Of a stretch of 64,000 nt of DNA, positions 1-64,000 are shown piece after piece. The position numbers and the translations under genes are program-made. This DNA is from Dialister histaminiformans (GTDB lineage: Bacteria > Bacillota > Negativicutes > Veillonellales > Dialisteraceae). The notes beneath the pieces are model-generated. The model saw nothing but the letters and a program-made list of their open reading frames with translations. It was not told the origin of the DNA and did not search any database. Within the stretch, counting starts at the first letter, position 1. The number at the start of each line of letters is the position of its first letter. The stretch lies in assembly GCF_900103425.1 (NCBI RefSeq), contig NZ_FMXA01000003.1, positions 62,001-126,000 on the forward strand, in the 5' to 3' direction.

Positions 1-1
1 G

Positions 2-3000
2 GAAGGGGCTAAGAAAATCCTTTCCCAGCTGTATGAACTGATGCCTTCCGGCCTGCACATTGCCGGAACCGGAGTAACAGGATATGGGGAAGACCTCATA
101 AAATCAGCTCTGAACCTGGATATGGGCGAAGTGGAAACCATTGCCCACTACCGTGCCGCAGTTCATTTCTGCCCGGATGTGACTACCATTCTGGATATTG
201 GCGGACAGGATATGAAGTGCAGCCGCATTAAGAATCATTCTATTGACAGCATTATGCTGAATGAAGCCTGCTCTTCCGGCTGCGGCTCTTTTCTGGATAC
301 CTTCGCCCACTCCCTGGGTATGGATATCCAGGAATTCTCAAAGATTGCCCTGTTTGCGGAGCATCCTGTCGATTTAGGTTCCCGCTGCACCGTTTTCATG
401 AACTCCCGTGTAAGAGAAGCGCAGAAGAATGCTGTTTCCGTTGCTGATATTTCTGCGGGCCTGTCTTACTCTGTTATCAAAAATGCGCTGTATAAGGTAA
501 TCCGCCTTCACGATGCGTCGGAACTGGGAAATAAGGTTGTCGTACAGGGAGGAACCTTCTATAACGACGCCGTACTGAGAGCACTGGAAAATCTGCTGGG
601 CTGCCAGGTAATACGTCCGGATATTTCCGGGCTTATGGGCGCTTATGGAATGGCTCTTCTGGCGCAGGATCGTTTCGCATCTGATCATCACTCCTCCCTG
701 GCCGGGCCGGAAATCATCCGTACCCTCACCATGGATAACCACATTCAGCGCTGCCCTGGCTGCGGTAATCACTGCATGCTTACGGTCACACGCTTTTCTG
801 ATGGCAGGGCATTTGTAACCGGTAACCGCTGTGAACGAGGGGCCTCTCTGGCGCTGACAGGGAAATCAGTTCCTCACTCCAGTCTCCCCAATATGTACCG
901 CTGGAAGATGCGCCGCCTGTTTTCTTATCGGCCGCTTGCCCACCCTTCCAGGGGTACGGTAGGTATCCCCAGAGTGCTTAACATGTATGAGGATTACCCA
1001 TTCTGGCACACATTCTTTACCAGACTGGGTCTTCGAGTCATTCTTTCGCCCTATGATATGCGGGATATGCCAATGGAAGCGATGGAAACCATCCCTTCCT
1101 ACTCTGAATGTTATCCGGCCAAACTGGTACATGGCCATATCTACCGGCTGCTGGAACGCCATCCGGACTTCATCTGGTACCCCTGTGTGGATAAGGGACC
1201 AGACGAAGGCAGTGAAAACACATTCATGTGTCCAATGGTCACTTCCTACCCGGAAACCATTGCCGCCAATATGGATGGCATTCTCTCTGAGAAAAATATA
1301 CCATTCCTTCATCCATTCCTGCCTATGCAGAACGAAAAGGTACTGGCCCGCCGTCTGTATGAAGCCCTGCGTTTCCTTTCGGTTTCCCATTCAGAAATCA
1401 GAAACGCCATCCAGGCTGCACGTAAAGAACAGGAGTCGTATCGTCAGGACCTGAAGGAAAAGACGCTGTCGATCCTCCATGAGATACAGGAAAAGAACCT
1501 CACCGGAATTGTACTGGCTGGCAGACCCTATCATCTGGATCCTACCGTACATCACGGCATCCCTGACCTGATTAACCAGCTGGGAATGGCCGTCCTCTCC
1601 GAAGATGGGATTTCCATGCTGAACAGGGAAATTCCAAACCTCAGAGTGCTAAATCAGTGGTCATATCATAACCGCCTTTATAAGGCAGCCGACTTTGTAA
1701 CCCGGCATAAGAATCTGGAGCTGGTGGAACTTAATTCGTTCGGTTGCGGCCTCGATGCCATCGTAACGGATCAGGTACAGGAAATCATGTCCCAGAGGAA
1801 CCGGCTGTACACAGCCCTTAAGATTGACCAGGGGCTGAACCTTGGCGCTGTGCGCATCCGTCTCCGTTCTCTGAAGGCCGCTATTTCCAACCGGACTTAC
1901 GGGGACGGGAAGGTCGCCCCTATTATGTATTCCCATCCTATCTATACGCCGGAAATGAACGCAGAATATACCATCCTCGTTCCGGAGATGTCACCCGTAC
2001 ATTTCCCACTTCTGGAAGCGGCAGGCCGTGCCTCCGGGTATAAGCTTAAAGTCATTCCGCCAGTGCGTAAGGATATTGATGTAGGGCTGGCTTCAGTAAA
2101 TAATGATGCCTGCTATCCGGCCATCATTACCATCGGCTCACTGCTTCGCTCGCTCCAGTCCGGAGAATATGATTTATCCAGAACCGCCGTTATGCTTTCT
2201 CAGACAGGAGGCGCCTGCAGAGCATCCAATTATATCGGCATGCTCAAACGCGCCCTTGCACGTTCCGGATTTTCTCAGATTCCGGTTATTTCCCTTAATA
2301 TGCAGGGGCTGGACAGACAACCGGGGTTTGAACTTACGCCCGCTTTCATGCGGCGTATCATCCGGGCTCTGATTTTCGGGGATGCGCTGATGCAATGTCT
2401 CCTCCGGGTACGTCCATATGAAGCGCTTCCGGGAGCAGCCGACCGGCTGGTTAAGGCTTGGCAGAAGAAATTCATTGACTGCAGCTCCCACGGCAAGTTC
2501 ACTTACCGCACATACAGTCAGCTTCTGAAGCATATGATTTCTGAGTTCGATCATCTGCCGCTGACTGCAGAACAGTCAGTAAAGCCCAAGGTCGGAGTGG
2601 TTGGTGAAATTTATGTTAAATTCAGCCCTATTGCTTCCAATGATATTTTCCACGCCATTGAACAGAATGGAGGAGAAGTCGAGGCCGGCGGCCTGATTGA
2701 CTTCCTTCTTTATGGCCTTCTGGACAGCCGTTTCCAGCATAAATATATGGGCGGAAGCGCGCTGAAGGATCTGAAGGACACATTCCTCCGTGAACTTATC
2801 GAATGGTATCGCCGCCCTTATGAAAAGGCAATTAAGCAATCCCGCCGGTTCCATGCGCTGACCCCTATCGGCACCATGTATAAAAAGGCATCTCATTACT
2901 TATCTCTGGGACACCGTGCCGGAGAAGGCTGGTTCCTTACCGCAGAGATGATTGACCTGCTTGCTCATGGCGCAAGAGGTATTGTATGCCTCCAGCCATT

Positions 3001-3229
3001 TGCCTGCCTGCCTAACCACATAACCGGCGAAGGGATGATTCACAAGCTCCATCAGTCGTATCCGGAAGCTGTATTCCTTTCTCTGGACTGCGATTCCAGC
3101 GCCAGTCAGGTCAATCAGCTGAACCGTCTGAAACTGATGCTTAATTCCTTTACAGAGGAAACTCCGGAATCAGATGAAAGCGCTATTCTCCACGAAGTCA
3201 TTGCCACCACGAAAGGATCTGCATTATGA
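2..3229 (+). CDS. 2-hydroxyacyl-CoA dehydratase activase-type giant protein (5' truncated)
   Basis: The frame is open from the left edge, so the start codon and N-terminus are missing; 1075 codons are visible. The first part is the C-terminal half of a BcrAD/BadFG/HgdC-type ASKHA ATPase: DIGGQD (phosphate/adenosine binding) followed by NEACSSGCGSF, the usual position of the Cys ligands of the dimer-bridging [4Fe-4S] cluster. About 800 residues follow that resemble the DUF2229/HgdB-like region found fused to activases in large (about 1400 aa) anaerobe proteins, with several Cys that could bind clusters (CPGCGNHC, YPCVDKG, NNDACYP). Classical activases inject an electron into 2-hydroxyacyl-CoA dehydratases by ATP hydrolysis; the substrate of the giant fused form is not established. 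A TetR gene overlaps its stop by 4 nt. The family is confident, the reaction is not. Confidence 0.85.
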   Translation, partial: EGAKKILSQLYELMPSGLHIAGTGVTGYGEDLIKSALNLDMGEVETIAHYRAAVHFCPDVTTILDIGGQDMKCSRIKNHSIDSIMLNEACSSGCGSFLDTFAHSLGMDIQEFSKIALFAEHPVDLGSRCTVFMNSRVREAQKNAVSVADISAGLSYSVIKNALYKVIRLHDASELGNKVVVQGGTFYNDAVLRALENLLGCQVIRPDISGLMGAYGMALLAQDRFASDHHSSLAGPEIIRTLTMDNHIQRCPGCGNHCMLTVTRFSDGRAFVTGNRCERGASLALTGKSVPHSSLPNMYRWKMRRLFSYRPLAHPSRGTVGIPRVLNMYEDYPFWHTFFTRLGLRVILSPYDMRDMPMEAMETIPSYSECYPAKLVHGHIYRLLERHPDFIWYPCVDKGPDEGSENTFMCPMVTSYPETIAANMDGILSEKNIPFLHPFLPMQNEKVLARRLYEALRFLSVSHSEIRNAIQAARKEQESYRQDLKEKTLSILHEIQEKNLTGIVLAGRPYHLDPTVHHGIPDLINQLGMAVLSEDGISMLNREIPNLRVLNQWSYHNRLYKAADFVTRHKNLELVELNSFGCGLDAIVTDQVQEIMSQRNRLYTALKIDQGLNLGAVRIRLRSLKAAISNRTYGDGKVAPIMYSHPIYTPEMNAEYTILVPEMSPVHFPLLEAAGRASGYKLKVIPPVRKDIDVGLASVNNDACYPAIITIGSLLRSLQSGEYDLSRTAVMLSQTGGACRASNYIGMLKRALARSGFSQIPVISLNMQGLDRQPGFELTPAFMRRIIRALIFGDALMQCLLRVRPYEALPGAADRLVKAWQKKFIDCSSHGKFTYRTYSQLLKHMISEFDHLPLTAEQSVKPKVGVVGEIYVKFSPIASNDIFHAIEQNGGEVEAGGLIDFLLYGLLDSRFQHKYMGGSALKDLKDTFLRELIEWYRRPYEKAIKQSRRFHALTPIGTMYKKASHYLSLGHRAGEGWFLTAEMIDLLAHGARGIVCLQPFACLPNHITGEGMIHKLHQSYPEAVFLSLDCDSSASQVNQLNRLKLMLNSFTEETPESDESAILHEVIATTKGSAL

Positions 3230-3819
3230 GTAAAAACCTTACAGGAAAAGGAGAAAGAATCCGTCAGCGGATGATTGAAACCACCGCCAGAATCTTAAGA
3301 GAAAAGGGATTCAAGGCCGCCACTGTACGGGTTATTGCCCAGGAAGCCGGGGTTAATATTGCTTCGATAAAATATTATTTTGGATCCAAGGAAGAGCTTA
3401 TCGGATATGCTCTGGATTATATGATGGGCAATTTCGAAAACATCGTTGCTTATCTGGATGATCCACGGCTTACGCCCAAAGAACGTCTTACCAAGTATAT
3501 TCTGGCCTATTTCCAGCTGGCGAGAAAACACCCGGCTCTCTTTCATTCCATTTCCCATCCTTCCTCTGCGGAGAGCAAGGATACCTATTTCATTTACCTT
3601 ACGCTCCTGCACAATCAGTGCTGGGACAAGGTCATTCGAAATGTAGCGGAAATGACCCATCTTAAAAACCGGAGGGACCTGGAACTTAAGAGTATGCAGA
3701 TTTTCTCTGCCATAGAGTTCCCTATCATCCTGGAAGCCAATGAGACAGATTCCTTTATCACTCAGTATACTGACATGACTACACTTAAGCGGTATGTGGA
3801 ACTGCTCCTTGATTTCTGA
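3226..3819 (+). CDS. TetR/AcrR family transcriptional regulator
   Basis: 197 aa. The N-terminal 60 residues are a typical TetR helix-turn-helix (RMIETTARILREKGF, then AGVNIASIKYYFGSKEELI). The rest is a helical ligand/dimerisation domain that I cannot assign to a ligand. The ATG lies in the ATGA overlap with the stop of the giant activase-type protein, so the two are probably translationally coupled; this suggests autoregulation of that operon or sensing of the same acyl-CoA chemistry. A strong hairpin terminator follows 6 bp after the stop. Confidence 0.88.
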   Translation: MSKNLTGKGERIRQRMIETTARILREKGFKAATVRVIAQEAGVNIASIKYYFGSKEELIGYALDYMMGNFENIVAYLDDPRLTPKERLTKYILAYFQLARKHPALFHSISHPSSAESKDTYFIYLTLLHNQCWDKVIRNVAEMTHLKNRRDLELKSMQIFSAIEFPIILEANETDSFITQYTDMTTLKRYVELLLDF

Positions 3820-3825
3820 CAACAT

Positions 3826-3869
3826 AAAAGCGCATATACAGAACATCAGATTCTGTATATGCGCTTTTT
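3826..3869. terminator. Bidirectional terminator between tetR and queH
   Basis: An 18-bp perfect stem (AAAAGCGCATATACAGAA and its complement) with a 7-nt loop, A-rich on the left and T-rich on the right. It lies between the convergent tetR and queH genes and can serve both. Confidence 0.9.
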
Positions 3870-3880
3870 ACTTGCCCGGC

Positions 3881-4639
3881 TCAGAGTTCATCCGGCTTCC
3901 GAAGTTCCGGAAAATCCCTGGACGCGTCATGCGTCTCCATAAACTGTCTGGCTTCTTCGTTAACCGGTGTAAGGTCAATTCCCTGATCCCTGGCTCCGAA
4001 GATACATCCGCAGTAGTGCTGTCTGTACAGCTCAAATTCATCAGAAAGTTCTGTGGATCGAAGATAGCCATTGTGCTTCTTAAAATCACTGGGCAGGTAG
4101 GCAATCCGGGTTTCCTCTTCTATGTCCATCCCTACGGCATTGATGACCTGCGAATTCTTATATGAACTTACGGTCAGTGTCGTCGCAAAATAATCAAACC
4201 CCAGTTCTTTCATCTTTCTGGCCGTAGCCAGCATGCGCAGGTGGAAACAGCTTCGGCATCTTGCTCCGCCTTCCGGCTCATTCTCCTGTCCCTTTACCGC
4301 CTCAAAATACGAAGAGGGGTCATACGGCGCGGCCAGAAAATGGACATCGGTTCCGCGCGCCGCATTGAACTTATGTATAAGTTTCTGCTGCACATATTCC
4401 CGCCTCCGGTATTCCGCTTCCGGATGAATATTCGGATTCATGTAATATACCGTGACGTCCGCTGTCTTTACCAGTCTTTCCAGTACAGCGGAACTGCAGG
4501 GGCCGCAGCAGGAATGGAGAAGTATTCTGGGCCGAACGCCTTCCTGCTGCCAGCTTTTTTCCATCTGCTGAAACACCTTATCATAGTTAATCCGCTGGTT
4601 GGTATTCATATGTGCAAGTACTTCATGAAAATCGATCAT
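3881..4639 (-). CDS. queH: Epoxyqueuosine reductase QueH
   Basis: 252 aa from the ATG chosen here. QueH (DUF208) reduces epoxyqueuosine to queuosine at tRNA wobble position 34, replacing the unrelated cobalamin enzyme QueG. Visible motifs are HSCCGPCSS at residues 42-50, CRSC in the middle and a C-terminal CGCIFGARDQ; these Cys are the expected iron-sulfur and redox residues. The frame extends 15 codons upstream, but the internal ATG at 4639 forms an ATGA overlap with the ogt stop and has a purine-rich SD (GGAAGGGAAG), so it is preferred. Last gene of the minus-strand run that begins with rluA. Confidence 0.92.
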   Translation of the reverse strand: MIDFHEVLAHMNTNQRINYDKVFQQMEKSWQQEGVRPRILLHSCCGPCSSAVLERLVKTADVTVYYMNPNIHPEAEYRRREYVQQKLIHKFNAARGTDVHFLAAPYDPSSYFEAVKGQENEPEGGARCRSCFHLRMLATARKMKELGFDYFATTLTVSSYKNSQVINAVGMDIEEETRIAYLPSDFKKHNGYLRSTELSDEFELYRQHYCGCIFGARDQGIDLTPVNEEARQFMETHDASRDFPELRKPDEL

Positions 4640-5106
4640 TCTTTTCTTCCCTTCCTTCTCCTGTCTATATGCTCTGTTTTCCATAAGGCATATTTATATT
4701 TCATTCCTCCGGTATACCCGCCATCCCCATGTCTGGCAACTACCCTGTGACAGGGAATAATAATCACACAGGGATTGCGCCCGCAAGCCCTTCCTGCAGC
4801 ACGGGCCGCTCCGGGGTGTCCTGCCTTTTCCGCGATTTCTCCATACGTAGCCACTCTACCGTAAGGGATTTCCGCGATACATGTCCATATCTTTTTCTCG
4901 AAATCAGTCCCCTGCGGCCGGCAGGGCACTGTGAATTCAGTACGTATTCCCAGAAAATAGTCCCTGATCTGATCCGCCATTTCCCGGATCAGGGGATCTT
5001 CTGATTCCCTGAGCGCCTCTTCTGTCCATCCGCAGCGGATTATACATCCATTCTCTGCGCAGATTTTAAGCCGCCCGCGGGGCACCTGTATGATTCCGTA
5101 TGACAT
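4636..5106 (-). CDS. ogt: Methylated-DNA--protein-cysteine methyltransferase (Ogt type)
   Basis: 156 aa, normal for stand-alone Ogt/MGMT. It transfers alkyl groups from O6-alkylguanine in DNA to its own Cys in a suicide repair reaction. The active-site motif IIPCHRVV is intact near residue 127, preceded by the winged-helix segment VATYGEIAEKAG. The stop overlaps the queH start by 4 nt; the upstream exonuclease gene ends 8 bp before the start. Function is assigned from the conserved PCHR motif and length. Confidence 0.93.
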   Translation of the reverse strand: MSYGIIQVPRGRLKICAENGCIIRCGWTEEALRESEDPLIREMADQIRDYFLGIRTEFTVPCRPQGTDFEKKIWTCIAEIPYGRVATYGEIAEKAGHPGAARAAGRACGRNPCVIIIPCHRVVARHGDGGYTGGMKYKYALWKTEHIDRRRKGRKE

Positions 5107-5114
5107 GGCTCCTC

Positions 5115-5702
5115 CTAAAATAACGATACCGGTTTATGTGTCCTTTTTATGGAAAATGGATGCAGAGTAAGTCCCACGGATTCCATCATTTCTGACAGCG
5201 ATGCGGCCTTTGTCTCTTCCAGCGCTTTCTTCACTATAAAGGCACAGGCTTCCGCATCAGCCAGTGCCTGATGATGGTGGAAAGAGAAGCCAAGGATTCC
5301 GGCCACCGTATTCAGTCTGTGATTTGGCATATCTTTCCACAGACGTCTGGATAAAGTAACCGTGTCTCCCCAGTAGAAGTGGATATCCGGCAGATCATAA
5401 TAATCAATGGTCCCTGCCAGTACTCCCATATCAAAAGGAGCATTATGAGCAAACACTACCTGTCCTTCCAGCAATCTGGCAATTTCTTCCCAGTAGGAAG
5501 GAAACTCCGGTTTATCTTTCACATCTTCCGGATGTATCTGATGAATCCGGATACATCCATCATCAAAATCCATAACCGGTGGGCGAATCAGCTCATACCA
5601 TTTGTCCTGTATCCCTTCATCCCCACCAGATACAATGCCAAGCGAGCAGGCACTTACCTGTTCACGCGACGCAGTTTCAAAATCTATTGCAAAATATTTC
5701 AT
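5115..5702 (-). CDS. DnaQ-like DEDDh 3'-5' exonuclease
   Basis: 195 aa. DEDDh fold with ExoI motif AIDFETAS at residues 5-12, ExoII motif AHNAPFDMGVL and ExoIII motif HQALADAEACA, giving the four acidic metal ligands and the catalytic His. Similar short proteins are annotated as DNA polymerase III epsilon-like exonucleases, but this one has no polymerase-binding tail that I can see and lies beside ogt, so a DNA repair or oligonucleotide-trimming role is more likely than replication proofreading. Substrate unknown. Confidence 0.85.
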   Translation of the reverse strand: MKYFAIDFETASREQVSACSLGIVSGGDEGIQDKWYELIRPPVMDFDDGCIRIHQIHPEDVKDKPEFPSYWEEIARLLEGQVVFAHNAPFDMGVLAGTIDYYDLPDIHFYWGDTVTLSRRLWKDMPNHRLNTVAGILGFSFHHHQALADAEACAFIVKKALEETKAASLSEMMESVGLTLHPFSIKRTHKPVSLF

Positions 5703-5787
5703 GTTCTCTGTCCTGTCTTATATCTATCTGTATGGCAATCCCCAGGCATTTTCCTGAATCCGTGCACCATACACTCCCCGGTCCTTC

Positions 5788-6558
5788 CTATCGGGCCGCC
5801 TGGCTCTCGCCGGTAGCATAATCAATATCTACCCCTGGCTGATTGTTATAACAATATACATTGAACATGATACCTTCTCCGTGGTCTTCCACCGATTCCG
5901 CTTCCATAAGTACGCCCCGCGCTACCAGTTCATTGCCCTTAAATACAGGGGTTACGCGGTATAACACATGGTTTCCGGTTTCCTTAACATAGTCGGCTAC
6001 CATATTTTCAAAAGGAAGCATTCCATCGACGTTGAGATATCTTGTTCCGGTAATTAAGTTCTTAGGATTTGCGTTTTCTCCGGTCAGCTGATAACCAATG
6101 AGGTGACATCGGTTATACAGATACCGGCCATTGATAAAGCTGTAACGGATGGTATGCCATCCGGTTGGCTTAATGTTTCCTATTCTGCCCCGTTTCTCTT
6201 CCGGCATCGTATCCTGACTGACGCTGGCCTTGGCGGCGGTGCATCGTCCCAGGTTATCCAGATTGCCATAGGATTCAAACGACTGGGCCGTTAATTCATC
6301 GGTCTTAAAGAACGGCTTGTTCCCATTGATTACCACATAGGGCTTTCCACTGAATTCAGGAATCTGAGATAAATCCACACTCCCTGTTTCATCCGGTACC
6401 GAATCGGCAGCTTCCACCTGCTGTTTCTTCTGTGATACCTCTTCCCTTACCTGACTGGCAATATTGCCGGCAATGGCATCCGCATTCCCACAGGCGGTAA
6501 GCAGCATGGATACAGCCAGCATAAACGACGCAAGCAGTGCATATATCTTCTTTTTCAT
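5788..6558 (-). CDS. Exported lipoprotein DNA/RNA non-specific endonuclease
   Basis: 256 aa. The N-terminus is a lipoprotein signal (KKKIYALLASF, lipobox LLTACG with Cys about residue 23). Residues from about 85 to the end match the DNA/RNA non-specific endonuclease family of Firmicutes, with GWHTIRYSFINGRYLYNRCH: NRCH takes the place of the DRGH beta-beta-alpha-metal motif, with the His as general base, and N at LTGENANPKNLITG fits metal binding. It is probably a surface or periplasmic nuclease for nucleic-acid scavenging or defence against extracellular DNA. Its ATG overlaps the stop of the preceding small gene (ATGA). Confidence 0.85.
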   Translation of the reverse strand: MKKKIYALLASFMLAVSMLLTACGNADAIAGNIASQVREEVSQKKQQVEAADSVPDETGSVDLSQIPEFSGKPYVVINGNKPFFKTDELTAQSFESYGNLDNLGRCTAAKASVSQDTMPEEKRGRIGNIKPTGWHTIRYSFINGRYLYNRCHLIGYQLTGENANPKNLITGTRYLNVDGMLPFENMVADYVKETGNHVLYRVTPVFKGNELVARGVLMEAESVEDHGEGIMFNVYCYNNQPGVDIDYATGESQAAR

Positions 6559-6959
6559 CTGCAGTATACTTCCTCCGTTATCTTGTCATGAGAAAATCCA
6601 GGAAACTCTTCCGTCCGCGTAATCTTCCAGTCTGTCAGATCCAGGTCAAAATAGGTATCCGCCGGATAATCCCTGTTCCAATGGTATAAAATCACTTTCT
6701 CAATCTCTTTTTCGCAGGCTCCGGGCGGAATGGTCTCTGCCAGAACAAATTCACCTGAGGCCGCCCGCTCATAAAACCGCTCGTCCACGTGGATTCCCGG
6801 TGAAAGCGGCTCAAACAAAGACGCCGTATAGGCATTCATCCAGAGCGCATGCCCCCTGGTAATTTCAAGGATTCTCTGAACAAGCACGCGGTCACGACTC
6901 TGTCTTCTGTGATTGAACAGCATACCCATAGAATTATCCACAATGGAAATCCAGATCAT
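6555..6959 (-). CDS. Conserved small protein of unknown function
   Basis: 134 aa, soluble, with no signal peptide or membrane segment. It has the look of a real conserved protein: SMGMLFNHRRQSRDR near residue 10, LWMNAYTASLF near residue 40 and a C-terminal GFSHDKITEEVYC. I recall similar short Firmicutes proteins carrying a ribonuclease Z label, but no metallo-beta-lactamase HxHxDH motif is present, so that name would not be supported here. It is coupled by ATGA to the exported nuclease and starts 14 bp after the rluA stop. Function unknown. Confidence 0.75.
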   Translation of the reverse strand: MIWISIVDNSMGMLFNHRRQSRDRVLVQRILEITRGHALWMNAYTASLFEPLSPGIHVDERFYERAASGEFVLAETIPPGACEKEIEKVILYHWNRDYPADTYFDLDLTDWKITRTEEFPGFSHDKITEEVYCR

Positions 6960-6973
6960 ATATCCCCCTTATC

Positions 6974-7885
6974 TCATAAACATCCGGGAAAATATCTGTT
7001 CACAAACGCAATATCCTTTATCTGAAAGGTCTTCCCCTGCAAACAGGAAAGTTCCGGATCATGGATTACGTCCGGGAAAGCTATTCTGCAGGAGCAGAGC
7101 AGCTGCCGGTTCTCATGGTATTCCTTATTCAGATTCTTTTTCCCATATTTATTATCCCCAAGCAGCGGATGTCCTGTAAAGGCCATCTGGCAGCGTATCT
7201 GATGCGTGCGCCCTGTTTCCAGCCGGCACTCTACCAGAGACAGCTTCCCGTTGCTTGCCAAAACGCGATACTCCATACTGGCGGTTTTAGCCGACGCGGA
7301 AGGCCGTTCGCTGACATGAACAAGACTTTCCCTGGCATTTTTTGTCAGATAATGTTCCAGCCGCCCTTCTTTCTTTTCCGGGCATCCGGAAACTATACAT
7401 ACATAGGTCTTTTTCACCCGGCGTTCCTTAAACATCCGGTTGAGAACATCCAGACTGTGCCGGTTCTTAGCCAGTACCACAAGCCCGGAGGTATTGTAGT
7501 CAATGCGATGACACAGCCGGGCACGTTCTCCCCGTTCCTTCAGCCAGTCATTCACTTCATTTTCCAGTGTACTGTCCGTTTTTCCCGTCAGATCTTCTGA
7601 CAGGATTCCGGCCTCTTTATTGACAATAATCACATACTTATCTTCATATACAACGGAAAAATGACAGGTCCTTTCCTTTTTCCTCCCTTCATTGAGAATA
7701 TAGGAAACCACCTTGTCCCCGCTGTGCACACGGTCATCTTTCTTAGGATGTTTTCCATTGACCCGGATTTTCTTTGTCTTTATCGCCTTAAGAAGGAACA
7801 TCTTAGAATGTTCCGGCATCCTGTTCATAAGAAACCGGTCAACGCGAAGACCATCATCCTTTTTCCCTACGGTAAATTCTTTCAA
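6974..7885 (-). CDS. RluA-family pseudouridine synthase
   Basis: 303 aa. It has an S4-like RNA-binding segment at residues 13-45 and a catalytic domain with CHRIDYNTSGL (catalytic Asp129) and GRTHQIR near residue 225, so it isomerises uridine in rRNA or tRNA; the exact target cannot be read from sequence. The start is TTG at 7885, supported by an AGGAG site 6 nt upstream and no better ATG. It follows the sufU terminator and heads the rluA-orphan-nuclease-exonuclease-ogt-queH run. Confidence 0.9.
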   Translation of the reverse strand: MKEFTVGKKDDGLRVDRFLMNRMPEHSKMFLLKAIKTKKIRVNGKHPKKDDRVHSGDKVVSYILNEGRKKERTCHFSVVYEDKYVIIVNKEAGILSEDLTGKTDSTLENEVNDWLKERGERARLCHRIDYNTSGLVVLAKNRHSLDVLNRMFKERRVKKTYVCIVSGCPEKKEGRLEHYLTKNARESLVHVSERPSASAKTASMEYRVLASNGKLSLVECRLETGRTHQIRCQMAFTGHPLLGDNKYGKKNLNKEYHENRQLLCSCRIAFPDVIHDPELSCLQGKTFQIKDIAFVNRYFPGCL

Positions 7886-7916
7886 TTTCAGCTCCTGTAA
7901 AGGTCACTCTGACAGC

Positions 7917-7947
7917 AAAAGCCCATCTGCCGTTGAGATGAGCTTTT
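7917..7947 (-). terminator. Terminator of the suf operon
   Basis: Stem AAAAGC.CATCT with loop gccgttg, read on the minus strand just after the sufU stop and ending in TTTT. It separates sufU from rluA. Confidence 0.75.
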
Positions 7948-7951
7948 CTGA

Positions 7952-8398
7952 TTACTTCTTTTTATCCTTTCCCAGCCTGTCCAGAATCATATCCAGGGTA
8001 TGCCAGGCCAGCACAGCACATTTTACACGTACAGGCATTTTGGAAATATCCTTAAGTGTGCATGCCGCTTCCAGCTCTTCCAGCTGACTGTCATCAGTAA
8101 CATCACCGCGGATCATCCCAAGGAACAGATTTACCAGATGTCTGGCCTCTTCCAGTGTACGTCCCTTTACCAGTTCCATCATCATAGCTGTCGAGGCCTG
8201 ACTGATAGCGCATCCGCTTCCTGTATACGCAATATCCTTAATTACCCCATTCTCCACGACCATGGAAATATCAATATCATCCCCACAATTAGGATTATGT
8301 CCATGTTCATGTACTGTAGGGTTCTCAATTGTTCTGCGATTGGTCGCATCCTGATTATATTCCAGAATCAGATCCGTATATAACTGCTTGATATCCAT
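7952..8398 (-). CDS. sufU: Iron-sulfur cluster assembly protein SufU
   Basis: 148 aa. SufU-type IscU-fold protein with NPNCGDDID (Cys38), GSGCAISQAST (Cys63) and VKCAVLAWHTL (Cys127): the three Cys plus Asp that bind zinc in SufU. In Firmicutes it accepts persulfide from SufS and passes it to SufBCD. The start overlaps the sufS stop by one base (TAATG), so translation is coupled. The SufU insertion between the second and third Cys, absent in IscU, is present. Last gene of the operon. Confidence 0.95.
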   Translation of the reverse strand: MDIKQLYTDLILEYNQDATNRRTIENPTVHEHGHNPNCGDDIDISMVVENGVIKDIAYTGSGCAISQASTAMMMELVKGRTLEEARHLVNLFLGMIRGDVTDDSQLEELEAACTLKDISKMPVRVKCAVLAWHTLDMILDRLGKDKKK

Positions 8399-9630
8399 TA
8401 ATCTCTGTACCCCATAACCTTACGTACCTGTGCTAATTTATCCAGGAAATAATCTACTTCATCTTCTGTATTGTAGAAATAAAAACTTGCCCGGCAGGTC
8501 GAATTAATTCCGAGATAAGTATGGAGAGGTTCTGCGCAATGATGCCCTGTACGGATACAGATTCCATCGGCAGAAAGAATCTGTGCCACATCTTCCGGAT
8601 GGACCCCGTCCACGGTAAAGGCGATAAGCCCTTCCTTTTCTTCCGGATTATCCGGTCCGACAATATGCACAAACGAAATCTGTTTCATTCCTTCCAGCGC
8701 GCGGGCTGTCAGTTTTCTTTCCTGCTCTCTTATGAAATCAAAGCCGATGTGCTGGAGATAGTTGATTGCCGCCGCAAGGGATACCGCCCCTTCCGTATAC
8801 TGCGTTCCCGCTTCAAAACGGGCCGGCAGCGGTGCAAAGGTCGTTTCCTGTTCCTTCACCTGTTCAATCATATCCCCGCCGCGCAGAAACGGCTCCATTT
8901 CTTCCAACAGTGCCTTCTTTCCGTAAAGGACCCCGATACCTGTCAATGCACACATCTTATGTCCGGAAAAAGTGTAGAAATCACAGTCCAGAGCCTGTAC
9001 ATCCGTGTGCTTATGCGGTGCCCCCTGAGCCCCGTCCATGATGACTATGGCCCCATGGCGATGCGCCCTTTCTATCAGAGGCACGGGATCAAAATCAATT
9101 CCCAGTACATTGCTTACCTGAGCAAAGGAAAAGATTTTTACCCTGGGATCATCAATCTTTGCCAGATCTTCTTCCCTGAAGTGCCCTGTTTCCTTATCCA
9201 CATAGATATAGTCGAGCTCCGCTCCGGTCTTTTCGCAGGCACGCTGCCATGGCACCAGATTGGAATGATGCTCCGCAATTGTAATAAGTATGCGGTCCCC
9301 CTTTTTCAGATGCGTTTCCGCATAGGACCTCTCAATAAGATTCAGGCTTTCTGTAGCATTTCGGGTGTATATAATTTCTTCCACACTGGCTGCGTGGATA
9401 AAATCCCTTACCGTTTCCTTAGAGCCATCATACGCCTGAGAGGCGGAAATGGCCAGTACATGGGCCCCGCGATGCGGGTTTCCATTTCCGGTAATATCGT
9501 AGTTATAAACGGCACGAAGTACCGGTTCCGGTCTCTGGGTAGTTGCCGCATTGTCAAAATAAACAATCGGATGCCCGTTAACTTCCTGCTTCAGAATCGG
9601 AAAGTCCTTTCTGATTATTTCTGTATTCAT
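8398..9630 (-). CDS. sufS: Cysteine desulfurase SufS
   Basis: 410 aa PLP enzyme of the class V/NifS-like type-II desulfurases. It makes alanine and a protein persulfide from cysteine. The PLP lysine is in FSGHKMCALTG and the persulfide Cys in IRTGHHCAEPLH, the short SufS-type active-site loop. It lies between sufD (ATGA overlap at 9627-9630) and sufU, the classic Firmicutes order. Confidence 0.96.
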   Translation of the reverse strand: MNTEIIRKDFPILKQEVNGHPIVYFDNAATTQRPEPVLRAVYNYDITGNGNPHRGAHVLAISASQAYDGSKETVRDFIHAASVEEIIYTRNATESLNLIERSYAETHLKKGDRILITIAEHHSNLVPWQRACEKTGAELDYIYVDKETGHFREEDLAKIDDPRVKIFSFAQVSNVLGIDFDPVPLIERAHRHGAIVIMDGAQGAPHKHTDVQALDCDFYTFSGHKMCALTGIGVLYGKKALLEEMEPFLRGGDMIEQVKEQETTFAPLPARFEAGTQYTEGAVSLAAAINYLQHIGFDFIREQERKLTARALEGMKQISFVHIVGPDNPEEKEGLIAFTVDGVHPEDVAQILSADGICIRTGHHCAEPLHTYLGINSTCRASFYFYNTEDEVDYFLDKLAQVRKVMGYRD

Positions 9631-10673
9631 AAACTCTCCTTTGCATCCAATGCATGGTTTACCGCTTCCAGCACCTCATCCTGCAGGCTGCTGTCCATGC
9701 GGTCAATCAGTGGGCGCAGCATAGACTCAATGACCATACGCTGAGCCTCTTCTCTGGAAAACCCACGGCTCATTAAATAGTAAATAATCTGTTCATCCAG
9801 CTGGCCGGCACTGGAGGCATGGTTCCCCATAACATCATCTTCCCGGCAAAGCAGAAGAGGGAGGGATATGTTTCTGGCCTTAGGACTAAGCTGTATAGCG
9901 TAATCGCCTTCATCCCCCTGTGAACCGCTGCATCCATGCTTAAAGTCCAATGTTCCACGGAACACCTTTTTAGCATGGTCATCCAGGGCGCCCTTCACAT
10001 CAATATGGCTTTTCGTCTCTTTCCCCACATGTTCCAGGTGATAGAATAAATCTTCATGCTGCGTGCCGCTGGCGGCATAAACAGCGGTTTCTGTCATATC
10101 TGACTTACGGCCTTCCAGCCGGCCTGTGCTGTGAACGATAACCTTTTCCCCTCCCAGAAGGGCCGACGCGAAATCACAGACCGCCCCCTCGTGAAGGATT
10201 ACGTGTCTCTGATCAGCAAGCACCGCCCCGGGAAGGTTTCTTTCCAGGATGGATACTTTCAGCTTCCCTCCATCCTGTACTTCATAACAGGCGGCAGAGA
10301 TAATCTGCCCTCCCGCTTCCTTCCCATCCCATATCCAGATGAGATTCAGTTCCGATCCCTGACCAACAGAGACAGAGAATGTACCGCAGAAATCTTCTGT
10401 TCCATGCTCAAGATTGAGCCGGACAGACAGTGCAGTCTTCACTCCGTCCGGAATGTTTATCTGAAAATGTTTTCCCGCTGCCGCTGTCTGTACCAGCTCC
10501 TCCGCTGCTCCCTTGAAGGAATCCGGAAGAGAACCTCCTTCAGAGACATAGGTCATATCGGAAAATTCAGGTTCCGCTTTGTTTCTGCTTCCCGCAAAAT
10601 CAAGCACCGTTTCATTGGTATGTGTATATCGGTACGTCAGTCTGGGGAGTGTATTTACTTTTATCTTATCCAT
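9627..10673 (-). CDS. sufD: Fe-S assembly scaffold subunit SufD
   Basis: 348 aa with the SufB/SufD beta-helix core and the conserved C-terminal SAGQLDEQIIYYLMSRG helix region. It forms the SufBC2D scaffold with SufB and SufC. It is shorter than SufB and lacks the SufB N-terminal extension, and lies 10 bp downstream of sufB. Shared C-terminal wording with SufB (YYLMSRG) shows their common ancestry. Confidence 0.93.
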   Translation of the reverse strand: MDKIKVNTLPRLTYRYTHTNETVLDFAGSRNKAEPEFSDMTYVSEGGSLPDSFKGAAEELVQTAAAGKHFQINIPDGVKTALSVRLNLEHGTEDFCGTFSVSVGQGSELNLIWIWDGKEAGGQIISAACYEVQDGGKLKVSILERNLPGAVLADQRHVILHEGAVCDFASALLGGEKVIVHSTGRLEGRKSDMTETAVYAASGTQHEDLFYHLEHVGKETKSHIDVKGALDDHAKKVFRGTLDFKHGCSGSQGDEGDYAIQLSPKARNISLPLLLCREDDVMGNHASSAGQLDEQIIYYLMSRGFSREEAQRMVIESMLRPLIDRMDSSLQDEVLEAVNHALDAKESL

Positions 10674-10683
10674 TATTTCCTCC

Positions 10684-12096
10684 TCAGCCTATAGCCCCTT
10701 CAAATTCCAGATTAATCAGACGGTTCATTTCCACCGCATATTCCAGTGGAAGTTCCTTGGAAATCGGTTCAGCGAATCCACGGACCAACATGGCCTTGGC
10801 GTCTTCCTCTGACAGTCCGCGGCTCATGAGATAATAAATATCCTCATCCGGAATACGTCCGATTGTCGCTTCATGTCCCAGATCAATATCATCGTTTTCA
10901 ATGATAATGTCCGGAATCGTATCTGAGCGGGATTCATCATCCAGCATCAGGGATTCGCAGCTGATGGCGCCCTTGGCCCCTTCTGCATGCGGTCCGATAT
11001 GTACTACACTCCGGTAAACCGCTTCCCCGCCGCCTTTGGAAATGGACTTGGAATTGATATTTATGCTGGTGTTCTTACCGTAAGCTTCCACCTTAGCTCC
11101 GGTATCCAGGCACTGCCCTTTACCGGCAAAGGTAATCCCTGTAAATTCACAGGTGGAATTATCCCCGCGCAAAACCGTATCCGGATACAGGCAGGATACA
11201 TGGGACCCAAAGGACCCGCTTACCCAGATCATATGTCCGCCCTCTCCAACAACCGCTTTCTTTGTGTTGAGGTTATACATATTCTTGGACCAGTTTTCAA
11301 TAGTGGAATAGCGCAGGGTGGCTCCCTTTTTTACAAACAGTTCCACCGCACCGGCATGAAGATTGGCTACATTGTACCGTGGAGCGGAACAGCCTTCGAT
11401 GAAATGGCAGTCTGCCCCTTCTTCCACAATGATAAGCGTATGTTCAAACTGCCCTGCCCCCGGTGCATTAAGCCGGAAATAACTCTGAAGCGGCATATTC
11501 ACATGAACACCCTTTGGCACATAGACAAAGGAACCGCCTGACCACACGGCATAGTGAAGCGCCGCAAACTTATGATAGGATGGCGTAATCAATGTTCCAA
11601 AATAAGGACGGACCAGATGCTCATACTTTTTTACCGCCGTCTCAAAATCGACGTAGATAACTCCCTGTTCTTCCAGTTCCTTCTGAATGTTGTGATATAC
11701 CACTTCGGAATCATACTGAGCCCCGACTCCGGCCAGAGATTTTTTCTCCGCTTCCGGTATCCCCAGACGATCGAATGTATCCCGGATATTTTCCGGCAGA
11801 TCTTCCCAGCGGGCCTTCATATCTGTCTTCGGACGGACATACGTATCAATGTGCCCCATATCCAGTTCGGAAATATCGGGCATCCATGGCGGAATATCCA
11901 GCTCGTTATAGATTTTCAGTGCCTGAAGGCGCTTCTTCAGCATCCATTCCGGTTCTTCCTTCTTAGCCGATATCTCCCGGATTATCTCTTCCGTCAGTCC
12001 GGTATCCGCCTTATAGGAATAGCTGACCTCATCCTTTATATCATATATGCTGCGGTTGATATCGCTGACTTCGCTTCTTTTCTTTGTATCCGCCAT
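10684..12096 (-). CDS. sufB: Fe-S cluster scaffold protein SufB
   Basis: 470 aa, the usual SufB length. Motifs include YVPKGVHVNMPLQSYFR, the long core stretch from EGCSAPRYNVANLHA through the SGSFGSHVSCLYPD region, and the C-terminal EDIYYLMSRG segment. SufB is the site where clusters are built on the SufBC2D complex. It begins 5 bp after the sufC stop. Confidence 0.96.
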   Translation of the reverse strand: MADTKKRSEVSDINRSIYDIKDEVSYSYKADTGLTEEIIREISAKKEEPEWMLKKRLQALKIYNELDIPPWMPDISELDMGHIDTYVRPKTDMKARWEDLPENIRDTFDRLGIPEAEKKSLAGVGAQYDSEVVYHNIQKELEEQGVIYVDFETAVKKYEHLVRPYFGTLITPSYHKFAALHYAVWSGGSFVYVPKGVHVNMPLQSYFRLNAPGAGQFEHTLIIVEEGADCHFIEGCSAPRYNVANLHAGAVELFVKKGATLRYSTIENWSKNMYNLNTKKAVVGEGGHMIWVSGSFGSHVSCLYPDTVLRGDNSTCEFTGITFAGKGQCLDTGAKVEAYGKNTSININSKSISKGGGEAVYRSVVHIGPHAEGAKGAISCESLMLDDESRSDTIPDIIIENDDIDLGHEATIGRIPDEDIYYLMSRGLSEEDAKAMLVRGFAEPISKELPLEYAVEMNRLINLEFEGAIG

Positions 12097-12101
12097 ATCA
12101 C

Positions 12102-12845
12102 TTACACCTCGGATTTAAAGGCATCAAACCCATGGTCTTCAATTTCATCCACCAGTTCAGCGCCGCCCTCTTTCACAATACGTCCGCCAATTAGCACATG
12201 GACCTTATCCGGAGGAACAAACTTAAGCAGCTGATTCAGATGCGTAATCATAATCAGCGCGTTATTTTCAGTATGATATTTACGAATGTTATCCGCTACA
12301 ATGCGTACAGCATCCACATCCAGCCCGGAATCGGTTTCATCCAGCATAGCCAGAGCCGGATCCAGAATCCTCATCTGAAGGATTTCATTTTTCTTTCGTT
12401 CTCCGCCGGAAAATCCATCATTCAGATAGCGTCCGGCATAGGATTCATCCATAGCCAGTTCTGTCATTCTTTGCTTCATCAGACGCTTGAAAGGAAACAA
12501 TCTCTGCTGTTTTCCGCTGATAATGGATTTAGCCGTGCGTATAAAATTCTCTGTAGTAATCCCTGCCACTGACACGGGGGACTGGAAAGAAAGGAATATG
12601 CCCTTTCTTGCCCTCTTATCTGTGGTCAGGTCGGTAATATCTTCCCCTCTGAAAAAAATATGCCCCTCAGTAACCGTATAGGCTGGATTTCCCATAATGG
12701 TGTGTAGCAGCGTCGACTTTCCGGCACCGTTCACCCCCATGATGGCATGAACTTCTCCAGAATTCACGGTGAGGTTAATGCCGTGAAGGAGCTCTTTTTC
12801 TCCAACGGAAACATGCAAATTTTCTATGCGAAGCAGTTCGCTCAT
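12102..12845 (-). CDS. sufC: Fe-S assembly ATPase SufC
   Basis: 247 aa ABC-type ATPase without membrane partner. Walker A GVNGAGKST near residue 37, signature FSGGERKK near residue 145, Walker B ALAMLDETDSGLD. It drives conformational change of the SufBD scaffold. First gene of the operon; a 75-nt leader separates it from a good promoter candidate. Confidence 0.96.
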   Translation of the reverse strand: MSELLRIENLHVSVGEKELLHGINLTVNSGEVHAIMGVNGAGKSTLLHTIMGNPAYTVTEGHIFFRGEDITDLTTDKRARKGIFLSFQSPVSVAGITTENFIRTAKSIISGKQQRLFPFKRLMKQRMTELAMDESYAGRYLNDGFSGGERKKNEILQMRILDPALAMLDETDSGLDVDAVRIVADNIRKYHTENNALIMITHLNQLLKFVPPDKVHVLIGGRIVKEGGAELVDEIEDHGFDAFKSEV

Positions 12846-12923
12846 ATGATCACCTCATTGATCGGTTAAATAATATATATACTTTAGCTTAAAGTCGCTT
12901 AAATCCTCTGACTGTACGGTACT

Positions 12924-12952
12924 ATTCTAAACTATTTTAGTCTATAAGTAAA
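12924..12952 (-). promoter_or_regulatory. Candidate promoter of sufCBDSU
   Basis: On the minus strand TTTACT (12947-12952), 17-nt spacer, TAGAAT (12924-12929). The spacer and -10 overlap a short dyad CTAAA-N4-TTTAG that could be an operator. Based on consensus match only. Confidence 0.55.
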
Positions 12953-13032
12953 ACCGCCGCCCACTAAAAAATGCCGGTATTTTCTATATCCCTTTCTGAT
13001 ATCCCCGCTTACCGGAAAATTTTCCGCCAATA

Positions 13033-13064
13033 AAAAAAGCAACGGCATAACCCGTTGCTTTTTT
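13033..13064 (-). terminator. Terminator of the amino-acid-binding protein gene
   Basis: Stem AAGCAACGG / CCGTTGCTT with a 6-nt loop and long A/T flanks, directly after the stop at 13072 on the minus strand. Confidence 0.9.
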
Positions 13065-13071
13065 ACTGGTA

Positions 13072-13878
13072 TTACTTGCTGGAAGCGCCAAACCACTTAG
13101 CATGAATCTTGTCATATGTGCCGTTGTCCTTCAGTTCCTTCAGTGCGGCATTGACATCCTTCTGCAGCTGTTCATTATCCTTGCTCATAGCAAATACCAT
13201 CGGAGCACCGTCTTTTGGAGTGCCGACAATCTTGACGTCCTTATCAGCTCCCTTGTTCAGATAGTACATGCTTACCGGACGGTCAAGAATTACCGCATCT
13301 ACCGTTCCTGCCTTCAGTTCCATGAATGCCTGAGCATTGGAGTCGAGCTGCTTAACCTGGCTTGCTCCATTTTCCTGAGCCAGTTTTACGGATTCAGTAC
13401 CTACCTGGGCACCAACCACCTTGCCCTTCAGGTCGCCCCAGTCATTAACATTGCTGTTGTCCTTCTTAACCAGGATGACATATCCGTTTTCAGTGAAGTA
13501 CGGATCGCTGAACAGAACCTGCTTAGCACGTTCCGGAGTTGCGTCCATACCGGAAGCAATCAGATCAATCTGGTTACTCTGAATAGCCGGAATCAGTGCG
13601 TCGAAGCCCATGCTCTTAAATTCCATCTTAGCACCCATCTGCTTGACGACTGCATCTGCCAGATCGAGATCGAAGCCTACATACTTTTCATTTTCAACAA
13701 ATTCAAATGGCGGGAATGTGGTTTCTGCCCCTACACGGATAACCTTGCCCTGTTCAGATGCTGCACTGCTATCTGAAGAGCTTCCACAACCTGCAAGACC
13801 AATTGCTGCTGCCGCTACAAGACCAGCGGCTACCATCCACTTACCAGTTTTTCCCATTTTCATATGATTCATCTCCAC
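13072..13878 (-). CDS. Polar amino acid ABC transporter substrate-binding lipoprotein
   Basis: 268 aa. Lipoprotein signal with lipobox LAGCG (Cys about residue 31), a short Ser/Ala linker, then a complete family-3 solute-binding domain: VGAETTFPPFEFVENEKYVG, GFDLDLADAV, GMDATPERAKQVLFSDPYF. It binds a polar amino acid outside the membrane for an ABC importer, but no permease or ATPase gene is adjacent, so its partner lies elsewhere. Ligand (Arg, Gln, His, Cys?) cannot be read safely. It has its own promoter and terminator, so it is monocistronic. Confidence 0.92.
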   Translation of the reverse strand: MEMNHMKMGKTGKWMVAAGLVAAAAIGLAGCGSSSDSSAASEQGKVIRVGAETTFPPFEFVENEKYVGFDLDLADAVVKQMGAKMEFKSMGFDALIPAIQSNQIDLIASGMDATPERAKQVLFSDPYFTENGYVILVKKDNSNVNDWGDLKGKVVGAQVGTESVKLAQENGASQVKQLDSNAQAFMELKAGTVDAVILDRPVSMYYLNKGADKDVKIVGTPKDGAPMVFAMSKDNEQLQKDVNAALKELKDNGTYDKIHAKWFGASSK

Positions 13879-14436
13879 AAATGACTATTTCCTTGCTGAA
13901 CAGTAAGGCGAATTAATTTGATGACACAATACTAACAGAGCCACTACCCTATGTCAAGTATTTTTATGAGCGTTTATGAATAATTTTCAATTTTATTTTC
14001 CGTTTATTTATTCATATTTTCCCTGATTTTCCTTTCTTTCTGTAAAGGTTGTACCCGTTACAACCTTCGATGTTTATTGATTAGTTTGCGTAGTTTTCAC
14101 TAAACTTCCCTGTACCTGTTTTCACGCAGTCCGCATATTTCTGTAATTATTTTTATGCACAAATATGTAATTTTTATGCACACGTATACACTTATCCCAT
14201 TCTTTATTTTACTTTCCCCTCTGCCCCATTTCCCATTTCCATAGATTTTTGTCATGAATCATTGTATAGTATATAGGTATATAGCATAGCCATGAGCAGA
14301 TTGTGATGCTTTTTTCACTGTTAATCACTGCTTTAACATTTATTTAACTCTGTTATTTATACTGGAGCTGTTGTAGTTTTAAGCACCAACCGCTGAATCT
14401 GCATTGGTGGCTGTTATAATCTAATGAAGGGATTTT
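13879..14436. other. 558-bp divergent AT-rich regulatory region
   Basis: No credible gene. Contents: the promoter above; a 9-bp inverted pair TATGAATAA (13975-13983) and TTATTCATA (14008-14016) just upstream of it; a 9-bp dyad AAGGTTGTA-cccgt-TACAACCTT (14045-14067); a direct repeat TTTTTATGCACA at 14150-14161 and 14171-14182, 21 bp apart; and a run of TATAG repeats near 14264-14287. It separates the binding-protein gene from dedA. Confidence 0.6.
13929..13957 (-). promoter_or_regulatory. Promoter of the amino-acid-binding protein gene
   Basis: Minus strand TTGACA (13952-13957), exactly 17 nt, TAGTAT (13929-13934), about 50 nt before the ATG. Consensus -35. Confidence 0.7.
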
Positions 14437-15018
14437 ATGGATTTCATTACATCACTTTTAACGGAATGGGGTTATCTTGCCTTATTCATTATCATGGCTC
14501 TGGAAAATATGAACATCCCTATCCCCAGTGAAATCGTACTGGGATTTGCCGGATTTCTGGTATTTAAAGGCGTGTTTGCCTTCTGGCCTACTATCCTTGT
14601 CGGCACAGCTGCCGGATTGACCGGCTCTCTGCTCTCCTACTGGATGGGCTATAAGGGCGGACGCAAAATCCTTCTGAAGTTCAGTACCAAAGGCGGGTTA
14701 ACCACAAAAAAGCTGATTGCCGCCGACTCCTGGTTTCAGAATTTTGGCGGACTGGCTGTATTCACCGGCCGTCTTCTTCCGGGAATCCGTACGTTTATTT
14801 CACTTCCCGCAGGTATTGCCCAATACAATCTCAGAAAATTCATCTTATTTTCCATTGCAGGTACTGTTCCCTGGACCATGCTGCTGGTCTATATCGGTTC
14901 TGCCCTGGGGGAAAACTGGGAAACTCTGTTATTATATAAGGTAGAAATTGCCGCTGGAGCATTTCTGTTCGTAGGCATGATGATCATCATCTACCTGTTT
15001 TTTAGAAAGCAAAAATAA
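14437..15018 (+). CDS. DedA/SNARE-associated (VTT) family membrane protein
   Basis: 193 aa, multi-span membrane protein. Motifs typical of DedA: the N-terminal re-entrant acidic segment (ALENMNIPIPSEIVL), GRLLPGIRTFISLPAG near residue 110 with its conserved Arg, and a C-terminal helix. DedA proteins such as UptA of B. subtilis recycle undecaprenyl phosphate across the membrane. Six bp downstream starts a gene for an ArnT-like transferase, an enzyme type that releases undecaprenyl phosphate on the outer face, so a carrier-recycling role fits the context (inference). Confidence 0.9.
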   Translation: MDFITSLLTEWGYLALFIIMALENMNIPIPSEIVLGFAGFLVFKGVFAFWPTILVGTAAGLTGSLLSYWMGYKGGRKILLKFSTKGGLTTKKLIAADSWFQNFGGLAVFTGRLLPGIRTFISLPAGIAQYNLRKFILFSIAGTVPWTMLLVYIGSALGENWETLLLYKVEIAAGAFLFVGMMIIIYLFFRKQK

Positions 15019-15024
15019 AATAAT

Positions 15025-16638
15025 ATGTCTAATAAAAGAAAGACCTGTTTACTGTTACTTTGTTTCGGGGTACTTTTGTACGGAACGTATCTGGGGCTGA
15101 TTCCATTGCTGGACCCGGATGAGCCGGTGTACGGGGAAACTGCCAAAGAAATGCTGCTGACCGGCGACTGGCTCTCTCCCCGCATTTACGGAGAATTCTG
15201 GTACGATAAGCCACCTCTTTTTTATTGGCTGGAAGCCATATCCTTTAAGCTGTTCGGTCTGTCCACCTGGTCAGCCCGTCTGCCTTCTGTACTGGCCACC
15301 CTTATAACATCCATCTATCTGTACTGTTCCTCCATTTCCCTGATTGGGGAAAAGAGGGCCCGGTATGGTGCCTTTATATTTACATCCGCCCTGGAAATCA
15401 TTATTCTGGCCCGCAGTGCTGTAACAGATGCCACCTTAATGCTGAGCCTTACCATTGCACTGGTGTCATTCCTGAAGAAGCAGTATAAGACTGCCTACAT
15501 TGCCTGTGGTCTGGCACTGCTCGCCAAAGGTCCCATAGGCTTTGCCTTTCCGGCCCTTATCGTCGCCTTGTGGATGATACTTTCACGAAAATTCACCTGG
15601 AAAAACATCATGTCCCTTCACTGGACATGGGGCATCCCCTTAGCCTGTCTTATCGGTCTTCCATGGTTTATCTATATGGGAATCATTCATGGCGCCCCTT
15701 TTATTGATACGTTTCTGGGATATCACAATATCACCCGGTTTGTAGCACCTGAACATGCAGGAAAAGATCATATCTGGATGTATCTGGTAGTTCTGGCCGC
15801 CGGCTTCTTTCCCTGGGTGGCTGCCATCCCTGCCATTTTCGCTTCTATCCGGAAATGGATGCATAAGGAAGTCATGCTGTATCTTATGGTATGGGCCGGC
15901 TTCATATTTATGTTCTTTTCCCTGTCATCTACACAGCTGTTTTCCTATATCCTTCCCATGTACCCCGCATTATCCCTTCTTGCCGGATGTGCGGTTGCAG
16001 ATATGGAGGAATCGGGTGCTGTACCGTTGTATGTAAAGATTTCTCATGCCTTCTTCTTCCTTCTGGTTGTGGCCGCCCTCGGTCTGGCTCCGATTATGCC
16101 GGACGGAGGTCCTGCCGTTAAGATAGGAATCCTCATCATGATGACCGGTCTGGGAACCATCTCCGTCCTTGCGCTGGCAAGACGGCGATTCTTCCTGTTC
16201 AGGACAGCGCAGTACCTGTCAGCCGCTGCCCTTATCCTTTCCGTATGGATACTGTTCGCATCCAGTGTCTCTCACAGTTTTACATCGTATGCCATAGGAA
16301 GCCGGCTGCACCGTGAACTGCCTTCCGGAAGTTCCGTATACATTGATTCATTCTACCGGCCCTCTATTGCTTTTTATCAGAATATATATGGCCATCCGCT
16401 TCCAGAATATTCAGCCGATAAACAACAGAATGCGCGGACGAATGCCAGTGAAGGGGTCTATCTCCCTGGGGATAGCACCAACCTGCGTATCCCTTCCGGC
16501 TCCTATATTCTGGTTCAGAAAAAATCATTCGCCCGCTGGCCGGAAGAACAGAAAAAAGATCTTCATCTGCTCTGGCAGGAAGATACCGCCTGTTTTTTTA
16601 TAAAAGGAGGAAAACCCATTGAAGTTAACGAAAAATAA
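15025..16638 (+). CDS. ArnT-like lipid-linked sugar glycosyltransferase (first copy)
   Basis: 537 aa. GT-C fold membrane transferase of the ArnT/GT39-83 group: the first periplasmic loop has DPDEPVYGETAKEM with the canonical acidic DE pair, then GEFWYDKPPLFYWLEA, ARLPSV and, later, NITRFVAPEHAGKDH. About 11 membrane helices in the first 410 residues and a soluble periplasmic C-terminal domain. Family members move a sugar (for example aminoarabinose) from an undecaprenyl carrier onto lipid A or another surface acceptor. Sugar and acceptor are unknown here. Its 3' end overlaps the second copy by 20 bp. Confidence 0.88.
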   Translation: MSNKRKTCLLLLCFGVLLYGTYLGLIPLLDPDEPVYGETAKEMLLTGDWLSPRIYGEFWYDKPPLFYWLEAISFKLFGLSTWSARLPSVLATLITSIYLYCSSISLIGEKRARYGAFIFTSALEIIILARSAVTDATLMLSLTIALVSFLKKQYKTAYIACGLALLAKGPIGFAFPALIVALWMILSRKFTWKNIMSLHWTWGIPLACLIGLPWFIYMGIIHGAPFIDTFLGYHNITRFVAPEHAGKDHIWMYLVVLAAGFFPWVAAIPAIFASIRKWMHKEVMLYLMVWAGFIFMFFSLSSTQLFSYILPMYPALSLLAGCAVADMEESGAVPLYVKISHAFFFLLVVAALGLAPIMPDGGPAVKIGILIMMTGLGTISVLALARRRFFLFRTAQYLSAAALILSVWILFASSVSHSFTSYAIGSRLHRELPSGSSVYIDSFYRPSIAFYQNIYGHPLPEYSADKQQNARTNASEGVYLPGDSTNLRIPSGSYILVQKKSFARWPEEQKKDLHLLWQEDTACFFIKGGKPIEVNEK

Positions 16639-18214
16639 TCGGTTATGGATTATCATTTTCCTGGTAAGCTTTCTGTTTCTCCTCTGGGGAAATCAATATC
16701 TTCCCATCACCGACCCGGTAGAATCCAATTATGCGCTTACTGCCAAAGAAATGGCAGAATCAGGAAACTGGCTCTCCCCTACTATTTACGGACATTACTG
16801 GTATGATAAGCCCATTATGATTTACTGGCTTACCGCCGCCTCTTACCGTCTGTTCGGCTTTACCAGCCTGGCTTCCCGCCTGCCTTCCGTGCTGGCCGGA
16901 GCCCTGTCCGCCGCCTTACTGGGTGCCTATACCCAGCGTCTTCTCCATAACCAGAAAGCGGCCGTCTGCGCCAGTCTTTTCCTGGTCACTTCGCTGGAAT
17001 TCTGGATTGTCTCCCATGCTATCATTACCGATCAGCTTCTTTTCCTTTTTACCATTCCCACCATGCTGTCCGCTTTCATAGGGCTGAATGAGAACAGCCG
17101 GAAACATATGGTGATTGCCTATGCCGCGGCCGCTCTGGCCTGCCTTACCAAAGGACCGGTCGGCCTGGTACTCCCCGGGTTGCTGCTGCTTCTCTGGTGC
17201 GCCTCCATGCGCTCATGGAAAATGGTCAGGCGATGCTTCCCCTGGCAGGGAATCCTCTGTTTTCTCCTTATCGCCACACCATGGTATGGTGCCATGATTT
17301 ATTATCACGGAACTGATTTTATCAGTCAGTTCCTGGGACTGCACAATGTAGTCCGTGCTACCTCCTCAGAACATCCGGAAGACAATCACTGGTATTATTA
17401 TCTGATCCTCCTTCCGGTATCCCTTCTCCCATGGACCGGGCTTTCCTTCCTGCAGATGAAAACATTCCGCCGGCAGACTCTGTACCAGCCACTATACCGA
17501 TTTCTCATGATATGGTGCTGGGGTACCATTGGTTTCTATACCCTGATGGCCACTAAATACGTAACCTACACCTATATCGCTGTCATTCCTGCCATACTTC
17601 TGGCCGCAACCGCCATTCCGCAGTTGTCAGAAACGCGTAAATTCCACTGTCTGCTCTTATTACCTGCCCTGTTCATGGTTATAGCCTTAAGCGGTGGAAC
17701 CCTGGCCTTAAAAGGCACCAGCTGGACTCCTTTTTACATTCTGGCACTGCTGTCCATCAGTCTTTGCGTATACAGTTTCAGAAATACGAAAAAGCTGATC
17801 TTATCCATCAGCCTCAGTATATCCGCACTGTATATCTGTCTGGTTTCCACCGGCCTCGGCCCTTATCTTTCCACCCGCTCAGGTATCCTGATGGCTCAGT
17901 CATTCCACAGCCTGCCTGGCTATCACCTGTTTTTCTCCTCCTATAGTGCTTCCTATACGTACTATACGGGAGAGACGGCCATCCGCCTGGTACCTTCTGT
18001 GGCGGATGCGGAGAAACGAAATCCTCTGTGGAATGAAAAATATACCATGCCTTCCCTTCCGGATACCCATCTGGAGTCACTGACCGGAGACAAACCGGTT
18101 TACCTTTATGTTTCCAGAAGCAATTTGAAGCTGTTTGACCGCTGGAACATGCGCAGGGATTTTATCCCTGTGGAAACCTTCCCTTCCGGTTCAATTTATC
18201 AGTATAAAAAATGA
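16619..18214 (+). CDS. ArnT-like lipid-linked sugar glycosyltransferase (second copy)
   Basis: 531 aa, a clear tandem paralogue of the preceding protein: same order of GHYWYDKPIMIYWLTA, SRLPSVLAG, LTKGPVGLVLPG and NVVRATSSEHPEDNHW. The start is TTG at 16619 with an ideal AAGGAGG 8 nt upstream, inside the 3' end of the first copy. The loop-1 motif is DPVESNYALTAKEM: the Asp of the DE pair is Val here, so acceptor or metal binding may differ between the copies. Ten or more membrane helices and a periplasmic C-terminal domain. Confidence 0.87.
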   Translation: MKLTKNNRLWIIIFLVSFLFLLWGNQYLPITDPVESNYALTAKEMAESGNWLSPTIYGHYWYDKPIMIYWLTAASYRLFGFTSLASRLPSVLAGALSAALLGAYTQRLLHNQKAAVCASLFLVTSLEFWIVSHAIITDQLLFLFTIPTMLSAFIGLNENSRKHMVIAYAAAALACLTKGPVGLVLPGLLLLLWCASMRSWKMVRRCFPWQGILCFLLIATPWYGAMIYYHGTDFISQFLGLHNVVRATSSEHPEDNHWYYYLILLPVSLLPWTGLSFLQMKTFRRQTLYQPLYRFLMIWCWGTIGFYTLMATKYVTYTYIAVIPAILLAATAIPQLSETRKFHCLLLLPALFMVIALSGGTLALKGTSWTPFYILALLSISLCVYSFRNTKKLILSISLSISALYICLVSTGLGPYLSTRSGILMAQSFHSLPGYHLFFSSYSASYTYYTGETAIRLVPSVADAEKRNPLWNEKYTMPSLPDTHLESLTGDKPVYLYVSRSNLKLFDRWNMRRDFIPVETFPSGSIYQYKK

Positions 18215-18224
18215 GTGAGAACCT

Positions 18225-18950
18225 ATGAACTATTTTCGTGAAATGCATAAAGTAAAATTATTTATTGAAAAACTAGCTGATTACCATCACCCGGACGTAT
18301 TTAATCCCTGGGCAGATTATGACCCGGATTATGATGTGGCTTCTGCTCGTTCTATCCGCCGGAAACAGCTGGCCCGGTATCTGATTCACCGCATTGAAAA
18401 CGCGCGTATCCTTCTGATTGCCGAGGCCTGCGGATATCAGGGCGGCCGTTTTACCGGTATCGCCATGACCTGCGAACGAATGATTCTTAATGAGCATCCC
18501 TATGTAGACTCCCAGATGGTCCTTGGCTGTCAGGGGAAACGTACAAGCCGCAGAGACAGCCCGTTTATTCCCAGAGAAACGCAGCGTACCAGGGGATTTA
18601 ATGAACCTACTGACACCGTAGTATGGAATGCGGCCCTTTCTGCGGGGCTGGGGCCTAATGATTTTCTGCTCTGGAATATTTTCCCATTTCACCCGCATAA
18701 GGAAGACCATGCGCTGAGCAACCGTACCCCCACAGAATCAGAACTCCAGGACGGTCTCTTTTTTACCGAAGAACTGTTAAAACTGACCGGTCCGCTTCCC
18801 GTCTACGCCATTGGACGGAAGAGTGAACAGACACTTACCGGTGCAGGCTATCAGGTAACCGGACTCCGCCACCCTGCCAATGGCGGTGCCACCCTGTTCC
18901 GTGAAGGATTGCGTGACTCTCTTATCCAGACCGGACTGTATAATGGCTGA
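18225..18950 (+). CDS. Uracil-DNA glycosylase superfamily protein
   Basis: 241 aa. The Rossmann-like UDG fold is suggested by RILLIAEACGYQGGRFTGIA near residue 60 (equivalent to the GEAPG-type water-activating motif) and LRHPANGG near residue 217 (equivalent to the HPS/HPA DNA-intercalating motif). It may remove uracil or another damaged base, but it belongs to no canonical UDG family that I can name; the catalytic acid is not certain. It starts 10 bp after the second transferase and probably shares its mRNA, with no obvious functional link. Confidence 0.72.
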   Translation: MNYFREMHKVKLFIEKLADYHHPDVFNPWADYDPDYDVASARSIRRKQLARYLIHRIENARILLIAEACGYQGGRFTGIAMTCERMILNEHPYVDSQMVLGCQGKRTSRRDSPFIPRETQRTRGFNEPTDTVVWNAALSAGLGPNDFLLWNIFPFHPHKEDHALSNRTPTESELQDGLFFTEELLKLTGPLPVYAIGRKSEQTLTGAGYQVTGLRHPANGGATLFREGLRDSLIQTGLYNG

Positions 18951-18960
18951 CAGATGAAGG

Positions 18961-19009
18961 AAAAAGGACTGTGAAAACACGATGTTTCTCATGTTTTCAC
19001 AGTCCTTTT
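18961..19009 (+). terminator. Terminator of the dedA-transferase-UDG operon
   Basis: 18-bp perfect stem AAAAGGACTGTGAAAACA with its complement, 12-nt loop, followed by TTTTC. A member of the GCTGTGAAAA-like terminator group of this window. Confidence 0.9.
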
Positions 19010-19034
19010 CTGCTTATATTTTTTGCCTTATAAT
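19006..19034 (+). promoter_or_regulatory. Weak promoter candidate of the exported small protein gene
   Basis: Perfect TATAAT at 19029-19034; the best -35 at 17 nt is TTTTCT inside the preceding terminator, which is poor. Confidence 0.35.
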
Positions 19035-19090
19035 GGATGTATACACGCAGGCATTATACTTGCCCTATCAAAAGTAAAGGAGTGATTGCC

Positions 19091-19582
19091 ATGTTACGTT
19101 TTTCCAGCATAGCCCGTATAAGTTTCCTTCTGCTGCCCCTGATGGTCTGCACTCCGGCCCTGGCAGCTCTCAGCAGCCCCTCTGCCCAGGTTAATCAGAA
19201 CATTATCCAGGCCCGGGAAAAACAGAGCCGTTTCCTGATTAACCAGAGCCGGCTGACCTCCCGTATCTCCGGGACAGATACCCATCCCTCTCCGCTGCAG
19301 TCCATGTCCCTGCAGCAGGCTGAGGCCCGGCAGATCCGGTTAAATGCGAAAAACCAGCTTCAGCGCATGCGAAGTTCTTTCCCCTCCCTGTCGGTGTCCA
19401 CCCCCGCTCCTCAGACATCGCCTGCCGCCGCTTCCCCCACAGCTTTCCCTGCCCCGGCCGGATCATCCGATTCTTCCCAGGATGACAGCCTTCAGGAGAT
19501 TCATACTCTGCAATCTCTGTACAATCAGGAACAGATTGCCTACTATACGGCTCTGGCAGAACAGGAAAATAAAAACTCCTGA
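19091..19582 (+). CDS. Small exported protein of unknown function
   Basis: 163 aa. A Sec signal peptide is plain (MLRFSSIARISFLLLPLMV, cleavage near TPALA-A). The mature part is Gln/Ser-rich, with helical QNIIQAREKQ and SLQQAEARQIRLN segments, a Pro/Ala/Ser linker around residues 100-130 and an acidic C-terminal helix. No cysteines in the mature part and no known domain. The frame could begin at 19037, but the ATG at 19091 has an AAAGGAG site and starts the signal peptide. Possibly periplasmic; function unknown. Monocistronic. Confidence 0.65.
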   Translation: MLRFSSIARISFLLLPLMVCTPALAALSSPSAQVNQNIIQAREKQSRFLINQSRLTSRISGTDTHPSPLQSMSLQQAEARQIRLNAKNQLQRMRSSFPSLSVSTPAPQTSPAAASPTAFPAPAGSSDSSQDDSLQEIHTLQSLYNQEQIAYYTALAEQENKNS

Positions 19583-19598
19583 ACCATATATCCAAAAT

Positions 19599-19641
19599 AA
19601 AAAGGTAAATGAGACCCGGATAGGTCTCATTTACCTTTTTT
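19599..19641. terminator. Bidirectional terminator
   Basis: 18-bp perfect stem AAAAAGGTAAATGAGACC, 6-nt loop, between the convergent exported-protein and aldehyde dehydrogenase genes. Confidence 0.92.
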
Positions 19642-19696
19642 GTATTCCCGGTATCATCCCCGGAAATATATGTCTGAATCTGACATGTACTCTCTG

Positions 19697-21091
19697 TTAT
19701 GCCTTATGCTTTTCAACAACAGCTTTTGGTGTAAATACCAGGTGTTCATTAATGAATGTTGTGAAACCAAGTTCGCTCAGTTCACGACCATAACCGGAAT
19801 TCTTGATTCCGCCGAATGGGAGTTCCGGCAGAGATGTCCATCCGGAGTTAATAAAGGACATACCGGTTTCAATCTGAGCAGCCACTTCACGGGCATGGTC
19901 CAGATTGCTGGAGAATACGGTTCCGCCAAGGCCATAAGAGGAATCATTAGCCAGAGCAATGGCTTCTGCCTCATCCTTTACCTTATATACTTCGCCTACC
20001 GGTCCGAATACTTCCTTGTTGTAAAGCGGATTATTCTTATCAATACCAGTAATGACGGTCGGCATTACGAAATTGCCTGGATGGTCAATCGGCTTGTTGC
20101 CATATTCAACAACGGCGCCGTTAGCTACTGCCACATCAATAGCCTTGAGCACATCTTTCTTCGCCTGTGCAGAAGACAGCGGTGCCAGCGTGGTGGATGG
20201 ATCCATTGGATCGCCCCACTTAGCCTGGGAGAATACTTCTACCAGATCGCGTACGAAACGGTCATAATTCTTTTCAGTCACGATGAAACGCTTGGAAGAA
20301 GTGCATACCTGACCTGCGTTGAAAAGACGGGCAAAATTCATAACCGCCTTAACTTCATCCATGTCCGCATCATCAAGAACGATGAATGCGTCATTACCGC
20401 CCAGTTCCAGGGAAGACTTCTTGAGGTTTCTGCCAGCTTCTTCTGCAATGGAAGCACCGCCACGTTCAGAACCTGTCAGGCAGGCTCCGGCAATGCGCTT
20501 ATCGGAAATGGCCTTGGATACCTGTTCATAGGAAATGAAGAGGTTCTTGAATGCGCCTTCTTCTACACCGGCTTCGCGTACCAGATCTTCAAAGGCAACT
20601 GCGGAACCCGGGCAGCAGGAAGCATGCTTGAGCAGCATCGGATTGCCGGCAATGAAGTTCGGTGCAAATACACGCATAACCTGATAGAATGGGAAATTCC
20701 ATGGTTCTACTGCAAAAATTACACCGATAGACTGCTTGATATAGTAAGCTTCGCCAGCTGCGGTTTCCAGTACCTGCGGCTTGAGGAATTCATCCGCCTT
20801 ATCTGCATAATAATCAGCAATGTCCGCACAAAGAAGAACTTCGCCCTTTGCTTCGCCAATCAGCTTACCCATATCTTTGGTAATTGTTTCTGCATATTTG
20901 TCTGCATCACGACGAAGCAGATCAGCTACCTTGTGCAACTGAGCCTTGCGTTCTTCCAGATTGTTTTCACGACGCCATTTTTTGTACAGTGCATGACCGG
21001 AAGCAATTGCCTGTTCCAGTTCTGCATCGGTATGATTTGCATATTCCTTAAGTGTTTCATTAGTAAATGGATAAATTGTCTTGTAAGCCAT
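19697..21091 (-). CDS. NAD(P)-dependent succinate-semialdehyde dehydrogenase-like ALDH
   Basis: 464 aa aldehyde dehydrogenase. Catalytic Cys in NAGQVCTSSKR, general-base Glu in LELGGNDAFIV, cofactor segment EPWNFPFYQ, and the C-terminal NSGWTSLPELPFGGIKNSG, which matches the Sad/GabD-type short succinate-semialdehyde dehydrogenases. It oxidises an aldehyde to the acid with NAD(P); succinate semialdehyde is the likely but not proven substrate. The frame reaches 21184, but the ATG at 21091 has AAGGAGAGG upstream, and the longer form would overlap the -10 box. Monocistronic. Confidence 0.9.
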   Translation of the reverse strand: MAYKTIYPFTNETLKEYANHTDAELEQAIASGHALYKKWRRENNLEERKAQLHKVADLLRRDADKYAETITKDMGKLIGEAKGEVLLCADIADYYADKADEFLKPQVLETAAGEAYYIKQSIGVIFAVEPWNFPFYQVMRVFAPNFIAGNPMLLKHASCCPGSAVAFEDLVREAGVEEGAFKNLFISYEQVSKAISDKRIAGACLTGSERGGASIAEEAGRNLKKSSLELGGNDAFIVLDDADMDEVKAVMNFARLFNAGQVCTSSKRFIVTEKNYDRFVRDLVEVFSQAKWGDPMDPSTTLAPLSSAQAKKDVLKAIDVAVANGAVVEYGNKPIDHPGNFVMPTVITGIDKNNPLYNKEVFGPVGEVYKVKDEAEAIALANDSSYGLGGTVFSSNLDHAREVAAQIETGMSFINSGWTSLPELPFGGIKNSGYGRELSELGFTTFINEHLVFTPKAVVEKHKA

Positions 21092-21132
21092 GTTTACCTC
21101 TCCTTTACTCAACATCATATAATAACCATTTG

Positions 21133-21154
21133 TTCTGTCCGAATATGGACAGAA
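21133..21154 (-). promoter_or_regulatory. 8-bp dyad in the aldehyde dehydrogenase leader
   Basis: TTCTGTCC-gaatat-GGACAGAA, perfect 8-bp arms, between the promoter and the ATG. Position suits a repressor operator; no T-run, so not a terminator. Confidence 0.45.
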
Positions 21155-21179
21155 ATAATTCGGATTTAAACCTGTACTT

Positions 21180-21208
21180 ATCATATACCACTATATCGAA
21201 AAATGCAA
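21180..21208 (-). promoter_or_regulatory. Promoter candidate of the aldehyde dehydrogenase gene
   Basis: Minus strand TTGCAT (21203-21208), 17 nt, TATGAT (21180-21185). Confidence 0.55.
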
Positions 21209-21281
21209 ATGTAGTTCCATTAAATTCTATATTAAATTTGTATTCCCCAGTATAGAATTATTCTTTGACGCATGCCCGGCC

Positions 21282-22430
21282 CTATCCTTTCCGCCGCAGC
21301 GTAATTATGGTAATTTCGCGGCTGCATCCCCACCGGAACGGGAACCATCCTCCCGTGCCGCGGGATACATATCCATACCAAGGGCCCGCCCGATACAGTC
21401 CACGGGTATATACATAAGGAGTAAGGATTGGCTGTCCCATAAATCCGGTCTGCATCCCATGGGTATGCCCGGTGAGTGTGATTATGGCCTTATGACGGAT
21501 CCCTTCCCGTATAAAATCGGAATGATGCGCCAGAAGAATTACCGGAGCTCCCTCCGGTATACCGGAAAACGCCTTATCTGCCATATTCCGTTCTTTAGTT
21601 ATCCGCATCCGTTCATCGGCAGCAAAAGGATAATCCGTGCCGGCTATATATAATGCCTTTCCGCCCCTGGTAAGCACTACATGATTATTCTGCAGAAGAG
21701 TTACCGGCGTCGTCTTCAGTTCATCCGCTATATATTTCTTATTGCGGTAATATTCGTGATTTCCCCATACAAAAATAATCCCGTATGGAAAGTTTCCGTT
21801 TTCCCCTGTCAGTATGCGGGCTGTTTCCGGCATCACTCGGACATCATCAATCAGATCACCGGTAAACGCAATCATCTGAGCCCCTTCCCGCCGCGCAATC
21901 AGAAAATCCTCCGGAAGATTCCGGTTGGTATAGTACGGACCGACATGGGTATCTGAAATCTCCGCAATTTTAAATCCATCCCAGGCCGCAGGTAATTCAG
22001 GTGATGAAATCTCCACATGCTCGGTTACTTCCTGCCTATTTCCCCTAATGGCGCCAGTTGTACCGAAAAGTACGGCTAGACAGGTAATACCCCAGGCCAG
22101 CCGTCCTATAATCCTCCTGCCTTTCCCGAACGCGCGAAAAACCGCCAGCAGGAAGAAAAATGGAGCAATCAGCAGAGAGGCTATCATTATACCTACCGCC
22201 AGATAGGCAACCCAGAGCATCCACTGCCCGTAGTGGATATAGGCAAAAGTATACCAGTTGAAAAATGCCGTTCCTGCGGCTGCCGTAAGACAGAACCCCA
22301 TTCCCTGCCAGACAGAGCGTCTGGTTCGAATGGAAGCCATAAACAGCAGCCCATTGGCCAGCCCCAGCAAAGAAAATATGGCAATAAGCCGGTAAAAGAA
22401 ATTCATACTGGGCATATAATTCGGTGCCAT
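21282..22430 (-). CDS. Membrane-anchored metallophosphoesterase
   Basis: 382 aa. Four N-terminal membrane helices (residues 10-130) are followed by a calcineurin-like phosphoesterase domain with all metal motifs: AEISDTHVG, FTGDLIDD, WGNHEY, LLAHHSD and TGHTHGMQ. It resembles B. subtilis YkuE/YpbG-type enzymes. The domain after the last helix probably faces outside. The substrate is unknown (a nucleotide or lipid-linked phosphate is possible). It starts 15 bp after the mutY stop, so the two are co-transcribed. Confidence 0.88.
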   Translation of the reverse strand: MAPNYMPSMNFFYRLIAIFSLLGLANGLLFMASIRTRRSVWQGMGFCLTAAAGTAFFNWYTFAYIHYGQWMLWVAYLAVGIMIASLLIAPFFFLLAVFRAFGKGRRIIGRLAWGITCLAVLFGTTGAIRGNRQEVTEHVEISSPELPAAWDGFKIAEISDTHVGPYYTNRNLPEDFLIARREGAQMIAFTGDLIDDVRVMPETARILTGENGNFPYGIIFVWGNHEYYRNKKYIADELKTTPVTLLQNNHVVLTRGGKALYIAGTDYPFAADERMRITKERNMADKAFSGIPEGAPVILLAHHSDFIREGIRHKAIITLTGHTHGMQTGFMGQPILTPYVYTRGLYRAGPWYGYVSRGTGGWFPFRWGCSREITIITLRRKG

Positions 22431-22445
22431 CCTGTACTCACCCCT

Positions 22446-23495
22446 TTATTCCAAAACCAGCTTTTCCGCCCAGGCTGCCAGCCGGGCATGCGGACCGGCA
22501 AGCGGTATATTCCTGTATTCTTCCGGTGTAAAAAATGCATAGTCTTTCCCCATTGGCTCCTGGACCGCCGGGGCTGCCACATAGGCATTCATATTCCATA
22601 TCCGATGGGAAAATACATGCCGGTGTTTCCATACCGGACCTTCGAGCCGGCAGTTCCAGCGCCTGCCAAGCTCCCTTTCCGCCTCCTCCGGTGTGTGTGC
22701 CAGAACCATAGGGAATTCCCACATAGAGGCCAGCATTCCCTTTTCAGGTCTTTTATGCATCAGAAATGCACCATGGCGCAAAATCAATGCGGCAGCCAGA
22801 TAAAGAGTTTCCTGCCTTTTCTTTTTTGTCCTCACCGGCAGTTCCTTTTCTTTTCCCTCCCTGTGCGCTCTGCACCAGGAAGCTATCGGACATTCGCTGC
22901 ACCGGGGAAACCGGGGAATACATACTTCCTGTCCCAGGTCCATAAGGGCTTCATTAAATGAACCGGCATCTTCTGGCAGGGTCTGTTCCACACAGTTCAT
23001 CACCTGCCGTCTCCCCTTAGCCTTCAGTATGTCCTCTTCAATTCCGTAAAGTCTGGCATATATACGAAGTACATTCCCATCCACGGCACTGGTTCGCTTG
23101 CCATAGGCAATGGACAGGATGGCCCCTGCGGTATAGCTTCCGATTCCAGGCAGCGATTCCACCACCTTTAATTCATCTGGAACCCGGCCTCCATAATGGC
23201 TGTCCATCTCCCTGGCCGCCGCATGAATATTTCGTGCCCGGCTGTAATAGCCCAGTCCCTGCCAGGCATGCAGGACCTCTGCCTCTGAAGCTTCCGCCAG
23301 TGCGTGCACTGTGGGAAACTTTTCCATCCATGTATTAAAGTATGGTTTTACCGCCTCAGTCCTTGTCTGCTGCAGCATAATCTCTGAAATCCATACCCTG
23401 TATGGATCTCGGGGAGATTTTTCCCGCCAGGGAAGCTCCCTTTCCAGCTGCGCTGACCAATCCATCAGCACCTTTACCCATGTAGTATCTGTCAT
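22446..23495 (-). CDS. mutY: A/G-specific adenine glycosylase MutY
   Basis: 349 aa. It removes adenine mispaired with 8-oxoguanine. The HhH motif LPGIGSYTAGAIL is followed by AVDGNVLRIYARLYGI (with catalytic Asp in VDGN), and the [4Fe-4S] Cys are in CIPRFPRCSECPIASWC. The C-terminal NUDIX-like domain that reads 8-oxoG is present (about residues 230-345). It starts 10 bp after the stop of a MutT-type gene: two arms of the 8-oxoguanine (GO) system in one transcript. Confidence 0.95.
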   Translation of the reverse strand: MTDTTWVKVLMDWSAQLERELPWREKSPRDPYRVWISEIMLQQTRTEAVKPYFNTWMEKFPTVHALAEASEAEVLHAWQGLGYYSRARNIHAAAREMDSHYGGRVPDELKVVESLPGIGSYTAGAILSIAYGKRTSAVDGNVLRIYARLYGIEEDILKAKGRRQVMNCVEQTLPEDAGSFNEALMDLGQEVCIPRFPRCSECPIASWCRAHREGKEKELPVRTKKKRQETLYLAAALILRHGAFLMHKRPEKGMLASMWEFPMVLAHTPEEAERELGRRWNCRLEGPVWKHRHVFSHRIWNMNAYVAAPAVQEPMGKDYAFFTPEEYRNIPLAGPHARLAAWAEKLVLE

Positions 23496-23504
23496 CTGTC
23501 TCCT

Positions 23505-23975
23505 TCACTTCATTTCTGAAAATTCATAACCGGTTACGGTATCTCCATCTTCCGCAAAATGAATGACTCCCCGGATTTTCTTTCCCTTCAGAATCAGGGG
23601 AAGCCACTGACAGTCCGCCTGCCACATTCTGTCAAAAGGCAGAGCGTCAGGAGAAAACCAACGCGGCTCCATTTCATCGGATACAGCAGGAGCTCCGCTC
23701 CATATCCGCACCAGATAAACTATTCCCGCATGTGACCACTCCGGATCCTCTGTATTCTGAAAATACAGCTCTGCCGCCAGTTCCAGATCCTGCGTCCTGG
23801 CAATCAGTCCGCATTCTTCTCTCAGTTCCCTTACCGCACACTGACGCATGGTTTCTCCTTTTTCAATCTTTCCTCCGAAACCATTCCATTTTCCAAATCC
23901 CATTCCCCGTTTTTTACGGCCCAGAAGTACTCTCCCCCGGCTGTCCACCGGATAAACCAATGATGTGTCCCGCAT
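23505..23975 (-). CDS. NUDIX hydrolase, 8-oxo-dGTP diphosphatase-like (MutT)
   Basis: 156 aa. NUDIX box GGKIEKGETMRQCAVRELRE followed by ECGL, intact for metal and diphosphate binding. The beginning DTSLVYPVDSRGRVLLGRKK and the lineup with human MTH1-like proteins suggest sanitising of oxidised purine dNTPs. The frame runs 31 codons further upstream, but that part crosses a transcription terminator; the ATG at 23975 with an AAAGGA site is the right start. Its neighbour mutY supports an 8-oxo-dGTP role. Confidence 0.9.
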   Translation of the reverse strand: MRDTSLVYPVDSRGRVLLGRKKRGMGFGKWNGFGGKIEKGETMRQCAVRELREECGLIARTQDLELAAELYFQNTEDPEWSHAGIVYLVRIWSGAPAVSDEMEPRWFSPDALPFDRMWQADCQWLPLILKGKKIRGVIHFAEDGDTVTGYEFSEMK

Positions 23976-24035
23976 ATATATCCTTTCCCGGTTCTTTTCC
24001 CTGCGGCTTCTGCATAACCGCATATCTAAAAAATA

Positions 24036-24074
24036 AAAGGCTGTGAAAAATGAAAAATCATTCTTCACAGCCTC
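24036..24074 (-). terminator. Terminator of the ompH gene
   Basis: Stem AGGCTGTGAAnAATGA with a 4-nt loop, followed on the minus strand by a T-rich run (TTTTATTTTTT). One of the near-identical GGCTGTGAAAA hairpins. Confidence 0.9.
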
Positions 24075-24094
24075 CCTGCTGAGTACAGCGCTAC

Positions 24095-24511
24095 TTATTT
24101 GCCAAGCTTAGCTGCCACATCAGAAGTAACATCAACACCGCCGTCAACAACTGCGCCGGATTCAAGTACTACGTCCAGATTCTTTTCCTTGCGAACCTGC
24201 TGAATGGCCTTCATGATGTCAGACATAATCGGAGTCATTTCATCTCTTTCTTTCTGAGCCAGTTCACGCTGCAGGTTGTTTGCCAACTGCTGCTTTTCTG
24301 CATCAGACTTGCCTGCAGACTGCTTCTGGAACTGCTGCTGAGCTTTCTGTGCTGCCTGCTTCATGTCCAGCTGTGCCTTTTCCATCTTCGGATGTGCCTG
24401 AAGAAGAGCGTTAGTGTGAACATAGCCAATGCCTGCTGCAGAAACGCTGAATGCAGATGCTGCCATCATAGCTGCTGCCATAACTGCTGTAATTTTTTTA
24501 TTGAGTCTCAT
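24095..24511 (-). CDS. Periplasmic chaperone, Skp/OmpH family
   Basis: 138 aa. Signal peptide (KKITAVMAAAMMAASAFSVSA), then IGYVHTNALLQAHPKMEKA and a long charged coiled coil rich in Gln, Lys and Ala (residues 50-105), ending in ESGAVVDGGVDVTSDVAAKL: the Skp/OmpH pattern. Skp holds unfolded outer-membrane proteins in the periplasm, so it supports a double-membrane cell. The start at 24511 has GGAGG; the longer frame adds only 8 residues before the signal. Confidence 0.9.
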   Translation of the reverse strand: MRLNKKITAVMAAAMMAASAFSVSAAGIGYVHTNALLQAHPKMEKAQLDMKQAAQKAQQQFQKQSAGKSDAEKQQLANNLQRELAQKERDEMTPIMSDIMKAIQQVRKEKNLDVVLESGAVVDGGVDVTSDVAAKLGK

Positions 24512-24644
24512 AATTAAATCCTCCATTACAAACATCTTCAGGGATGTAGGTTTCTTTGTTCAGTCAACAATACGCTATCCATAAAAGTATCCTTTCATGG
24601 TATAGTTTATATCCTGTATTATATCATATTTTATCAGTATGCGG

Positions 24645-25082
24645 TTAATCCTTTTCTTCGGTGCCGGATTCTTCTCTTACGGTCTTCTGCACAGTTTCTT
24701 CCGCCGCCTGAACGGTTGCCGCTGTATCATTCCCAGCTGTCTTTTCTTCATCTTTCTCATGATGACGGCGGAAATGGGCAATGACTTCCGGCACCATATT
24801 GATAACCTTATCTATCGTATTATTGGCCGTCGCATTCTTAATGGAAAACAGTTCAATCCGTTCCCCTTTCATTATAAGCACAGCCGTAGGGGTCATCTTT
24901 CCACCGCCAGCACCGCCTTCCCGGGTGCCGTTGCTGCAGTGTCCGCTACCAAAGCCAAAGCTTATGTCCACAAACGGAACAATGGTGGCATCCCCCAGAT
25001 AAATAGGCTGTCCCACTACCGATTCCGTAGTAATCATATGTTTAAAATCCTCAAAAATCTTTGCTCTGATAGCATCATCCAT
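24645..25082 (-). CDS. ytfJ: GerW/YtfJ family protein
   Basis: 145 aa. The family core is seen in IRAKIFEDFKHMI, GQPIYLGDATIVPFVDISFG, a Gly-rich GSGHCSNGTREGGAGGG and ALIMKGERIELFSI. In Bacillus the homologue is needed for spore germination, but the family is also found in non-sporing bacteria, where its role is unknown. Its first codons overlap the end of a ytfI-like gene by 8 bp, the same neighbour pair as in B. subtilis. Confidence 0.85.
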   Translation of the reverse strand: MDDAIRAKIFEDFKHMITTESVVGQPIYLGDATIVPFVDISFGFGSGHCSNGTREGGAGGGKMTPTAVLIMKGERIELFSIKNATANNTIDKVINMVPEVIAHFRRHHEKDEEKTAGNDTAATVQAAEETVQKTVREESGTEEKD

Positions 25083-25779
25083 GATTTATTCCCTCCCTGA
25101 AATGCCAGAACGCACGTGTTTCACCGCACATCATCCACCGAACCGCAATCCAGAGAATGACCAGCGGATTAATAAATCCTCCACATCGCCCTTCCAGCGT
25201 ATTTACCTTTTCTGTAAAATCATATTCTATATACCGTGTTTCCCGGTACATCACCGCATCAGCAACGCCTGCGATAATCCCCGTCTGCATAGGATCTCCG
25301 GTACCAAACCGTCCGGTTATATAAAAATATCCGGGCCAACTGTGAGCCAGAATCCGTTTCACATCCTGGAATGTGCGGCGCATAAATCCATGAGTCCAGG
25401 CAAATTCTATCTGCTGCCAGACAGAAGGCCCGTTATCCCCGTCTGGAGGCATATCCTCCGAAACGTCCGGTTTCATCTCTTCCATTATCTCTGTTTCCGC
25501 CGACGGATTCTCCACTGTCTCTTCCGGAGACGGCGATGATTCCGTCACTACATCATCCATTTTGCTCTTTTCCACTTCAGGCGGAGGAGCCATTTCTTCC
25601 TGCGCCTCTTCAGATTCACCGGAAAAATCAAATTCCCTGCGCAGCGGCACGCACAAAAACAGACGTACCGTCACGGCAAGTTTCCTGTCATTCAGCCGGA
25701 CCGTATACAGAATGGGACACAGAAGTACAAACAGCAGAACCGCCCCGATGCCCTTAAGACCCATCATCAGCATACTCAT
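25075..25779 (-). CDS. DUF2953-like (YtfI-type) membrane protein
   Basis: 234 aa. An N-terminal membrane helix (GLKGIGAVLLFVLLCPILY) is followed by VRLNDRKLAVTVRLF, a long acidic Glu/Pro linker (residues 55-115) and a C-terminal region with GTGDPMQTGIIAGVADAVM. It is assigned to the YtfI/DUF2953 type mainly because of this layout and its place directly before ytfJ. It overlaps the WYL gene by ATGA. Function unknown. Confidence 0.75.
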   Translation of the reverse strand: MSMLMMGLKGIGAVLLFVLLCPILYTVRLNDRKLAVTVRLFLCVPLRREFDFSGESEEAQEEMAPPPEVEKSKMDDVVTESSPSPEETVENPSAETEIMEEMKPDVSEDMPPDGDNGPSVWQQIEFAWTHGFMRRTFQDVKRILAHSWPGYFYITGRFGTGDPMQTGIIAGVADAVMYRETRYIEYDFTEKVNTLEGRCGGFINPLVILWIAVRWMMCGETRAFWHFREGINHG

Positions 25780-26831
25780 CGTTGATACATCCTCTGCAAA
25801 GAGGACAGCTTATCCCGTATGCGCTTAACCAGTGACTCCGGCGCGGTTACCCGGACATGCGGCGCATGGCATAATGCCCAGCATTCCACATAATCCGCCG
25901 GCGCGTTTACCTCCACTTCCACTTCCGTAGGCAGGGCTGAACAGATTGTCACCCCTTTACCAAACTGCTCCAGCAGTTCGGTAATCAGTGTATTGTCTAC
26001 CCTGAACCGGCACACTTCCGCGGTGTGGACTTTTGATGGGGCAACCGGTTTCACATACTTCATCATCCGGTACTTTTCCGCATCAGGGACCGATTTCATG
26101 GGAACCGCCGGCTGGTCCGTAATGATGATTCCTTCCATCAGTTCTATGCGCAGCACTTCCGCTTCTTTATGCCCTTCCACAAAACACAGCAGGCTGTACC
26201 GTTCATCGCCGGAAAAGATAATATACGGACTGGCGGTATACTGAATGATTTTCCCGTCCTTATCCGTATTGGCATGAGGTTTTAAATCCACCTCATAATG
26301 CATGTACTGAAACTGTATTTTCTTTTTCCCTTTTATGGCTTCTGTAAGTACCGACAGTATATCCTTCATATCGTTGCGCCGTATGGCCGGATCGCCGAAG
26401 GGCAGGTTACGGATACAGGTACGGTCATCACTGAACTGGGAACTGCCAATCCGCTTAACCTTTTCGGCCAGGTTTTTCACCATACTCTGCTTCATATGGG
26501 AAAAGTACAGTGTGTCCAGAAGCAGGGTCTCTTCTTCTTCGCTGAGCAGATGGTTCCACTGCCAGTCCAGAGTGAGCGCGTTATTGCGTCCCTTTACCTC
26601 CCGGGAAACTTCTCTGGAGGTAATAGGAAATCCTGCATCCTTCAGTTTCTCCAGATCTCTTTTTACAGATTTCCGGTTAATAGCCTGTCCGTACTTACTA
26701 TCCAGAAGCTCTATAATCTGCTTCTGCGAAAGAGGATGCTTTTCATCCGAAAATTCCTTCAGTATCCTCAGAATATAAAGGATGGATATCTTCTTTCCCT
26801 TTTCCTCTTTTGCACTTTTCATAAGAATCAC
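25776..26831 (-). CDS. WYL-domain transcriptional regulator
   Basis: 351 aa. N-terminal winged HTH (residues 10-85: ILYILRILKEFSDEKHPLSQ with KRDLEKLKDAGFPI), a middle linker, then a WYL/Sm-fold domain (AIKGKKKIQFQYMHY, ASPYIIFSGDERYSLLCFVE). WYL regulators often respond to single-stranded nucleic acid or nucleotides and control DNA damage or defence genes; no defence locus is adjacent here. Coupled by ATGA overlaps at both ends, so it is co-translated with the PAP2 and YtfI-type proteins. Confidence 0.88.
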   Translation of the reverse strand: MILMKSAKEEKGKKISILYILRILKEFSDEKHPLSQKQIIELLDSKYGQAINRKSVKRDLEKLKDAGFPITSREVSREVKGRNNALTLDWQWNHLLSEEEETLLLDTLYFSHMKQSMVKNLAEKVKRIGSSQFSDDRTCIRNLPFGDPAIRRNDMKDILSVLTEAIKGKKKIQFQYMHYEVDLKPHANTDKDGKIIQYTASPYIIFSGDERYSLLCFVEGHKEAEVLRIELMEGIIITDQPAVPMKSVPDAEKYRMMKYVKPVAPSKVHTAEVCRFRVDNTLITELLEQFGKGVTICSALPTEVEVEVNAPADYVECWALCHAPHVRVTAPESLVKRIRDKLSSLQRMYQR

Positions 26832-27424
26832 CGCGCTTTTCTGATTATGGCAACGATTTTATCCAGCAGCAGAGAAATCCATACGGTAACATGCGCAATC
26901 CCTCTTGCCACAAAACTACGGTTTACCGCCGCGTTCACCAATCCTGCAATACCGATTCCCCCAAGAAGATCCGTCGGGTAATGGAGTCCTGCAAACATAC
27001 GTGAAAACGCAAGCAGTGAAGCCATAACCGCCATGATATGCCTTCCCGGCATCTTATCCCGGTACAACTGCATGACAATAACAAAACTGTTCATTGTATG
27101 GTTACTGGGAAAGGAGGCATTAGCCTTATGTCCTGTAAAATTCCAGATTTTCCAGTCTCTTACAAAGGGCCGCTTTCTGCTCCAGATTTTTCCAATCAGC
27201 ATGGATACACAGGAAGCCAGTCCCACAGAAAAAAGCGCCATCATCGCACTTCTTCTGCGCCGGCTTTTATCCCATGCCTTCCCCGGACCAAACCACATCC
27301 ACAATCCATAAAGCACAAAAGTCAGATGTCCCGTCCGGGTGAATGCATCCAGCGCCAGATCCATAGTCCGGTGCTTGCCTGCCACGCCATTAATAGCCCT
27401 GACCACCTTTAAATCAGCATTCAT
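26828..27424 (-). CDS. PAP2-family membrane phosphatase
   Basis: 198 aa, about five membrane helices. Phosphatase motifs in order: KIWSRKRPF, ASFPSNHTMNSF and SRMFAGLHYPTDLLGG, complete with the catalytic His pair. Such enzymes dephosphorylate undecaprenyl diphosphate, phosphatidylglycerol phosphate or other lipid phosphates; the sequence does not decide which. First gene of the PAP2-WYL-ytfI-ytfJ run. A perfect 12-bp palindrome ATAGCTAGCTAT lies 37 bp before the start. Confidence 0.88.
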   Translation of the reverse strand: MNADLKVVRAINGVAGKHRTMDLALDAFTRTGHLTFVLYGLWMWFGPGKAWDKSRRRRSAMMALFSVGLASCVSMLIGKIWSRKRPFVRDWKIWNFTGHKANASFPSNHTMNSFVIVMQLYRDKMPGRHIMAVMASLLAFSRMFAGLHYPTDLLGGIGIAGLVNAAVNRSFVARGIAHVTVWISLLLDKIVAIIRKAR

Positions 27425-27586
27425 ATGGCCTGTCGCCCCCTATCTGTCATTTCCGTTAACATAGCTAGCTATAGTCAAGATAATTTTAGCATACATAAAA
27501 ACACCCCTGCAAGGAAACTACCTCCAGAAGAGCAGGTCCTGGCGCCTGATATTTTCCTTTCCTGCATTTTCTTCCATACCGAAGAA

Positions 27587-27627
27587 ACAAAAGAGGCAGA
27601 AAGCCTTTCGGCCTTCCTGCCTCTTTT
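27587..27627 (-). terminator. Terminator after purL and the small membrane protein
   Basis: 11-bp stem AAAAGAGGCAG/CTGCCTCTTTT with an inner AAGCC/GGCTT-type extension, 10 bp after the stop at 27637. Confidence 0.88.
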
Positions 27628-27636
27628 CAATTCCTG

Positions 27637-27855
27637 TTATGGCTGTTTATCCTGTTCTTTTCCTTCTTCCTTACGCTGCTCTTCCTCCCTGGCCTTTTTC
27701 AGCTTTCCGGTAAAATCCAGAACGGACATAACCAGAGCCAGCAGCGAACAAATTAACAGAAATATATTAATCCCGGTCCACCCATCTACCCAGCCAATCT
27801 GGTAAATAGCATAACCTGCAACAACAACCAACAGAAAATCTTTCATCTTAAGCAT
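27637..27855 (-). CDS. Small two-helix membrane protein
   Basis: 72 aa: two membrane helices (about residues 5-23 and 29-48) and a charged, lysine/glutamate-rich tail. GGAG 8 nt before the ATG supports it. No known domain. It follows purL by 44 bp and precedes the terminator, so it is probably read from the purL transcript. Function unknown. Confidence 0.6.
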   Translation of the reverse strand: MLKMKDFLLVVVAGYAIYQIGWVDGWTGINIFLLICSLLALVMSVLDFTGKLKKAREEEQRKEEGKEQDKQP

Positions 27856-27899
27856 ATCTGTTCTCCATCCGGCAGAAAGCCGGGCGCTTCTGCCTTATT

Positions 27900-30800
27900 C
27901 TACTTACCGGTAAAATATCTTACCCCTGCAGCAAAGAGCGGCTGATATTTTTCTCCGGAAATATTTTTGGCTATATTGTCTCCCCGGCGTTCCGAATGAC
28001 CCATCTTGCCCAGCACTCTGCCATCCGGACTGGTAATGCCTTCCACAGCCCAGACGGATTCATTAGGATTAAATGTGCTGTCATAGGATGCATGACCGAG
28101 TTCATCCGTATACTGAGTAGCTATCTGTCCATTAGCCGCCCATGCTCTGATCTGTTCAGGAGAGGCAATAAACCGGCCTTCCCCATGGCTGATGGCAATG
28201 CTATGCAGGTCTCCCGGCTTAGTCAGTGCCAGCCACGGCGATTTAACGGATACCACTTTGGTTGTCACATAGCGGGACAGATGTCTGCCAATCGTATTGA
28301 ATGTCAGCGTCGGAGCGTCTCCGGTCAGCGGCTTGAATTCGCCGTACGGAACCAGTCCCAGCTTAATCAGAGCCTGGAATCCATTGCATATACCAAGTAC
28401 GAGACCATCTCTTCTATGCAGCAGCGCTTCCATCGCTTCTTCCAGCTTGCGGTTTCTGAACAGTGCGGCGATAAACTTGCCGGATCCATCCGGTTCATCA
28501 CCAGCTGAGAATCCCCCTGGAATCATAACGATCTGCGCTTCATTAATGCGTCTTACCATTTCATCCACTGATTCCGCCAGTTCGGCCTGATCTCTGTTGC
28601 GTACGATGAAGATATCGGTGTCGGCACCGGCTCTTTCAAAAGCACGGGCGCTGTCCACTTCGCAGTTATTACCCGGAACTACCGGAATGAACACCTTCGG
28701 TCTTGCTGCCTGCACTCTGGCAAAGCTTCTTACCGCCGGTGTAAAGTATGGGATTTCCGGAATTTCACGGGTGCTGCTTTCCGCCTGAATCGGGAATATA
28801 TCATTCAGCGGTGCTTCATACGCTTTCAGCAGTTCATCCAGAGAAACGGTTTCCCCAAAGAGCTTCATATCTTCTCCGCCGGTTACGCCAATAATGCGTA
28901 CACATGGCTGCTTAGCCCATTCCTGTGCCGATGCTTCATCGGTTTCTACCAGAATGGCTCCATAGAAATTACCAAAATATCTGCTCTTCGGAATCGCCTC
29001 ATTGAATACGGCGCCGATACGGTTGCCGAACGCAGCTTCTGCCGCCGCAACGGCCAGACCGCCATGTCCTACCGCCTTCATGGAACGTACATGCCCGGCC
29101 TGTACTTCTCTGTACAGGAAATCAGCATGTGCCTTGAATATATCCATATCCGGCATATCATTGGCATCCTTAGGCTGTCCAAACAGTACCAGGGTGCTTC
29201 CGCTTTCTTTCCATTCCTGACTTACTGCTTCGGAGGCCTTCCCAGGCGCAATGGCAAAGGAAACCAGTGTGGGTGGAACATGAAGATTTTCAAATGTACC
29301 ACTCATGGAGTCCTTGCCGCCGATAGCTCCCAGTCCGAGGACCTTCTGCATGTAATAAGCGCCGAGGAGGGCAGCTGCCGGTTTACCCCAGCTGGATGCA
29401 TCGGTCAGTTTTTCGAAATATTCCTGCAGTGTCAGATAAGCCTTTCTCCAGTCAGCCCCCATGGACACCAGACGAGTTACGGACAGAAGTACCGCATACG
29501 CCGCGCCATGGAACGGACTCCATACAGCCAGGTCCGGATCATATCCATGTGCCATGAAGCTTGCTGTATCGGTTTCCCCATGACGAAGCGGAATCTTAGC
29601 CACCATGCCGTCTGCCGGGGTCTTCTGATATTTGCCGCCAAACGGCATCAGTACGGTACCCGCGCCGATGGTGCTGTCAAAACGTTCGGCCAGCCCCTGT
29701 TCTGAAGCATTATTCAATTCTCCCATACGGGAAACCCAGAGGTCATGTACAGATTCAACCGGATCTTCATGGAAATATCCATGGGCATCCGGTGCTGTGA
29801 TATGTGCTGTCCGTGTCTGTCTTGCCCCATTGGTATTCAGGAATTCACGGCTGATATCCACTATGGTCTGGCCTCTCCACTTCATAACCAGACGCGGATT
29901 TTCAGTTACTCTGGCAATGATGGTTGCTTCCAGATTTTCTTCTGCCGCATAAGCGATGAAACGGTCCGCATCTTCTGCGCGTACTACCACCGCCATACGT
30001 TCCTGGGATTCAGAAATTGCAAGTTCAGTACCACCCAGACCTTCATATTTCTTAGGTACGCGGTCCAAATTGATATCTACCCCGTCGGTCAGTTCGCCTA
30101 CAGCGACAGAGACACCACCGGCGCCAAAATCATTAGACCGCTTGATCAGACGGGTTACTTCTCCGCGTCGGAACAGGCACTGAATCTTTCTTTCCGTAAT
30201 CGGATTACCCTTCTGTACTTCAGCTCCGCAGGTTTCGATAGAGTCCACATCCAGTTCCTTGGAAGAGCCGGTAGCACCGCCCATACCATCACGACCTGTA
30301 CGTCCGCCAACCAGGATGACCACATCCCCCGGTGCCGGCCGTTCACGTACCACATGGCTGGCCGGAGCCGCTGCCACAACGGCACCGATTTCCATGCGCT
30401 TGGCAACAAAGCCTGGATGATAGTATTCTCTTACTTCCCCGGTAGCCAGACCAATCTGGTTGCCATAGGAGCTGTATCCTGCAGCTGCTTCCGTTGTAAT
30501 CTTCTTCTGCGGAAGCTTGCCTTCCAGCGTTTCAGACAACGGAGTTCTTGGATCCCCGGATCCGGTTACGCGCATAGCCTGATATACATAGGCACGTCCG
30601 GAGAGCGGATCACGGATACATCCGCCAAGGCAGGTAGCGGCCCCGCCAAACGGTTCAATTTCCGTTGGATGATTGTGTGTTTCATTCTTAAACAGAAGAA
30701 GCCAGTCTTCATCCCCATGGTCGGTATCCACAGTAATCTTAATGGTGCATGCATTGATTTCTTCGGACTCATCCATTCCGGTGAGTTTTCCCTCACGGCG

Positions 30801-31646
30801 AAGGGCTTTAACCGCTGCCGTAGCCATATCCATCAGGGTAACTGGACGTTCGGTGTTCTCCCCATAGAGTCTGATTCGGGTGGTTTCGTAATCTTTCAGC
30901 GCATTCCGCACCGGTTCTGTAAATTTTCCTTCTTCACAGGTAATATCTTCCAGTGCTGTGGAAAAGGTGGTATGGCGGCAATGATCCGACCAGTACGTAT
31001 CAAGCACCCGGATTTCCGTTTCGGTAGGATCTCTTTTTTCCACGTCCCGGAAATAATCCCGCACCATAACCATATCGGCATGACTCATCGCCAGTCCCAT
31101 GCGGGCGATAACTTCGTCAAGCCCCTGGTCATCCATACCGGTAACTCCGGTAATGACCGGAACATCGCCCGGTTCTTCTATCGGAAGATCGAGGGTCTGT
31201 GCCGGCGCCGTGGAAGCTTCTCTGGATTCCACCGGATTGACCAGGAATTTCAGGACTCTGGCCCTGTCTTCGTCTTCAAAATGCCCGGTAAGTACATAAT
31301 GCAGTGCGCAGCGCACGCGGATGCCATCCTTCCCTGTGAGAATGGCCAGGCACTGTTCTGCTGAATCTGCCCTCTGATCATACTGACCTGGTAAAAATTC
31401 TACGGCCAGAACCATATCGCCGTCCGGCATGCTGTCGGTCAGCGCATCGACCGGCGGTTCTGAAAACACGGTAACTTTTGCCTGTTCATAATCAGCATCA
31501 TTGATACCTTCTACATCGTATCGATGATAAATGGCCACTCCTTCAATGCGATTCCCAAGAACTTCTCTGAGCGCATTGCACAGGCGTGTTTCTGCCTGTC
31601 TGAATCCTTCTTTTTTCCTTACATAAAGACGTCTGATTGATGCCAA
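27900..31646 (-). CDS. purL: Phosphoribosylformylglycinamidine synthase, fused large form
   Basis: 1248 aa, the single-chain form (synthetase plus glutaminase) seen in Proteobacteria and many Clostridia. It converts FGAR and glutamine to FGAM in purine synthesis. Visible parts: linker/ATP region DTYWSDHCRHTTFST, FKNETHNHPTEIEPFGGAAT, ASYDSTFNP, and the C-terminal glutaminase with nucleophile Cys in LGICNGFQALIKLG and His-Glu in ISHGEGRF. The frame reaches a GTG at 31655 that sits inside the Shine-Dalgarno; TTG at 31646, 8 nt after AGGAG, is the better start. No other pur gene is beside it. Confidence 0.95.
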   Translation of the reverse strand: MASIRRLYVRKKEGFRQAETRLCNALREVLGNRIEGVAIYHRYDVEGINDADYEQAKVTVFSEPPVDALTDSMPDGDMVLAVEFLPGQYDQRADSAEQCLAILTGKDGIRVRCALHYVLTGHFEDEDRARVLKFLVNPVESREASTAPAQTLDLPIEEPGDVPVITGVTGMDDQGLDEVIARMGLAMSHADMVMVRDYFRDVEKRDPTETEIRVLDTYWSDHCRHTTFSTALEDITCEEGKFTEPVRNALKDYETTRIRLYGENTERPVTLMDMATAAVKALRREGKLTGMDESEEINACTIKITVDTDHGDEDWLLLFKNETHNHPTEIEPFGGAATCLGGCIRDPLSGRAYVYQAMRVTGSGDPRTPLSETLEGKLPQKKITTEAAAGYSSYGNQIGLATGEVREYYHPGFVAKRMEIGAVVAAAPASHVVRERPAPGDVVILVGGRTGRDGMGGATGSSKELDVDSIETCGAEVQKGNPITERKIQCLFRRGEVTRLIKRSNDFGAGGVSVAVGELTDGVDINLDRVPKKYEGLGGTELAISESQERMAVVVRAEDADRFIAYAAEENLEATIIARVTENPRLVMKWRGQTIVDISREFLNTNGARQTRTAHITAPDAHGYFHEDPVESVHDLWVSRMGELNNASEQGLAERFDSTIGAGTVLMPFGGKYQKTPADGMVAKIPLRHGETDTASFMAHGYDPDLAVWSPFHGAAYAVLLSVTRLVSMGADWRKAYLTLQEYFEKLTDASSWGKPAAALLGAYYMQKVLGLGAIGGKDSMSGTFENLHVPPTLVSFAIAPGKASEAVSQEWKESGSTLVLFGQPKDANDMPDMDIFKAHADFLYREVQAGHVRSMKAVGHGGLAVAAAEAAFGNRIGAVFNEAIPKSRYFGNFYGAILVETDEASAQEWAKQPCVRIIGVTGGEDMKLFGETVSLDELLKAYEAPLNDIFPIQAESSTREIPEIPYFTPAVRSFARVQAARPKVFIPVVPGNNCEVDSARAFERAGADTDIFIVRNRDQAELAESVDEMVRRINEAQIVMIPGGFSAGDEPDGSGKFIAALFRNRKLEEAMEALLHRRDGLVLGICNGFQALIKLGLVPYGEFKPLTGDAPTLTFNTIGRHLSRYVTTKVVSVKSPWLALTKPGDLHSIAISHGEGRFIASPEQIRAWAANGQIATQYTDELGHASYDSTFNPNESVWAVEGITSPDGRVLGKMGHSERRGDNIAKNISGEKYQPLFAAGVRYFTGK

Positions 31647-31724
31647 ATTGAACACTCCTTTCGCTTATATGCGAAGAAAGACTTAAAGAGAATACGAAAA
31701 CACACCAGATTAGTAAATTCTGAC

Positions 31725-31756
31725 AATTTTATATTAACACAATTTTATATTAACAC
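31725..31756. repeat. Tandem 16-bp repeat upstream of purL
   Basis: AATTTTATATTAACAC occurs twice head to tail. Read on the minus strand it repeats a TTAATATAAAATT box, which may give overlapping -35/-10-like elements in front of purL. Confidence 0.7.
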
Positions 31757-31761
31757 ATATT

Positions 31762-31809
31762 AAAAAAGAATATCCATGAAAAAGCACGGCTCCCGGCTAT
31801 TCTTTTTTT
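31762..31809 (-). terminator. Terminator of the exported-protein pair A/B
   Basis: Stem AAAAAAGAATA / TATTCTTTTTT with a long loop, downstream of the stop at 31839. Confidence 0.65.
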
Positions 31810-31838
31810 ACCAGACTTTCCCGTATGGCCAGCGCCCT

Positions 31839-32531
31839 CTACAGACTGCCCAGCCTCTTTGTATACATGGCTTTGGCCGCATCATCAATGGCAAAAACCA
31901 GTGGCTGCTTTCCTTCATCCGGGGTCAGCAGCATAAGCATATCAATATCATTCCCGTTTCGCATAAAATACATACGGCTGTACATAGGATAAATCAGACC
32001 ATCGGAATCAAAAATAATCTTTCCGCCTGCCGTATACAGCAAACTCTGCAGTGTCACCTTTCTCAGCGGCTCCATTTCAGTAAAATGTATTTTCAAATTA
32101 GCCCGGCCTTCCGTACCAATAACCCGTTCTGCCCAGGACCCCATGGTTTTCCGTATTTCACGCATAAGGGGAGAATCTTCATTCAGAATCTGTTTGTTCA
32201 TATATAAAAGGCCTGTCCATTCACTGCTGCTCAAATTCAATTTGAAATATGGCAGAAGATAAGCGGATACCTGCGACGGAAGGGTGCCGGCAATAAGATA
32301 GCCGGAAGAAAAGTTCTCTGTCTTCGGATCAACAAATGATACCTGTCCCATGTGATACTTCATAGGCTGCCCTAAAAACTGAATGGAATAATCACTGGCT
32401 ATGTCCGTATAGGAAAACTCCTTCGGAAGTGCAGATGACATATCTTCCTTAAAACTTTCCGCCTGAACAGAAGATATGGAAAGGCATACTGCACCCAGCA
32501 GAATCAGTAATCTTTTTTTCCACGCATTCAT
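31839..32531 (-). CDS. Exported protein A of a tandem four-member family
   Basis: 230 aa. Sec signal (KKRLLILLGAVCLSISSVQA). No known domain. It has a beta-rich look with a SGYLIAGTLPSQ strand near residue 76 and SDGLIYPMYSRMYF at residues 176-189. The G-[LI]-x-x-P motif 52 residues from the end is shared with the exported proteins at 32528, 34514 and 35275, though overall identity is very low. Its start overlaps the previous gene by ATGA. Probably periplasmic or surface-exposed; function unknown. Confidence 0.65.
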   Translation of the reverse strand: MNAWKKRLLILLGAVCLSISSVQAESFKEDMSSALPKEFSYTDIASDYSIQFLGQPMKYHMGQVSFVDPKTENFSSGYLIAGTLPSQVSAYLLPYFKLNLSSSEWTGLLYMNKQILNEDSPLMREIRKTMGSWAERVIGTEGRANLKIHFTEMEPLRKVTLQSLLYTAGGKIIFDSDGLIYPMYSRMYFMRNGNDIDMLMLLTPDEGKQPLVFAIDDAAKAMYTKRLGSL

Positions 32532-33319
32532 ACCCCGTCCCCCCTCTTAAGCTGGTAAAGTGAAGCCAGCCACGGCTCATCCAGTTCTGCTCCTGCCATA
32601 TGGCTTCCTTCCAGATAAATCAGAAAGTACTGATCACCTTCTCTGAAAAAAGCAGAATAAATCCATACCGGGAAAGACAGTCCCCGATAATCTGTCACCA
32701 CCGCCTTTGCCTCCTGTTGCCAGCGATATGTTCCATCCGCATTCTTATAAGCATGCCAGGGTGCAAAGGACATAACCTTAATCTTCATCTTATTCCCCTT
32801 ACGCGATGCCAGAAAGCGATCGAATATACTCTGATACTCTGACAGCTGAATCTTGGGAAGGCCAAATAAGGACGTAGGGCGGTCACTGCCCTCACTGAAT
32901 GCCTTATCCCAGAATGCACGCACCCGGGAATCCGGGAACAGCTCTTTCCCATTGCCGGACACAACAAATACACCCGCCGTATACTGTCCCTGCGGTTTCT
33001 TCATCTGCAGCTGATACAGGTGGGCCCGGTTAAATGGATGTGTTCCCTTTTCAGCAAACAGATCCATTCCCGGAGGAATCGCCACTATTTCCATAAATGC
33101 AGCCTGTGAGGATTCACCAAAATCAGGACGCTGCGTGTTCTCAATAAACATTTTTTCCACCGAACTGCCTTTTCCATCCACCAGGTGCATATCATGTGGA
33201 AGCGGTATAGTTCCCAGTCCGGGTACAGACAATACATTCTGCGCCATGGCCAGCGCCGAAACAGAGATAAATCCGGCTGCCAGAATGCCTGTCCTTATTT
33301 TTTTCAGAATACGATTCAT
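32528..33319 (-). CDS. Exported protein B of a tandem four-member family
   Basis: 263 aa from the ATG at 33319 (GGAGGG upstream; the frame extends six codons further). Signal peptide ends near SALAMA. The mature start SVPGLGTIPLPHDMHLVDGK resembles the mature start of protein D (VLPQGEVLPLTDKVTVWNGQ), and YRGLSFPVWIYSAFF at residues 211-225 is its copy of the G-L-x-x-P motif. Beta-rich, no cysteines of note, no known domain. Coupled to protein A. Function unknown. Confidence 0.65.
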   Translation of the reverse strand: MNRILKKIRTGILAAGFISVSALAMAQNVLSVPGLGTIPLPHDMHLVDGKGSSVEKMFIENTQRPDFGESSQAAFMEIVAIPPGMDLFAEKGTHPFNRAHLYQLQMKKPQGQYTAGVFVVSGNGKELFPDSRVRAFWDKAFSEGSDRPTSLFGLPKIQLSEYQSIFDRFLASRKGNKMKIKVMSFAPWHAYKNADGTYRWQQEAKAVVTDYRGLSFPVWIYSAFFREGDQYFLIYLEGSHMAGAELDEPWLASLYQLKRGDGV

Positions 33320-33494
33320 AATTCCCTCCACGGTCATTACAATGCTTCCTTTATTTTAGTTTAAAAAGAGAAAGGATGCTATAGCCTTTTCCGTTTATCC
33401 TCCGCATAATGGAACCCCGGGCAAATTCCTGTGCTACAATGAAACTGATATATGCATCATAGCTCCAACTATTAATTTCCTGAGGTTTTTATCA

Positions 33495-34469
33495 ATGAAA
33501 CTACAATGGATGACCACCCTTCTCCTGACTTCCTGTATTTCCCTTGCCGGATATTGCGGCTCCGGCGCGGCGGAAATGCATTCGCCCATACCGCTCCAGC
33601 AGGAAATTCCTCCGGCCCCCGGGTACTTTAATGGACGCCTGTGGAGGCTGGACGCTTCCGCTTCTTCCCCCTTCCCTTCCCATTTCCGGACATCGGCATC
33701 CGCCTTTGATTTATCTCTGCCTCATAAGCTGCCCCTGCCTTCCCGCAAAGGACTTGACAGACTCCGTATATCCGGCAGCGCACAGCCTTCCGGTATGGCC
33801 ATCCCCGCCCTTGCGCGCCATCTGAAATATCTGGCTTCAGGCGGCCCGGTTTTCCTGATTGATCTCCGCCAGGAATCCCACGGGTTCTTTAACGGAAATG
33901 CGGTAAGCTGGTATGGCAACCGCAACTGGGCCAACCGGAATAAGACAACGGAAGCGGTCTGTCAGGACGAAAAAGAACGGATTCAATCCGCCTGTGGCAC
34001 TCAGGTCACGGTATATTCACTGAATGAAGAGAAAGAACCGGCCGATGCAGAAAAAATCACTGTACAGTCTGCCAGTACAGAGGAGGCCTTAGCCGCCCGG
34101 GCCGGGCTCCATTATGTCCGCTTTCCCATAACCGACCATACGACCCCATCCGAAGCCACCATACGTCAGTTCATTTCCTTTATGCGTAGCCTGCCGCCGG
34201 ATGCATGGGTTCATTTTCACTGTGAAGCTGGCATGGGCCGTACTACCACAATGATGATTCTGTGGGATATTTACAATAATCCGGAACTGCCGCTGGAAAC
34301 CATAGTGGAGCGACAGCACCTTATCGGAGGAGCGCAGATCAGCCTGTATCCGCAGGAAGAACGCAAAGGCCCATGGAAATTCAATGAATCCCAAAGCCGG
34401 GCCCGGATAATACATATGTTTTATGACACTATGCATTCCCAATCAGCTTCCCATGCTGACAGGGCATAA
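33495..34469 (+). CDS. Secreted cysteine phytase-like (PTP-like) inositol phosphatase
   Basis: 324 aa. Signal peptide in residues 1-25. Residues 110-310 match the protein-tyrosine-phosphatase-like myo-inositol phosphatases (Selenomonas PhyA type): LIDLRQESHGF (122-132), NAVSWYGNRNWANRN, general-acid loop PITDHTTPSE (Asp214) and P-loop HCEAGMGRTT with nucleophile Cys243 and Arg249, then RQHLIGGAQISLYP. Family members stepwise dephosphorylate phytate outside the cytoplasm. The residues 26-100 Pro/Ser-rich start is unlike a catalytic domain. Activity on phytate rather than another phosphate ester is an inference. It lies alone, plus strand, between two minus-strand pairs of exported proteins. 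Confidence 0.88.
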   Translation: MKLQWMTTLLLTSCISLAGYCGSGAAEMHSPIPLQQEIPPAPGYFNGRLWRLDASASSPFPSHFRTSASAFDLSLPHKLPLPSRKGLDRLRISGSAQPSGMAIPALARHLKYLASGGPVFLIDLRQESHGFFNGNAVSWYGNRNWANRNKTTEAVCQDEKERIQSACGTQVTVYSLNEEKEPADAEKITVQSASTEEALAARAGLHYVRFPITDHTTPSEATIRQFISFMRSLPPDAWVHFHCEAGMGRTTTMMILWDIYNNPELPLETIVERQHLIGGAQISLYPQEERKGPWKFNESQSRARIIHMFYDTMHSQSASHADRA

Positions 34470-34515
34470 AAAAACAGGGGTTGCGAAAGAAATTACTTTC
34501 GCAACCCCTGTTTTT
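34470..34515. terminator. Bidirectional terminator between the phytase-like gene and protein C
   Basis: 20-bp perfect stem AAAAACAGGGGTTGCGAAAG with loop aaatta. It overlaps the stop codon of the minus-strand gene. Confidence 0.93.
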
Positions 34516-35278
34516 ACTGTGCCATTTTCCTGACCAGTTCATCTGATTTTTCTTTGATCAGCTTAAATTCACTATCCCGGCAGATTACCGTCATAAAATG
34601 AATATGTGCCTGAGAACGGAACAGATACTGACGTATGTGCAGAGGAAAGAGTATTCCGTCAATCGATGCCACCATGCGCATATCCGCCACATAGATTCTT
34701 GGTCTCTGTGACAGAAGGGTTGGCCCGTGAATCTGATTTACATCCACAGCGGCAAAATCATATGGCAGTGGAAAATCCTCATCCCTTACGGCCTCTACTC
34801 CATGCAGCAGACTGGCATTAATGATATCTCCGGCTGCCATCTGCATACGACCATAAAACGTAAGAATATTCTGTGAAGCTTCCGGCATGGTATCTGCAGC
34901 AAAGAATCCTCCCAGAACCGGATCATCAGCCAGTGAATCCATCATGAAGACCAATGCTGCTGTCTGCCTCCCCTTCTGGGAAATCAGCAGTGTTCCTTGA
35001 GAAGACTCTGCCCTTCCCACAGGATAAAAAGAAACATGACGTGGAAAAGAAGCTTTCTGCATCACCCCATCAGCCAGCTTTACAGAACGCTTAAAATAAT
35101 TCTGCAACGCTATCTTTGCCTGCATCTGCTGATTTACCGTATCCTTCACCGTATCTATGGTTTCCGCTGCCTCATAAGGCATATGAAGTTCTGCTCCCGC
35201 TGTAGCAGGTTCTTCAGCCAGAGCCACTGCATTGCCTGCAATCAGCAGTGTAGCTATTCCTGCAATCAGGCGTTTCAT
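34514..35278 (-). CDS. Exported protein C of a tandem four-member family
   Basis: 254 aa. Signal peptide (KRLIAGIATLLIAGNAVALA). After a helical region it has SSQGTLLISQKGRQTAALVF (92-111) and ASIDGILFPLHIRQYLF (204-220), the latter with the G-I-x-x-P motif 46 residues from the end. No known domain. Its start is ATGA-coupled to protein D. Probably periplasmic; function unknown. Confidence 0.65.
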   Translation of the reverse strand: MKRLIAGIATLLIAGNAVALAEEPATAGAELHMPYEAAETIDTVKDTVNQQMQAKIALQNYFKRSVKLADGVMQKASFPRHVSFYPVGRAESSQGTLLISQKGRQTAALVFMMDSLADDPVLGGFFAADTMPEASQNILTFYGRMQMAAGDIINASLLHGVEAVRDEDFPLPYDFAAVDVNQIHGPTLLSQRPRIYVADMRMVASIDGILFPLHIRQYLFRSQAHIHFMTVICRDSEFKLIKEKSDELVRKMAQ

Positions 35279-36021
35279 CGGCTGGCTCTCCTGAGTGCTT
35301 CCTGCAGAATAGGTTCAAAATAATTTCCTGCCGTTTCATCCGTGAGAATCAGATTATAGGTTGTACCTTCCTTGTTCTCTAAGGAAAAACCGCCTGCATA
35401 AACCGGAAGCAGTAAGCCGCTCTGATTAATCAATACGTGAGCATGTACTTCCTTATAATCAATTCCCTTTTGAGATTTTCCTTCCCTGACTTTAGAAACA
35501 TCGCTGACACTGACTGCCTGATTTTCCTTATTCAGCGCTCTTCCCAATGCTTCCCCCAGAATATCCTGCACAGGCTTTTTGCTATCCTGTACCCCTTTTT
35601 CACTCAGTACACTCTCATCAATCAGCCGTTCCAGAGCTGCCTTATCCTTATCCGATACAGGCATGGAAACCACAAATCCGGTATAGAAGGTATTGTTTAC
35701 TTCACTTCGAACCTGATACATACGGCTATTCTTCAGAAGAGAAGCTGTCAGTTTCGCCAGCTCTTCTGCATTCTGTTTGTGCTTTTCGTTAAATATGCCA
35801 GCTTTGGTAAACTCCTTCTCCAGTGTCTTTACCAGATTGTCTGATTCCAGAAACTCAGACACGTATGTCCCCAGAAAAGAACTTTGACCGTTCCAGACGG
35901 TCACTTTATCAGTAAGCGGCAAAACTTCTCCCTGTGGAAGCACCAGATTATCCGCAAAGACACCAGTCATACTCAATGCACAAAATCCTGCAGTTGCTGC
36001 TGCACATAACCACTTTTTCAT
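35275..36021 (-). CDS. Exported protein D of a tandem four-member family
   Basis: 248 aa from the ATG at 36021, which has AAAGGAG 6 nt upstream; the frame extends five codons more. Signal peptide ends near GVFA. A helical, Lys/Glu-rich middle (residues 60-100, 125-180) is flanked by FYTGFVVSMPVS and NQSGLLLPVYAGGFSL (199-214). The G-L-x-x-P motif is 46 residues from the end. No known domain. It starts 48 bp after the pncB stop, with no terminator between them. Function unknown. Confidence 0.65.
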   Translation of the reverse strand: MKKWLCAAATAGFCALSMTGVFADNLVLPQGEVLPLTDKVTVWNGQSSFLGTYVSEFLESDNLVKTLEKEFTKAGIFNEKHKQNAEELAKLTASLLKNSRMYQVRSEVNNTFYTGFVVSMPVSDKDKAALERLIDESVLSEKGVQDSKKPVQDILGEALGRALNKENQAVSVSDVSKVREGKSQKGIDYKEVHAHVLINQSGLLLPVYAGGFSLENKEGTTYNLILTDETAGNYFEPILQEALRRASR

Positions 36022-36069
36022 AAATTCTCCTTTCACGGAAAAATATCATAGCCCTCTCCCTGACTACTA

Positions 36070-37527
36070 TCAGGTAAGATGATGTTTGTCTGCCAGTTCT
36101 CTGGCAATAATTTCCTTCTTGAGCTCCTGCAGTCTGCAGGACAGATTAACTTCCATAATATCCGGATTGACCAGCCGGGTATATTCAGGCCACAACGTAG
36201 CCATTTCCTGATTTGCATAATCAATGATTTCTGAAATCTCCGGTAATTTTACCGCCTTTCCCTTCTGAATCAGAGGCTTAAGAAGAGGTCTTACAGTAAA
36301 CGATCCAGCCCGGAGGTGTTTCTTTCTCCAGGGAGCTGCCTCCGTAACGAAAACCACATCCCTATCTTCCCGGATTTCCTCTCCCTGAAGGCATACCAGA
36401 TCGGTAATCATCTTTCCATTATCCTTCCGATAGAAGCGGTATACTTCCTTAATGCCCGGATTGGTAATCTTATGCACATCTTCAGAAATCTTCATTACCG
36501 GCTGAACTTTGCCATCTTCCCATCTTGCACTCATCTTGAAGACTCCACCCAGAGCTGAAGAGCCATCTGCAGTAATGCATTTGGTTCCTACACCCCAGGA
36601 AGTTATGGTAGCGCCCTGGTGTTTCAGTGACTGAATCAGATATTCATCCAGATCATTGGATCCACTGATGATGGCATCCGGCAATCCGGCCTCTGTAAAC
36701 ATTCGCTTTGCCTCTTTGGACAGATAGGCCAGATCCCCGCTGTCAATGCGGATACCATATACTTTTGGCAGTTTTCCCTGTGCCTTTAACTCATGGAAAA
36801 CCGTGATCGCGTCCGGTACACCTATTTCCAGCACATTGTAGGTATCTGCCAGAAGAATCAGGTTCTCATGATAACATTTTACATATTCACGGAAAGCATC
36901 AATTTCATGGTCAAAACTCATTACCCAGCTGTGAGCCATGGTCCCCAGTACAGGAATATGGAATCGCTGACCAGCTTCCACATTACTGGTCCCATTAAAC
37001 CCGCCAATCATGGCTGAGCGGGCTCCCCAGAGTCCGGCCGACTGCCCCTGCGCTCTGCGCAGTCCAAATTCCATAAGTGCATCACTGCCCACTACCGTAC
37101 GAATGCGCCTGGCTTTAGTCGCTATGAGACTTTCATGATTCATAATCATAGAAAGTCCTGTTTCCATCAGCATGGCTTCTGCTGTAGTTCCATGGAAACG
37201 AAGCAACAGTTCTCCAGGGAAAACAACCGTCCCTTCCGGAACGGCATAAATATCCCCATGAAAGCGGAACCCGGCCAGATAAGACAGGAATTCTTCGCTG
37301 AAAATTCCAAGACTTCTTAAATAAGCTATATCTTCTTCATCATACCGAAAATTATTGACAAACTCTGTCAGATGAGAGAGCCCTGCCACTACAGTATATC
37401 CGCCGCCAAAAGGATTCTGCCGGTAAAACCGATCAAAGACTACCTGATTTTTATGCCGCCCCAGCCGAAACAGCGCATACGTCATCGATATCTGATAAAA
37501 ATCTGTCACTAACCCTGTAGATTTCAT
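36070..37527 (-). CDS. pncB: Nicotinate phosphoribosyltransferase
   Basis: 485 aa, the long Firmicutes-type NAPRTase. It makes nicotinate mononucleotide from nicotinate and PRPP for NAD salvage. Motifs: LVTDFYQISMTYALFRLG at the start, EFGLRRAQGQ, GGFNGTSNVEAG, MAHSWVMSF with the phosphorylated-His region, and IRIDSGDLAYLS for ribose-phosphate binding. An extended -10 (TGGTATACT) lies 77 bp upstream. It may be co-transcribed with exported proteins D and C. Confidence 0.94.
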   Translation of the reverse strand: MKSTGLVTDFYQISMTYALFRLGRHKNQVVFDRFYRQNPFGGGYTVVAGLSHLTEFVNNFRYDEEDIAYLRSLGIFSEEFLSYLAGFRFHGDIYAVPEGTVVFPGELLLRFHGTTAEAMLMETGLSMIMNHESLIATKARRIRTVVGSDALMEFGLRRAQGQSAGLWGARSAMIGGFNGTSNVEAGQRFHIPVLGTMAHSWVMSFDHEIDAFREYVKCYHENLILLADTYNVLEIGVPDAITVFHELKAQGKLPKVYGIRIDSGDLAYLSKEAKRMFTEAGLPDAIISGSNDLDEYLIQSLKHQGATITSWGVGTKCITADGSSALGGVFKMSARWEDGKVQPVMKISEDVHKITNPGIKEVYRFYRKDNGKMITDLVCLQGEEIREDRDVVFVTEAAPWRKKHLRAGSFTVRPLLKPLIQKGKAVKLPEISEIIDYANQEMATLWPEYTRLVNPDIMEVNLSCRLQELKKEIIARELADKHHLT

Positions 37528-37827
37528 TCTGAGCCTCTCCTCGTAATAAATGGTTTACACATGAATCTCGGATTAAACACCAGTCAAAATCTGACTTCTT
37601 ATTAGTATACCACCTCGGATGGTTCTTCTCATCTGTCAGTTTCATCCCGGCTTTCGTCTGATAAAAAATTAAGAATCTGAAGAAGTGCTGACTCGAAGTG
37701 GCATATAGATTAATACCCCAACATTTAAGGGCTGTGTGAACATGAGATGGTTCACACAGCCCTTAAAACTGTAATCTGAGAAATGCAAGGTTTCTAATCT
37801 GATATCTGCAACCTTACTGCCTGCCGT
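37528..37827. other. 300-bp intergenic region with an 18-bp hairpin
   Basis: No gene seen. It holds the pncB leader and, at 37725-37768, a perfect 18-bp inverted repeat (TTTAAGGGCTGTGTGAAC, 8-nt loop) 60 bp after the DUF4911 stop. It lacks a T-run on either strand, so it may be a weak terminator or an mRNA-end stabiliser. Confidence 0.6.
37604..37612 (-). promoter_or_regulatory. Extended -10 candidate of pncB
   Basis: TGGTATACT on the minus strand, without a convincing -35. Confidence 0.35.
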
Positions 37828-38055
37828 CTATTCTGCCTCCTCACGGTTTCTCAGTATCTTCACCGGTACGTCATCAATACTCTTCAGAACTTCTATGGCA
37901 AGCGGCCGGGTATCCTTTGTCGTATGCACCACACAGGTAGCCCTTTTGGCATTAATGGTTGTAAGGATTCCCAGATATTCATACCCTTCCAGAATCCGGT
38001 TTACATAATTCACTGCAGAAGCAGGTACCTCTATATATAATTGTTCATCATCCAT
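37828..38055 (-). CDS. DUF4911-type small protein
   Basis: 75 aa, soluble, about one alpha/beta domain: LYIEVPASAVNYVNRILEGY, LGILTTINAK, ATCVVHTT and a C-terminal helix. Small proteins of this kind sit next to U32 peptidase-like genes in Firmicutes. Its start overlaps the end of trhP by 8 bp, so it is co-translated and may assist tRNA hydroxylation, but no function is known. Confidence 0.7.
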   Translation of the reverse strand: MDDEQLYIEVPASAVNYVNRILEGYEYLGILTTINAKRATCVVHTTKDTRPLAIEVLKSIDDVPVKILRNREEAE

Positions 38056-39280
38056 TATGATTTGGCCTCCTCAGAATCGTATAATCCGGAAGAGTCTGTT
38101 CCGTTTCCATTGTCAGAATTTCCAGCGGATGCGGTGCCTTATCCACCTCTTCTCCCTCCTGGTTAAACAGTCTGCCCACGGTAATATTAAACACATCGCC
38201 CGCCGGAGTCAGACATTCCAGTGTTTCCCCGGTGGTAAAGTGATTCCGCTGCTGCACGGTCACGCGGCCTGATTCCCCCTGTCCCGGCTGCACAAGCCCT
38301 ACAAAATCATAGGACTGTACCGGCTGGGACTTTTCATATTCCTGTGCTGTATAGTCCGGATTCTGGAAAGCGAATGCCGTCGTGTATGGACGATGGGATA
38401 CCTTTTCCAGTTCCGCACGCCATCTCCAGTCCGGCTTATAGTCTGCTCCCTGTTCATAGTAGGCATCAATAGCCTTTCGATAGGCTGCCACCACGGCGGC
38501 CACGTAATATACACTCTTCATGCGTCCTTCAATTTTCAGGCTGGCTGCCCCGGCTTCAATCAGATCCTTTACATGGTCAATCATGCACAGGTCCTTGCTA
38601 TTGAAAATGTAGGTTCCGTGTTCATCTTCTTCCACCGGCCAGTACTGTCCAGGACGTGTTTCTTCCACAACGGAATATTTAAACCGGCATACCTGAACAC
38701 ATTCCCCTTTGTTGGACTGTCTACGACCATTAGTAAAAAAGTTGGACAGAAGGCAGCGACCGGACCAGGAAATGCACATAGCCCCGTGGCCAAAGACTTC
38801 CAGATCCACATCCACCTTCCGGTGAATTTCCGCCAGCTCTTTAAGAGAGACTTCCCGGGCCATAACCACACGTTCCGCGCCCATATCCTTCCATGCCTTT
38901 ACCGTACGCCAATTAGCCGCGCTGGCCTGTGTACTTACATGGATAGGAAGGCCAGGTGCCACTTCCCTGCACAGATGGAATACCCCTAGATCAGATATTA
39001 ATACGGCATCCACATGAATAGATTCCAGGAATCGGAGATAATCATCCAATCCGCGAAGATCATCATTTCTCGGAATAATATTAACCGTTACATATACCTT
39101 GCGACCTCTTGCATGGGCAAAATTCACAGCTTCTTCCAGTTCTTCATTATCAAAATTTCCACCATATGCGCGAAGACCAAACCCTTTTCCGGCCAAGTAT
39201 ACAGCATCTGCACCATACAGAATGGCCATCTTCATTTTTCCCATATTTCCGGCTGGTGCCAGCAATTCGATTTTCTTCAT
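38048..39280 (-). CDS. trhP: U32-family tRNA 5-hydroxyuridine synthase (TrhP-like)
   Basis: 410 aa. U32 peptidase family with the signature EVFGHGAMCISWSGRCLLS, then NKGECVQVCRF; the conserved Cys bind an iron-sulfur cluster in TrhP. TrhP makes 5-hydroxyuridine at wobble U34 in a prephenate-dependent way, though the family was long annotated as collagenase. The neighbours mltG and trmR are those of B. subtilis yrrL-yrrM-yrrN/O, where TrmR methylates the product. Its own promoter candidate lies in the preceding terminator. Confidence 0.85.
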   Translation of the reverse strand: MKKIELLAPAGNMGKMKMAILYGADAVYLAGKGFGLRAYGGNFDNEELEEAVNFAHARGRKVYVTVNIIPRNDDLRGLDDYLRFLESIHVDAVLISDLGVFHLCREVAPGLPIHVSTQASAANWRTVKAWKDMGAERVVMAREVSLKELAEIHRKVDVDLEVFGHGAMCISWSGRCLLSNFFTNGRRQSNKGECVQVCRFKYSVVEETRPGQYWPVEEDEHGTYIFNSKDLCMIDHVKDLIEAGAASLKIEGRMKSVYYVAAVVAAYRKAIDAYYEQGADYKPDWRWRAELEKVSHRPYTTAFAFQNPDYTAQEYEKSQPVQSYDFVGLVQPGQGESGRVTVQQRNHFTTGETLECLTPAGDVFNITVGRLFNQEGEEVDKAPHPLEILTMETEQTLPDYTILRRPNHNG

Positions 39281-39310
39281 TTATCCTCCTGAATCAGAGA
39301 AATCATCAAT

Positions 39311-39340
39311 ATTGTATATAATCATAAAAATCGCTGTGAA
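39311..39340 (-). promoter_or_regulatory. Promoter candidate of trhP
   Basis: Minus strand TTCACA (39335-39340), 18 nt, TACAAT (39311-39316). The -35 lies inside the arm of the trmR terminator hairpin. Confidence 0.45.
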
Positions 39341-39367
39341 GGAAATGATTTCTCATCTTTCACAGCG
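39323..39367 (-). terminator. Terminator after trmR
   Basis: Inverted repeat CGCTGTGAAggAaATGA with complement, followed on the minus strand by ATTTTTAT. Confidence 0.8.
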
Positions 39368-39397
39368 TGGATTGCTTTCTGAATCATTTATGCTATT

Positions 39398-39988
39398 TTA
39401 ACGCTTAACAGAAACAGCCAGCCCATCCCCTTCTTCATCAATTATTGTATCATAGGCTGAGTTCACATAGCGGATATAATCCCTCAGGCGCATAACCAGT
39501 GTCCTGTATCGATGAGGAACCTGTCCCTCTGCCATCACCAGTCCTCTGAACAGCACATTATCCGCTGCAATGACAGCATGAGCTGTCAGAAGTGGTTCCA
39601 GCATTTTTAGCTCCCGGAGATACTGCCCTTTGGGGCCATCCAGAAATACAAAATCATACGGACCCTCCAGAGTGGGAATCACCCTGGCCGCATCTCCCAG
39701 ATGACCATGCCAGCGATGACTGACTCCTGCCTTTTCCACGGCTTCCTCAGCAATCCGGTAGCGCTGTTCATCCACCTCAATGGTATCAATATGCGCTTCC
39801 GGAAATTCATGGAGAAGGAGCAGAGAGGAATAGCCAATAGCTGTCCCTACTTCCAATATCCGTGCCGGTGATGCCTTTCTGGCCGCTTCAATCAGTGCCT
39901 TTCGCTCCGATTTCCGGATAATCGGCACACTATGCTCTTCTGCATAGGCTTCCAGGGAAGCAAGAACTGCCTGTATTGTATGCGTCAT
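39398..39988 (-). CDS. trmR: tRNA 5-hydroxyuridine methyltransferase TrmR
   Basis: 196 aa class I SAM-dependent O-methyltransferase of the YrrM type. SAM motif I is RILEVGTAIGYSSLLL (residues 43-58), motif II ends in TIEVDEQR, and FVFLDGPKGQY and AADNVLFRG hold the metal and substrate residues. TrmR turns 5-hydroxyuridine at tRNA wobble position 34 into 5-methoxyuridine. The mltG stop is 6 bp before its start, and the hydroxylase gene trhP is downstream, matching the known gene order. Confidence 0.88.
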   Translation of the reverse strand: MTHTIQAVLASLEAYAEEHSVPIIRKSERKALIEAARKASPARILEVGTAIGYSSLLLLHEFPEAHIDTIEVDEQRYRIAEEAVEKAGVSHRWHGHLGDAARVIPTLEGPYDFVFLDGPKGQYLRELKMLEPLLTAHAVIAADNVLFRGLVMAEGQVPHRYRTLVMRLRDYIRYVNSAYDTIIDEEGDGLAVSVKR

Positions 39989-39994
39989 CTCCTG

Positions 39995-41347
39995 TTACCC
40001 CTTAACTGAAGCCACAGCGACCTCATGTTCATCCAGAGTCCGCGTAAATATATGATGTCCATCCGGTTTTGCTACATAATAAAGATATTCTCCAGGTTTT
40101 GCAGCCAGAACCGCCTTAATGGCATTCATCCCCGGTGCCCCAATAGGTCCTGGCGGCAGTCCGGTCCGACGATAGGTGTTATACGGGGAATTAATCCGCG
40201 TATCAGCGATCGACAAATGTTCTTTCGGCTTTCCCAGGGCATACTGGATAGTTGCGTCAATCTGCAGCGGCATATTGATTTCCAGCCGTTTCAGAATAAC
40301 CGAAGCAATCGGCACCTGATCTTCTCTGAACTTAGCTTCCTTTTCAACCATGGAGGCAATAGTCATCAGATCATGCAGACTCATTTTCTTTTCTGCAGCT
40401 TCTCTTCTTATCTCGGGCGAAAGCATCTTATCGGTGTGATCATACATCAGATCACAAAGCTGTTTCGCCGTATAGTCTTTTGGGATATCATAGGTATCCG
40501 CAAACAAAAACCCTTCTCCTTTTACCTGTGCGGGTTCAGGACCATACATATAGGTGAGCGGACCATAGGAGGCAGCTTCCGCTGCAAAGTCATCCGCCCC
40601 TTTTATATCTGCCTTTTTTAATGCTTCAGCAATCTGGGATACCGTATAGCCTTCCGGAATGGTGACCGTAGCAAAGTCATTACCGCCCTTATGGAGCTCA
40701 ATAATGGCTTCCTTAACTGTAATTCCCTGATCAAACTTATAATGACCAGCCTGCAGTTTCTTGCTATCCCCCTTAACCGCAAGGGCTGTACGGAATACGA
40801 ATGCATTGGAAATAACATGCTTTTCTTCCAGCATATTCCCGATTTCCGCCCCGGTGGCATTAGCTGGAATATCAACAGTCACTGTACCATGTGCTTCCGG
40901 TTTCTGAATCTGATAGAAATATTGTCCAGCCCAGATAAACAGCATAACCACGGTTACAGCAATCATGACATAACCAATCCAGAGTGTGATTTTGTTCCCC
41001 CGGCGGCGGGATTCATAATATTTCCTTCTGGCTTCTTCATACTTTTGCTGCTTTGCCAGCTTCTTCTGATTCCGCTTTTCCTGCATCTGGCGTTCGAACT
41101 TACGTTCTTTTTTCTCTTCTTTTCGTTCCTTCGCCTTTTCCGAAGCCCTTCTGAGGCTTTTTTTCAGGCGGTGCGTATGTTCCTGCGGTGCTGCTACATC
41201 CTGATCCGGCGTATCATCCTGCGTTTTTGCAGCAGCGGTTTCAGAATCCTCATGCACTGCTTCGTTGTGAGATTCCTCGCCATCATTTCCGACAATAGAC
41301 TCCCATACTGACGCAGGCACTGACATTTTATTTTCCTTATTCTTCAT
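39995..41347 (-). CDS. mltG: Endolytic peptidoglycan transglycosylase MltG
   Basis: 450 aa. A long charged cytoplasmic N-terminus (residues 1-125, Glu/Lys-rich), one membrane helix (about 127-148) and an extracytoplasmic YceG domain. The catalytic Glu is in SMVEKEAKF, with INMPLQIDATIQYALG, INSPYNTYRRTGLPPGPIG and a final YLYYVAKPDGHHIFT. MltG cleaves nascent glycan strands. The 7 codons before MSVPAS may be untranslated: AAGGAAAATAAAATG there is as good a start (41326) as the chosen one. Confidence 0.94.
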   Translation of the reverse strand: MKNKENKMSVPASVWESIVGNDGEESHNEAVHEDSETAAAKTQDDTPDQDVAAPQEHTHRLKKSLRRASEKAKERKEEKKERKFERQMQEKRNQKKLAKQQKYEEARRKYYESRRRGNKITLWIGYVMIAVTVVMLFIWAGQYFYQIQKPEAHGTVTVDIPANATGAEIGNMLEEKHVISNAFVFRTALAVKGDSKKLQAGHYKFDQGITVKEAIIELHKGGNDFATVTIPEGYTVSQIAEALKKADIKGADDFAAEAASYGPLTYMYGPEPAQVKGEGFLFADTYDIPKDYTAKQLCDLMYDHTDKMLSPEIRREAAEKKMSLHDLMTIASMVEKEAKFREDQVPIASVILKRLEINMPLQIDATIQYALGKPKEHLSIADTRINSPYNTYRRTGLPPGPIGAPGMNAIKAVLAAKPGEYLYYVAKPDGHHIFTRTLDEHEVAVASVKG

Positions 41348-41412
41348 GCCTTTTATTCCTTTTTAACCCCGGGTATATGGTATTATCCCCGGAAAAACAA
41401 TAATGACATCTT

Positions 41413-41441
41413 ATTATACCATAGGTCCCATATTCTGAAAA
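41413..41441 (-). promoter_or_regulatory. Promoter of mltG-trmR
   Basis: Minus strand TTTTCA (41436-41441), 17 nt, TATAAT (41413-41418), with an extended TGG before the -10. Confidence 0.6.
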
Positions 41442-41461
41442 AACGTCCCCCTGCCGGACCA

Positions 41462-42379
41462 TCAGAACTCCTCTTTGGATGGTTCCCGTACCCCTGCCCC
41501 ATTAAAGGCCGGAATATACACCGCATCGGACGAGTCAGCTTCCTGCGTGTATCCATCTACGATTCCCAGTTCTTCCATACAGGCTTCCGCCTCATTATAT
41601 TCCTCTTCTGTGAGGCGGCGGTTGATTTCAGGAAATTCAGCGGCCCGTCCCCACGGCACATATTGCCGCATAAGAGAAAACAATACCTGCCCCGGCGCAA
41701 ATGTTTCCGCCACATACCTGAGCACTCCCTTTGTATTTTCCAGATTTCCCGGAAGTATCAGATGCCGGATGAGCACCCCTTTTTTCAGTATGCCGTCACT
41801 TCCTATTTCATAAGGTCCGGTCTGCCGGTACATCTGCTCAATCGCCGCTGTGGCCTTTTCAAAATAATCCGGCGCGTCACTGTACCGCGCTGCCGGTTCC
41901 CGAAGGGAATATTTCAGATCCGGCAACCAGCACTGTATCTTTTTACGCAGAAAGGCCACGGTATGAACACTTTCATACCCTCCGCAGTTATACACCACTG
42001 GCACAGGAAGCGGCTCCCTCAGACTTTGAAATATAGCATGGGTAAAATGAGTGGGCGTCACCAGATCAATATTATGGGCCCCCTGGGCAATCAGTTCAAA
42101 GTATATCTGTCTGAGCCTTTCCACACTGATTTCCTCTCCATGCATCAATTCAGATATCTCATAATTCTGGCAATATACACAGGACAGGTTACACCCGGCA
42201 AAGAATACTGTACCAGCTCCACGGGTTCCACTGATACAGGGCTCTTCCCAGTGGTGAAGGGCCGCCCGTGAAACTATGGGCAGCATACCGGAGCGGCAAT
42301 ACCCGGCCCGTCCTTTTTCATGAATGGATTGTTTTCTGTCCACCTTACAGCTTCTGGGACAAACATTACAGAAACTCAT
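41462..42379 (-). CDS. Radical SAM protein, PflA/AmmeMemo-like
   Basis: 305 aa. Radical SAM motif CNLSCVYCQNYE near residue 68, plus an N-terminal Cys cluster (CNVCPRSC and GRAGYC) likely to bind another metal or cluster. Similar proteins are annotated as pyruvate formate-lyase activating enzyme-like or putative YgiQ/PflX proteins. No glycyl radical enzyme is adjacent, so the target is unknown. RBS GGAGG; single gene downstream of the bioB terminator. Confidence 0.83.
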   Translation of the reverse strand: MSFCNVCPRSCKVDRKQSIHEKGRAGYCRSGMLPIVSRAALHHWEEPCISGTRGAGTVFFAGCNLSCVYCQNYEISELMHGEEISVERLRQIYFELIAQGAHNIDLVTPTHFTHAIFQSLREPLPVPVVYNCGGYESVHTVAFLRKKIQCWLPDLKYSLREPAARYSDAPDYFEKATAAIEQMYRQTGPYEIGSDGILKKGVLIRHLILPGNLENTKGVLRYVAETFAPGQVLFSLMRQYVPWGRAAEFPEINRRLTEEEYNEAEACMEELGIVDGYTQEADSSDAVYIPAFNGAGVREPSKEEF

Positions 42380-42454
42380 AATTCCTCCTGAGGGACTTTC
42401 CCTGCATGATAAAAACGTATCCTTATTTTATACCATACATTCCGGCTTATCCAT

Positions 42455-42495
42455 AAAAAATAAGGAAGCAACCTTTCCATCAGGAAAGGTCACTC
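42455..42495 (-). terminator. Terminator of bioB
   Basis: Stem with ACCTTTCC-atca-GGAAAGGT core, followed on the minus strand by TTATTTTTTA. Confidence 0.8.
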
Positions 42496-42535
42496 CCTGT
42501 ATATACCGCATGTGACAATATGCAATCATGAATAT

Positions 42536-43540
42536 TCAGATTCCCCGTTCCGAACCAGTAACGCACCGGCCCAGATCTCTCGTCATCTGCTTATCCAGTG
42601 CCGGATTTCTTCCGCCGGTAGTCAGATATCCGCCTACCATAATGCCATCCAGTCCGCCGCTCATAGCCAGTGCCTGCAGACTTCGCAGATTGACCTCCCG
42701 CCCTCCGGCCGTACGGATTAATGCATGTGGAAGAACAAAACGGAAGACCGCAAATGCACGGAGAATTTCCAGCGGAGGAACCGGTCGGTTATGAGCAAAC
42801 GGCGTCCCCCTGACCGGATTCAGAATATTGAGCGGCACAGAATCAATATGCATTTCTTTCAGCTTAAATGCCATTTCCACCCGCTGCTCCAATGTCTCTC
42901 CCAATCCCAGAATACCTCCTGAGCAGACACGTATCCCCACATCCTGTATTCTGCGTATGAGCCTTTCCTTATCTTCCATAGTATGGGTTGAACAGATAGA
43001 CGGAAAGTAAGATGGCGCTGTTTCTATGTTGCAATGAAACCGTGTGATACCGGCCTCTTTAAGCCGTAAGGCCTGCTCGCGTGTAATCAACCCCAGAGAG
43101 CAGCACACTTCCATATGCAGTTCATTGCGGATTCTTTTCACCACGTGAATGATTTCTTCAAATTCTCCTGCATTATCCTGGTTCCGTCCACTGGTTACAA
43201 GAGAAAAACGAACAGCACCAGCATCTCTGGCCTTCCTGGCCATATCCATAATCTGTTCTTCCGGAAGCAGGCGGTATACCCTGGCTCCGGTATTCCAGAA
43301 ACCGGACTGTGCACAGAACCGGCAGTTTTCCGGACAATGGCCACTTCGTGCATTGACAATGGCACAGAAGTCAATCCCATTCCCCTTAAATTTCTGCCGG
43401 ATCTTATCCGCCATAGCCAGAAGGACCATCGTATCTGCATCTGAGGTATGAATCAGTTCCATCGCTTCTGTTCTGGTAATTTCCTGTCCATCCATCACCT
43501 TACCTGCCAGTTCTATAATGCGTCTGCAGGATAACTCCAT
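42536..43540 (-). CDS. bioB: Biotin synthase
   Basis: 334 aa. Radical SAM Cys are in GHCPENCRFCAQS (Cys69, 73, 76). Ligands for the sulfur-donating [2Fe-2S] cluster are in CCSLG and RFHCNIE, and the C-terminal Arg in the NLRSLQALAMSG region completes the usual set. It inserts sulfur into dethiobiotin. It stands alone, but a BirA-type operator overlaps its promoter, so it is under biotin control. RBS AAGGAGG, ATG at 43540. Confidence 0.96.
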   Translation of the reverse strand: MELSCRRIIELAGKVMDGQEITRTEAMELIHTSDADTMVLLAMADKIRQKFKGNGIDFCAIVNARSGHCPENCRFCAQSGFWNTGARVYRLLPEEQIMDMARKARDAGAVRFSLVTSGRNQDNAGEFEEIIHVVKRIRNELHMEVCCSLGLITREQALRLKEAGITRFHCNIETAPSYFPSICSTHTMEDKERLIRRIQDVGIRVCSGGILGLGETLEQRVEMAFKLKEMHIDSVPLNILNPVRGTPFAHNRPVPPLEILRAFAVFRFVLPHALIRTAGGREVNLRSLQALAMSGGLDGIMVGGYLTTGGRNPALDKQMTRDLGRCVTGSERGI

Positions 43541-43598
43541 TCTGGTATCCTCCTTTTTATAACCCTTATTACCTTATTCATCTTATGCTGATGCATTA

Positions 43599-43627
43599 AG
43601 GATACCCCGTAAGATATCATTAGTCAA
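43599..43627 (-). promoter_or_regulatory. Promoter of bioB
   Basis: Minus strand TTGACT (43622-43627), 17 nt, TATCCT (43599-43604). The -35 is inside one arm of the operator. Confidence 0.6.
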
Positions 43628-43655
43628 CTTTTTATTTTATATGAGGTTGACTAAT
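43619..43655. promoter_or_regulatory. BirA-type biotin operator
   Basis: Perfect 10-bp inverted repeat ATTAGTCAAC-N17-GTTGACTAAT. Firmicutes BirA boxes are TTGTTAAC-type arms spaced by about 15 bp; the arms here differ at two bases but keep the layout. It overlaps the bioB -35, so bound BirA-biotinyl-AMP would block transcription. Confidence 0.7.
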
Positions 43656-43663
43656 GGCGCACA

Positions 43664-43697
43664 AAAAAACAGGTGATTCCTGGTTCACCTGTTTTTC
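43664..43697 (-). terminator. Terminator of hsp20
   Basis: Stem AAAAACAGGTGA/TCACCTGTTTTT with a 9-nt loop, after the stop at 43745. Confidence 0.85.
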
Positions 43698-43744
43698 AGT
43701 ATACTTGCTTTTCAGATTATCAGTTATCCACTGCCATACTCCGC

Positions 43745-44170
43745 TTATTCAATGGCAATATGTGTCGGTCCCTTATCAATTTCCGGTTCAGCCTTCGGCA
43801 GGGTAATGGTCAGTACGCCATCATGGAGAGCAGCCTTAATCCCATTTTCCTTGATTCCCTTTACTGCGAACTGGCGACGGAAATCGCTGGCATATCTTTC
43901 TTTACGAATAAAGTTCTTATCCTTGTCATTAGTTTCCTTGCTGTTATCCTTGTGGGCTTCCAGAGTGAGCACACCATGTTCATACGACACATGAATCTGA
44001 TCCTTGGTAAACCCCGGGAAATCAGCAACCACTTCGTAATGATCTTTCTTATCTTCAATGTCCACTCTCGGTACACTGATACGATTCCTCATAGCCGGAG
44101 CATTATCAAAGAAAGAATCCCAACCATCATCCATAAAGAAATCATCAAACATTGGAAGCAAACTACGCAT
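43745..44170 (-). CDS. Small heat-shock protein Hsp20
   Basis: 141 aa. Alpha-crystallin domain (VDIEDKKDHYEVVADFPGFT onward), the GVLTITLPK motif near the end and a short C-terminal tail; the N-terminus has the usual aromatic FFMDDGWDSFF. It holds unfolding proteins in an ATP-independent way. A perfect CIRCE element overlaps its promoter, so it is in the HrcA regulon. Single gene with its own terminator. Confidence 0.94.
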   Translation of the reverse strand: MRSLLPMFDDFFMDDGWDSFFDNAPAMRNRISVPRVDIEDKKDHYEVVADFPGFTKDQIHVSYEHGVLTLEAHKDNSKETNDKDKNFIRKERYASDFRRQFAVKGIKENGIKAALHDGVLTITLPKAEPEIDKGPTHIAIE

Positions 44171-44259
44171 ACAAAAGACCCCTTTTCTTAAATTACAATC
44201 TGTAATTTTTTCTCAGGTAAGGTAATCAGCTTATTCGGTTTGTCTTGCCTTACATCTTG

Positions 44260-44287
44260 ATTATATCACTATTAGCACTCATGTCAA
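44260..44287 (-). promoter_or_regulatory. Consensus promoter of hsp20
   Basis: Minus strand TTGACA (44282-44287), 16 nt, TATAAT (44260-44265); the CIRCE arms overlap the -35 and spacer. Confidence 0.85.
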
Positions 44288-44298
44288 GAGAGTGCTAA
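44272..44298. promoter_or_regulatory. CIRCE element (HrcA operator)
   Basis: TTAGCACTC-N9-GAGTGCTAA, an exact match to the consensus. HrcA bound here would block the hsp20 promoter. Confidence 0.97.
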
Positions 44299-44303
44299 TA
44301 ATT

Positions 44304-45215
44304 TTATTGCATGGCTTTCAAAATTTTTTCCAGATTCCTTCTCATCCGTTCTACATACGAGCTCTTATCATCCGATGACTCCAACGTATCAATGGATTCA
44401 GTCGAAGCTCCCGCTGATTCTGCCAGTGTCTGGGATACGGCAGGACTTACCAGCTCTTCCGTAAACACGACCTTCACATGATGCGCCTTGCAGAAATCCG
44501 CCAGTTCCACCAGCCGCTTTGCTGAAGGTTCCCCAGAGGCAAATGCATCTTCCACGCTTACCTGCGTCAACCCAAAGTCACGGCACAGATAGGCGAATGC
44601 CGCATGTCCGGTAACCAGTTCTTTCCTGGGCGCATGACTGAATTTCTGCTGATATTCCTTTTTCAGCGCATCCGTCTCAGCAGCAAACTGCCTGTAGTTA
44701 TGTTCAAAATATTCCCTGTTTTCCGGCGAAACACTCTGCAATTCATTTTTAACAGCCAGAGCCTCAGCCTTAGCCTCACTGAGCCCCATCCACACATGCG
44801 GATCATAAGCACCATGTTCCTTCCGCTCCTCCGGATCTACAAGCGGAATCGGAGTAATGTGCCTGGATAAGTTCACCGTTTTCAGTTTCGAATTATCTGC
44901 CGCCTGGATAGCCTGGTCTGCCCATGGCTCCATTCCCAGCCCGTTGTACACAAACAATCTGGCTTCCTGCAGTTTCTGAATGTCGCCCGTTTTTAATTCA
45001 AACTCATGTGGTTCTGTCCCCTCGGGAATTACCGTAAGTACCTCAACCTTATTTCCTCCTATGGCTTCCGTTATTTCCTTTGTCGCTTCGAAGGAAGCAA
45101 CAACAGGAATCCGTCCATCATGAGAAAATCCGGTTTCTACCGTTCCACACCCGGCCATTATAGCGGTCATGAGCACTCCCATCACCATGACCCCTGCCTT
45201 CTTTATATAGTTCAT
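44304..45215 (-). CDS. znuA: Zinc ABC transporter substrate-binding lipoprotein (ZnuA/AdcA-type)
   Basis: 303 aa cluster A-I metal-binding protein. Lipobox TAIMAGCG (Cys about residue 23), then EATKEITEAIGGNKVEVLTV, EGTEPHEFEL with the first His ligand, YDPHVWMGLSEAKA, GHAAFAYLCRDFGL and VVFTEELV. It lacks the long His-rich loop of many ZnuA proteins. It captures Zn (Mn is possible) for the ZnuBC pair on the opposite strand. A Fur-family palindrome lies 19 bp before its ATG. Confidence 0.92.
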   Translation of the reverse strand: MNYIKKAGVMVMGVLMTAIMAGCGTVETGFSHDGRIPVVASFEATKEITEAIGGNKVEVLTVIPEGTEPHEFELKTGDIQKLQEARLFVYNGLGMEPWADQAIQAADNSKLKTVNLSRHITPIPLVDPEERKEHGAYDPHVWMGLSEAKAEALAVKNELQSVSPENREYFEHNYRQFAAETDALKKEYQQKFSHAPRKELVTGHAAFAYLCRDFGLTQVSVEDAFASGEPSAKRLVELADFCKAHHVKVVFTEELVSPAVSQTLAESAGASTESIDTLESSDDKSSYVERMRRNLEKILKAMQ

Positions 45216-45233
45216 TTAGATCTCCTTCTCTTA

Positions 45234-45254
45234 ATTTAAGAATGATTCTTAAAT
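45234..45254. promoter_or_regulatory. 21-bp Fur-family (Zur-like) palindrome
   Basis: ATTTAAGAAT-g-ATTCTTAAAT: a perfect 10-1-10 inverted repeat, containing the xAATnATTx core of Fur/Zur/PerR boxes. It lies between the znuA start and its -35 candidate TTGACA (45284-45289) and is 57-79 bp upstream of the znuC promoter. Zur is the most likely binder because of the zinc genes on both sides. Confidence 0.7.
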
Positions 45255-45309
45255 CTTATCTCCTTTATTTAGTGTATCAGAGGTGTCAATAGACACAGTT
45301 TTTCAGGTT

Positions 45310-45338
45310 GCTATCTGACTCAAATGATAGTAAGATGT
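45310..45338 (+). promoter_or_regulatory. Promoter of znuCB
   Basis: TTGCTA (45310-45315), 17 nt, TAAGAT (45333-45338). Confidence 0.5.
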
Positions 45339-45366
45339 AAGGATAATTCAACCATATGAGGTGTCT

Positions 45367-46032
45367 ATGATTACAATAACTGATTTAAATTTTTCATACA
45401 CTGGGAAAAAGCCTTATCTCCTGTCAGAAATCAACCTGAATGTTCCCCAAGGAGCCTATATCTCCATTGTAGGCAACAACGGATGTGGCAAGTCTACACT
45501 TTTGCGTCTGATTCTCAAATTCATGCTGCCCACCCACGGTTCCATCCGTATCAACGCTTCACGCATCGGCTACGTTCCGCAGAAAAAAGATACAGATTCT
45601 GCATTCCCCATCACTGTAAAAGAAGTCATCCATTCCTATGGTCGTATACTTCACCTGCACTCAATTGATGTCCGTTCCATCCTGTCAGTAACCGGTATGG
45701 AGTCTCAGGCTGAAGAACTGGTTGGTAACCTGTCCGGCGGCCAGTATCAGAGAATGCTTATTGCCAGAGCACTTATGGGCAATCCAGATCTGCTGATTCT
45801 TGATGAACCATCCACCGGCGTGGACGTGAGCAGCCAGAAGGAAATCTACGCTGTTCTTCACCGGTTAAACACTGAGCAAAGGCTCACCATTCTTGCAGTA
45901 GAGCATAATCTGTACGCTGCCGCCAGATATTCCAGTATGCTGTATCATATTGCCAATGGGCATGGCCACCTGTGCACGCCTCAGCATTATCTGGATGAAT
46001 ATATGACCAGGGAGGGATCATTCCATGCTTGA
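45367..46032 (+). CDS. znuC: Metal ABC transporter ATPase (ZnuC-type)
   Basis: 221 aa. Walker A GNNGCGKST, signature LSGGQYQRM, Walker B LLILDEPSTGVD and the H-loop His in AVEHN. The ATG at 45367 (GAGGTG upstream) is preferred to GTG at 45361. It powers uptake together with the membrane protein encoded by the next gene, which overlaps by 8 bp. Confidence 0.93.
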   Translation: MITITDLNFSYTGKKPYLLSEINLNVPQGAYISIVGNNGCGKSTLLRLILKFMLPTHGSIRINASRIGYVPQKKDTDSAFPITVKEVIHSYGRILHLHSIDVRSILSVTGMESQAEELVGNLSGGQYQRMLIARALMGNPDLLILDEPSTGVDVSSQKEIYAVLHRLNTEQRLTILAVEHNLYAAARYSSMLYHIANGHGHLCTPQHYLDEYMTREGSFHA

Positions 46033-46819
46033 TTACACCTTTATGCAGCACGCGCTGCTGATTTCCATCTGTATTGCCATCCTCTGCCCATGCATCGGTA
46101 TCTTCCTTGTACTGAAACGGTATTCCATGATTGGTGATACACTGGCTCACGCTTCACTGGCCGGCGTAACCCTGGGCCTGTTTTTCGGGGCAAGTCCAAT
46201 TGTTTCTGCTTTTATTTTTACCTCTGTTGCTGGTGTCTCTATTGAATTTCTCCGTCAGTATTTCCGAAAATATACGGATCTGATTCTGGCTATTGTACTG
46301 TCTGTTTCCGTAGGCATTGCCATCACCTTGATAACCTCCGGGGTGCTTCATGCCAACGCCAGTGCCTATCTGTTCGGAAGTATACTCACCGTAAGCAACG
46401 TGGACCTGGCTGTAACCGCCGCCCTCAGCCTCGCTGCTGTAGCCACTTTTATTATTTTTTATCACCAGCTTATTTACCTGGCATATGATGAAACGGCAGC
46501 CCGCATCGCCGGAGTCCATGTAAAGACCATAAATTATATTTTCTCCATTCTGGTTGCCGCTGCCATCGCTATTTCCATCCGTTCTGTAGGAATGCTGGTC
46601 ATCTCCTCTCTCATTGCCCTGCCAGTAGCCTCAGCCCTACAGCTTCGCAAAGGATTTAAAGCCACATTTATAGCCTCTGTAGGTTACAGTTTTTTTGCCA
46701 TCCTGTCCGGACTGGTCATCTCTTACTATGCCGGAGCCGCCCCAGGTGGCATCACAGCTCTGGTTGCTGCCGGTGCCCTTCTCGTAACCATGCTTTTCAC
46801 CCATAGCAGAAATCGCTGA
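46025..46819 (+). CDS. znuB: Metal ABC transporter permease (ZnuB-type)
   Basis: 264 aa, about eight membrane helices of the ABC-3 family; conserved segments YSMIGDTLAHASLAGV and YDETAARIAGV (coupling helix) are clear. It forms the channel for ZnuA-delivered zinc. Ends before a strong terminator shared with the convergent small gene. Confidence 0.93.
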   Translation: MLDYTFMQHALLISICIAILCPCIGIFLVLKRYSMIGDTLAHASLAGVTLGLFFGASPIVSAFIFTSVAGVSIEFLRQYFRKYTDLILAIVLSVSVGIAITLITSGVLHANASAYLFGSILTVSNVDLAVTAALSLAAVATFIIFYHQLIYLAYDETAARIAGVHVKTINYIFSILVAAAIAISIRSVGMLVISSLIALPVASALQLRKGFKATFIASVGYSFFAILSGLVISYYAGAAPGGITALVAAGALLVTMLFTHSRNR

Positions 46820-46864
46820 CCCCATTTCAGAGAAAGTATACAGGCATCCTTTCTGAATAAAAAT

Positions 46865-46926
46865 AAAAAAAGGGGTTGTAACGAAACCCATGGCCACAGG
46901 CCTTACTTCGTTACAACCCTCTTTTT
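46865..46926. terminator. Bidirectional terminator between znuB and a small membrane protein
   Basis: Long stem AAAAAGgGGGTTGTAACGAA with its complement and an inner ATGGCC/GGCC stem. T-run on both sides. Confidence 0.9.
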
Positions 46927-46946
46927 GCTACGCACAGGGCTGGTTG

Positions 46947-47192
46947 TCAGTTCTTCCGCCGGGTCATCATTGCCTGCCGGAGAGATTCCCGTCTCTTCTG
47001 TGCCTCTCTCCTGTCCAGAATGACCGGATGCCCATTAACAGTCGCATACGCAGACGCCCCCTTCTTATGACGCCTCAGGGAAGAAATACCACACCGAGCA
47101 CCCCCGGCAGCTCCCTGTATGACTTTTCGCAGGGAAAATACAAACCACGCAGCCAGGCCCAGAATAATCAGGGCAGTTATCAGCTGATTCAT
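46947..47192 (-). CDS. Small membrane protein of unknown function
   Basis: 81 aa. One N-terminal membrane helix (LITALIILGLAAWFVFSL) followed by a basic Arg/Lys-rich tail with one Cys (GGARCGI). AAGGAG 6 nt before the ATG. It resembles the Cys-rich partner of FeoB only in layout and lacks the CxC/CC cluster. Function unknown. Confidence 0.6.
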   Translation of the reverse strand: MNQLITALIILGLAAWFVFSLRKVIQGAAGGARCGISSLRRHKKGASAYATVNGHPVILDRREAQKRRESLRQAMMTRRKN

Positions 47193-47315
47193 TATGACTC
47201 CTTTATATGAACGTGAATGAGAATGTAAATCATTTGCATTTCAATTATACAGGATTTTCCCTGTTTTTACAAAGGATAATCTTATATCTTACTTCTTAAT
47301 TTATAGCTTCCCGCA

Positions 47316-47344
47316 TTGCATGAGATGTCAGAACATAGTAGAAT
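47316..47344 (+). promoter_or_regulatory. Promoter candidate of lpxC-fabZ-lpxA
   Basis: TTGCAT (47316-47321), 17 nt, TAGAAT (47339-47344). Confidence 0.5.
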
Positions 47345-47385
47345 TAAATGATGTGTTTTTTCACCTGTATGAAGGGAGTTTCATT

Positions 47386-48225
47386 GTGGAACATTTACAA
47401 CATACTATAAAAAAAGCCGTTTCCTATCGTGGGAATGGGCTTCACTCCGGAATACCGGTAACGCTTACCATGCTGCCTGCTGAACCGGACACGGGTATTC
47501 GATTCCGGAGAGTGGATCTTCCCGGTCATCCTGAAGTCCCGGCCCATATTGAATATGTGACCAACACCATGCGTGCCACCACCCTGGAAAACGGCAATGC
47601 CAAAGTCTTTACAGTAGAACATCTTTTATCCGGACTATATGCATTATCCATCAACAACTGTATCATTGAAATGGATTCTCCGGAACCGCCGGTCGGCGAT
47701 GGCAGCGCCAGAACGTTTGTAGACCTGATCCGTGAAGCGGGTATAGAAACCCAGGACAAGCCGGTATCGGTTTTCAATCTTCCGGAAAGTGTTTCGGTAT
47801 ACGAAAAGAACAAGTTCATTGCTGCTCTCCCCTATGATGGTCTGAGAGTGACATTCACTTCCATCAATCCGCACCCTATGCTGGGAACACAGATGTTTGA
47901 TCTGGTCATTACACCGGAATCTTATCTTAAGGAAATTGCCTCCGCCCGTACCATTGGATTCACCTGGGAACTGGAAGCCATGAAAAAACTGGGCCTTGGC
48001 AAGGGCGGTACACTGGAAAACGCCGTAATCTATTCCGAAGATGCCTGCCTGTCTCAGCCACGGTGGCCTGATGAACTGGTTCGTCATAAGATTCTCGATA
48101 TCCTCGGTGATATCTCTCTGATTGGACCGATGCATGCCCACATCATAGCTGTATTGGGCAGCCACAAGCTGAACGCAGAATTATCTGCCAAGCTGATAAA
48201 GATACGCAATGAATTGCATGTATAA
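47386..48225 (+). CDS. lpxC: UDP-3-O-acyl-N-acetylglucosamine deacetylase
   Basis: 279 aa. First committed step of lipid A synthesis; a zinc enzyme. Zinc and catalytic residues lie in FTVEHLLSGLYAL (His), PVGDGSARTF and DELVRHKILDILGD (His, Asp), with GSHKLN near the end. The frame opens at 47320, but GTG at 47386 with a GAAGGGAG site gives the normal N-terminus (EHLQHTIKKAVSYRGNGLHSG). Head of the lipid A run; lpxD is not in the window. Confidence 0.94.
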   Translation: MEHLQHTIKKAVSYRGNGLHSGIPVTLTMLPAEPDTGIRFRRVDLPGHPEVPAHIEYVTNTMRATTLENGNAKVFTVEHLLSGLYALSINNCIIEMDSPEPPVGDGSARTFVDLIREAGIETQDKPVSVFNLPESVSVYEKNKFIAALPYDGLRVTFTSINPHPMLGTQMFDLVITPESYLKEIASARTIGFTWELEAMKKLGLGKGGTLENAVIYSEDACLSQPRWPDELVRHKILDILGDISLIGPMHAHIIAVLGSHKLNAELSAKLIKIRNELHV

Positions 48226-48242
48226 TCAGGAGGTTTCGTATC

Positions 48243-48707
48243 ATGGAAATAAATATTGAAGAAATCATGTCCATCCTTCCGCACCGTTATCCGATGCTTC
48301 TGGTAGACCGTATCACAGAACTGGTTCCGATGAAGTACGCTATCGGCATTAAATGTGTAACCATCAATGAACCTTTCTTCCAGGGACATTTCCCGGGAAA
48401 ACCGGTTATGCCAGGCGCATTAATCTGTGAAGCCATGGCTCAGGTAGGCGGTGTAGCCCTCATGTATCCTCAGGAAAACAGAGGTCTTATCCCTATGTTC
48501 ACCGGCATGGACAAGGTACGTTTCCGTACTCCGGTACGTCCTGGCGATGTACTGACCACCAAAGCCACCATCCTTAAGATTGTGGGCCGTATGGGCAAAG
48601 TCCACTGCGAAGGCACCGTTGACGGAGTTCACTGTGCCGAAGCGAATTTCCTCTTTTACCTGGCGGATAAGGAACCGGCAGGCGCACATGAAAAATCATG
48701 TGATTAA
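48243..48707 (+). CDS. fabZ: 3-hydroxyacyl-ACP dehydratase FabZ
   Basis: 154 aa hotdog-fold dehydratase. HRYPMLLVDRI, the catalytic FFQGHFPGKPVMPG with His, and ALICEAMAQVGG with Glu. It makes the trans-2-enoyl-ACP of type II fatty acid synthesis, competing with LpxA for 3-hydroxyacyl-ACP, which explains its place between lpxC and lpxA. SD GGAGG. C-terminus has a short charged extension. Confidence 0.96.
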   Translation: MEINIEEIMSILPHRYPMLLVDRITELVPMKYAIGIKCVTINEPFFQGHFPGKPVMPGALICEAMAQVGGVALMYPQENRGLIPMFTGMDKVRFRTPVRPGDVLTTKATILKIVGRMGKVHCEGTVDGVHCAEANFLFYLADKEPAGAHEKSCD

Positions 48708-48875
48708 AAGAGAAAATCAGCTAAATTATGTAGCATAGCCAAGCATTTTTGTGAAATTGAAGAATTTTGCTTATTTGTTTCTTCTTTTGGCTGTTTCTAA
48801 AAACAAAAGAAATTCTGACTATGTTATAAAGAAAGCAATAATAAAGCAAAATCAATTTACGAAGGAAGCAGGACA

Positions 48876-49688
48876 ATGGAACTTAAAGTTATAAAAAATG
48901 TGGACCCACAGATCCACCCGACAGCCATCATAGATCCTACCGCCGTTCTTCACAAAAATGTTGTTATCGGTCCATATGCAGTAATCGGACCTGACTGTGA
49001 AATCGGTGAAGGTTCTCGCATCGACGCACATGTCGTTATCGGTGCCCATACCCGCATGGGAAAGAATAATCATATTTTCCCTCATGCCGTAATCGGGGAA
49101 GAACCTCAGGACCTGAAATATCATGGAGAATACAGCACCGTAGTCATAGGTGACTCCAACAGTATCCGCGAATACTGCACCATCCACCGCGCAACCGGTG
49201 AAAATCAGGAAACCCATATTGGCTCGCACAATATGCTTCAGGCCTATGTACATATAGCTCATAACTGCAATCTGGGAGATTATATTGTCATTTCCAGCTT
49301 CTCCGGGCTGGCAGGCCACGTAACGGTGGAAGACCATGCTGTTATCGGCGGAATGTCCGGAATCCATCAGTTCGTCAAGATTGGTTCCGTAGCCATGGTA
49401 GGTGGTATGTCCAAGATTGTTCAGGACGTATGTCCTTTTGTCATTGTGGACGGAAATCCATCTCGCGTAGTGGGCCTTAACAGTGTAGGCCTTTCCAGAA
49501 ATCATATTAACCAGGATATTAAGAAGGAACTAAAACGCGCTTATCGCCTGATTTTCCGTTCTGGTCTCCGCCTGGACGATGCAATCAACCAGATGGAACA
49601 GGAGCTCTCCTCTACACCGGAAATTGAACATCTGCTGTCTTTCCTCAGAAACTGCGACCGTGGTCTCTGCCGTACGAGAGAACGATAA
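48876..49688 (+). CDS. lpxA: Acyl-ACP--UDP-N-acetylglucosamine O-acyltransferase
   Basis: 270 aa left-handed beta-helix of hexapeptide repeats (IHPTAIIDPTAVLHKNVVIG and on). It has the LpxA signature GMSGIHQFVKIGSVAMVGG, with the catalytic His earlier in LQAYVHIAHNC. It catalyses the first step of lipid A synthesis. A 168-bp AT-rich gap separates it from fabZ with nothing else visible. Its C-terminal helical domain (about residues 200-270) is present. The run ends here at a strong terminator. Confidence 0.95.
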   Translation: MELKVIKNVDPQIHPTAIIDPTAVLHKNVVIGPYAVIGPDCEIGEGSRIDAHVVIGAHTRMGKNNHIFPHAVIGEEPQDLKYHGEYSTVVIGDSNSIREYCTIHRATGENQETHIGSHNMLQAYVHIAHNCNLGDYIVISSFSGLAGHVTVEDHAVIGGMSGIHQFVKIGSVAMVGGMSKIVQDVCPFVIVDGNPSRVVGLNSVGLSRNHINQDIKKELKRAYRLIFRSGLRLDDAINQMEQELSSTPEIEHLLSFLRNCDRGLCRTRER

Positions 49689-49709
49689 TATTCACTGTAT
49701 AATTTAAGG

Positions 49710-49746
49710 CCGCTGTGTGATATATATTTTCACACAGCGGTTTTTT
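49710..49746 (+). terminator. Terminator of lpxC-fabZ-lpxA
   Basis: Stem CCGCTGTGTGA/TCACACAGCGG with a 9-nt loop, followed by TTTTTT. Confidence 0.93.
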
Positions 49747-49841
49747 GCTGTCCCGAATTCCTGAATCCTTTGTTACCGGGAACAGTCCCCGTGAGAATTA
49801 TCGATATCTTCGTTTTTACCTTTTTTCATAATCCATAGCAA

Positions 49842-49879
49842 AAAAAGGATGTAATCCCTTTTCGGATTACATCCTTTTT
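49842..49879 (-). terminator. Terminator of the feo operon
   Basis: Perfect 16-bp stem AAAAAGGATGTAATCC, 6-nt loop, just after the stop at 49884. Confidence 0.93.
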
Positions 49880-49883
49880 AGAC

Positions 49884-50066
49884 TTATATGAAATTACTGA
49901 CAACACGGTGTTTTTTATTATCCGTATGTTTCTTTTGCCTGCAGCAGTCCCCACCGCCACCATGACAACCGCATCCGCCGCCAAATATGGTTCGGCAGGC
50001 TTTTCGAAGCGCCAGTACAAACAGGATAATAAGTACCCCAACTACTACATACGAGGGACCATTCAT
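49884..50066 (-). CDS. FeoB-associated Cys-rich membrane protein
   Basis: 60 aa. One membrane helix (SYVVVGVLIILFVLALRKA), then GGGCGCHGGGGDCC, a Cys/Gly/His cluster able to bind metal. Short proteins of this design are encoded after feoB in Firmicutes and may act where FeoC does elsewhere. Its ATG overlaps the feoB stop (ATGA). Confidence 0.82.
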   Translation of the reverse strand: MNGPSYVVVGVLIILFVLALRKACRTIFGGGCGCHGGGGDCCRQKKHTDNKKHRVVSNFI

Positions 50067-52201
50067 GCCGCTGCCCCCTCTCGGGTTTCATTTGATGCCT
50101 TATCATGCGGTGCTGGGCGAAGGATAAAGTACAGCGCTGCAAGACAGAGTACAATCGCCACTCCCTGCCCTAAGCCAAATGGCATACCATAGAACAGCCA
50201 GCCTCCCAGCTGATAGGTTACCAGGGCCATGGAATAACCAATGGCAACCTGGAACAGAATAGCAACAGCTGCCCATTTTCTGTCACCCATTTCACGAGCA
50301 ATAGTCGCCATAGCCACTACACATGGCGGATCAAACAGGTTGAGAATCATATAGGACATAGCCGCAAGAGGAGTAAACATACCGGCAATGCCAGCCATGA
50401 CCGCTTCATCCGCGTCTGAAGTAATACCATTCAGTACAGCCAGTGTACCGATAGCGTTTTCCTTAGCCATTTCTGCAGAAATAACTGCAACGGCTCCCTT
50501 CCAGCTGCCCAGTCCCAGCGGGGCAAAAACCCAGCTGATAGCATTTCCGAAAAAGGCCATCATACTGTTTTCAATATCCACCATTTCCAGATGGGCATTG
50601 AATGTGGAGAAAAACCAGATGATTACGCAGGCGGTAAAGATAATGGTCCCCGCCTTGATGATAAAGCCACGGGCTCTTTCCCACATATGAATCAGTACAC
50701 CCTTCATGGACGGGATATGGTATGCCGGAAGCTCCATAACAAAGGGAGCCGGATCCCCTGAAAACAGGTGCGTCTTCTTAAGGGCTATACCTGAAAGTAC
50801 GATAACCGCAATCCCCAGGAAATACATGGCCGGAGCCAGGAATATGGAATCCGGGAAGAATGTGGACGTAATCATACTGATGATGACCGCCTTGGCTGAG
50901 CAGGGAATAAATGTGCAGAGCATAATGGTCATGCGGCGATCGCGTTCATTTTCAATCGTACGGGTAGCCATAACCGCAGGAACACCGCATCCCATTCCTA
51001 CCAGAATTGGAATGAAGGACTTTCCTGAAAGTCCGAAACGGCGGAAAATCCTGTCCATGATAAAGGCAACACGAGCCATATATCCTGAGTCTTCCAGAAG
51101 GGACATAAAGAAGAAAATAAGGAGGATCTGCGGCACAAATCCCAGAACCGTACCAACGCCTCCGATAATACCGTCTACAATAAGGCCGGAAAGCCAATCC
51201 GGTGCCTGAATGGATGCCAGGAATGAAGTAGCAGCATCATTCACTATCTCCCCAAAGAACACATCGTTAGTCCAGTCTGTGGCCCATCCGCCAATCGTAG
51301 TTACTGAAATGTAATAGACCAGCGTCATAATTATGAAAAATATAGGGAGTGCAAGGACACGGTTGGTTACCACGGAATCGATCTTATCAGAAAGAGTCAT
51401 GCTGTGAAGCTGTTTTCCTCTTGTCAGAATCTGATCGATAATCCGGGTAATATATTCATACCGCTGATTGATGATAATGCTTTCTGCATCATCATCCATC
51501 TCTTTTTCGCAGTCTTTAATATGTGCTTCCAGATGATCGTGCAGCTGCTGAGAAAGGTGAACCTGGGATGCCATTTCTTCATCCCTTTCAAAAATCTTGA
51601 TAGCATACCAACGCAGCAATTCTGGTTTCACCATATTATAAACAGACTCTTCTATGTGAGCCAGCGCATGTTCTACACTTCCGGTAAATACATGCGCATG
51701 TTCATCTACTGTCCTGCCGGCCTGCGCTATAGCAAGCTCTGCCGCCTTACGGCAATTGGTTCCATGCAGTGCACTGATTTCCACCACTTCACAATGAAGG
51801 AGTTCAGAAAGCTTCTGTAAATTGATATGATCCCCTGATTTCTTTACGAGGTCCATCATGTTTACTGCCAGCACCATAGGGATGCCCAGCTCTGCCAGCT
51901 GAGTGGTCAAATACAGGTTTCGTTCCAGGTTTGTCCCATCGATAATATTCAGAATAACATCCGGGCGATCATTCACCAGATAATTTCTGGCCACCTTTTC
52001 TTCCAGAGTATAGGGAGAAAGAGAATAAATTCCCGGAAGATCCTGTATGATAACATCCTTGTGCCCCTTAAGAAGACCATCCTTTTTTTCTACAGTAACC
52101 CCTGGCCAGTTTCCCACATACTGAGAACTCCCGGTCAGTTCATTGAACAATGTGGTCTTACCACAGTTAGGGTTACCTGCTAAAGCAATTTTTATTGACA
52201 T
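50063..52201 (-). CDS. feoB: Ferrous iron transporter FeoB
   Basis: 712 aa. N-terminal G domain: G1 GNPNCGKTTLFNELTG, G3 LPGIYSL, G4 NMMDLV; a helical GDI domain follows (about residues 175-260), then the gate-containing membrane core (about residues 280-690), including GMGCGVPAVMATRT. It imports Fe2+ in a GTP-dependent way. Two feoA genes precede it and a Cys-rich partner follows with ATGA coupling. Length is typical. Confidence 0.96.
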   Translation of the reverse strand: MSIKIALAGNPNCGKTTLFNELTGSSQYVGNWPGVTVEKKDGLLKGHKDVIIQDLPGIYSLSPYTLEEKVARNYLVNDRPDVILNIIDGTNLERNLYLTTQLAELGIPMVLAVNMMDLVKKSGDHINLQKLSELLHCEVVEISALHGTNCRKAAELAIAQAGRTVDEHAHVFTGSVEHALAHIEESVYNMVKPELLRWYAIKIFERDEEMASQVHLSQQLHDHLEAHIKDCEKEMDDDAESIIINQRYEYITRIIDQILTRGKQLHSMTLSDKIDSVVTNRVLALPIFFIIMTLVYYISVTTIGGWATDWTNDVFFGEIVNDAATSFLASIQAPDWLSGLIVDGIIGGVGTVLGFVPQILLIFFFMSLLEDSGYMARVAFIMDRIFRRFGLSGKSFIPILVGMGCGVPAVMATRTIENERDRRMTIMLCTFIPCSAKAVIISMITSTFFPDSIFLAPAMYFLGIAVIVLSGIALKKTHLFSGDPAPFVMELPAYHIPSMKGVLIHMWERARGFIIKAGTIIFTACVIIWFFSTFNAHLEMVDIENSMMAFFGNAISWVFAPLGLGSWKGAVAVISAEMAKENAIGTLAVLNGITSDADEAVMAGIAGMFTPLAAMSYMILNLFDPPCVVAMATIAREMGDRKWAAVAILFQVAIGYSMALVTYQLGGWLFYGMPFGLGQGVAIVLCLAALYFILRPAPHDKASNETREGAAA

Positions 52202-52287
52202 TGTATTCTGCTCCTTCCGGAGACCATGTCCGTCTCCTGGTCTTTTACCTTTTTCATTCGAAACGACCGTATTCGAATTCGGTTTTA

Positions 52288-52509
52288 TTATTCTACCTCG
52301 ATTGAAACAGCTTCATCCTTACGTATAGAAAGTTCATAGCCACGAACGTTCAATTCTATCGGATCGCCTAAGGGCGCCACCTTTCTTACCAGAATAGAAA
52401 CCCCTTTGGTTATCCCCATATCCATAATTCGGCGGCGTGTCCGTCCCTCTCCGTGGATTTTCTTAACCACCACGGTATCGCCTACCGGCACCTGATCTAA
52501 TGTATACAT
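52288..52509 (-). CDS. feoA: FeoA-like protein (proximal copy)
   Basis: 73 aa SH3-like domain: QVPVGDTVVVKKIHGEGRTR, RIMDMGITKGVSILV, PIELNVRGYELSIRKDEA. FeoA binds and stimulates FeoB. Between the second feoA copy and feoB. RBS GGATGGAG. Confidence 0.93.
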   Translation of the reverse strand: MYTLDQVPVGDTVVVKKIHGEGRTRRRIMDMGITKGVSILVRKVAPLGDPIELNVRGYELSIRKDEAVSIEVE

Positions 52510-52526
52510 TTCTCTCCATCCTTCTT

Positions 52527-52739
52527 TCAGATAAAAATACGCCGTGCCATAGACTTATCCAGGGCTACCCGGCTTCCTTTAACTTCTACAATAAGATTTC
52601 CTGCCATCTGACTTACTACCAGAATCATAGTATCCACTACAAAACCAAGCGTAGCCAGATGCCTGCGGATATCATCGTTACCGGAAATCTTCCGTATGAT
52701 AACTTTTTCTCCCGTCCGTGCCATGGTAAGGGGCATCAT
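52527..52739 (-). CDS. feoA: FeoA-like protein (distal copy)
   Basis: 70 aa, SH3-like, a divergent second FeoA: MARTGEKVIIRKISGNDDIR, HLATLGFVVDTMILVV, NLIVEVKGSRVALDK. The G-x-R turn is altered compared with the first copy. First gene of the operon; the two ATGs at its start both fit the AGGAGG site. Tandem feoA copies occur in several anaerobes. Confidence 0.9.
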   Translation of the reverse strand: MMPLTMARTGEKVIIRKISGNDDIRRHLATLGFVVDTMILVVSQMAGNLIVEVKGSRVALDKSMARRIFI

Positions 52740-52783
52740 ATGCTGTTCCTCCTAATTGAAAAAAAATCTCAATACCAACTATA

Positions 52784-52812
52784 AGAATAAGAGTCATTAT
52801 CAATTTTGTCAA
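52784..52812 (-). promoter_or_regulatory. feo promoter with embedded Fur-box-like sequence
   Basis: Minus strand TTGACA (52807-52812), 17 nt, TATTCT (52784-52789). The spacer and -10 read GATAATGACTCTTATTC, close to the GATAATnATTATC arms of Fur boxes; iron-loaded Fur would shut the promoter. Confidence 0.6.
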
Positions 52813-52911
52813 ATAAAAACCTGCTTTTACATATTTTACCCTTTTATTTCTCCTCTTCCATTCCCAGTGTCTATACATGACTTATTTTGTGCATATTTGT
52901 ATCTAACCAGC

Positions 52912-52952
52912 AAAAAGGGGCTGTGAAAATGAAAAATCATTTTCACGCCCCC
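52912..52952 (-). terminator. Terminator of recQ-thyA-folA
   Basis: Stem GGGGCnGTGAAAATGA with loop aaaa, followed on the minus strand by TTTTTG. Nearly the same sequence as the ompH terminator. Confidence 0.92.
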
Positions 52953-52960
52953 TGTAACTA

Positions 52961-53434
52961 TTATTTTCTGCGATAGATTACGAACGTATGTGGTATGTCC
53001 CCTTCGCCCGGGAATTCTTTCTCCTTTATCCATTCCTTTTCATCAAATGGTGGAAAAAAGGCATCTCCATCATATGCTTTTCCTACTCTGGTCATATACA
53101 CTTTATCTGCCTTTGACAGAAGAAGGCTATAGATATGTTCTCCGCCAATAACAAAATTTTCTCCTTCCGGAAGATTTTCCATAAGTGTCTCCACATCGTG
53201 AAAAAGTCTCACTCCATCTGGCACCTGGTAATCTTTTCGTCTGGACAGAACAAAGTGTGTCCTGCCCGGTAAAAGCCTTGGAAGACTTTCAAATGTTTTT
53301 CTTCCCATAATGATAGGTTTTCCCATAGTGCATTTTTTAAACCATTTCAGGTCATCTGATAAATGCCAGATCAGCTGATTATCTTTTCCAATCACGCCGT
53401 TGGCCGCTACAGCCACTATAATAGATAAACTCAT
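52961..53434 (-). CDS. folA: Dihydrofolate reductase
   Basis: 157 aa. [21 protein letters not shown] carries the substrate Asp/Trp region, GRKTFESLP and [10 protein letters not shown] bind NADPH and folate. It reduces the dihydrofolate made by ThyA, encoded just before it with ATGA overlap. Typical length. Confidence 0.95.
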
Positions 53435-54225
53435 ACAGACACCTTCATTGGCAGCTTCCCTAAATGCTGATAATTTTCGAGAACAATATCTTCCGGTTTA
53501 AAATCATAAAAGTCCTTAATTTCCGGATTCAGATGCAGGCGGGGAGCCGGATAGGCTTCGTTCCTTCTGGCCAGCTGTGTTTTCAATGCCTCTACATGAT
53601 TTTCATAAATATGTGCATTGTTGATTACATGGGTAAACAGCCCCGGACGAAGACCGGACACCTGGGCAATCATGCATACAAGCGCTGCATACTGTGCCAT
53701 ATTAAAAGGAATTCCCAGCCCCATGTCCCCGCTTCTCTGTACCAGCATACAGTTTAACCGGTTATCTGCCGATACATCCCACATGGTAAGGAACGCGCAT
53801 GGCTGTAAAGCCATTTCCGGCAGGTCTTCCACATTCCACATAGAAACCACCATGCGGCGGCTCTGAGGATTTTCCTTTAATGTCTTAAGCAGTGTGTCTA
53901 CCTGGTGATATTTTGCCAGCTGATAACCATAGGCTTTCCCAATAGTGCCATCTTCCTGCATCCATTCATCCCAGACATGGCAATTCCACTGCTGCAGTAC
54001 GCGTACATCATTGGACTGCTTCTGCCAAATCCATAGAATTTCCTTTACTGACGTCTTAAAAGCTACAAATTTAGTGGTCAGAATTGGAAATTCCTTTTCC
54101 AGATCAAACTGCATAATCTGGTGTGGCAGTTTATAGGCCGGCATACCGGTGCGATTCTGCCCCAACGCCCCATTATCCAGAATATTCTGTACTATGTCCA
54201 GATATTTTGTATCTGCTAAACTCAT
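53431..54225 (-). CDS. thyA: Thymidylate synthase (phi3T / B. subtilis ThyA type)
   Basis: 264 aa. It methylates dUMP with methylene-THF. Catalytic Cys in [14 protein letters not shown], phosphate-binding Arg in [23 protein letters not shown] near the end. The His that follows the catalytic Cys in most enzymes is Ala; B. subtilis TSase A (phi3T-like) also lacks it, with Val, and shares LWIWQ.KSNDV and INPE.KDFYDF-like segments. So the enzyme belongs to that branch rather than being damaged. ATGA overlaps on both sides link recQ, thyA and folA. Confidence 0.93.
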
Positions 54226-56570
54226 ATATCCTCCATTGATGTTTCCATAAACTGTCTGTAAATCTTCATTATTTTAGTAAGCTCTTTCCGGTATGAACTG
54301 CCAAGCCCTGCTGGCCAGTCACCAGTCGTCTTACGCATTTCAGCAGCCTTTCTCAGTTGGTCCGCTGTCACATCATCCAACTGCCCGCTGTCTTTCAGCC
54401 GCCGGATACATTGTTCCACATATATATGGAATCCGGAATCCTGTGATTCCACATCCACGGTGCATTCAATCTGTTCCAGTCGATGCTTTGCTTCCTGCAC
54501 AGCGTTTAAGAACAACAATCCAAATTTTTCAAATTTGGCCGGACCGATACCGTAAACCGCCTTAATCTCCGATTCCTGTGACGGCCGGCGGAACGACATA
54601 TCCATCAATGTGCGGTTGGAAAGTATCTGAAATGGCTTTATTCCCTGATCATCTGCCATGCGGTTCCTTACCGACACCAGATAATCATAAATACAGGCCG
54701 CTTCTCCCCGTTCCCGTTCTCCAGCCAGATTTTTATTTTCTTCCCGAGGAGTCTCTGTCTCCTCATTGCCCTCATCACGTATAAGCTTCAGGAACCGTTC
54801 GCCATATTTTTCCAGTTTAAATACCCCTACGCCGCTGATTTGTCTCAGTTCATCCCTTGTCACAGGGCGGACTGCCGCCATCTGTTCCAGCGTAGCATCG
54901 GAAAAGATAACAAAAGGCGGTACCTGTTCCTCTTTAGCCATTTGTGTTCGAAGTCTCCGAAGCTGCTCGAAAAGGGCACCCCTGTCTCCGGTGAATTTCA
55001 GATTGTCAATAACCTGTTCGGCCGCCATCCGTTCCATACCAACAGCAGGACCCATCACCCGGCCATCGCCTGACAGGACGCGCATCGCCATCGGCGTAAG
55101 GTACAGGGAAGGATAGGGCTCTCCTTTCTGCAGAAGATATCCATCGGCCATCAGTGTATGAATCGTATCCCGGATATGTTCAGTCTTCTCAAAAGACAGC
55201 TTTCCATACGTCATCTGCTGATCCAGGTGCCTGTCCCTGATATTCCTGGAACGGCTCCCTTTCAGAATATCGGCAATAACATTGACGCCAAAGGACTCAT
55301 TGACATTGCGTATGGTCCGGAATATAAGCACGGCCACATCAGTAATATCCACCCGTGCCCTTGCATTTTCACACGACGAACAGTGCCCGCACGTATCTTC
55401 CGGTGTTTCCCCGAAATACGTAAGGATGGTATTTCTAAGACAGGCCGACGTACTGCAGTAATTAATCATCTGGTTCAGACGGCGATATTCAATATCCAGC
55501 TGCTCTGCCGGCAAATCGCTCTGCGCCAGCAGGTACTTCTGAATCCCTGCGTCCCGGGCACTGTACAACAGGATGCATTCGGCTCTGGCTCCATCCCGTC
55601 CGGCCCTTCCGGCTTCCTGATAATAGGCTTCCAGGCTTTTAGGCATCTGATAATGAATTACATACCGTACATTGCTCTTATCGATACCCATACCAAACGC
55701 ATTGGTGGCCACCATAACCTGCAGACGGTCAAAAGAGAAATCATCCTGTGCTTGTTTTCTTTCCTGCTCACTGAGGCCGGCATGATACCTCCCCGCCTGT
55801 ATTTTATGGGTTCGGAGAAGGGTATAAACGGAATCTACCGCCTTCCGGGTTGCACAATAAATAACACCGCTTTCCTGTTTATGGGTCTTTACATACCTTA
55901 AAAGCAGCTGTTCCTTTTCTTCCCTCCCCAGTCCGCGGAGCACACGGAAAGAAAGATTGGGTCTGTCCAGACCGGTTCGATAGATATCAGCATGTACCAG
56001 TCCCAGATTTTCCTTTATATCTTTTTCTACCAGCGGTGTAGCCGTGGCGGTAAAGGCCGCCATAACCGGTTTATGGGGCAGCAAATCTACAAATGTTCTG
56101 ATTTTTCCATAACTGGGACGAAAATCATGTCCCCACTGCGATACACAGTGTGCTTCATCCACAACCACCATGGACAGCGGCACCTGTCTGAGACAATCGG
56201 TAAAATAAGATGGTTCCAGTTTTTCCGGTGCCAGATACAGAATCTTTATCTTTCCCCGGTACAAATCCCGCAGTCGTTCAATTGACTCCCCAAAAGGAAC
56301 CGTACTGTTGACATAGGAAGCAGCAATCCCCTGGCGTATCAGTGATTCCACCTGATCTTTCATAAGAGAAATCAGCGGAGAAACCACAACCACCCCATGC
56401 GGCATCATCAACGCCGGCACCTGAAAACAAATCGATTTTCCCGCGCCGGTGGGCATAATGGCCAGCACATCATGGCCTGACAGAAGGGAATTGACCACTT
56501 CTGCCTGCCCTGTACGGAAACTGTCATAACCAAAGTATTCCTTTAGCACCGCTTCTGGTGATTCAGTCAT
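54222..56570 (-). CDS. recQ: ATP-dependent DNA helicase RecQ with two HRDC domains
   Basis: 782 aa. Superfamily 2 helicase core (residues 1-345): [60 protein letters not shown]. Then the zinc site ([12 protein letters not shown] and CGHCSSCE), an RQC winged helix, one HRDC (about 510-585) and a second (about 605-685), ending with a helical tail. Most RecQ proteins have a single HRDC. The frame opens at 56747, but the ATG at 56570 with AAGGGGGG is where homology begins. Confidence 0.95.
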
Positions 56571-56616
56571 AAAATCCCCCCTTCTGTCTGAACAGCATAT
56601 CCTATTTATTTTATCA

Positions 56617-56659
56617 TAAAAAAGAGGCTGCAAAAAATCATTTTCGCAACCTCTTTTTA
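56617..56659 (-). terminator. Terminator of ybaK
   Basis: Near-perfect stem AAAAAGAGGnTGCnAAAA with loop atca, T-run on both sides; between the ybaK stop and recQ. Confidence 0.88.
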
Positions 56660-56692
56660 CTTCTCTCTGCTGACTTACCAGTGAGAGACCAT

Positions 56693-57169
56693 TTATTTCA
56701 TTTCCCAGCCTTTGCAGATATCTACATATCCACGGGAATGAGCACACTTTTCAAGTTCCTTAAGACTCAGCCTGACGGCACTATGATCTGTTCCTGCCGC
56801 CGGATATACTTCACTAAACCGCATGAGGGACACATCCAGATATACCGGAGTCCCTTCCGGGAGACAGAACGGACATACTCCGCCAGGTTTGTGCCCGATA
56901 AATTCTTCGCATTTAGCTCCGGGGATCATACTCGGTTTCTTATGGAAAACTGTCTTATACTTATGGTTGTCAACCCTGGCATCTCCGGCAACTACCACAA
57001 TAAGCGGTTTTCCATCCAGAAGAAATGACATGGTTTTCGCAATACGGCCTTCTTCCACTCCAAGTACAGCAGCCGCTTCTGCAACTGTAGCCGTGGGTTC
57101 AGTAAAACTGATACAGCGGTCTTCCATTCCTAATGTTGCAAAATAACTTTTTACCTTTTCAAATGACAT
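56693..57169 (-). CDS. ybaK: YbaK/EbsC-family aminoacyl-tRNA deacylase
   Basis: 158 aa. YbaK fold with KTMSFLLDGKPLIVVVAGDARVD, HKYKTVF and a conserved Lys/Gly region GHKPGGVCPF. Family members hydrolyse mischarged Cys- or Ala-tRNAPro. Which amino acid is edited is not clear. The ATG at 57169 (GGAAGGGA) is preferred to the frame start eight codons earlier. Confidence 0.88.
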   Translation of the reverse strand: MSFEKVKSYFATLGMEDRCISFTEPTATVAEAAAVLGVEEGRIAKTMSFLLDGKPLIVVVAGDARVDNHKYKTVFHKKPSMIPGAKCEEFIGHKPGGVCPFCLPEGTPVYLDVSLMRFSEVYPAAGTDHSAVRLSLKELEKCAHSRGYVDICKGWEMK

Positions 57170-57249
57170 AGATTCCCTTCCTTTCAAGTACATACAGATT
57201 TAAATATTTCTATTATATGCTTTTCCTGGGATAATGTCACTTTCACCGA

Positions 57250-58701
57250 TTATTTTAAAGCTTTCAGTGTTTCTGCAATGACCTGAATCATTATGGCAAT
57301 AGAATCCAGTTCTACAGATTCATCGGCACTGTGAATGGCATGGGTATTCGGACCTACAGAAATAATATCGGCCGATGGATTCAGATGATAGAACCGTCCG
57401 GTTTCCAGCCCACCATGGATAGCTTCTGTACGGGGCTTACGACCGGTTATCTTTTCAAAAGCTTTCTCATAAATTGGAGCCAGTTTGCTTTCTGTATTCA
57501 CCGTCCATGCCGGTTCTGCATTTCCCTGCTCATAGGCAAATCCGGTCAGCTTGGCAAAAAGTGGCAGCTTCTGGAGTAATTCCTGCAGCCGGTCATCTTC
57601 TCCGGATCTTGGCAGATATTCAAAGGATACCGCCTCTTCCGTAGTCTGAATGGTACCAATATTAGCTGAAAGTTCCGGAAGGTTTGCATAAGTCTGATTC
57701 ATCACATAGATGCCGCTATGCAACATGCAGAGCAAATCAACCAGCATTTCTGTATCCGAAGCAGAGAACACACGCTGCGGAACTTCATCAGGCTGAATCA
57801 GCAATTCGGCCTGATCTTCAATGCCATGGAACATTCTGTGGAATTTTTCAGACCATGCATGCAGTACTTCTCTGACCTTTCCTTCATTATCCGGGCTGAT
57901 GACAATAATTGCATCACAGTCAGCCGGGATTGCGTTAGATGCATCACCGCCATTAATGCTGGACAGACGATAGTCTATTCCTGCATTCCTAAGGTCAAGC
58001 AATGCTTCTGCCATAGCCTGAATAGCATTTCCCTTGCCCTGATGGATGGTTGCGCCGGAGTGACCACCACGGAACCCATGAGTTTGCAGGTGAAGCGCCA
58101 TAGTATCAGCAGTTTCCCCCCAGTTGATAATCCGTGTAAACCGGGTATGGCAACTGCCGGCAGACCCCATACAGATAACATCCAGTTCTTCAGAATCTAC
58201 ATTAATAATATAATCCAGATCCTGGATATACCGGGAATCCAGATGGGTAGCCCCGGTCATTGAGGTTTCTTCATCGGTAGTAAATATAATACGCAGCGGG
58301 CCATGTTCTACCCCGAGCTGAAGCAGAATCAGTGCAGATGCCACGCCGGCTCCATCATCAGCTCCCAGGCTTGTATGATCAGCATGAAGAATATTCCCTT
58401 CACGGATCAATTTAATCTCACTGGTCAGCGGATCAAAAGGATATCCCGGCTTGGCCACACACACCATATCCATGTGCCCCTGAATCAAAGTAAGCGGAGC
58501 CTTCTCATAACCTGCTGTAGCCGGCACATTGGCAATTACGTTATATACATCATCCTGGATTACATCGGTAACCCCCAGAGCATGAAGGCGGTTTACCAGA
58601 TAATCACTGACTGCCTTTTCATGGTGAGAAGGTCTTGGATGTCTGGCCAATCCTTTAAACTCATCCATAATCATCTCAATAAGTCTGTCCTGATCTGTCA
58701 T
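57250..58701 (-). CDS. pepD: Aminoacyl-histidine dipeptidase (PepD-type, M20)
   Basis: 483 aa. Di-zinc M20 peptidase: metal ligands in IQGHMDMVC (His), GADDGAGVAS (Asp), FTTDEETSMTGA (catalytic and bridging Glu), NVDSEE and the C-terminal HAIHSADES. Cytosolic enzyme that splits dipeptides such as Xaa-His. Divergent to an oligopeptide transporter, so the pair may serve peptide use. An extended -10 inside a perfect dyad is its likely promoter. Confidence 0.94.
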   Translation of the reverse strand: MTDQDRLIEMIMDEFKGLARHPRPSHHEKAVSDYLVNRLHALGVTDVIQDDVYNVIANVPATAGYEKAPLTLIQGHMDMVCVAKPGYPFDPLTSEIKLIREGNILHADHTSLGADDGAGVASALILLQLGVEHGPLRIIFTTDEETSMTGATHLDSRYIQDLDYIINVDSEELDVICMGSAGSCHTRFTRIINWGETADTMALHLQTHGFRGGHSGATIHQGKGNAIQAMAEALLDLRNAGIDYRLSSINGGDASNAIPADCDAIIVISPDNEGKVREVLHAWSEKFHRMFHGIEDQAELLIQPDEVPQRVFSASDTEMLVDLLCMLHSGIYVMNQTYANLPELSANIGTIQTTEEAVSFEYLPRSGEDDRLQELLQKLPLFAKLTGFAYEQGNAEPAWTVNTESKLAPIYEKAFEKITGRKPRTEAIHGGLETGRFYHLNPSADIISVGPNTHAIHSADESVELDSIAIMIQVIAETLKALK

Positions 58702-58789
58702 TGTTATCCTCCTGAAGGTTGTTTTGGAACTATCTTATCGGATAATCCTCTCCCAGCTCCCTGGACTTCGATTATCCATATTTGAATTA

Positions 58790-58813
58790 TATCCATTATA
58801 GCATTAATGGATA
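58790..58813. promoter_or_regulatory. Operator-like palindrome over the pepD -10
   Basis: Perfect 9-bp arms with a 6-nt centre. On the minus strand it contains TGCTATAAT, an extended -10. A dyad at this place usually marks a repressor site; the protein is unknown. Confidence 0.5.
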
Positions 58814-58988
58814 GTATATTCTTCCCTTCTTCTCTGTCCCATAAATTTCAAGTCAGGAATTATTCCTTTCGGCTATCATTTCACCGATTACATTTAGTTA
58901 TAGAATATTGTGAATGTATTTCGCTATGTATATCACTTATCTAACTAATCTATATATAGCCTTATTTATACACTTTACAGATAATTCA

Positions 58989-59016
58989 TTTACTAACCCG
59001 GCAAATCGTATATAAT
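58989..59016 (+). promoter_or_regulatory. Promoter candidate of the OPT transporter gene
   Basis: TTTACT (58989-58994), 16 nt, TATAAT (59011-59016), about 68 nt before the ATG. Confidence 0.5.
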
Positions 59017-59083
59017 ATAGTAATATATTAACTGCATCTTATTCCTCTTTATAAGATACAGGATTAAGATAGGAGGGCTCACA

Positions 59084-61186
59084 ATGCCAGACAAAAAGTC
59101 TTCACCTGATTCACAGGTGAAATATCCGAGTCTGCCCGAACTTACATTGCGCGGCATGCTGCTGGGTATATTGATTACTGCAATTTTTACTGCATCCAAT
59201 GTATATCTTGGATTAAAAGTAGGTCTTACTTTCTCATCCTCCATTCCGGCTGCAGTAATTTCTATGGCAGTACTTCGTTTCTTTAAAGATTCCAATGTTC
59301 TTGAAAACAACATGGTTCAGACACAGGCCTCTGCAGCAGGTACTCTTTCTGCTATCATTTTTATCCTTCCAGGCCTGCTCATGCTGGGTTACTGGCAGGG
59401 ATTCCCGTTCTGGGAAACACTGCTGCTCTGTGCCTGTGGCGGTTCTATGGGTGTCTTATTTACCATTCCACTCCGCCGTGCCATGGTCGTAAACAGCGAC
59501 CTCCCTTATCCGGAGGGCCGTGCAGCTGCAGAAATTCTCAAAGTAGGCAGCCAGATGCGCAAGGACAAGGCTGAGGGAAAGGGTAAATCCGGAAAGTCCA
59601 GTGGTATGAAGGATATTGTAGGCGGTACATTCGTAGCCGCTCTCTTTTCCCTTCTTTCCAACGGCTTCCATGTAGCCTCTTCTGAAGTAAGCCACTGGGT
59701 TTCCCTTGGCAGGACTTCCGCCACTCAGCTCCCGATGGGATTTTCCATGGCATTGCTTGGTGCCGGTTACCTCATCGGTATTGCCAGCGGCATCGCCATT
59801 TTCGTAGGTACTCTTCTTTCCTGGGGTGTATTTGTTCCATACCTGACCAGTGTAATGACTCCGGAAGCCGGCCAGGCCGCTTCTGAATTTGCTCATTCCA
59901 TCTGGGCTTCCAAAGTCCGCTTTATTGGTGCAGGCTGTATCGGTACCGCGGCGGTATGGACCTTGATTACCTTGATTAAACCGGTCATTGATGGGGTAAA
60001 AATGTCCATTGCTGCACTTCGCGATAACAAAACGGCTGAAGCCAGAGCACTCCATCATACCGATATTGACCTGGATCCAAAGACCACCGGTATTATCTTC
60101 CTGGTGATCCTGGTTGGTCTGTTTGTTGCCTTTTATTCTTTTGTAAGCGGATTCAATCTGCCGTTATCTATTTCTTTAACCTATGTATTCACCGGGATTC
60201 TGGTTGCGCTGCTCATGGGCTTCTTTGTAGCTGCTGCCTGCGGATACATGGCCGGCCTGATTGGTACTTCCGCCAGCCCGATTTCCGGCATAGGCATCCT
60301 GGGTATTATTGTTTCATCCCTGGTTGTTCTTGGTCTCAGCAAGACCTTTGAAGTATTCGATATGCCAGGCGGCGCTATGTTCTCCACCGCATTTGCTATT
60401 TTTATTACCAGTGTTATTGTCAGCATTGCCGCTATCTCCAATGATAATCTGCAGGACCTGAAAACCGGCCAACTGGTAGGTGCTACGCCCTGGAAACAGC
60501 AGGTTGCCCTCATTATCGGCTCTGTTGTAGGTGCATTCGCCATCGCTCCGGTTCTGAACCTGCTTTATCAGGCCTATGGTTTTACCGGTGCACTTCCCCG
60601 TCCCGGCATGGATCCAACCCAGGCACTGGGTGCCCCGCAGGCGACCCTGATGACTACCATCGCAGAAGGTATATTCAGTTCCACTCTGGACTGGAATTAT
60701 ATTATCTTTGGTATTTTTGTCGGTATCGCAGCCATTATTACAGACCGTCTGCTTAAACATTTCTCTCACGGGAAACTGGCACTTCCTCCGCTGGCCATCG
60801 GTATGGGTATCTACCTGCCGCCAACACTGGAACTTCCTCTGGTCATCGGTTCCGTTATGGGATATATCATTCATAAGAAACTGGCTGCACGTGCCGCGGT
60901 ACGAAGCCCTGGCCATGAACAGGAAGATATTGATGAATGTAACCATCATGGCGTCCTGTTTGCTTCCGGCCTCATCGTAGGCGAAAGCCTTATGGGCGTT
61001 CTCATCGCCATGCTCATCGTTCTTTCTGTTACCTCCGGTGGAAGTGAAAATCCGCTGGCACTGGTAGGACCTGACTTCCAGCCGGTTGCTGACTGGATTG
61101 GTGCTCTCTGCTTCATCGGCACTATCATTTATTTTATCCATCACATTTTTAAGACTCCGTTCACTCCGGAAGATAATGATAAATAA
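59084..61186 (+). CDS. OPT-family oligopeptide transporter
   Basis: 700 aa, about 16 membrane helices. Begins with PELTLRGMLLGILIT and contains SNVYLGLKVGLTFSSSIPAA, YPEGRAAAEILKVG and GIGILGIIVSSLVVLG. Bacterial members of the OPT family import small peptides or metal-chelate compounds with protons or sodium; which substrate applies here is unknown. RBS AGGAGGG 10 nt upstream. Divergent from pepD; own terminator. Confidence 0.92.
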   Translation: MPDKKSSPDSQVKYPSLPELTLRGMLLGILITAIFTASNVYLGLKVGLTFSSSIPAAVISMAVLRFFKDSNVLENNMVQTQASAAGTLSAIIFILPGLLMLGYWQGFPFWETLLLCACGGSMGVLFTIPLRRAMVVNSDLPYPEGRAAAEILKVGSQMRKDKAEGKGKSGKSSGMKDIVGGTFVAALFSLLSNGFHVASSEVSHWVSLGRTSATQLPMGFSMALLGAGYLIGIASGIAIFVGTLLSWGVFVPYLTSVMTPEAGQAASEFAHSIWASKVRFIGAGCIGTAAVWTLITLIKPVIDGVKMSIAALRDNKTAEARALHHTDIDLDPKTTGIIFLVILVGLFVAFYSFVSGFNLPLSISLTYVFTGILVALLMGFFVAAACGYMAGLIGTSASPISGIGILGIIVSSLVVLGLSKTFEVFDMPGGAMFSTAFAIFITSVIVSIAAISNDNLQDLKTGQLVGATPWKQQVALIIGSVVGAFAIAPVLNLLYQAYGFTGALPRPGMDPTQALGAPQATLMTTIAEGIFSSTLDWNYIIFGIFVGIAAIITDRLLKHFSHGKLALPPLAIGMGIYLPPTLELPLVIGSVMGYIIHKKLAARAAVRSPGHEQEDIDECNHHGVLFASGLIVGESLMGVLIAMLIVLSVTSGGSENPLALVGPDFQPVADWIGALCFIGTIIYFIHHIFKTPFTPEDNDK

Positions 61187-61196
61187 GCACCACTAT

Positions 61197-61237
61197 AAAA
61201 GATGCAGAACGACATATGTTGTTCTGCATCTTTTTAT
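61197..61237 (+). terminator. Terminator of the OPT gene
   Basis: Stem AAAAGATGCAGAACnACATATGT-type hairpin with complement ending in TTTTTATTT. Confidence 0.9.
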
Positions 61238-61261
61238 TTGCCAGTTCTGCCCTCTCTGCGT

Positions 61262-61290
61262 TTGGGACATTCTCTGAAATGCGTTATAAT
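61262..61290 (+). promoter_or_regulatory. Promoter of ridA-nitroreductase
   Basis: TTGGGA (61262-61267), 17 nt, TATAAT (61285-61290); a second TATAAT follows at 61301. Confidence 0.6.
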
Positions 61291-61331
61291 ATATCCATGT
61301 TATAATATTTTGTCATTTTTAGGAGGATGTT

Positions 61332-61700
61332 ATGAAAATTATTCACTCTGACAATGCTCCGGCAGCCCTTGGACCCTATTCCCAGGCATATGAAGCCAAC
61401 GGATTCGTATTCACTGCTGGTGAGCTCGGAATCGATCCCCAGACAGGAAAACTCCCGGAAGGCATTGCCGCTCAGGCAGAACAGGCCTGCAAAAATATTG
61501 AAGCCATTCTGGAAGCTTCCGGACTGTCCATGATGAATGTCATCAAAACAACCTGCTTCCTCGCCGACATGGCTGATTTCAAAGTCTTTAATGAAATCTA
61601 TGGAAAGCATTTCGTAAGCAAACCGGCCAGAAGCTGCTTTGCTGCCAAGACCCTTCCTGGCGGCGGGCTCTGTGTTATCGAAGCTGTCGCAGCCAGATAA
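61332..61700 (+). CDS. ridA: RidA family reactive-intermediate deaminase
   Basis: 122 aa. APAALGPYSQAYEANGFVFTAG at the start and KPARSCFAAKTLPGGGLCVI at the end, with the key Arg present. RidA removes enamine/imine intermediates from PLP enzymes by hydrolysing them to ketoacids and ammonia. AGGAGG site. A nitroreductase gene follows 33 bp downstream. Confidence 0.94.
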   Translation: MKIIHSDNAPAALGPYSQAYEANGFVFTAGELGIDPQTGKLPEGIAAQAEQACKNIEAILEASGLSMMNVIKTTCFLADMADFKVFNEIYGKHFVSKPARSCFAAKTLPGGGLCVIEAVAAR

Positions 61701-61733
61701 CATCACCTGATCTGCTTATATAAGGAGGTAGCA

Positions 61734-62318
61734 ATGAACTCATTGTTTTCAAAATACTGTGCAGAATGTCGTACGTTTCGCCGTTTCAAACAGATTCCTG
61801 TTCCTGAAACACTTCTGCAGAATCTTATAGAAGATGTACGCGTTGCTCCTTCCGGCAGAAACGCTCAGGTTCTTCGGTATATCGTAGTAAATGACAAGGA
61901 TACCGTGGCCCGCATACAGCCATTCTTCCATTTTGCCGCTGCACTTCCACCGGAGATTGGACAGCCGGCAGAGGGAGAACAGCCAACCGCTTTTATTATC
62001 ATCTGCACCGAAGGGATGAGCCCACGCACAGCCGGCATTGATATAGGTATCGCTGCCCGGACTCTGCAGCTTGGAGCCTGGGAGAAGCAGGTAGGCAGCT
62101 GTATCCTTTTAAATGTTGAATTTCCAAAGATTCTTCCTGCCATCGGCAATGTGCCGACAACCTGGCAGCCGGCACTGGCACTTGCGCTGGGGTATCCGGA
62201 TCATACCAGTACCATAGTCGACATGCCTGCCGATGGTTCCACTGCCTACACCGTAGATGAACAACGCAATTATTATGTTCCTAAGAGAAAAAAAGAAGAT
62301 ATTCTTCTCTGGAAATAA
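61734..62318 (+). CDS. Nitroreductase-family flavoprotein
   Basis: 194 aa FMN protein: AECRTFRRFKQIPVP and APSGRNAQVLRYIVVN at the N-terminus fit the FMN phosphate site, and IDIGIAARTLQLGAWEKQVG is the usual central helix. It reduces nitro groups, quinones or other electron acceptors with NAD(P)H; the physiological substrate cannot be predicted. Probably in the same transcript as ridA. Confidence 0.9.
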   Translation: MNSLFSKYCAECRTFRRFKQIPVPETLLQNLIEDVRVAPSGRNAQVLRYIVVNDKDTVARIQPFFHFAAALPPEIGQPAEGEQPTAFIIICTEGMSPRTAGIDIGIAARTLQLGAWEKQVGSCILLNVEFPKILPAIGNVPTTWQPALALALGYPDHTSTIVDMPADGSTAYTVDEQRNYYVPKRKKEDILLWK

Positions 62319-62325
62319 GAACTTG

Positions 62326-62373
62326 AAAAGGATGCTTTCTGTACCACATATGAGTACAGAAAGCATCCTTTTT
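62326..62373. terminator. Bidirectional terminator
   Basis: 19-bp perfect stem AAAAGGATGCTTTCTGTAC, 9-nt loop, T-run on both strands, between convergent genes. Confidence 0.94.
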
Positions 62374-62398
62374 CATTTCCAGAAACGGAAGATTATGC

Positions 62399-63760
62399 TT
62401 ACCAGCCATGCCGATAGCTCAGCACTTCGTCTGGAATATTTCCCTCTTCAAGGTCTGTAATCGCCTCATCAAGAATAACAAATCCTTCATGCAGCTTTTC
62501 CGGCCGGATATTGAGCGGCGGCTGAATCCTCAGTACATTTAGCCCCAGCGTAATCAGTATGAGCCCTTTTTCATAAGCTCTGAAAATAATTTTAAATACC
62601 CCATCCACATCCGGTACCTTACATCCCTCAGAGTCCTTTTTCACAATCAGAATCCCCTGGGACATTCCCAACCCGCGGAAAGAATCCACTGTCTCCGGAT
62701 GTTTTCTCTTTAATTCCTTCATTTCGTCTACAATCTGGCAGGAATTATTTTTCAGGATATTTTGGAACTCATCCGTCTCATAATAATCAAAGGCTGCCCT
62801 TCCAGCTGCACAGGCCAGAGCATTGCCACTCAGAGTAAAGACATGTGCCGGCGCCGGAAGAGAATTCATAATTTCCTCCCGTGCCATAAAGGCCCCCAGT
62901 GTCAGACTTCCACCTATGGATTTTCCCATGATGATACCATCTGGAATAATTCCCTGATAATGTTCAATGCCAAAAAACTTTCCGGTTCTCCAGAATCCCT
63001 GCTGCACTTCTTCTGAAATAAACAGAATTCCATTCTTTTTGCATAAGTCATAAAGCTTTCTCATAAATATGGGATGAGCCGGCAGAATCCCCGCATCCCC
63101 CTGAATTGGTTCGATAATAACCGCTGCCACTTCATCAGCCGGCATATAGAGCTGAAAAGCTTCTTCTATCGCTCTGGTACCTTCTCTCTCTGCGATTTCA
63201 TCGCTTACATCCGTACCGAAAAACGGAAAATGATAAATTTCCGGCATAAATGGCCCCATCTTCGCATGCATACGTGGAGTGCATGTCGTCATTGTGCTGG
63301 CACAGTAGGTATTTCCATGATATCCGTTAATAAAAGTAATAATCTTCGTACGGCCAGTATAGGCACGGGCAAACTTCACCGCCGCGTCATTACAGTCTGA
63401 CCCGCAGTTTCCATAGCAGATTTTAGCCTTTACACCGCCCGGATATCTGGAAACCAGCCGTTCGGCATAGGATATCATCGGTTCATTATACGAATATCCG
63501 CCATTATACTGCGTACATTTCTCCAGCTGTTCCCTAATCGCCTGATTAATATGTACATTAGCACTCCCCAGATTCAGTGAAGAGGCGCTGGAAAGAAAAT
63601 CTATATATTCATTTCCATCTACATCAGTCAGCATTTCTCCCCGTGCCCGGTCAATGACAAAGGGATAGGATGATAAGTGCTGACATGTGGCAATAACTTT
63701 CCTGTCCCGTTCCACCAGCGCTTCACTTTCAGGTATGTGTTTCTTAATCTTATAGACCAT
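62399..63760 (-). CDS. Class III (PLP) aminotransferase
   Basis: 453 aa. PLP Lys in IIMGKSIGGSLTLGA, pyridoxal-ring segment YGNCGSDCNDAAVKFARAYT and NGYHGNTYCAS. The position that normally carries the Asp of DEVQ (contact to the pyridine nitrogen) reads SEEVQQGFWRTG, i.e. Glu. The family (acetylornithine, GABA, 4-aminobutyrate, diaminobutyrate transaminases) transfers amino groups to a keto acid; the substrate is unknown. The ATG at 63760 (AAGGGAAGGA) is preferred to the frame start 15 codons earlier. Confidence 0.85.
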   Translation of the reverse strand: MVYKIKKHIPESEALVERDRKVIATCQHLSSYPFVIDRARGEMLTDVDGNEYIDFLSSASSLNLGSANVHINQAIREQLEKCTQYNGGYSYNEPMISYAERLVSRYPGGVKAKICYGNCGSDCNDAAVKFARAYTGRTKIITFINGYHGNTYCASTMTTCTPRMHAKMGPFMPEIYHFPFFGTDVSDEIAEREGTRAIEEAFQLYMPADEVAAVIIEPIQGDAGILPAHPIFMRKLYDLCKKNGILFISEEVQQGFWRTGKFFGIEHYQGIIPDGIIMGKSIGGSLTLGAFMAREEIMNSLPAPAHVFTLSGNALACAAGRAAFDYYETDEFQNILKNNSCQIVDEMKELKRKHPETVDSFRGLGMSQGILIVKKDSEGCKVPDVDGVFKIIFRAYEKGLILITLGLNVLRIQPPLNIRPEKLHEGFVILDEAITDLEEGNIPDEVLSYRHGW

Positions 63761-63824
63761 AATCCTTCCCTTCTTTCTCTGCATTCCGCAGTCTGTCCTC
63801 TTCATATCATACCGCTCACTGTAT

Positions 63825-63864
63825 ATAAAACAAAGCAGGGAAAATGTTCTTTCATTTTCCCTGC
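63825..63864 (-). terminator. Terminator of the gene cut by the right edge
   Basis: Perfect 12-bp stem GCAGGGAAAATG, loop ttcttt, followed on the minus strand by TTTGTTTT. Confidence 0.8.
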
Positions 63865-63898
63865 CCTGTTTTCATTTACTGAACCGGTTTTCCTGATT

Positions 63899-64000
63899 TC
63901 AGTTAATTTGGAAGGTAGCCCCTACAGAAGCTGTAATGTCCTGTTCTGTCGGTTCCAGTGAGGTTTCCTGACGCACAGCCGCATTGTCTGCAGCGGCCAG
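63899..64000 (-). CDS. C-terminal end of a protein (edge fragment)
   Basis: An open minus-strand frame of 33 codons from the right edge to a TGA, ending in DITASVGATFQIN. The final residues alternate polar and hydrophobic like the last beta-strand of an outer-membrane barrel, and the terminator follows directly. Too short to identify. Confidence 0.55.
   Translation of the reverse strand: MAAADNAAVRQETSLEPTEQDITASVGATFQIN

Follow-up and report, generated by a model that had tools for sequence, protein, structure and literature searches.

Four predicted exported proteins of Dialister histaminiformans belong to one unnamed Negativicutes family and are encoded by two copies of a two-gene cassette

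The window, i.e., the whole stretch of 64,000 nucleotides of Dialister histaminiformans DNA that was analyzed, contains four minus-strand genes in two pairs, E-D and B-A, which are listed with their neighbors in Table 1. The positions given in a preliminary description of the locus were confirmed by open reading frame (ORF) calls; the genes named E and D here were labeled D and C there. The start and stop codons of D/E and of A/B overlap in an ATGA, and such an overlap was seen in most relatives as well. Longer starts are possible for E (GTG at 36036) and B (ATG at 33337). The N-termini of all four proteins, read by eye, consist of a hydrophobic stretch followed by an AxA-like site, and a lipobox cysteine was absent from each of the sequences. 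Judged from these N-termini, the proteins are probably exported and periplasmic. The earlier statement that they have no known domain held, as no family of Pfam, NCBIfam, or PADLOC covered any of the four and PHROGs returned only marginal matches, none of them significant. Moreover, no PDB chain matched the family by sequence below E = 0.1, and the literature search found no paper on these proteins.

Table 1. Positions of the paired genes and their neighbors in the window, and of the fused genes found in genus g8.
Feature	Position	Strand	Description
Gene E	35275-36021	-	248 aa; predicted exported protein, B/E type; first gene of cassette 1; GLLLP at 35404-35418
Gene D	34514-35278	-	254 aa; predicted exported protein, A/D type; second gene of cassette 1; GILFP at 34643-34657
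Gene B	32528-33319	-	263 aa; predicted exported protein, B/E type; first gene of cassette 2; GLSFP at 32669-32683
Gene A	31839-32531	-	230 aa; predicted exported protein, A/D type; second gene of cassette 2; GLIYP at 31986-32000
pncB	36070-37527	-	nicotinate phosphoribosyltransferase; 49 bp upstream of E; kept cassette neighbor in Veillonellales
purL	27900-31655	-	follows cassette 2 downstream, as it does in other genomes of the Dialister family
Phytase-like gene	33495-34469	+	exported cysteine-phytase-like phosphatase between the cassettes; PF14566, E = 1.8e-30; P-loop HCEAGMGR
Inverted repeat	34466-34516	.	T tails; lies where the ends of D and the phytase-like gene converge; -33.4 kcal/mol, z -11.3
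Fused ORF L132	8598-10682		genus g8
Fused ORF L133	9751-11838		genus g8
Fused ORF L134	10042-12216		genus g8

The phytase-like gene between the two pairs is real, as its Pfam match and P-loop indicate. The inverted repeat beside it is near-perfect, with 20-bp arms and T tails on both strands, and is likely to be a strong bidirectional terminator that parts cassette 1 from what follows.

As claimed in the preliminary description, the motifs GLIYP (A), GLSFP (B), GILFP (D), and GLLLP (E) begin 52, 50, 46, and 46 residues ahead of the final residue, respectively. In the same C-terminal zone, G[LI]xxP occurred in at most 13 of the 496 neighboring ORFs of ≥150 aa (2.6%, family members counted); thus, its presence in four of four proteins is far beyond chance. 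The direct pairwise identity among the four does not exceed about 20%, and the only links made by BLAST-type searches were those of A to D and of E to A-type relatives. The proteins were therefore compared as profiles, for which ortholog sets were gathered from their own order (Veillonellales). The hhalign probabilities were 99.3% for A/D, 98.9% for B/E, 95.8% for B/D, 94.3% for A/E, 92.3% for A/B, and 54.1% for D/E, compared with 0.1–1.3% for reversed-sequence controls and 0.1–0.2% when a phytase profile was set against the family profiles. A profile that included the A protein of the window and excluded its B, D, and E retrieved all four from their own genome (A, 1.2e-55; E, 1.2e-11; D, 4.9e-7; B, 2.0e-6). 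An HMM built from the four C-termini alone gathered all four proteins rather than only one; of 2,851 ORFs, those that it matched at E < 1 were 55 family members and a single outsider, scored against a family list defined by the other profiles. A, B, D, and E are distant paralogs of one unnamed Negativicutes family. The idea of four unrelated proteins sharing a chance motif, to which the low pairwise identity and the few BLAST-type links would lend themselves, is refuted by the profile comparisons, the 2.6% background rate, and the C-terminal HMM, and is also contradicted by the trees and the cross-retrieval.

The resemblance of B and E at the mature N-terminus was found to be real, with their profiles aligning over 232 columns. 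The proposal that the exported proteins form a fast-evolving tandem family not yet named was likewise supported. The loose similarity that had been noted among the four does reflect homology, but their genes in fact make up a single two-gene cassette that is present twice.

The G-x3-P strand motif near the C-terminus and a YQ strand are conserved in the family (alignments A10, A4, A5, and A6). Among the deep relatives (alignment A10), P200 and D223 were invariant and Q95 was near-invariant; a conserved pattern of catalytic residues was looked for across these relatives and none was seen. G[LI]xxP is best explained as a structural hallmark, not an active site. A short strand motif spotted by eye can thus flag true homology at about 20% identity.

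The history of the cassette was read from separate trees of its two protein types. In the A/D-type tree, A and D were sister clades in the Dialister family (98/92), and the AD1 and AD2 copies of the Veillonella-family genus g8 were sisters (100/97). The B/E-type tree showed the same two sister events, namely, B and E in the Dialister family (97/93) and BE1 and BE2 in g8 (94/88). Therefore, the whole cassette was duplicated twice, independently: one duplication, which gave E-D and B-A, took place at the base of the Dialister family and the other in genus g8. The two types themselves are best explained as derivatives of a single ancestral gene that is still solitary in deep Negativicutes, where one homolog was found with varied neighbors. 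Most of the Veillonellales carriers examined had the two-gene cassette, with the B/E type followed by the A/D type. The cassettes were apart in G007, G009, and G010, and B-A still adjoined purL in G007 and G009. In G004 and G008, a fifth gene was found between the cassettes (E-D-E2-B-A), and G006 looked alike, split over two contigs. This E2 gene (L070 and L073 in G004/G008) is a third B/E-type gene and occupies the exact site of the window's phytase-like gene.

In three g8 genomes (G017, G060, and G035), the first cassette is fused into one exported ORF of ~695 aa, in which the B/E part comes first and the A/D part follows with no second signal peptide. In fusion L132, residues 1–428 matched a separate B/E-type gene and residues 438–694 an A/D-type gene. 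The fusion, the translational overlap, and the duplication of the cassette as a unit point to a physical pair; judging from these genomic patterns, the partners encoded by one cassette most likely form a heterodimer.

The first class-wide profile search matched 59 of 350 Negativicutes genomes. At a cutoff of E ≤ 0.001, an improved profile matched 57 of 234 good Negativicutes genomes and, taken overall, 26 of 86 genera. A profile scan of genome contigs returned only three Dialister loci (UBA7295, UBA1703, and D. succinatiphilus), and no relatives of the family were found in the viral contigs searched. Orthologs of E were present in nine other Dialister-family genomes, with 27–35% identity where measured. 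The family was absent from most Megasphaera-like genomes. The one other genome of the same genus that was compared (G001, 99% complete) had no member of the family, which shows that the family is dispensable.

The structures of A and B were predicted separately with AlphaFold2, using alignments of four sequences each (the window protein and L096–L098). The model of A had a pLDDT of 78.9 and a pTM of 0.76; that of B had a pLDDT of 65.6 and a pTM of 0.69 and was partly of low confidence. Each begins with two or three strands, continues through several consecutive helices into three or four long antiparallel strands, and closes with a C-terminal helix. G[LI]xxP stands at the start of one of these long strands toward the C-terminus, which is followed by the final strand and helix. 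In Foldseek searches of the PDB, DcrB (6e8a), EagT6/SciW, CyanoP/PsbP, LpqN (6e5d), MTC28, and PA94 (1tu1) led for A and B. The match lists of the two models overlapped (6e8a, 6xrf, 2xb3, 6e5d, 4pws, and 1tu1), with probabilities of up to 0.99; hence, the two predicted structures have fold neighbors in common and do not look like unrelated folds. The Foldseek E-values were only about 1e-3, and the best TM-score was 0.33 by query length and 0.49 by target length, compared with a threshold of 0.5 for confident superposition; these scores came from four-sequence models bearing a long helical insert. According to the models, A and B are likely, though not proven, to have a PsbP/Mog1/DcrB-like alpha/beta/alpha fold, and D and E are predicted to share it through their profile homology to A and B.

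The DcrB family (PF08786), which includes the Eag/DUF1795 chaperones EagT6 and SciW, ranked near the top of the structural matches for both models. Its members resemble the window proteins in being small and non-enzymatic, with few conserved residues and a layout of hairpin, strand, and terminal helix. EagT6 and SciW are cytoplasmic chaperones of the type VI secretion system of about 145 residues, whereas the window proteins are larger, paired, and apparently exported. Membership in PF08786 by sequence was rejected, since no Pfam match was obtained and a direct PF08786 search of the source genome was empty. HMM comparison with true Negativicutes DcrB proteins gave a probability of at most 27–34%, covering only the last strand and helix, about 30–40 C-terminal columns; the profile of the deep set gave 26.9%, against 0.2% for the reversed control, over the C-terminal 41 columns only. 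This similarity of profiles may be regarded as suggestive only. Two tandem genes of the true DcrB family (PF08786), separate from the present family, were observed in another Negativicutes genome (G110:C77; L165 / L151, L153).

PsbP is an extrinsic assembly subunit of photosystem II. PsbP/CyanoP structures were matched by A and B (2xb3, 2lnj, and 2vu4) and have the fold of an exported extrinsic subunit in common with them. However, no sequence link was found, no photosystem is present here, and the window proteins have a longer middle helical insert. LpqN was the top PDB match of A and the ninth of B. LpqN and MTC28 (Rv0040c) are exported, envelope-linked accessory proteins of mycobacteria; LpqN differs in being a lipoprotein, whereas the window proteins have no lipobox cysteine, and neither a sequence link nor a neighboring MmpL gene was found. 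Mog1 was a structural match of B (1eq6 and 1jhs), but it is a eukaryotic nuclear Ran-binding protein and offers no functional parallel. Eag proteins (EagT6/SciW) bind and hold the transmembrane domains of effectors (PMC7773334), and LpqN interacts with MmpL3 and MmpL11, which are MmpL transporters of envelope biogenesis (PMC7458404).

The homology, pairing, duplication history, fusion, and export-type N-termini were established by computation. As for function, each pair is read as a soluble, periplasmic, heteromeric PsbP-like assembly that would act as a non-enzymatic chaperone or adaptor for the envelope (probability of about 0.55). The role is suggested by what the fold relatives EagT6/SciW, LpqN, and PsbP do. 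Each of the cassettes E-D and B-A yields one B/E-type and one A/D-type exported protein; the two are made together and would pair in the periplasm. By analogy with the fold relatives, the pair would most likely assist a diderm-envelope component that sits in a membrane or in the outer membrane, and the second, diverged cassette would serve a second client.

Negativicutes have two membranes within a mostly one-membrane phylum. To our knowledge, the lineage-specific envelope proteins of Negativicutes are largely unnamed. In the outer-membrane proteome of V. parvula, 28 of 78 proteins had no clear function (PMC5491611). A broader version of the chaperone/adaptor reading, which we put forward only tentatively, is that the family is a class-wide envelope machine of diderm Firmicutes. 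Such a heteromeric PsbP-like chaperone or adaptor of the periplasm would be encoded by a single gene in deep lineages, would have been split into two co-translated subunits in Veillonellales and duplicated whole, twice, for separate clients, and might be tied to the unusual outer membrane of the class.

The rapid divergence of the proteins could also be read as the mark of an arms race with phages or hosts, in which these would be fast-changing envelope proteins comparable with DcrB, a protein that affects phage DNA entry in E. coli. A, B, D, and E are 22–41% identical between relatives where pncB and purL are 68–76% identical in the same comparison, and DcrB is among the fold neighbors. Fast divergence by itself is, however, common among exported proteins; the synteny is stable, the trees are vertical, and neither PADLOC nor PHROGs gave a match of significance, on which ground a defence or phage family was rejected. 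An arms race is thus considered unlikely.

The earlier statement that the genes follow pncB proved to describe a conserved feature across several families of Veillonellales. The gene immediately upstream of the cassette is pncB in the window, in G002, G008, and G009, and in six g8 genomes and one g11 genome; in two f2 genomes, pncB lies a short way upstream. Its position directly upstream in three family-level groups could suggest a part in nicotinate/NAD salvage, in which the proteins would bind or process an NAD precursor in the periplasm and feed PncB. A deep Negativicutes genome (L138, 8275-12654) points the same way, as its only homolog is oriented divergently from genes whose N-terminal sequences look like those of nadA-nadB-nadC. 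On the other hand, the product of PncB arises in the cytoplasm, and no ligand-binding protein family matched. Furthermore, Veillonella g7 and G007 carry the proteins with no pncB nearby (E-D follows a tuf-like gene in G007), B-A adjoins purL, and the deep homologs have varied neighbors. A role in salvage is accordingly held to be improbable.

The arrangement of the pairs around a phytase-like gene, which had been proposed as a possible general linkage, did not stand as a rule. The phytase is about 1–2 kb from the cassette in six g8 species and lies between the cassettes here, and phytase and cassette proteins are both exported, which would fit a single system for scavenging phosphate or inositol phosphate. 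Those are the only places where the two are close. The phytase was present in 14 of 61 Veillonellales genomes and in 3 of 11 Dialister-family genomes, being on a different contig or about 0.9 Mb off in the other two of the latter; most cassette carriers have none. It is distant from the cassette in G002, G009, G049, and G059, and the Megasphaera-like f3 genomes have the phytase and no cassette. In the phytase tree, the window copy grouped with that of G059 and not with those of g8, on long branches that leave the join unsure. In the window, it is on the opposite strand, behind the strong terminator. Given its absence from most carriers, its placement elsewhere, and the separation of the copies in the tree, the phytase was rejected as part of the system, and joint scavenging is very improbable. 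The phytase is most likely a bystander, with a weak functional link to the cassettes possible.

Thus, proteins that appeared to be unrelated orphans are now united in one real family, with a likely fold, a pairing backed by fusion, and duplications placed by trees. The family is unnamed and class-wide, with an unusual paired, twice-duplicated organization and a fold that is likely a known one. This opens it to co-purification and to deletion experiments in Veillonella.

A weaker fifth relative of 231 aa (L164, G000:C18:966-1661), with the N-terminus GIGSMKLPAG, was found outside the window, so that the source genome has at least five paralogs. It lies directly downstream of a glutaminyl-tRNA synthetase-like gene, and a counterpart occupies the same place in G004 (L173, 5117-5788).
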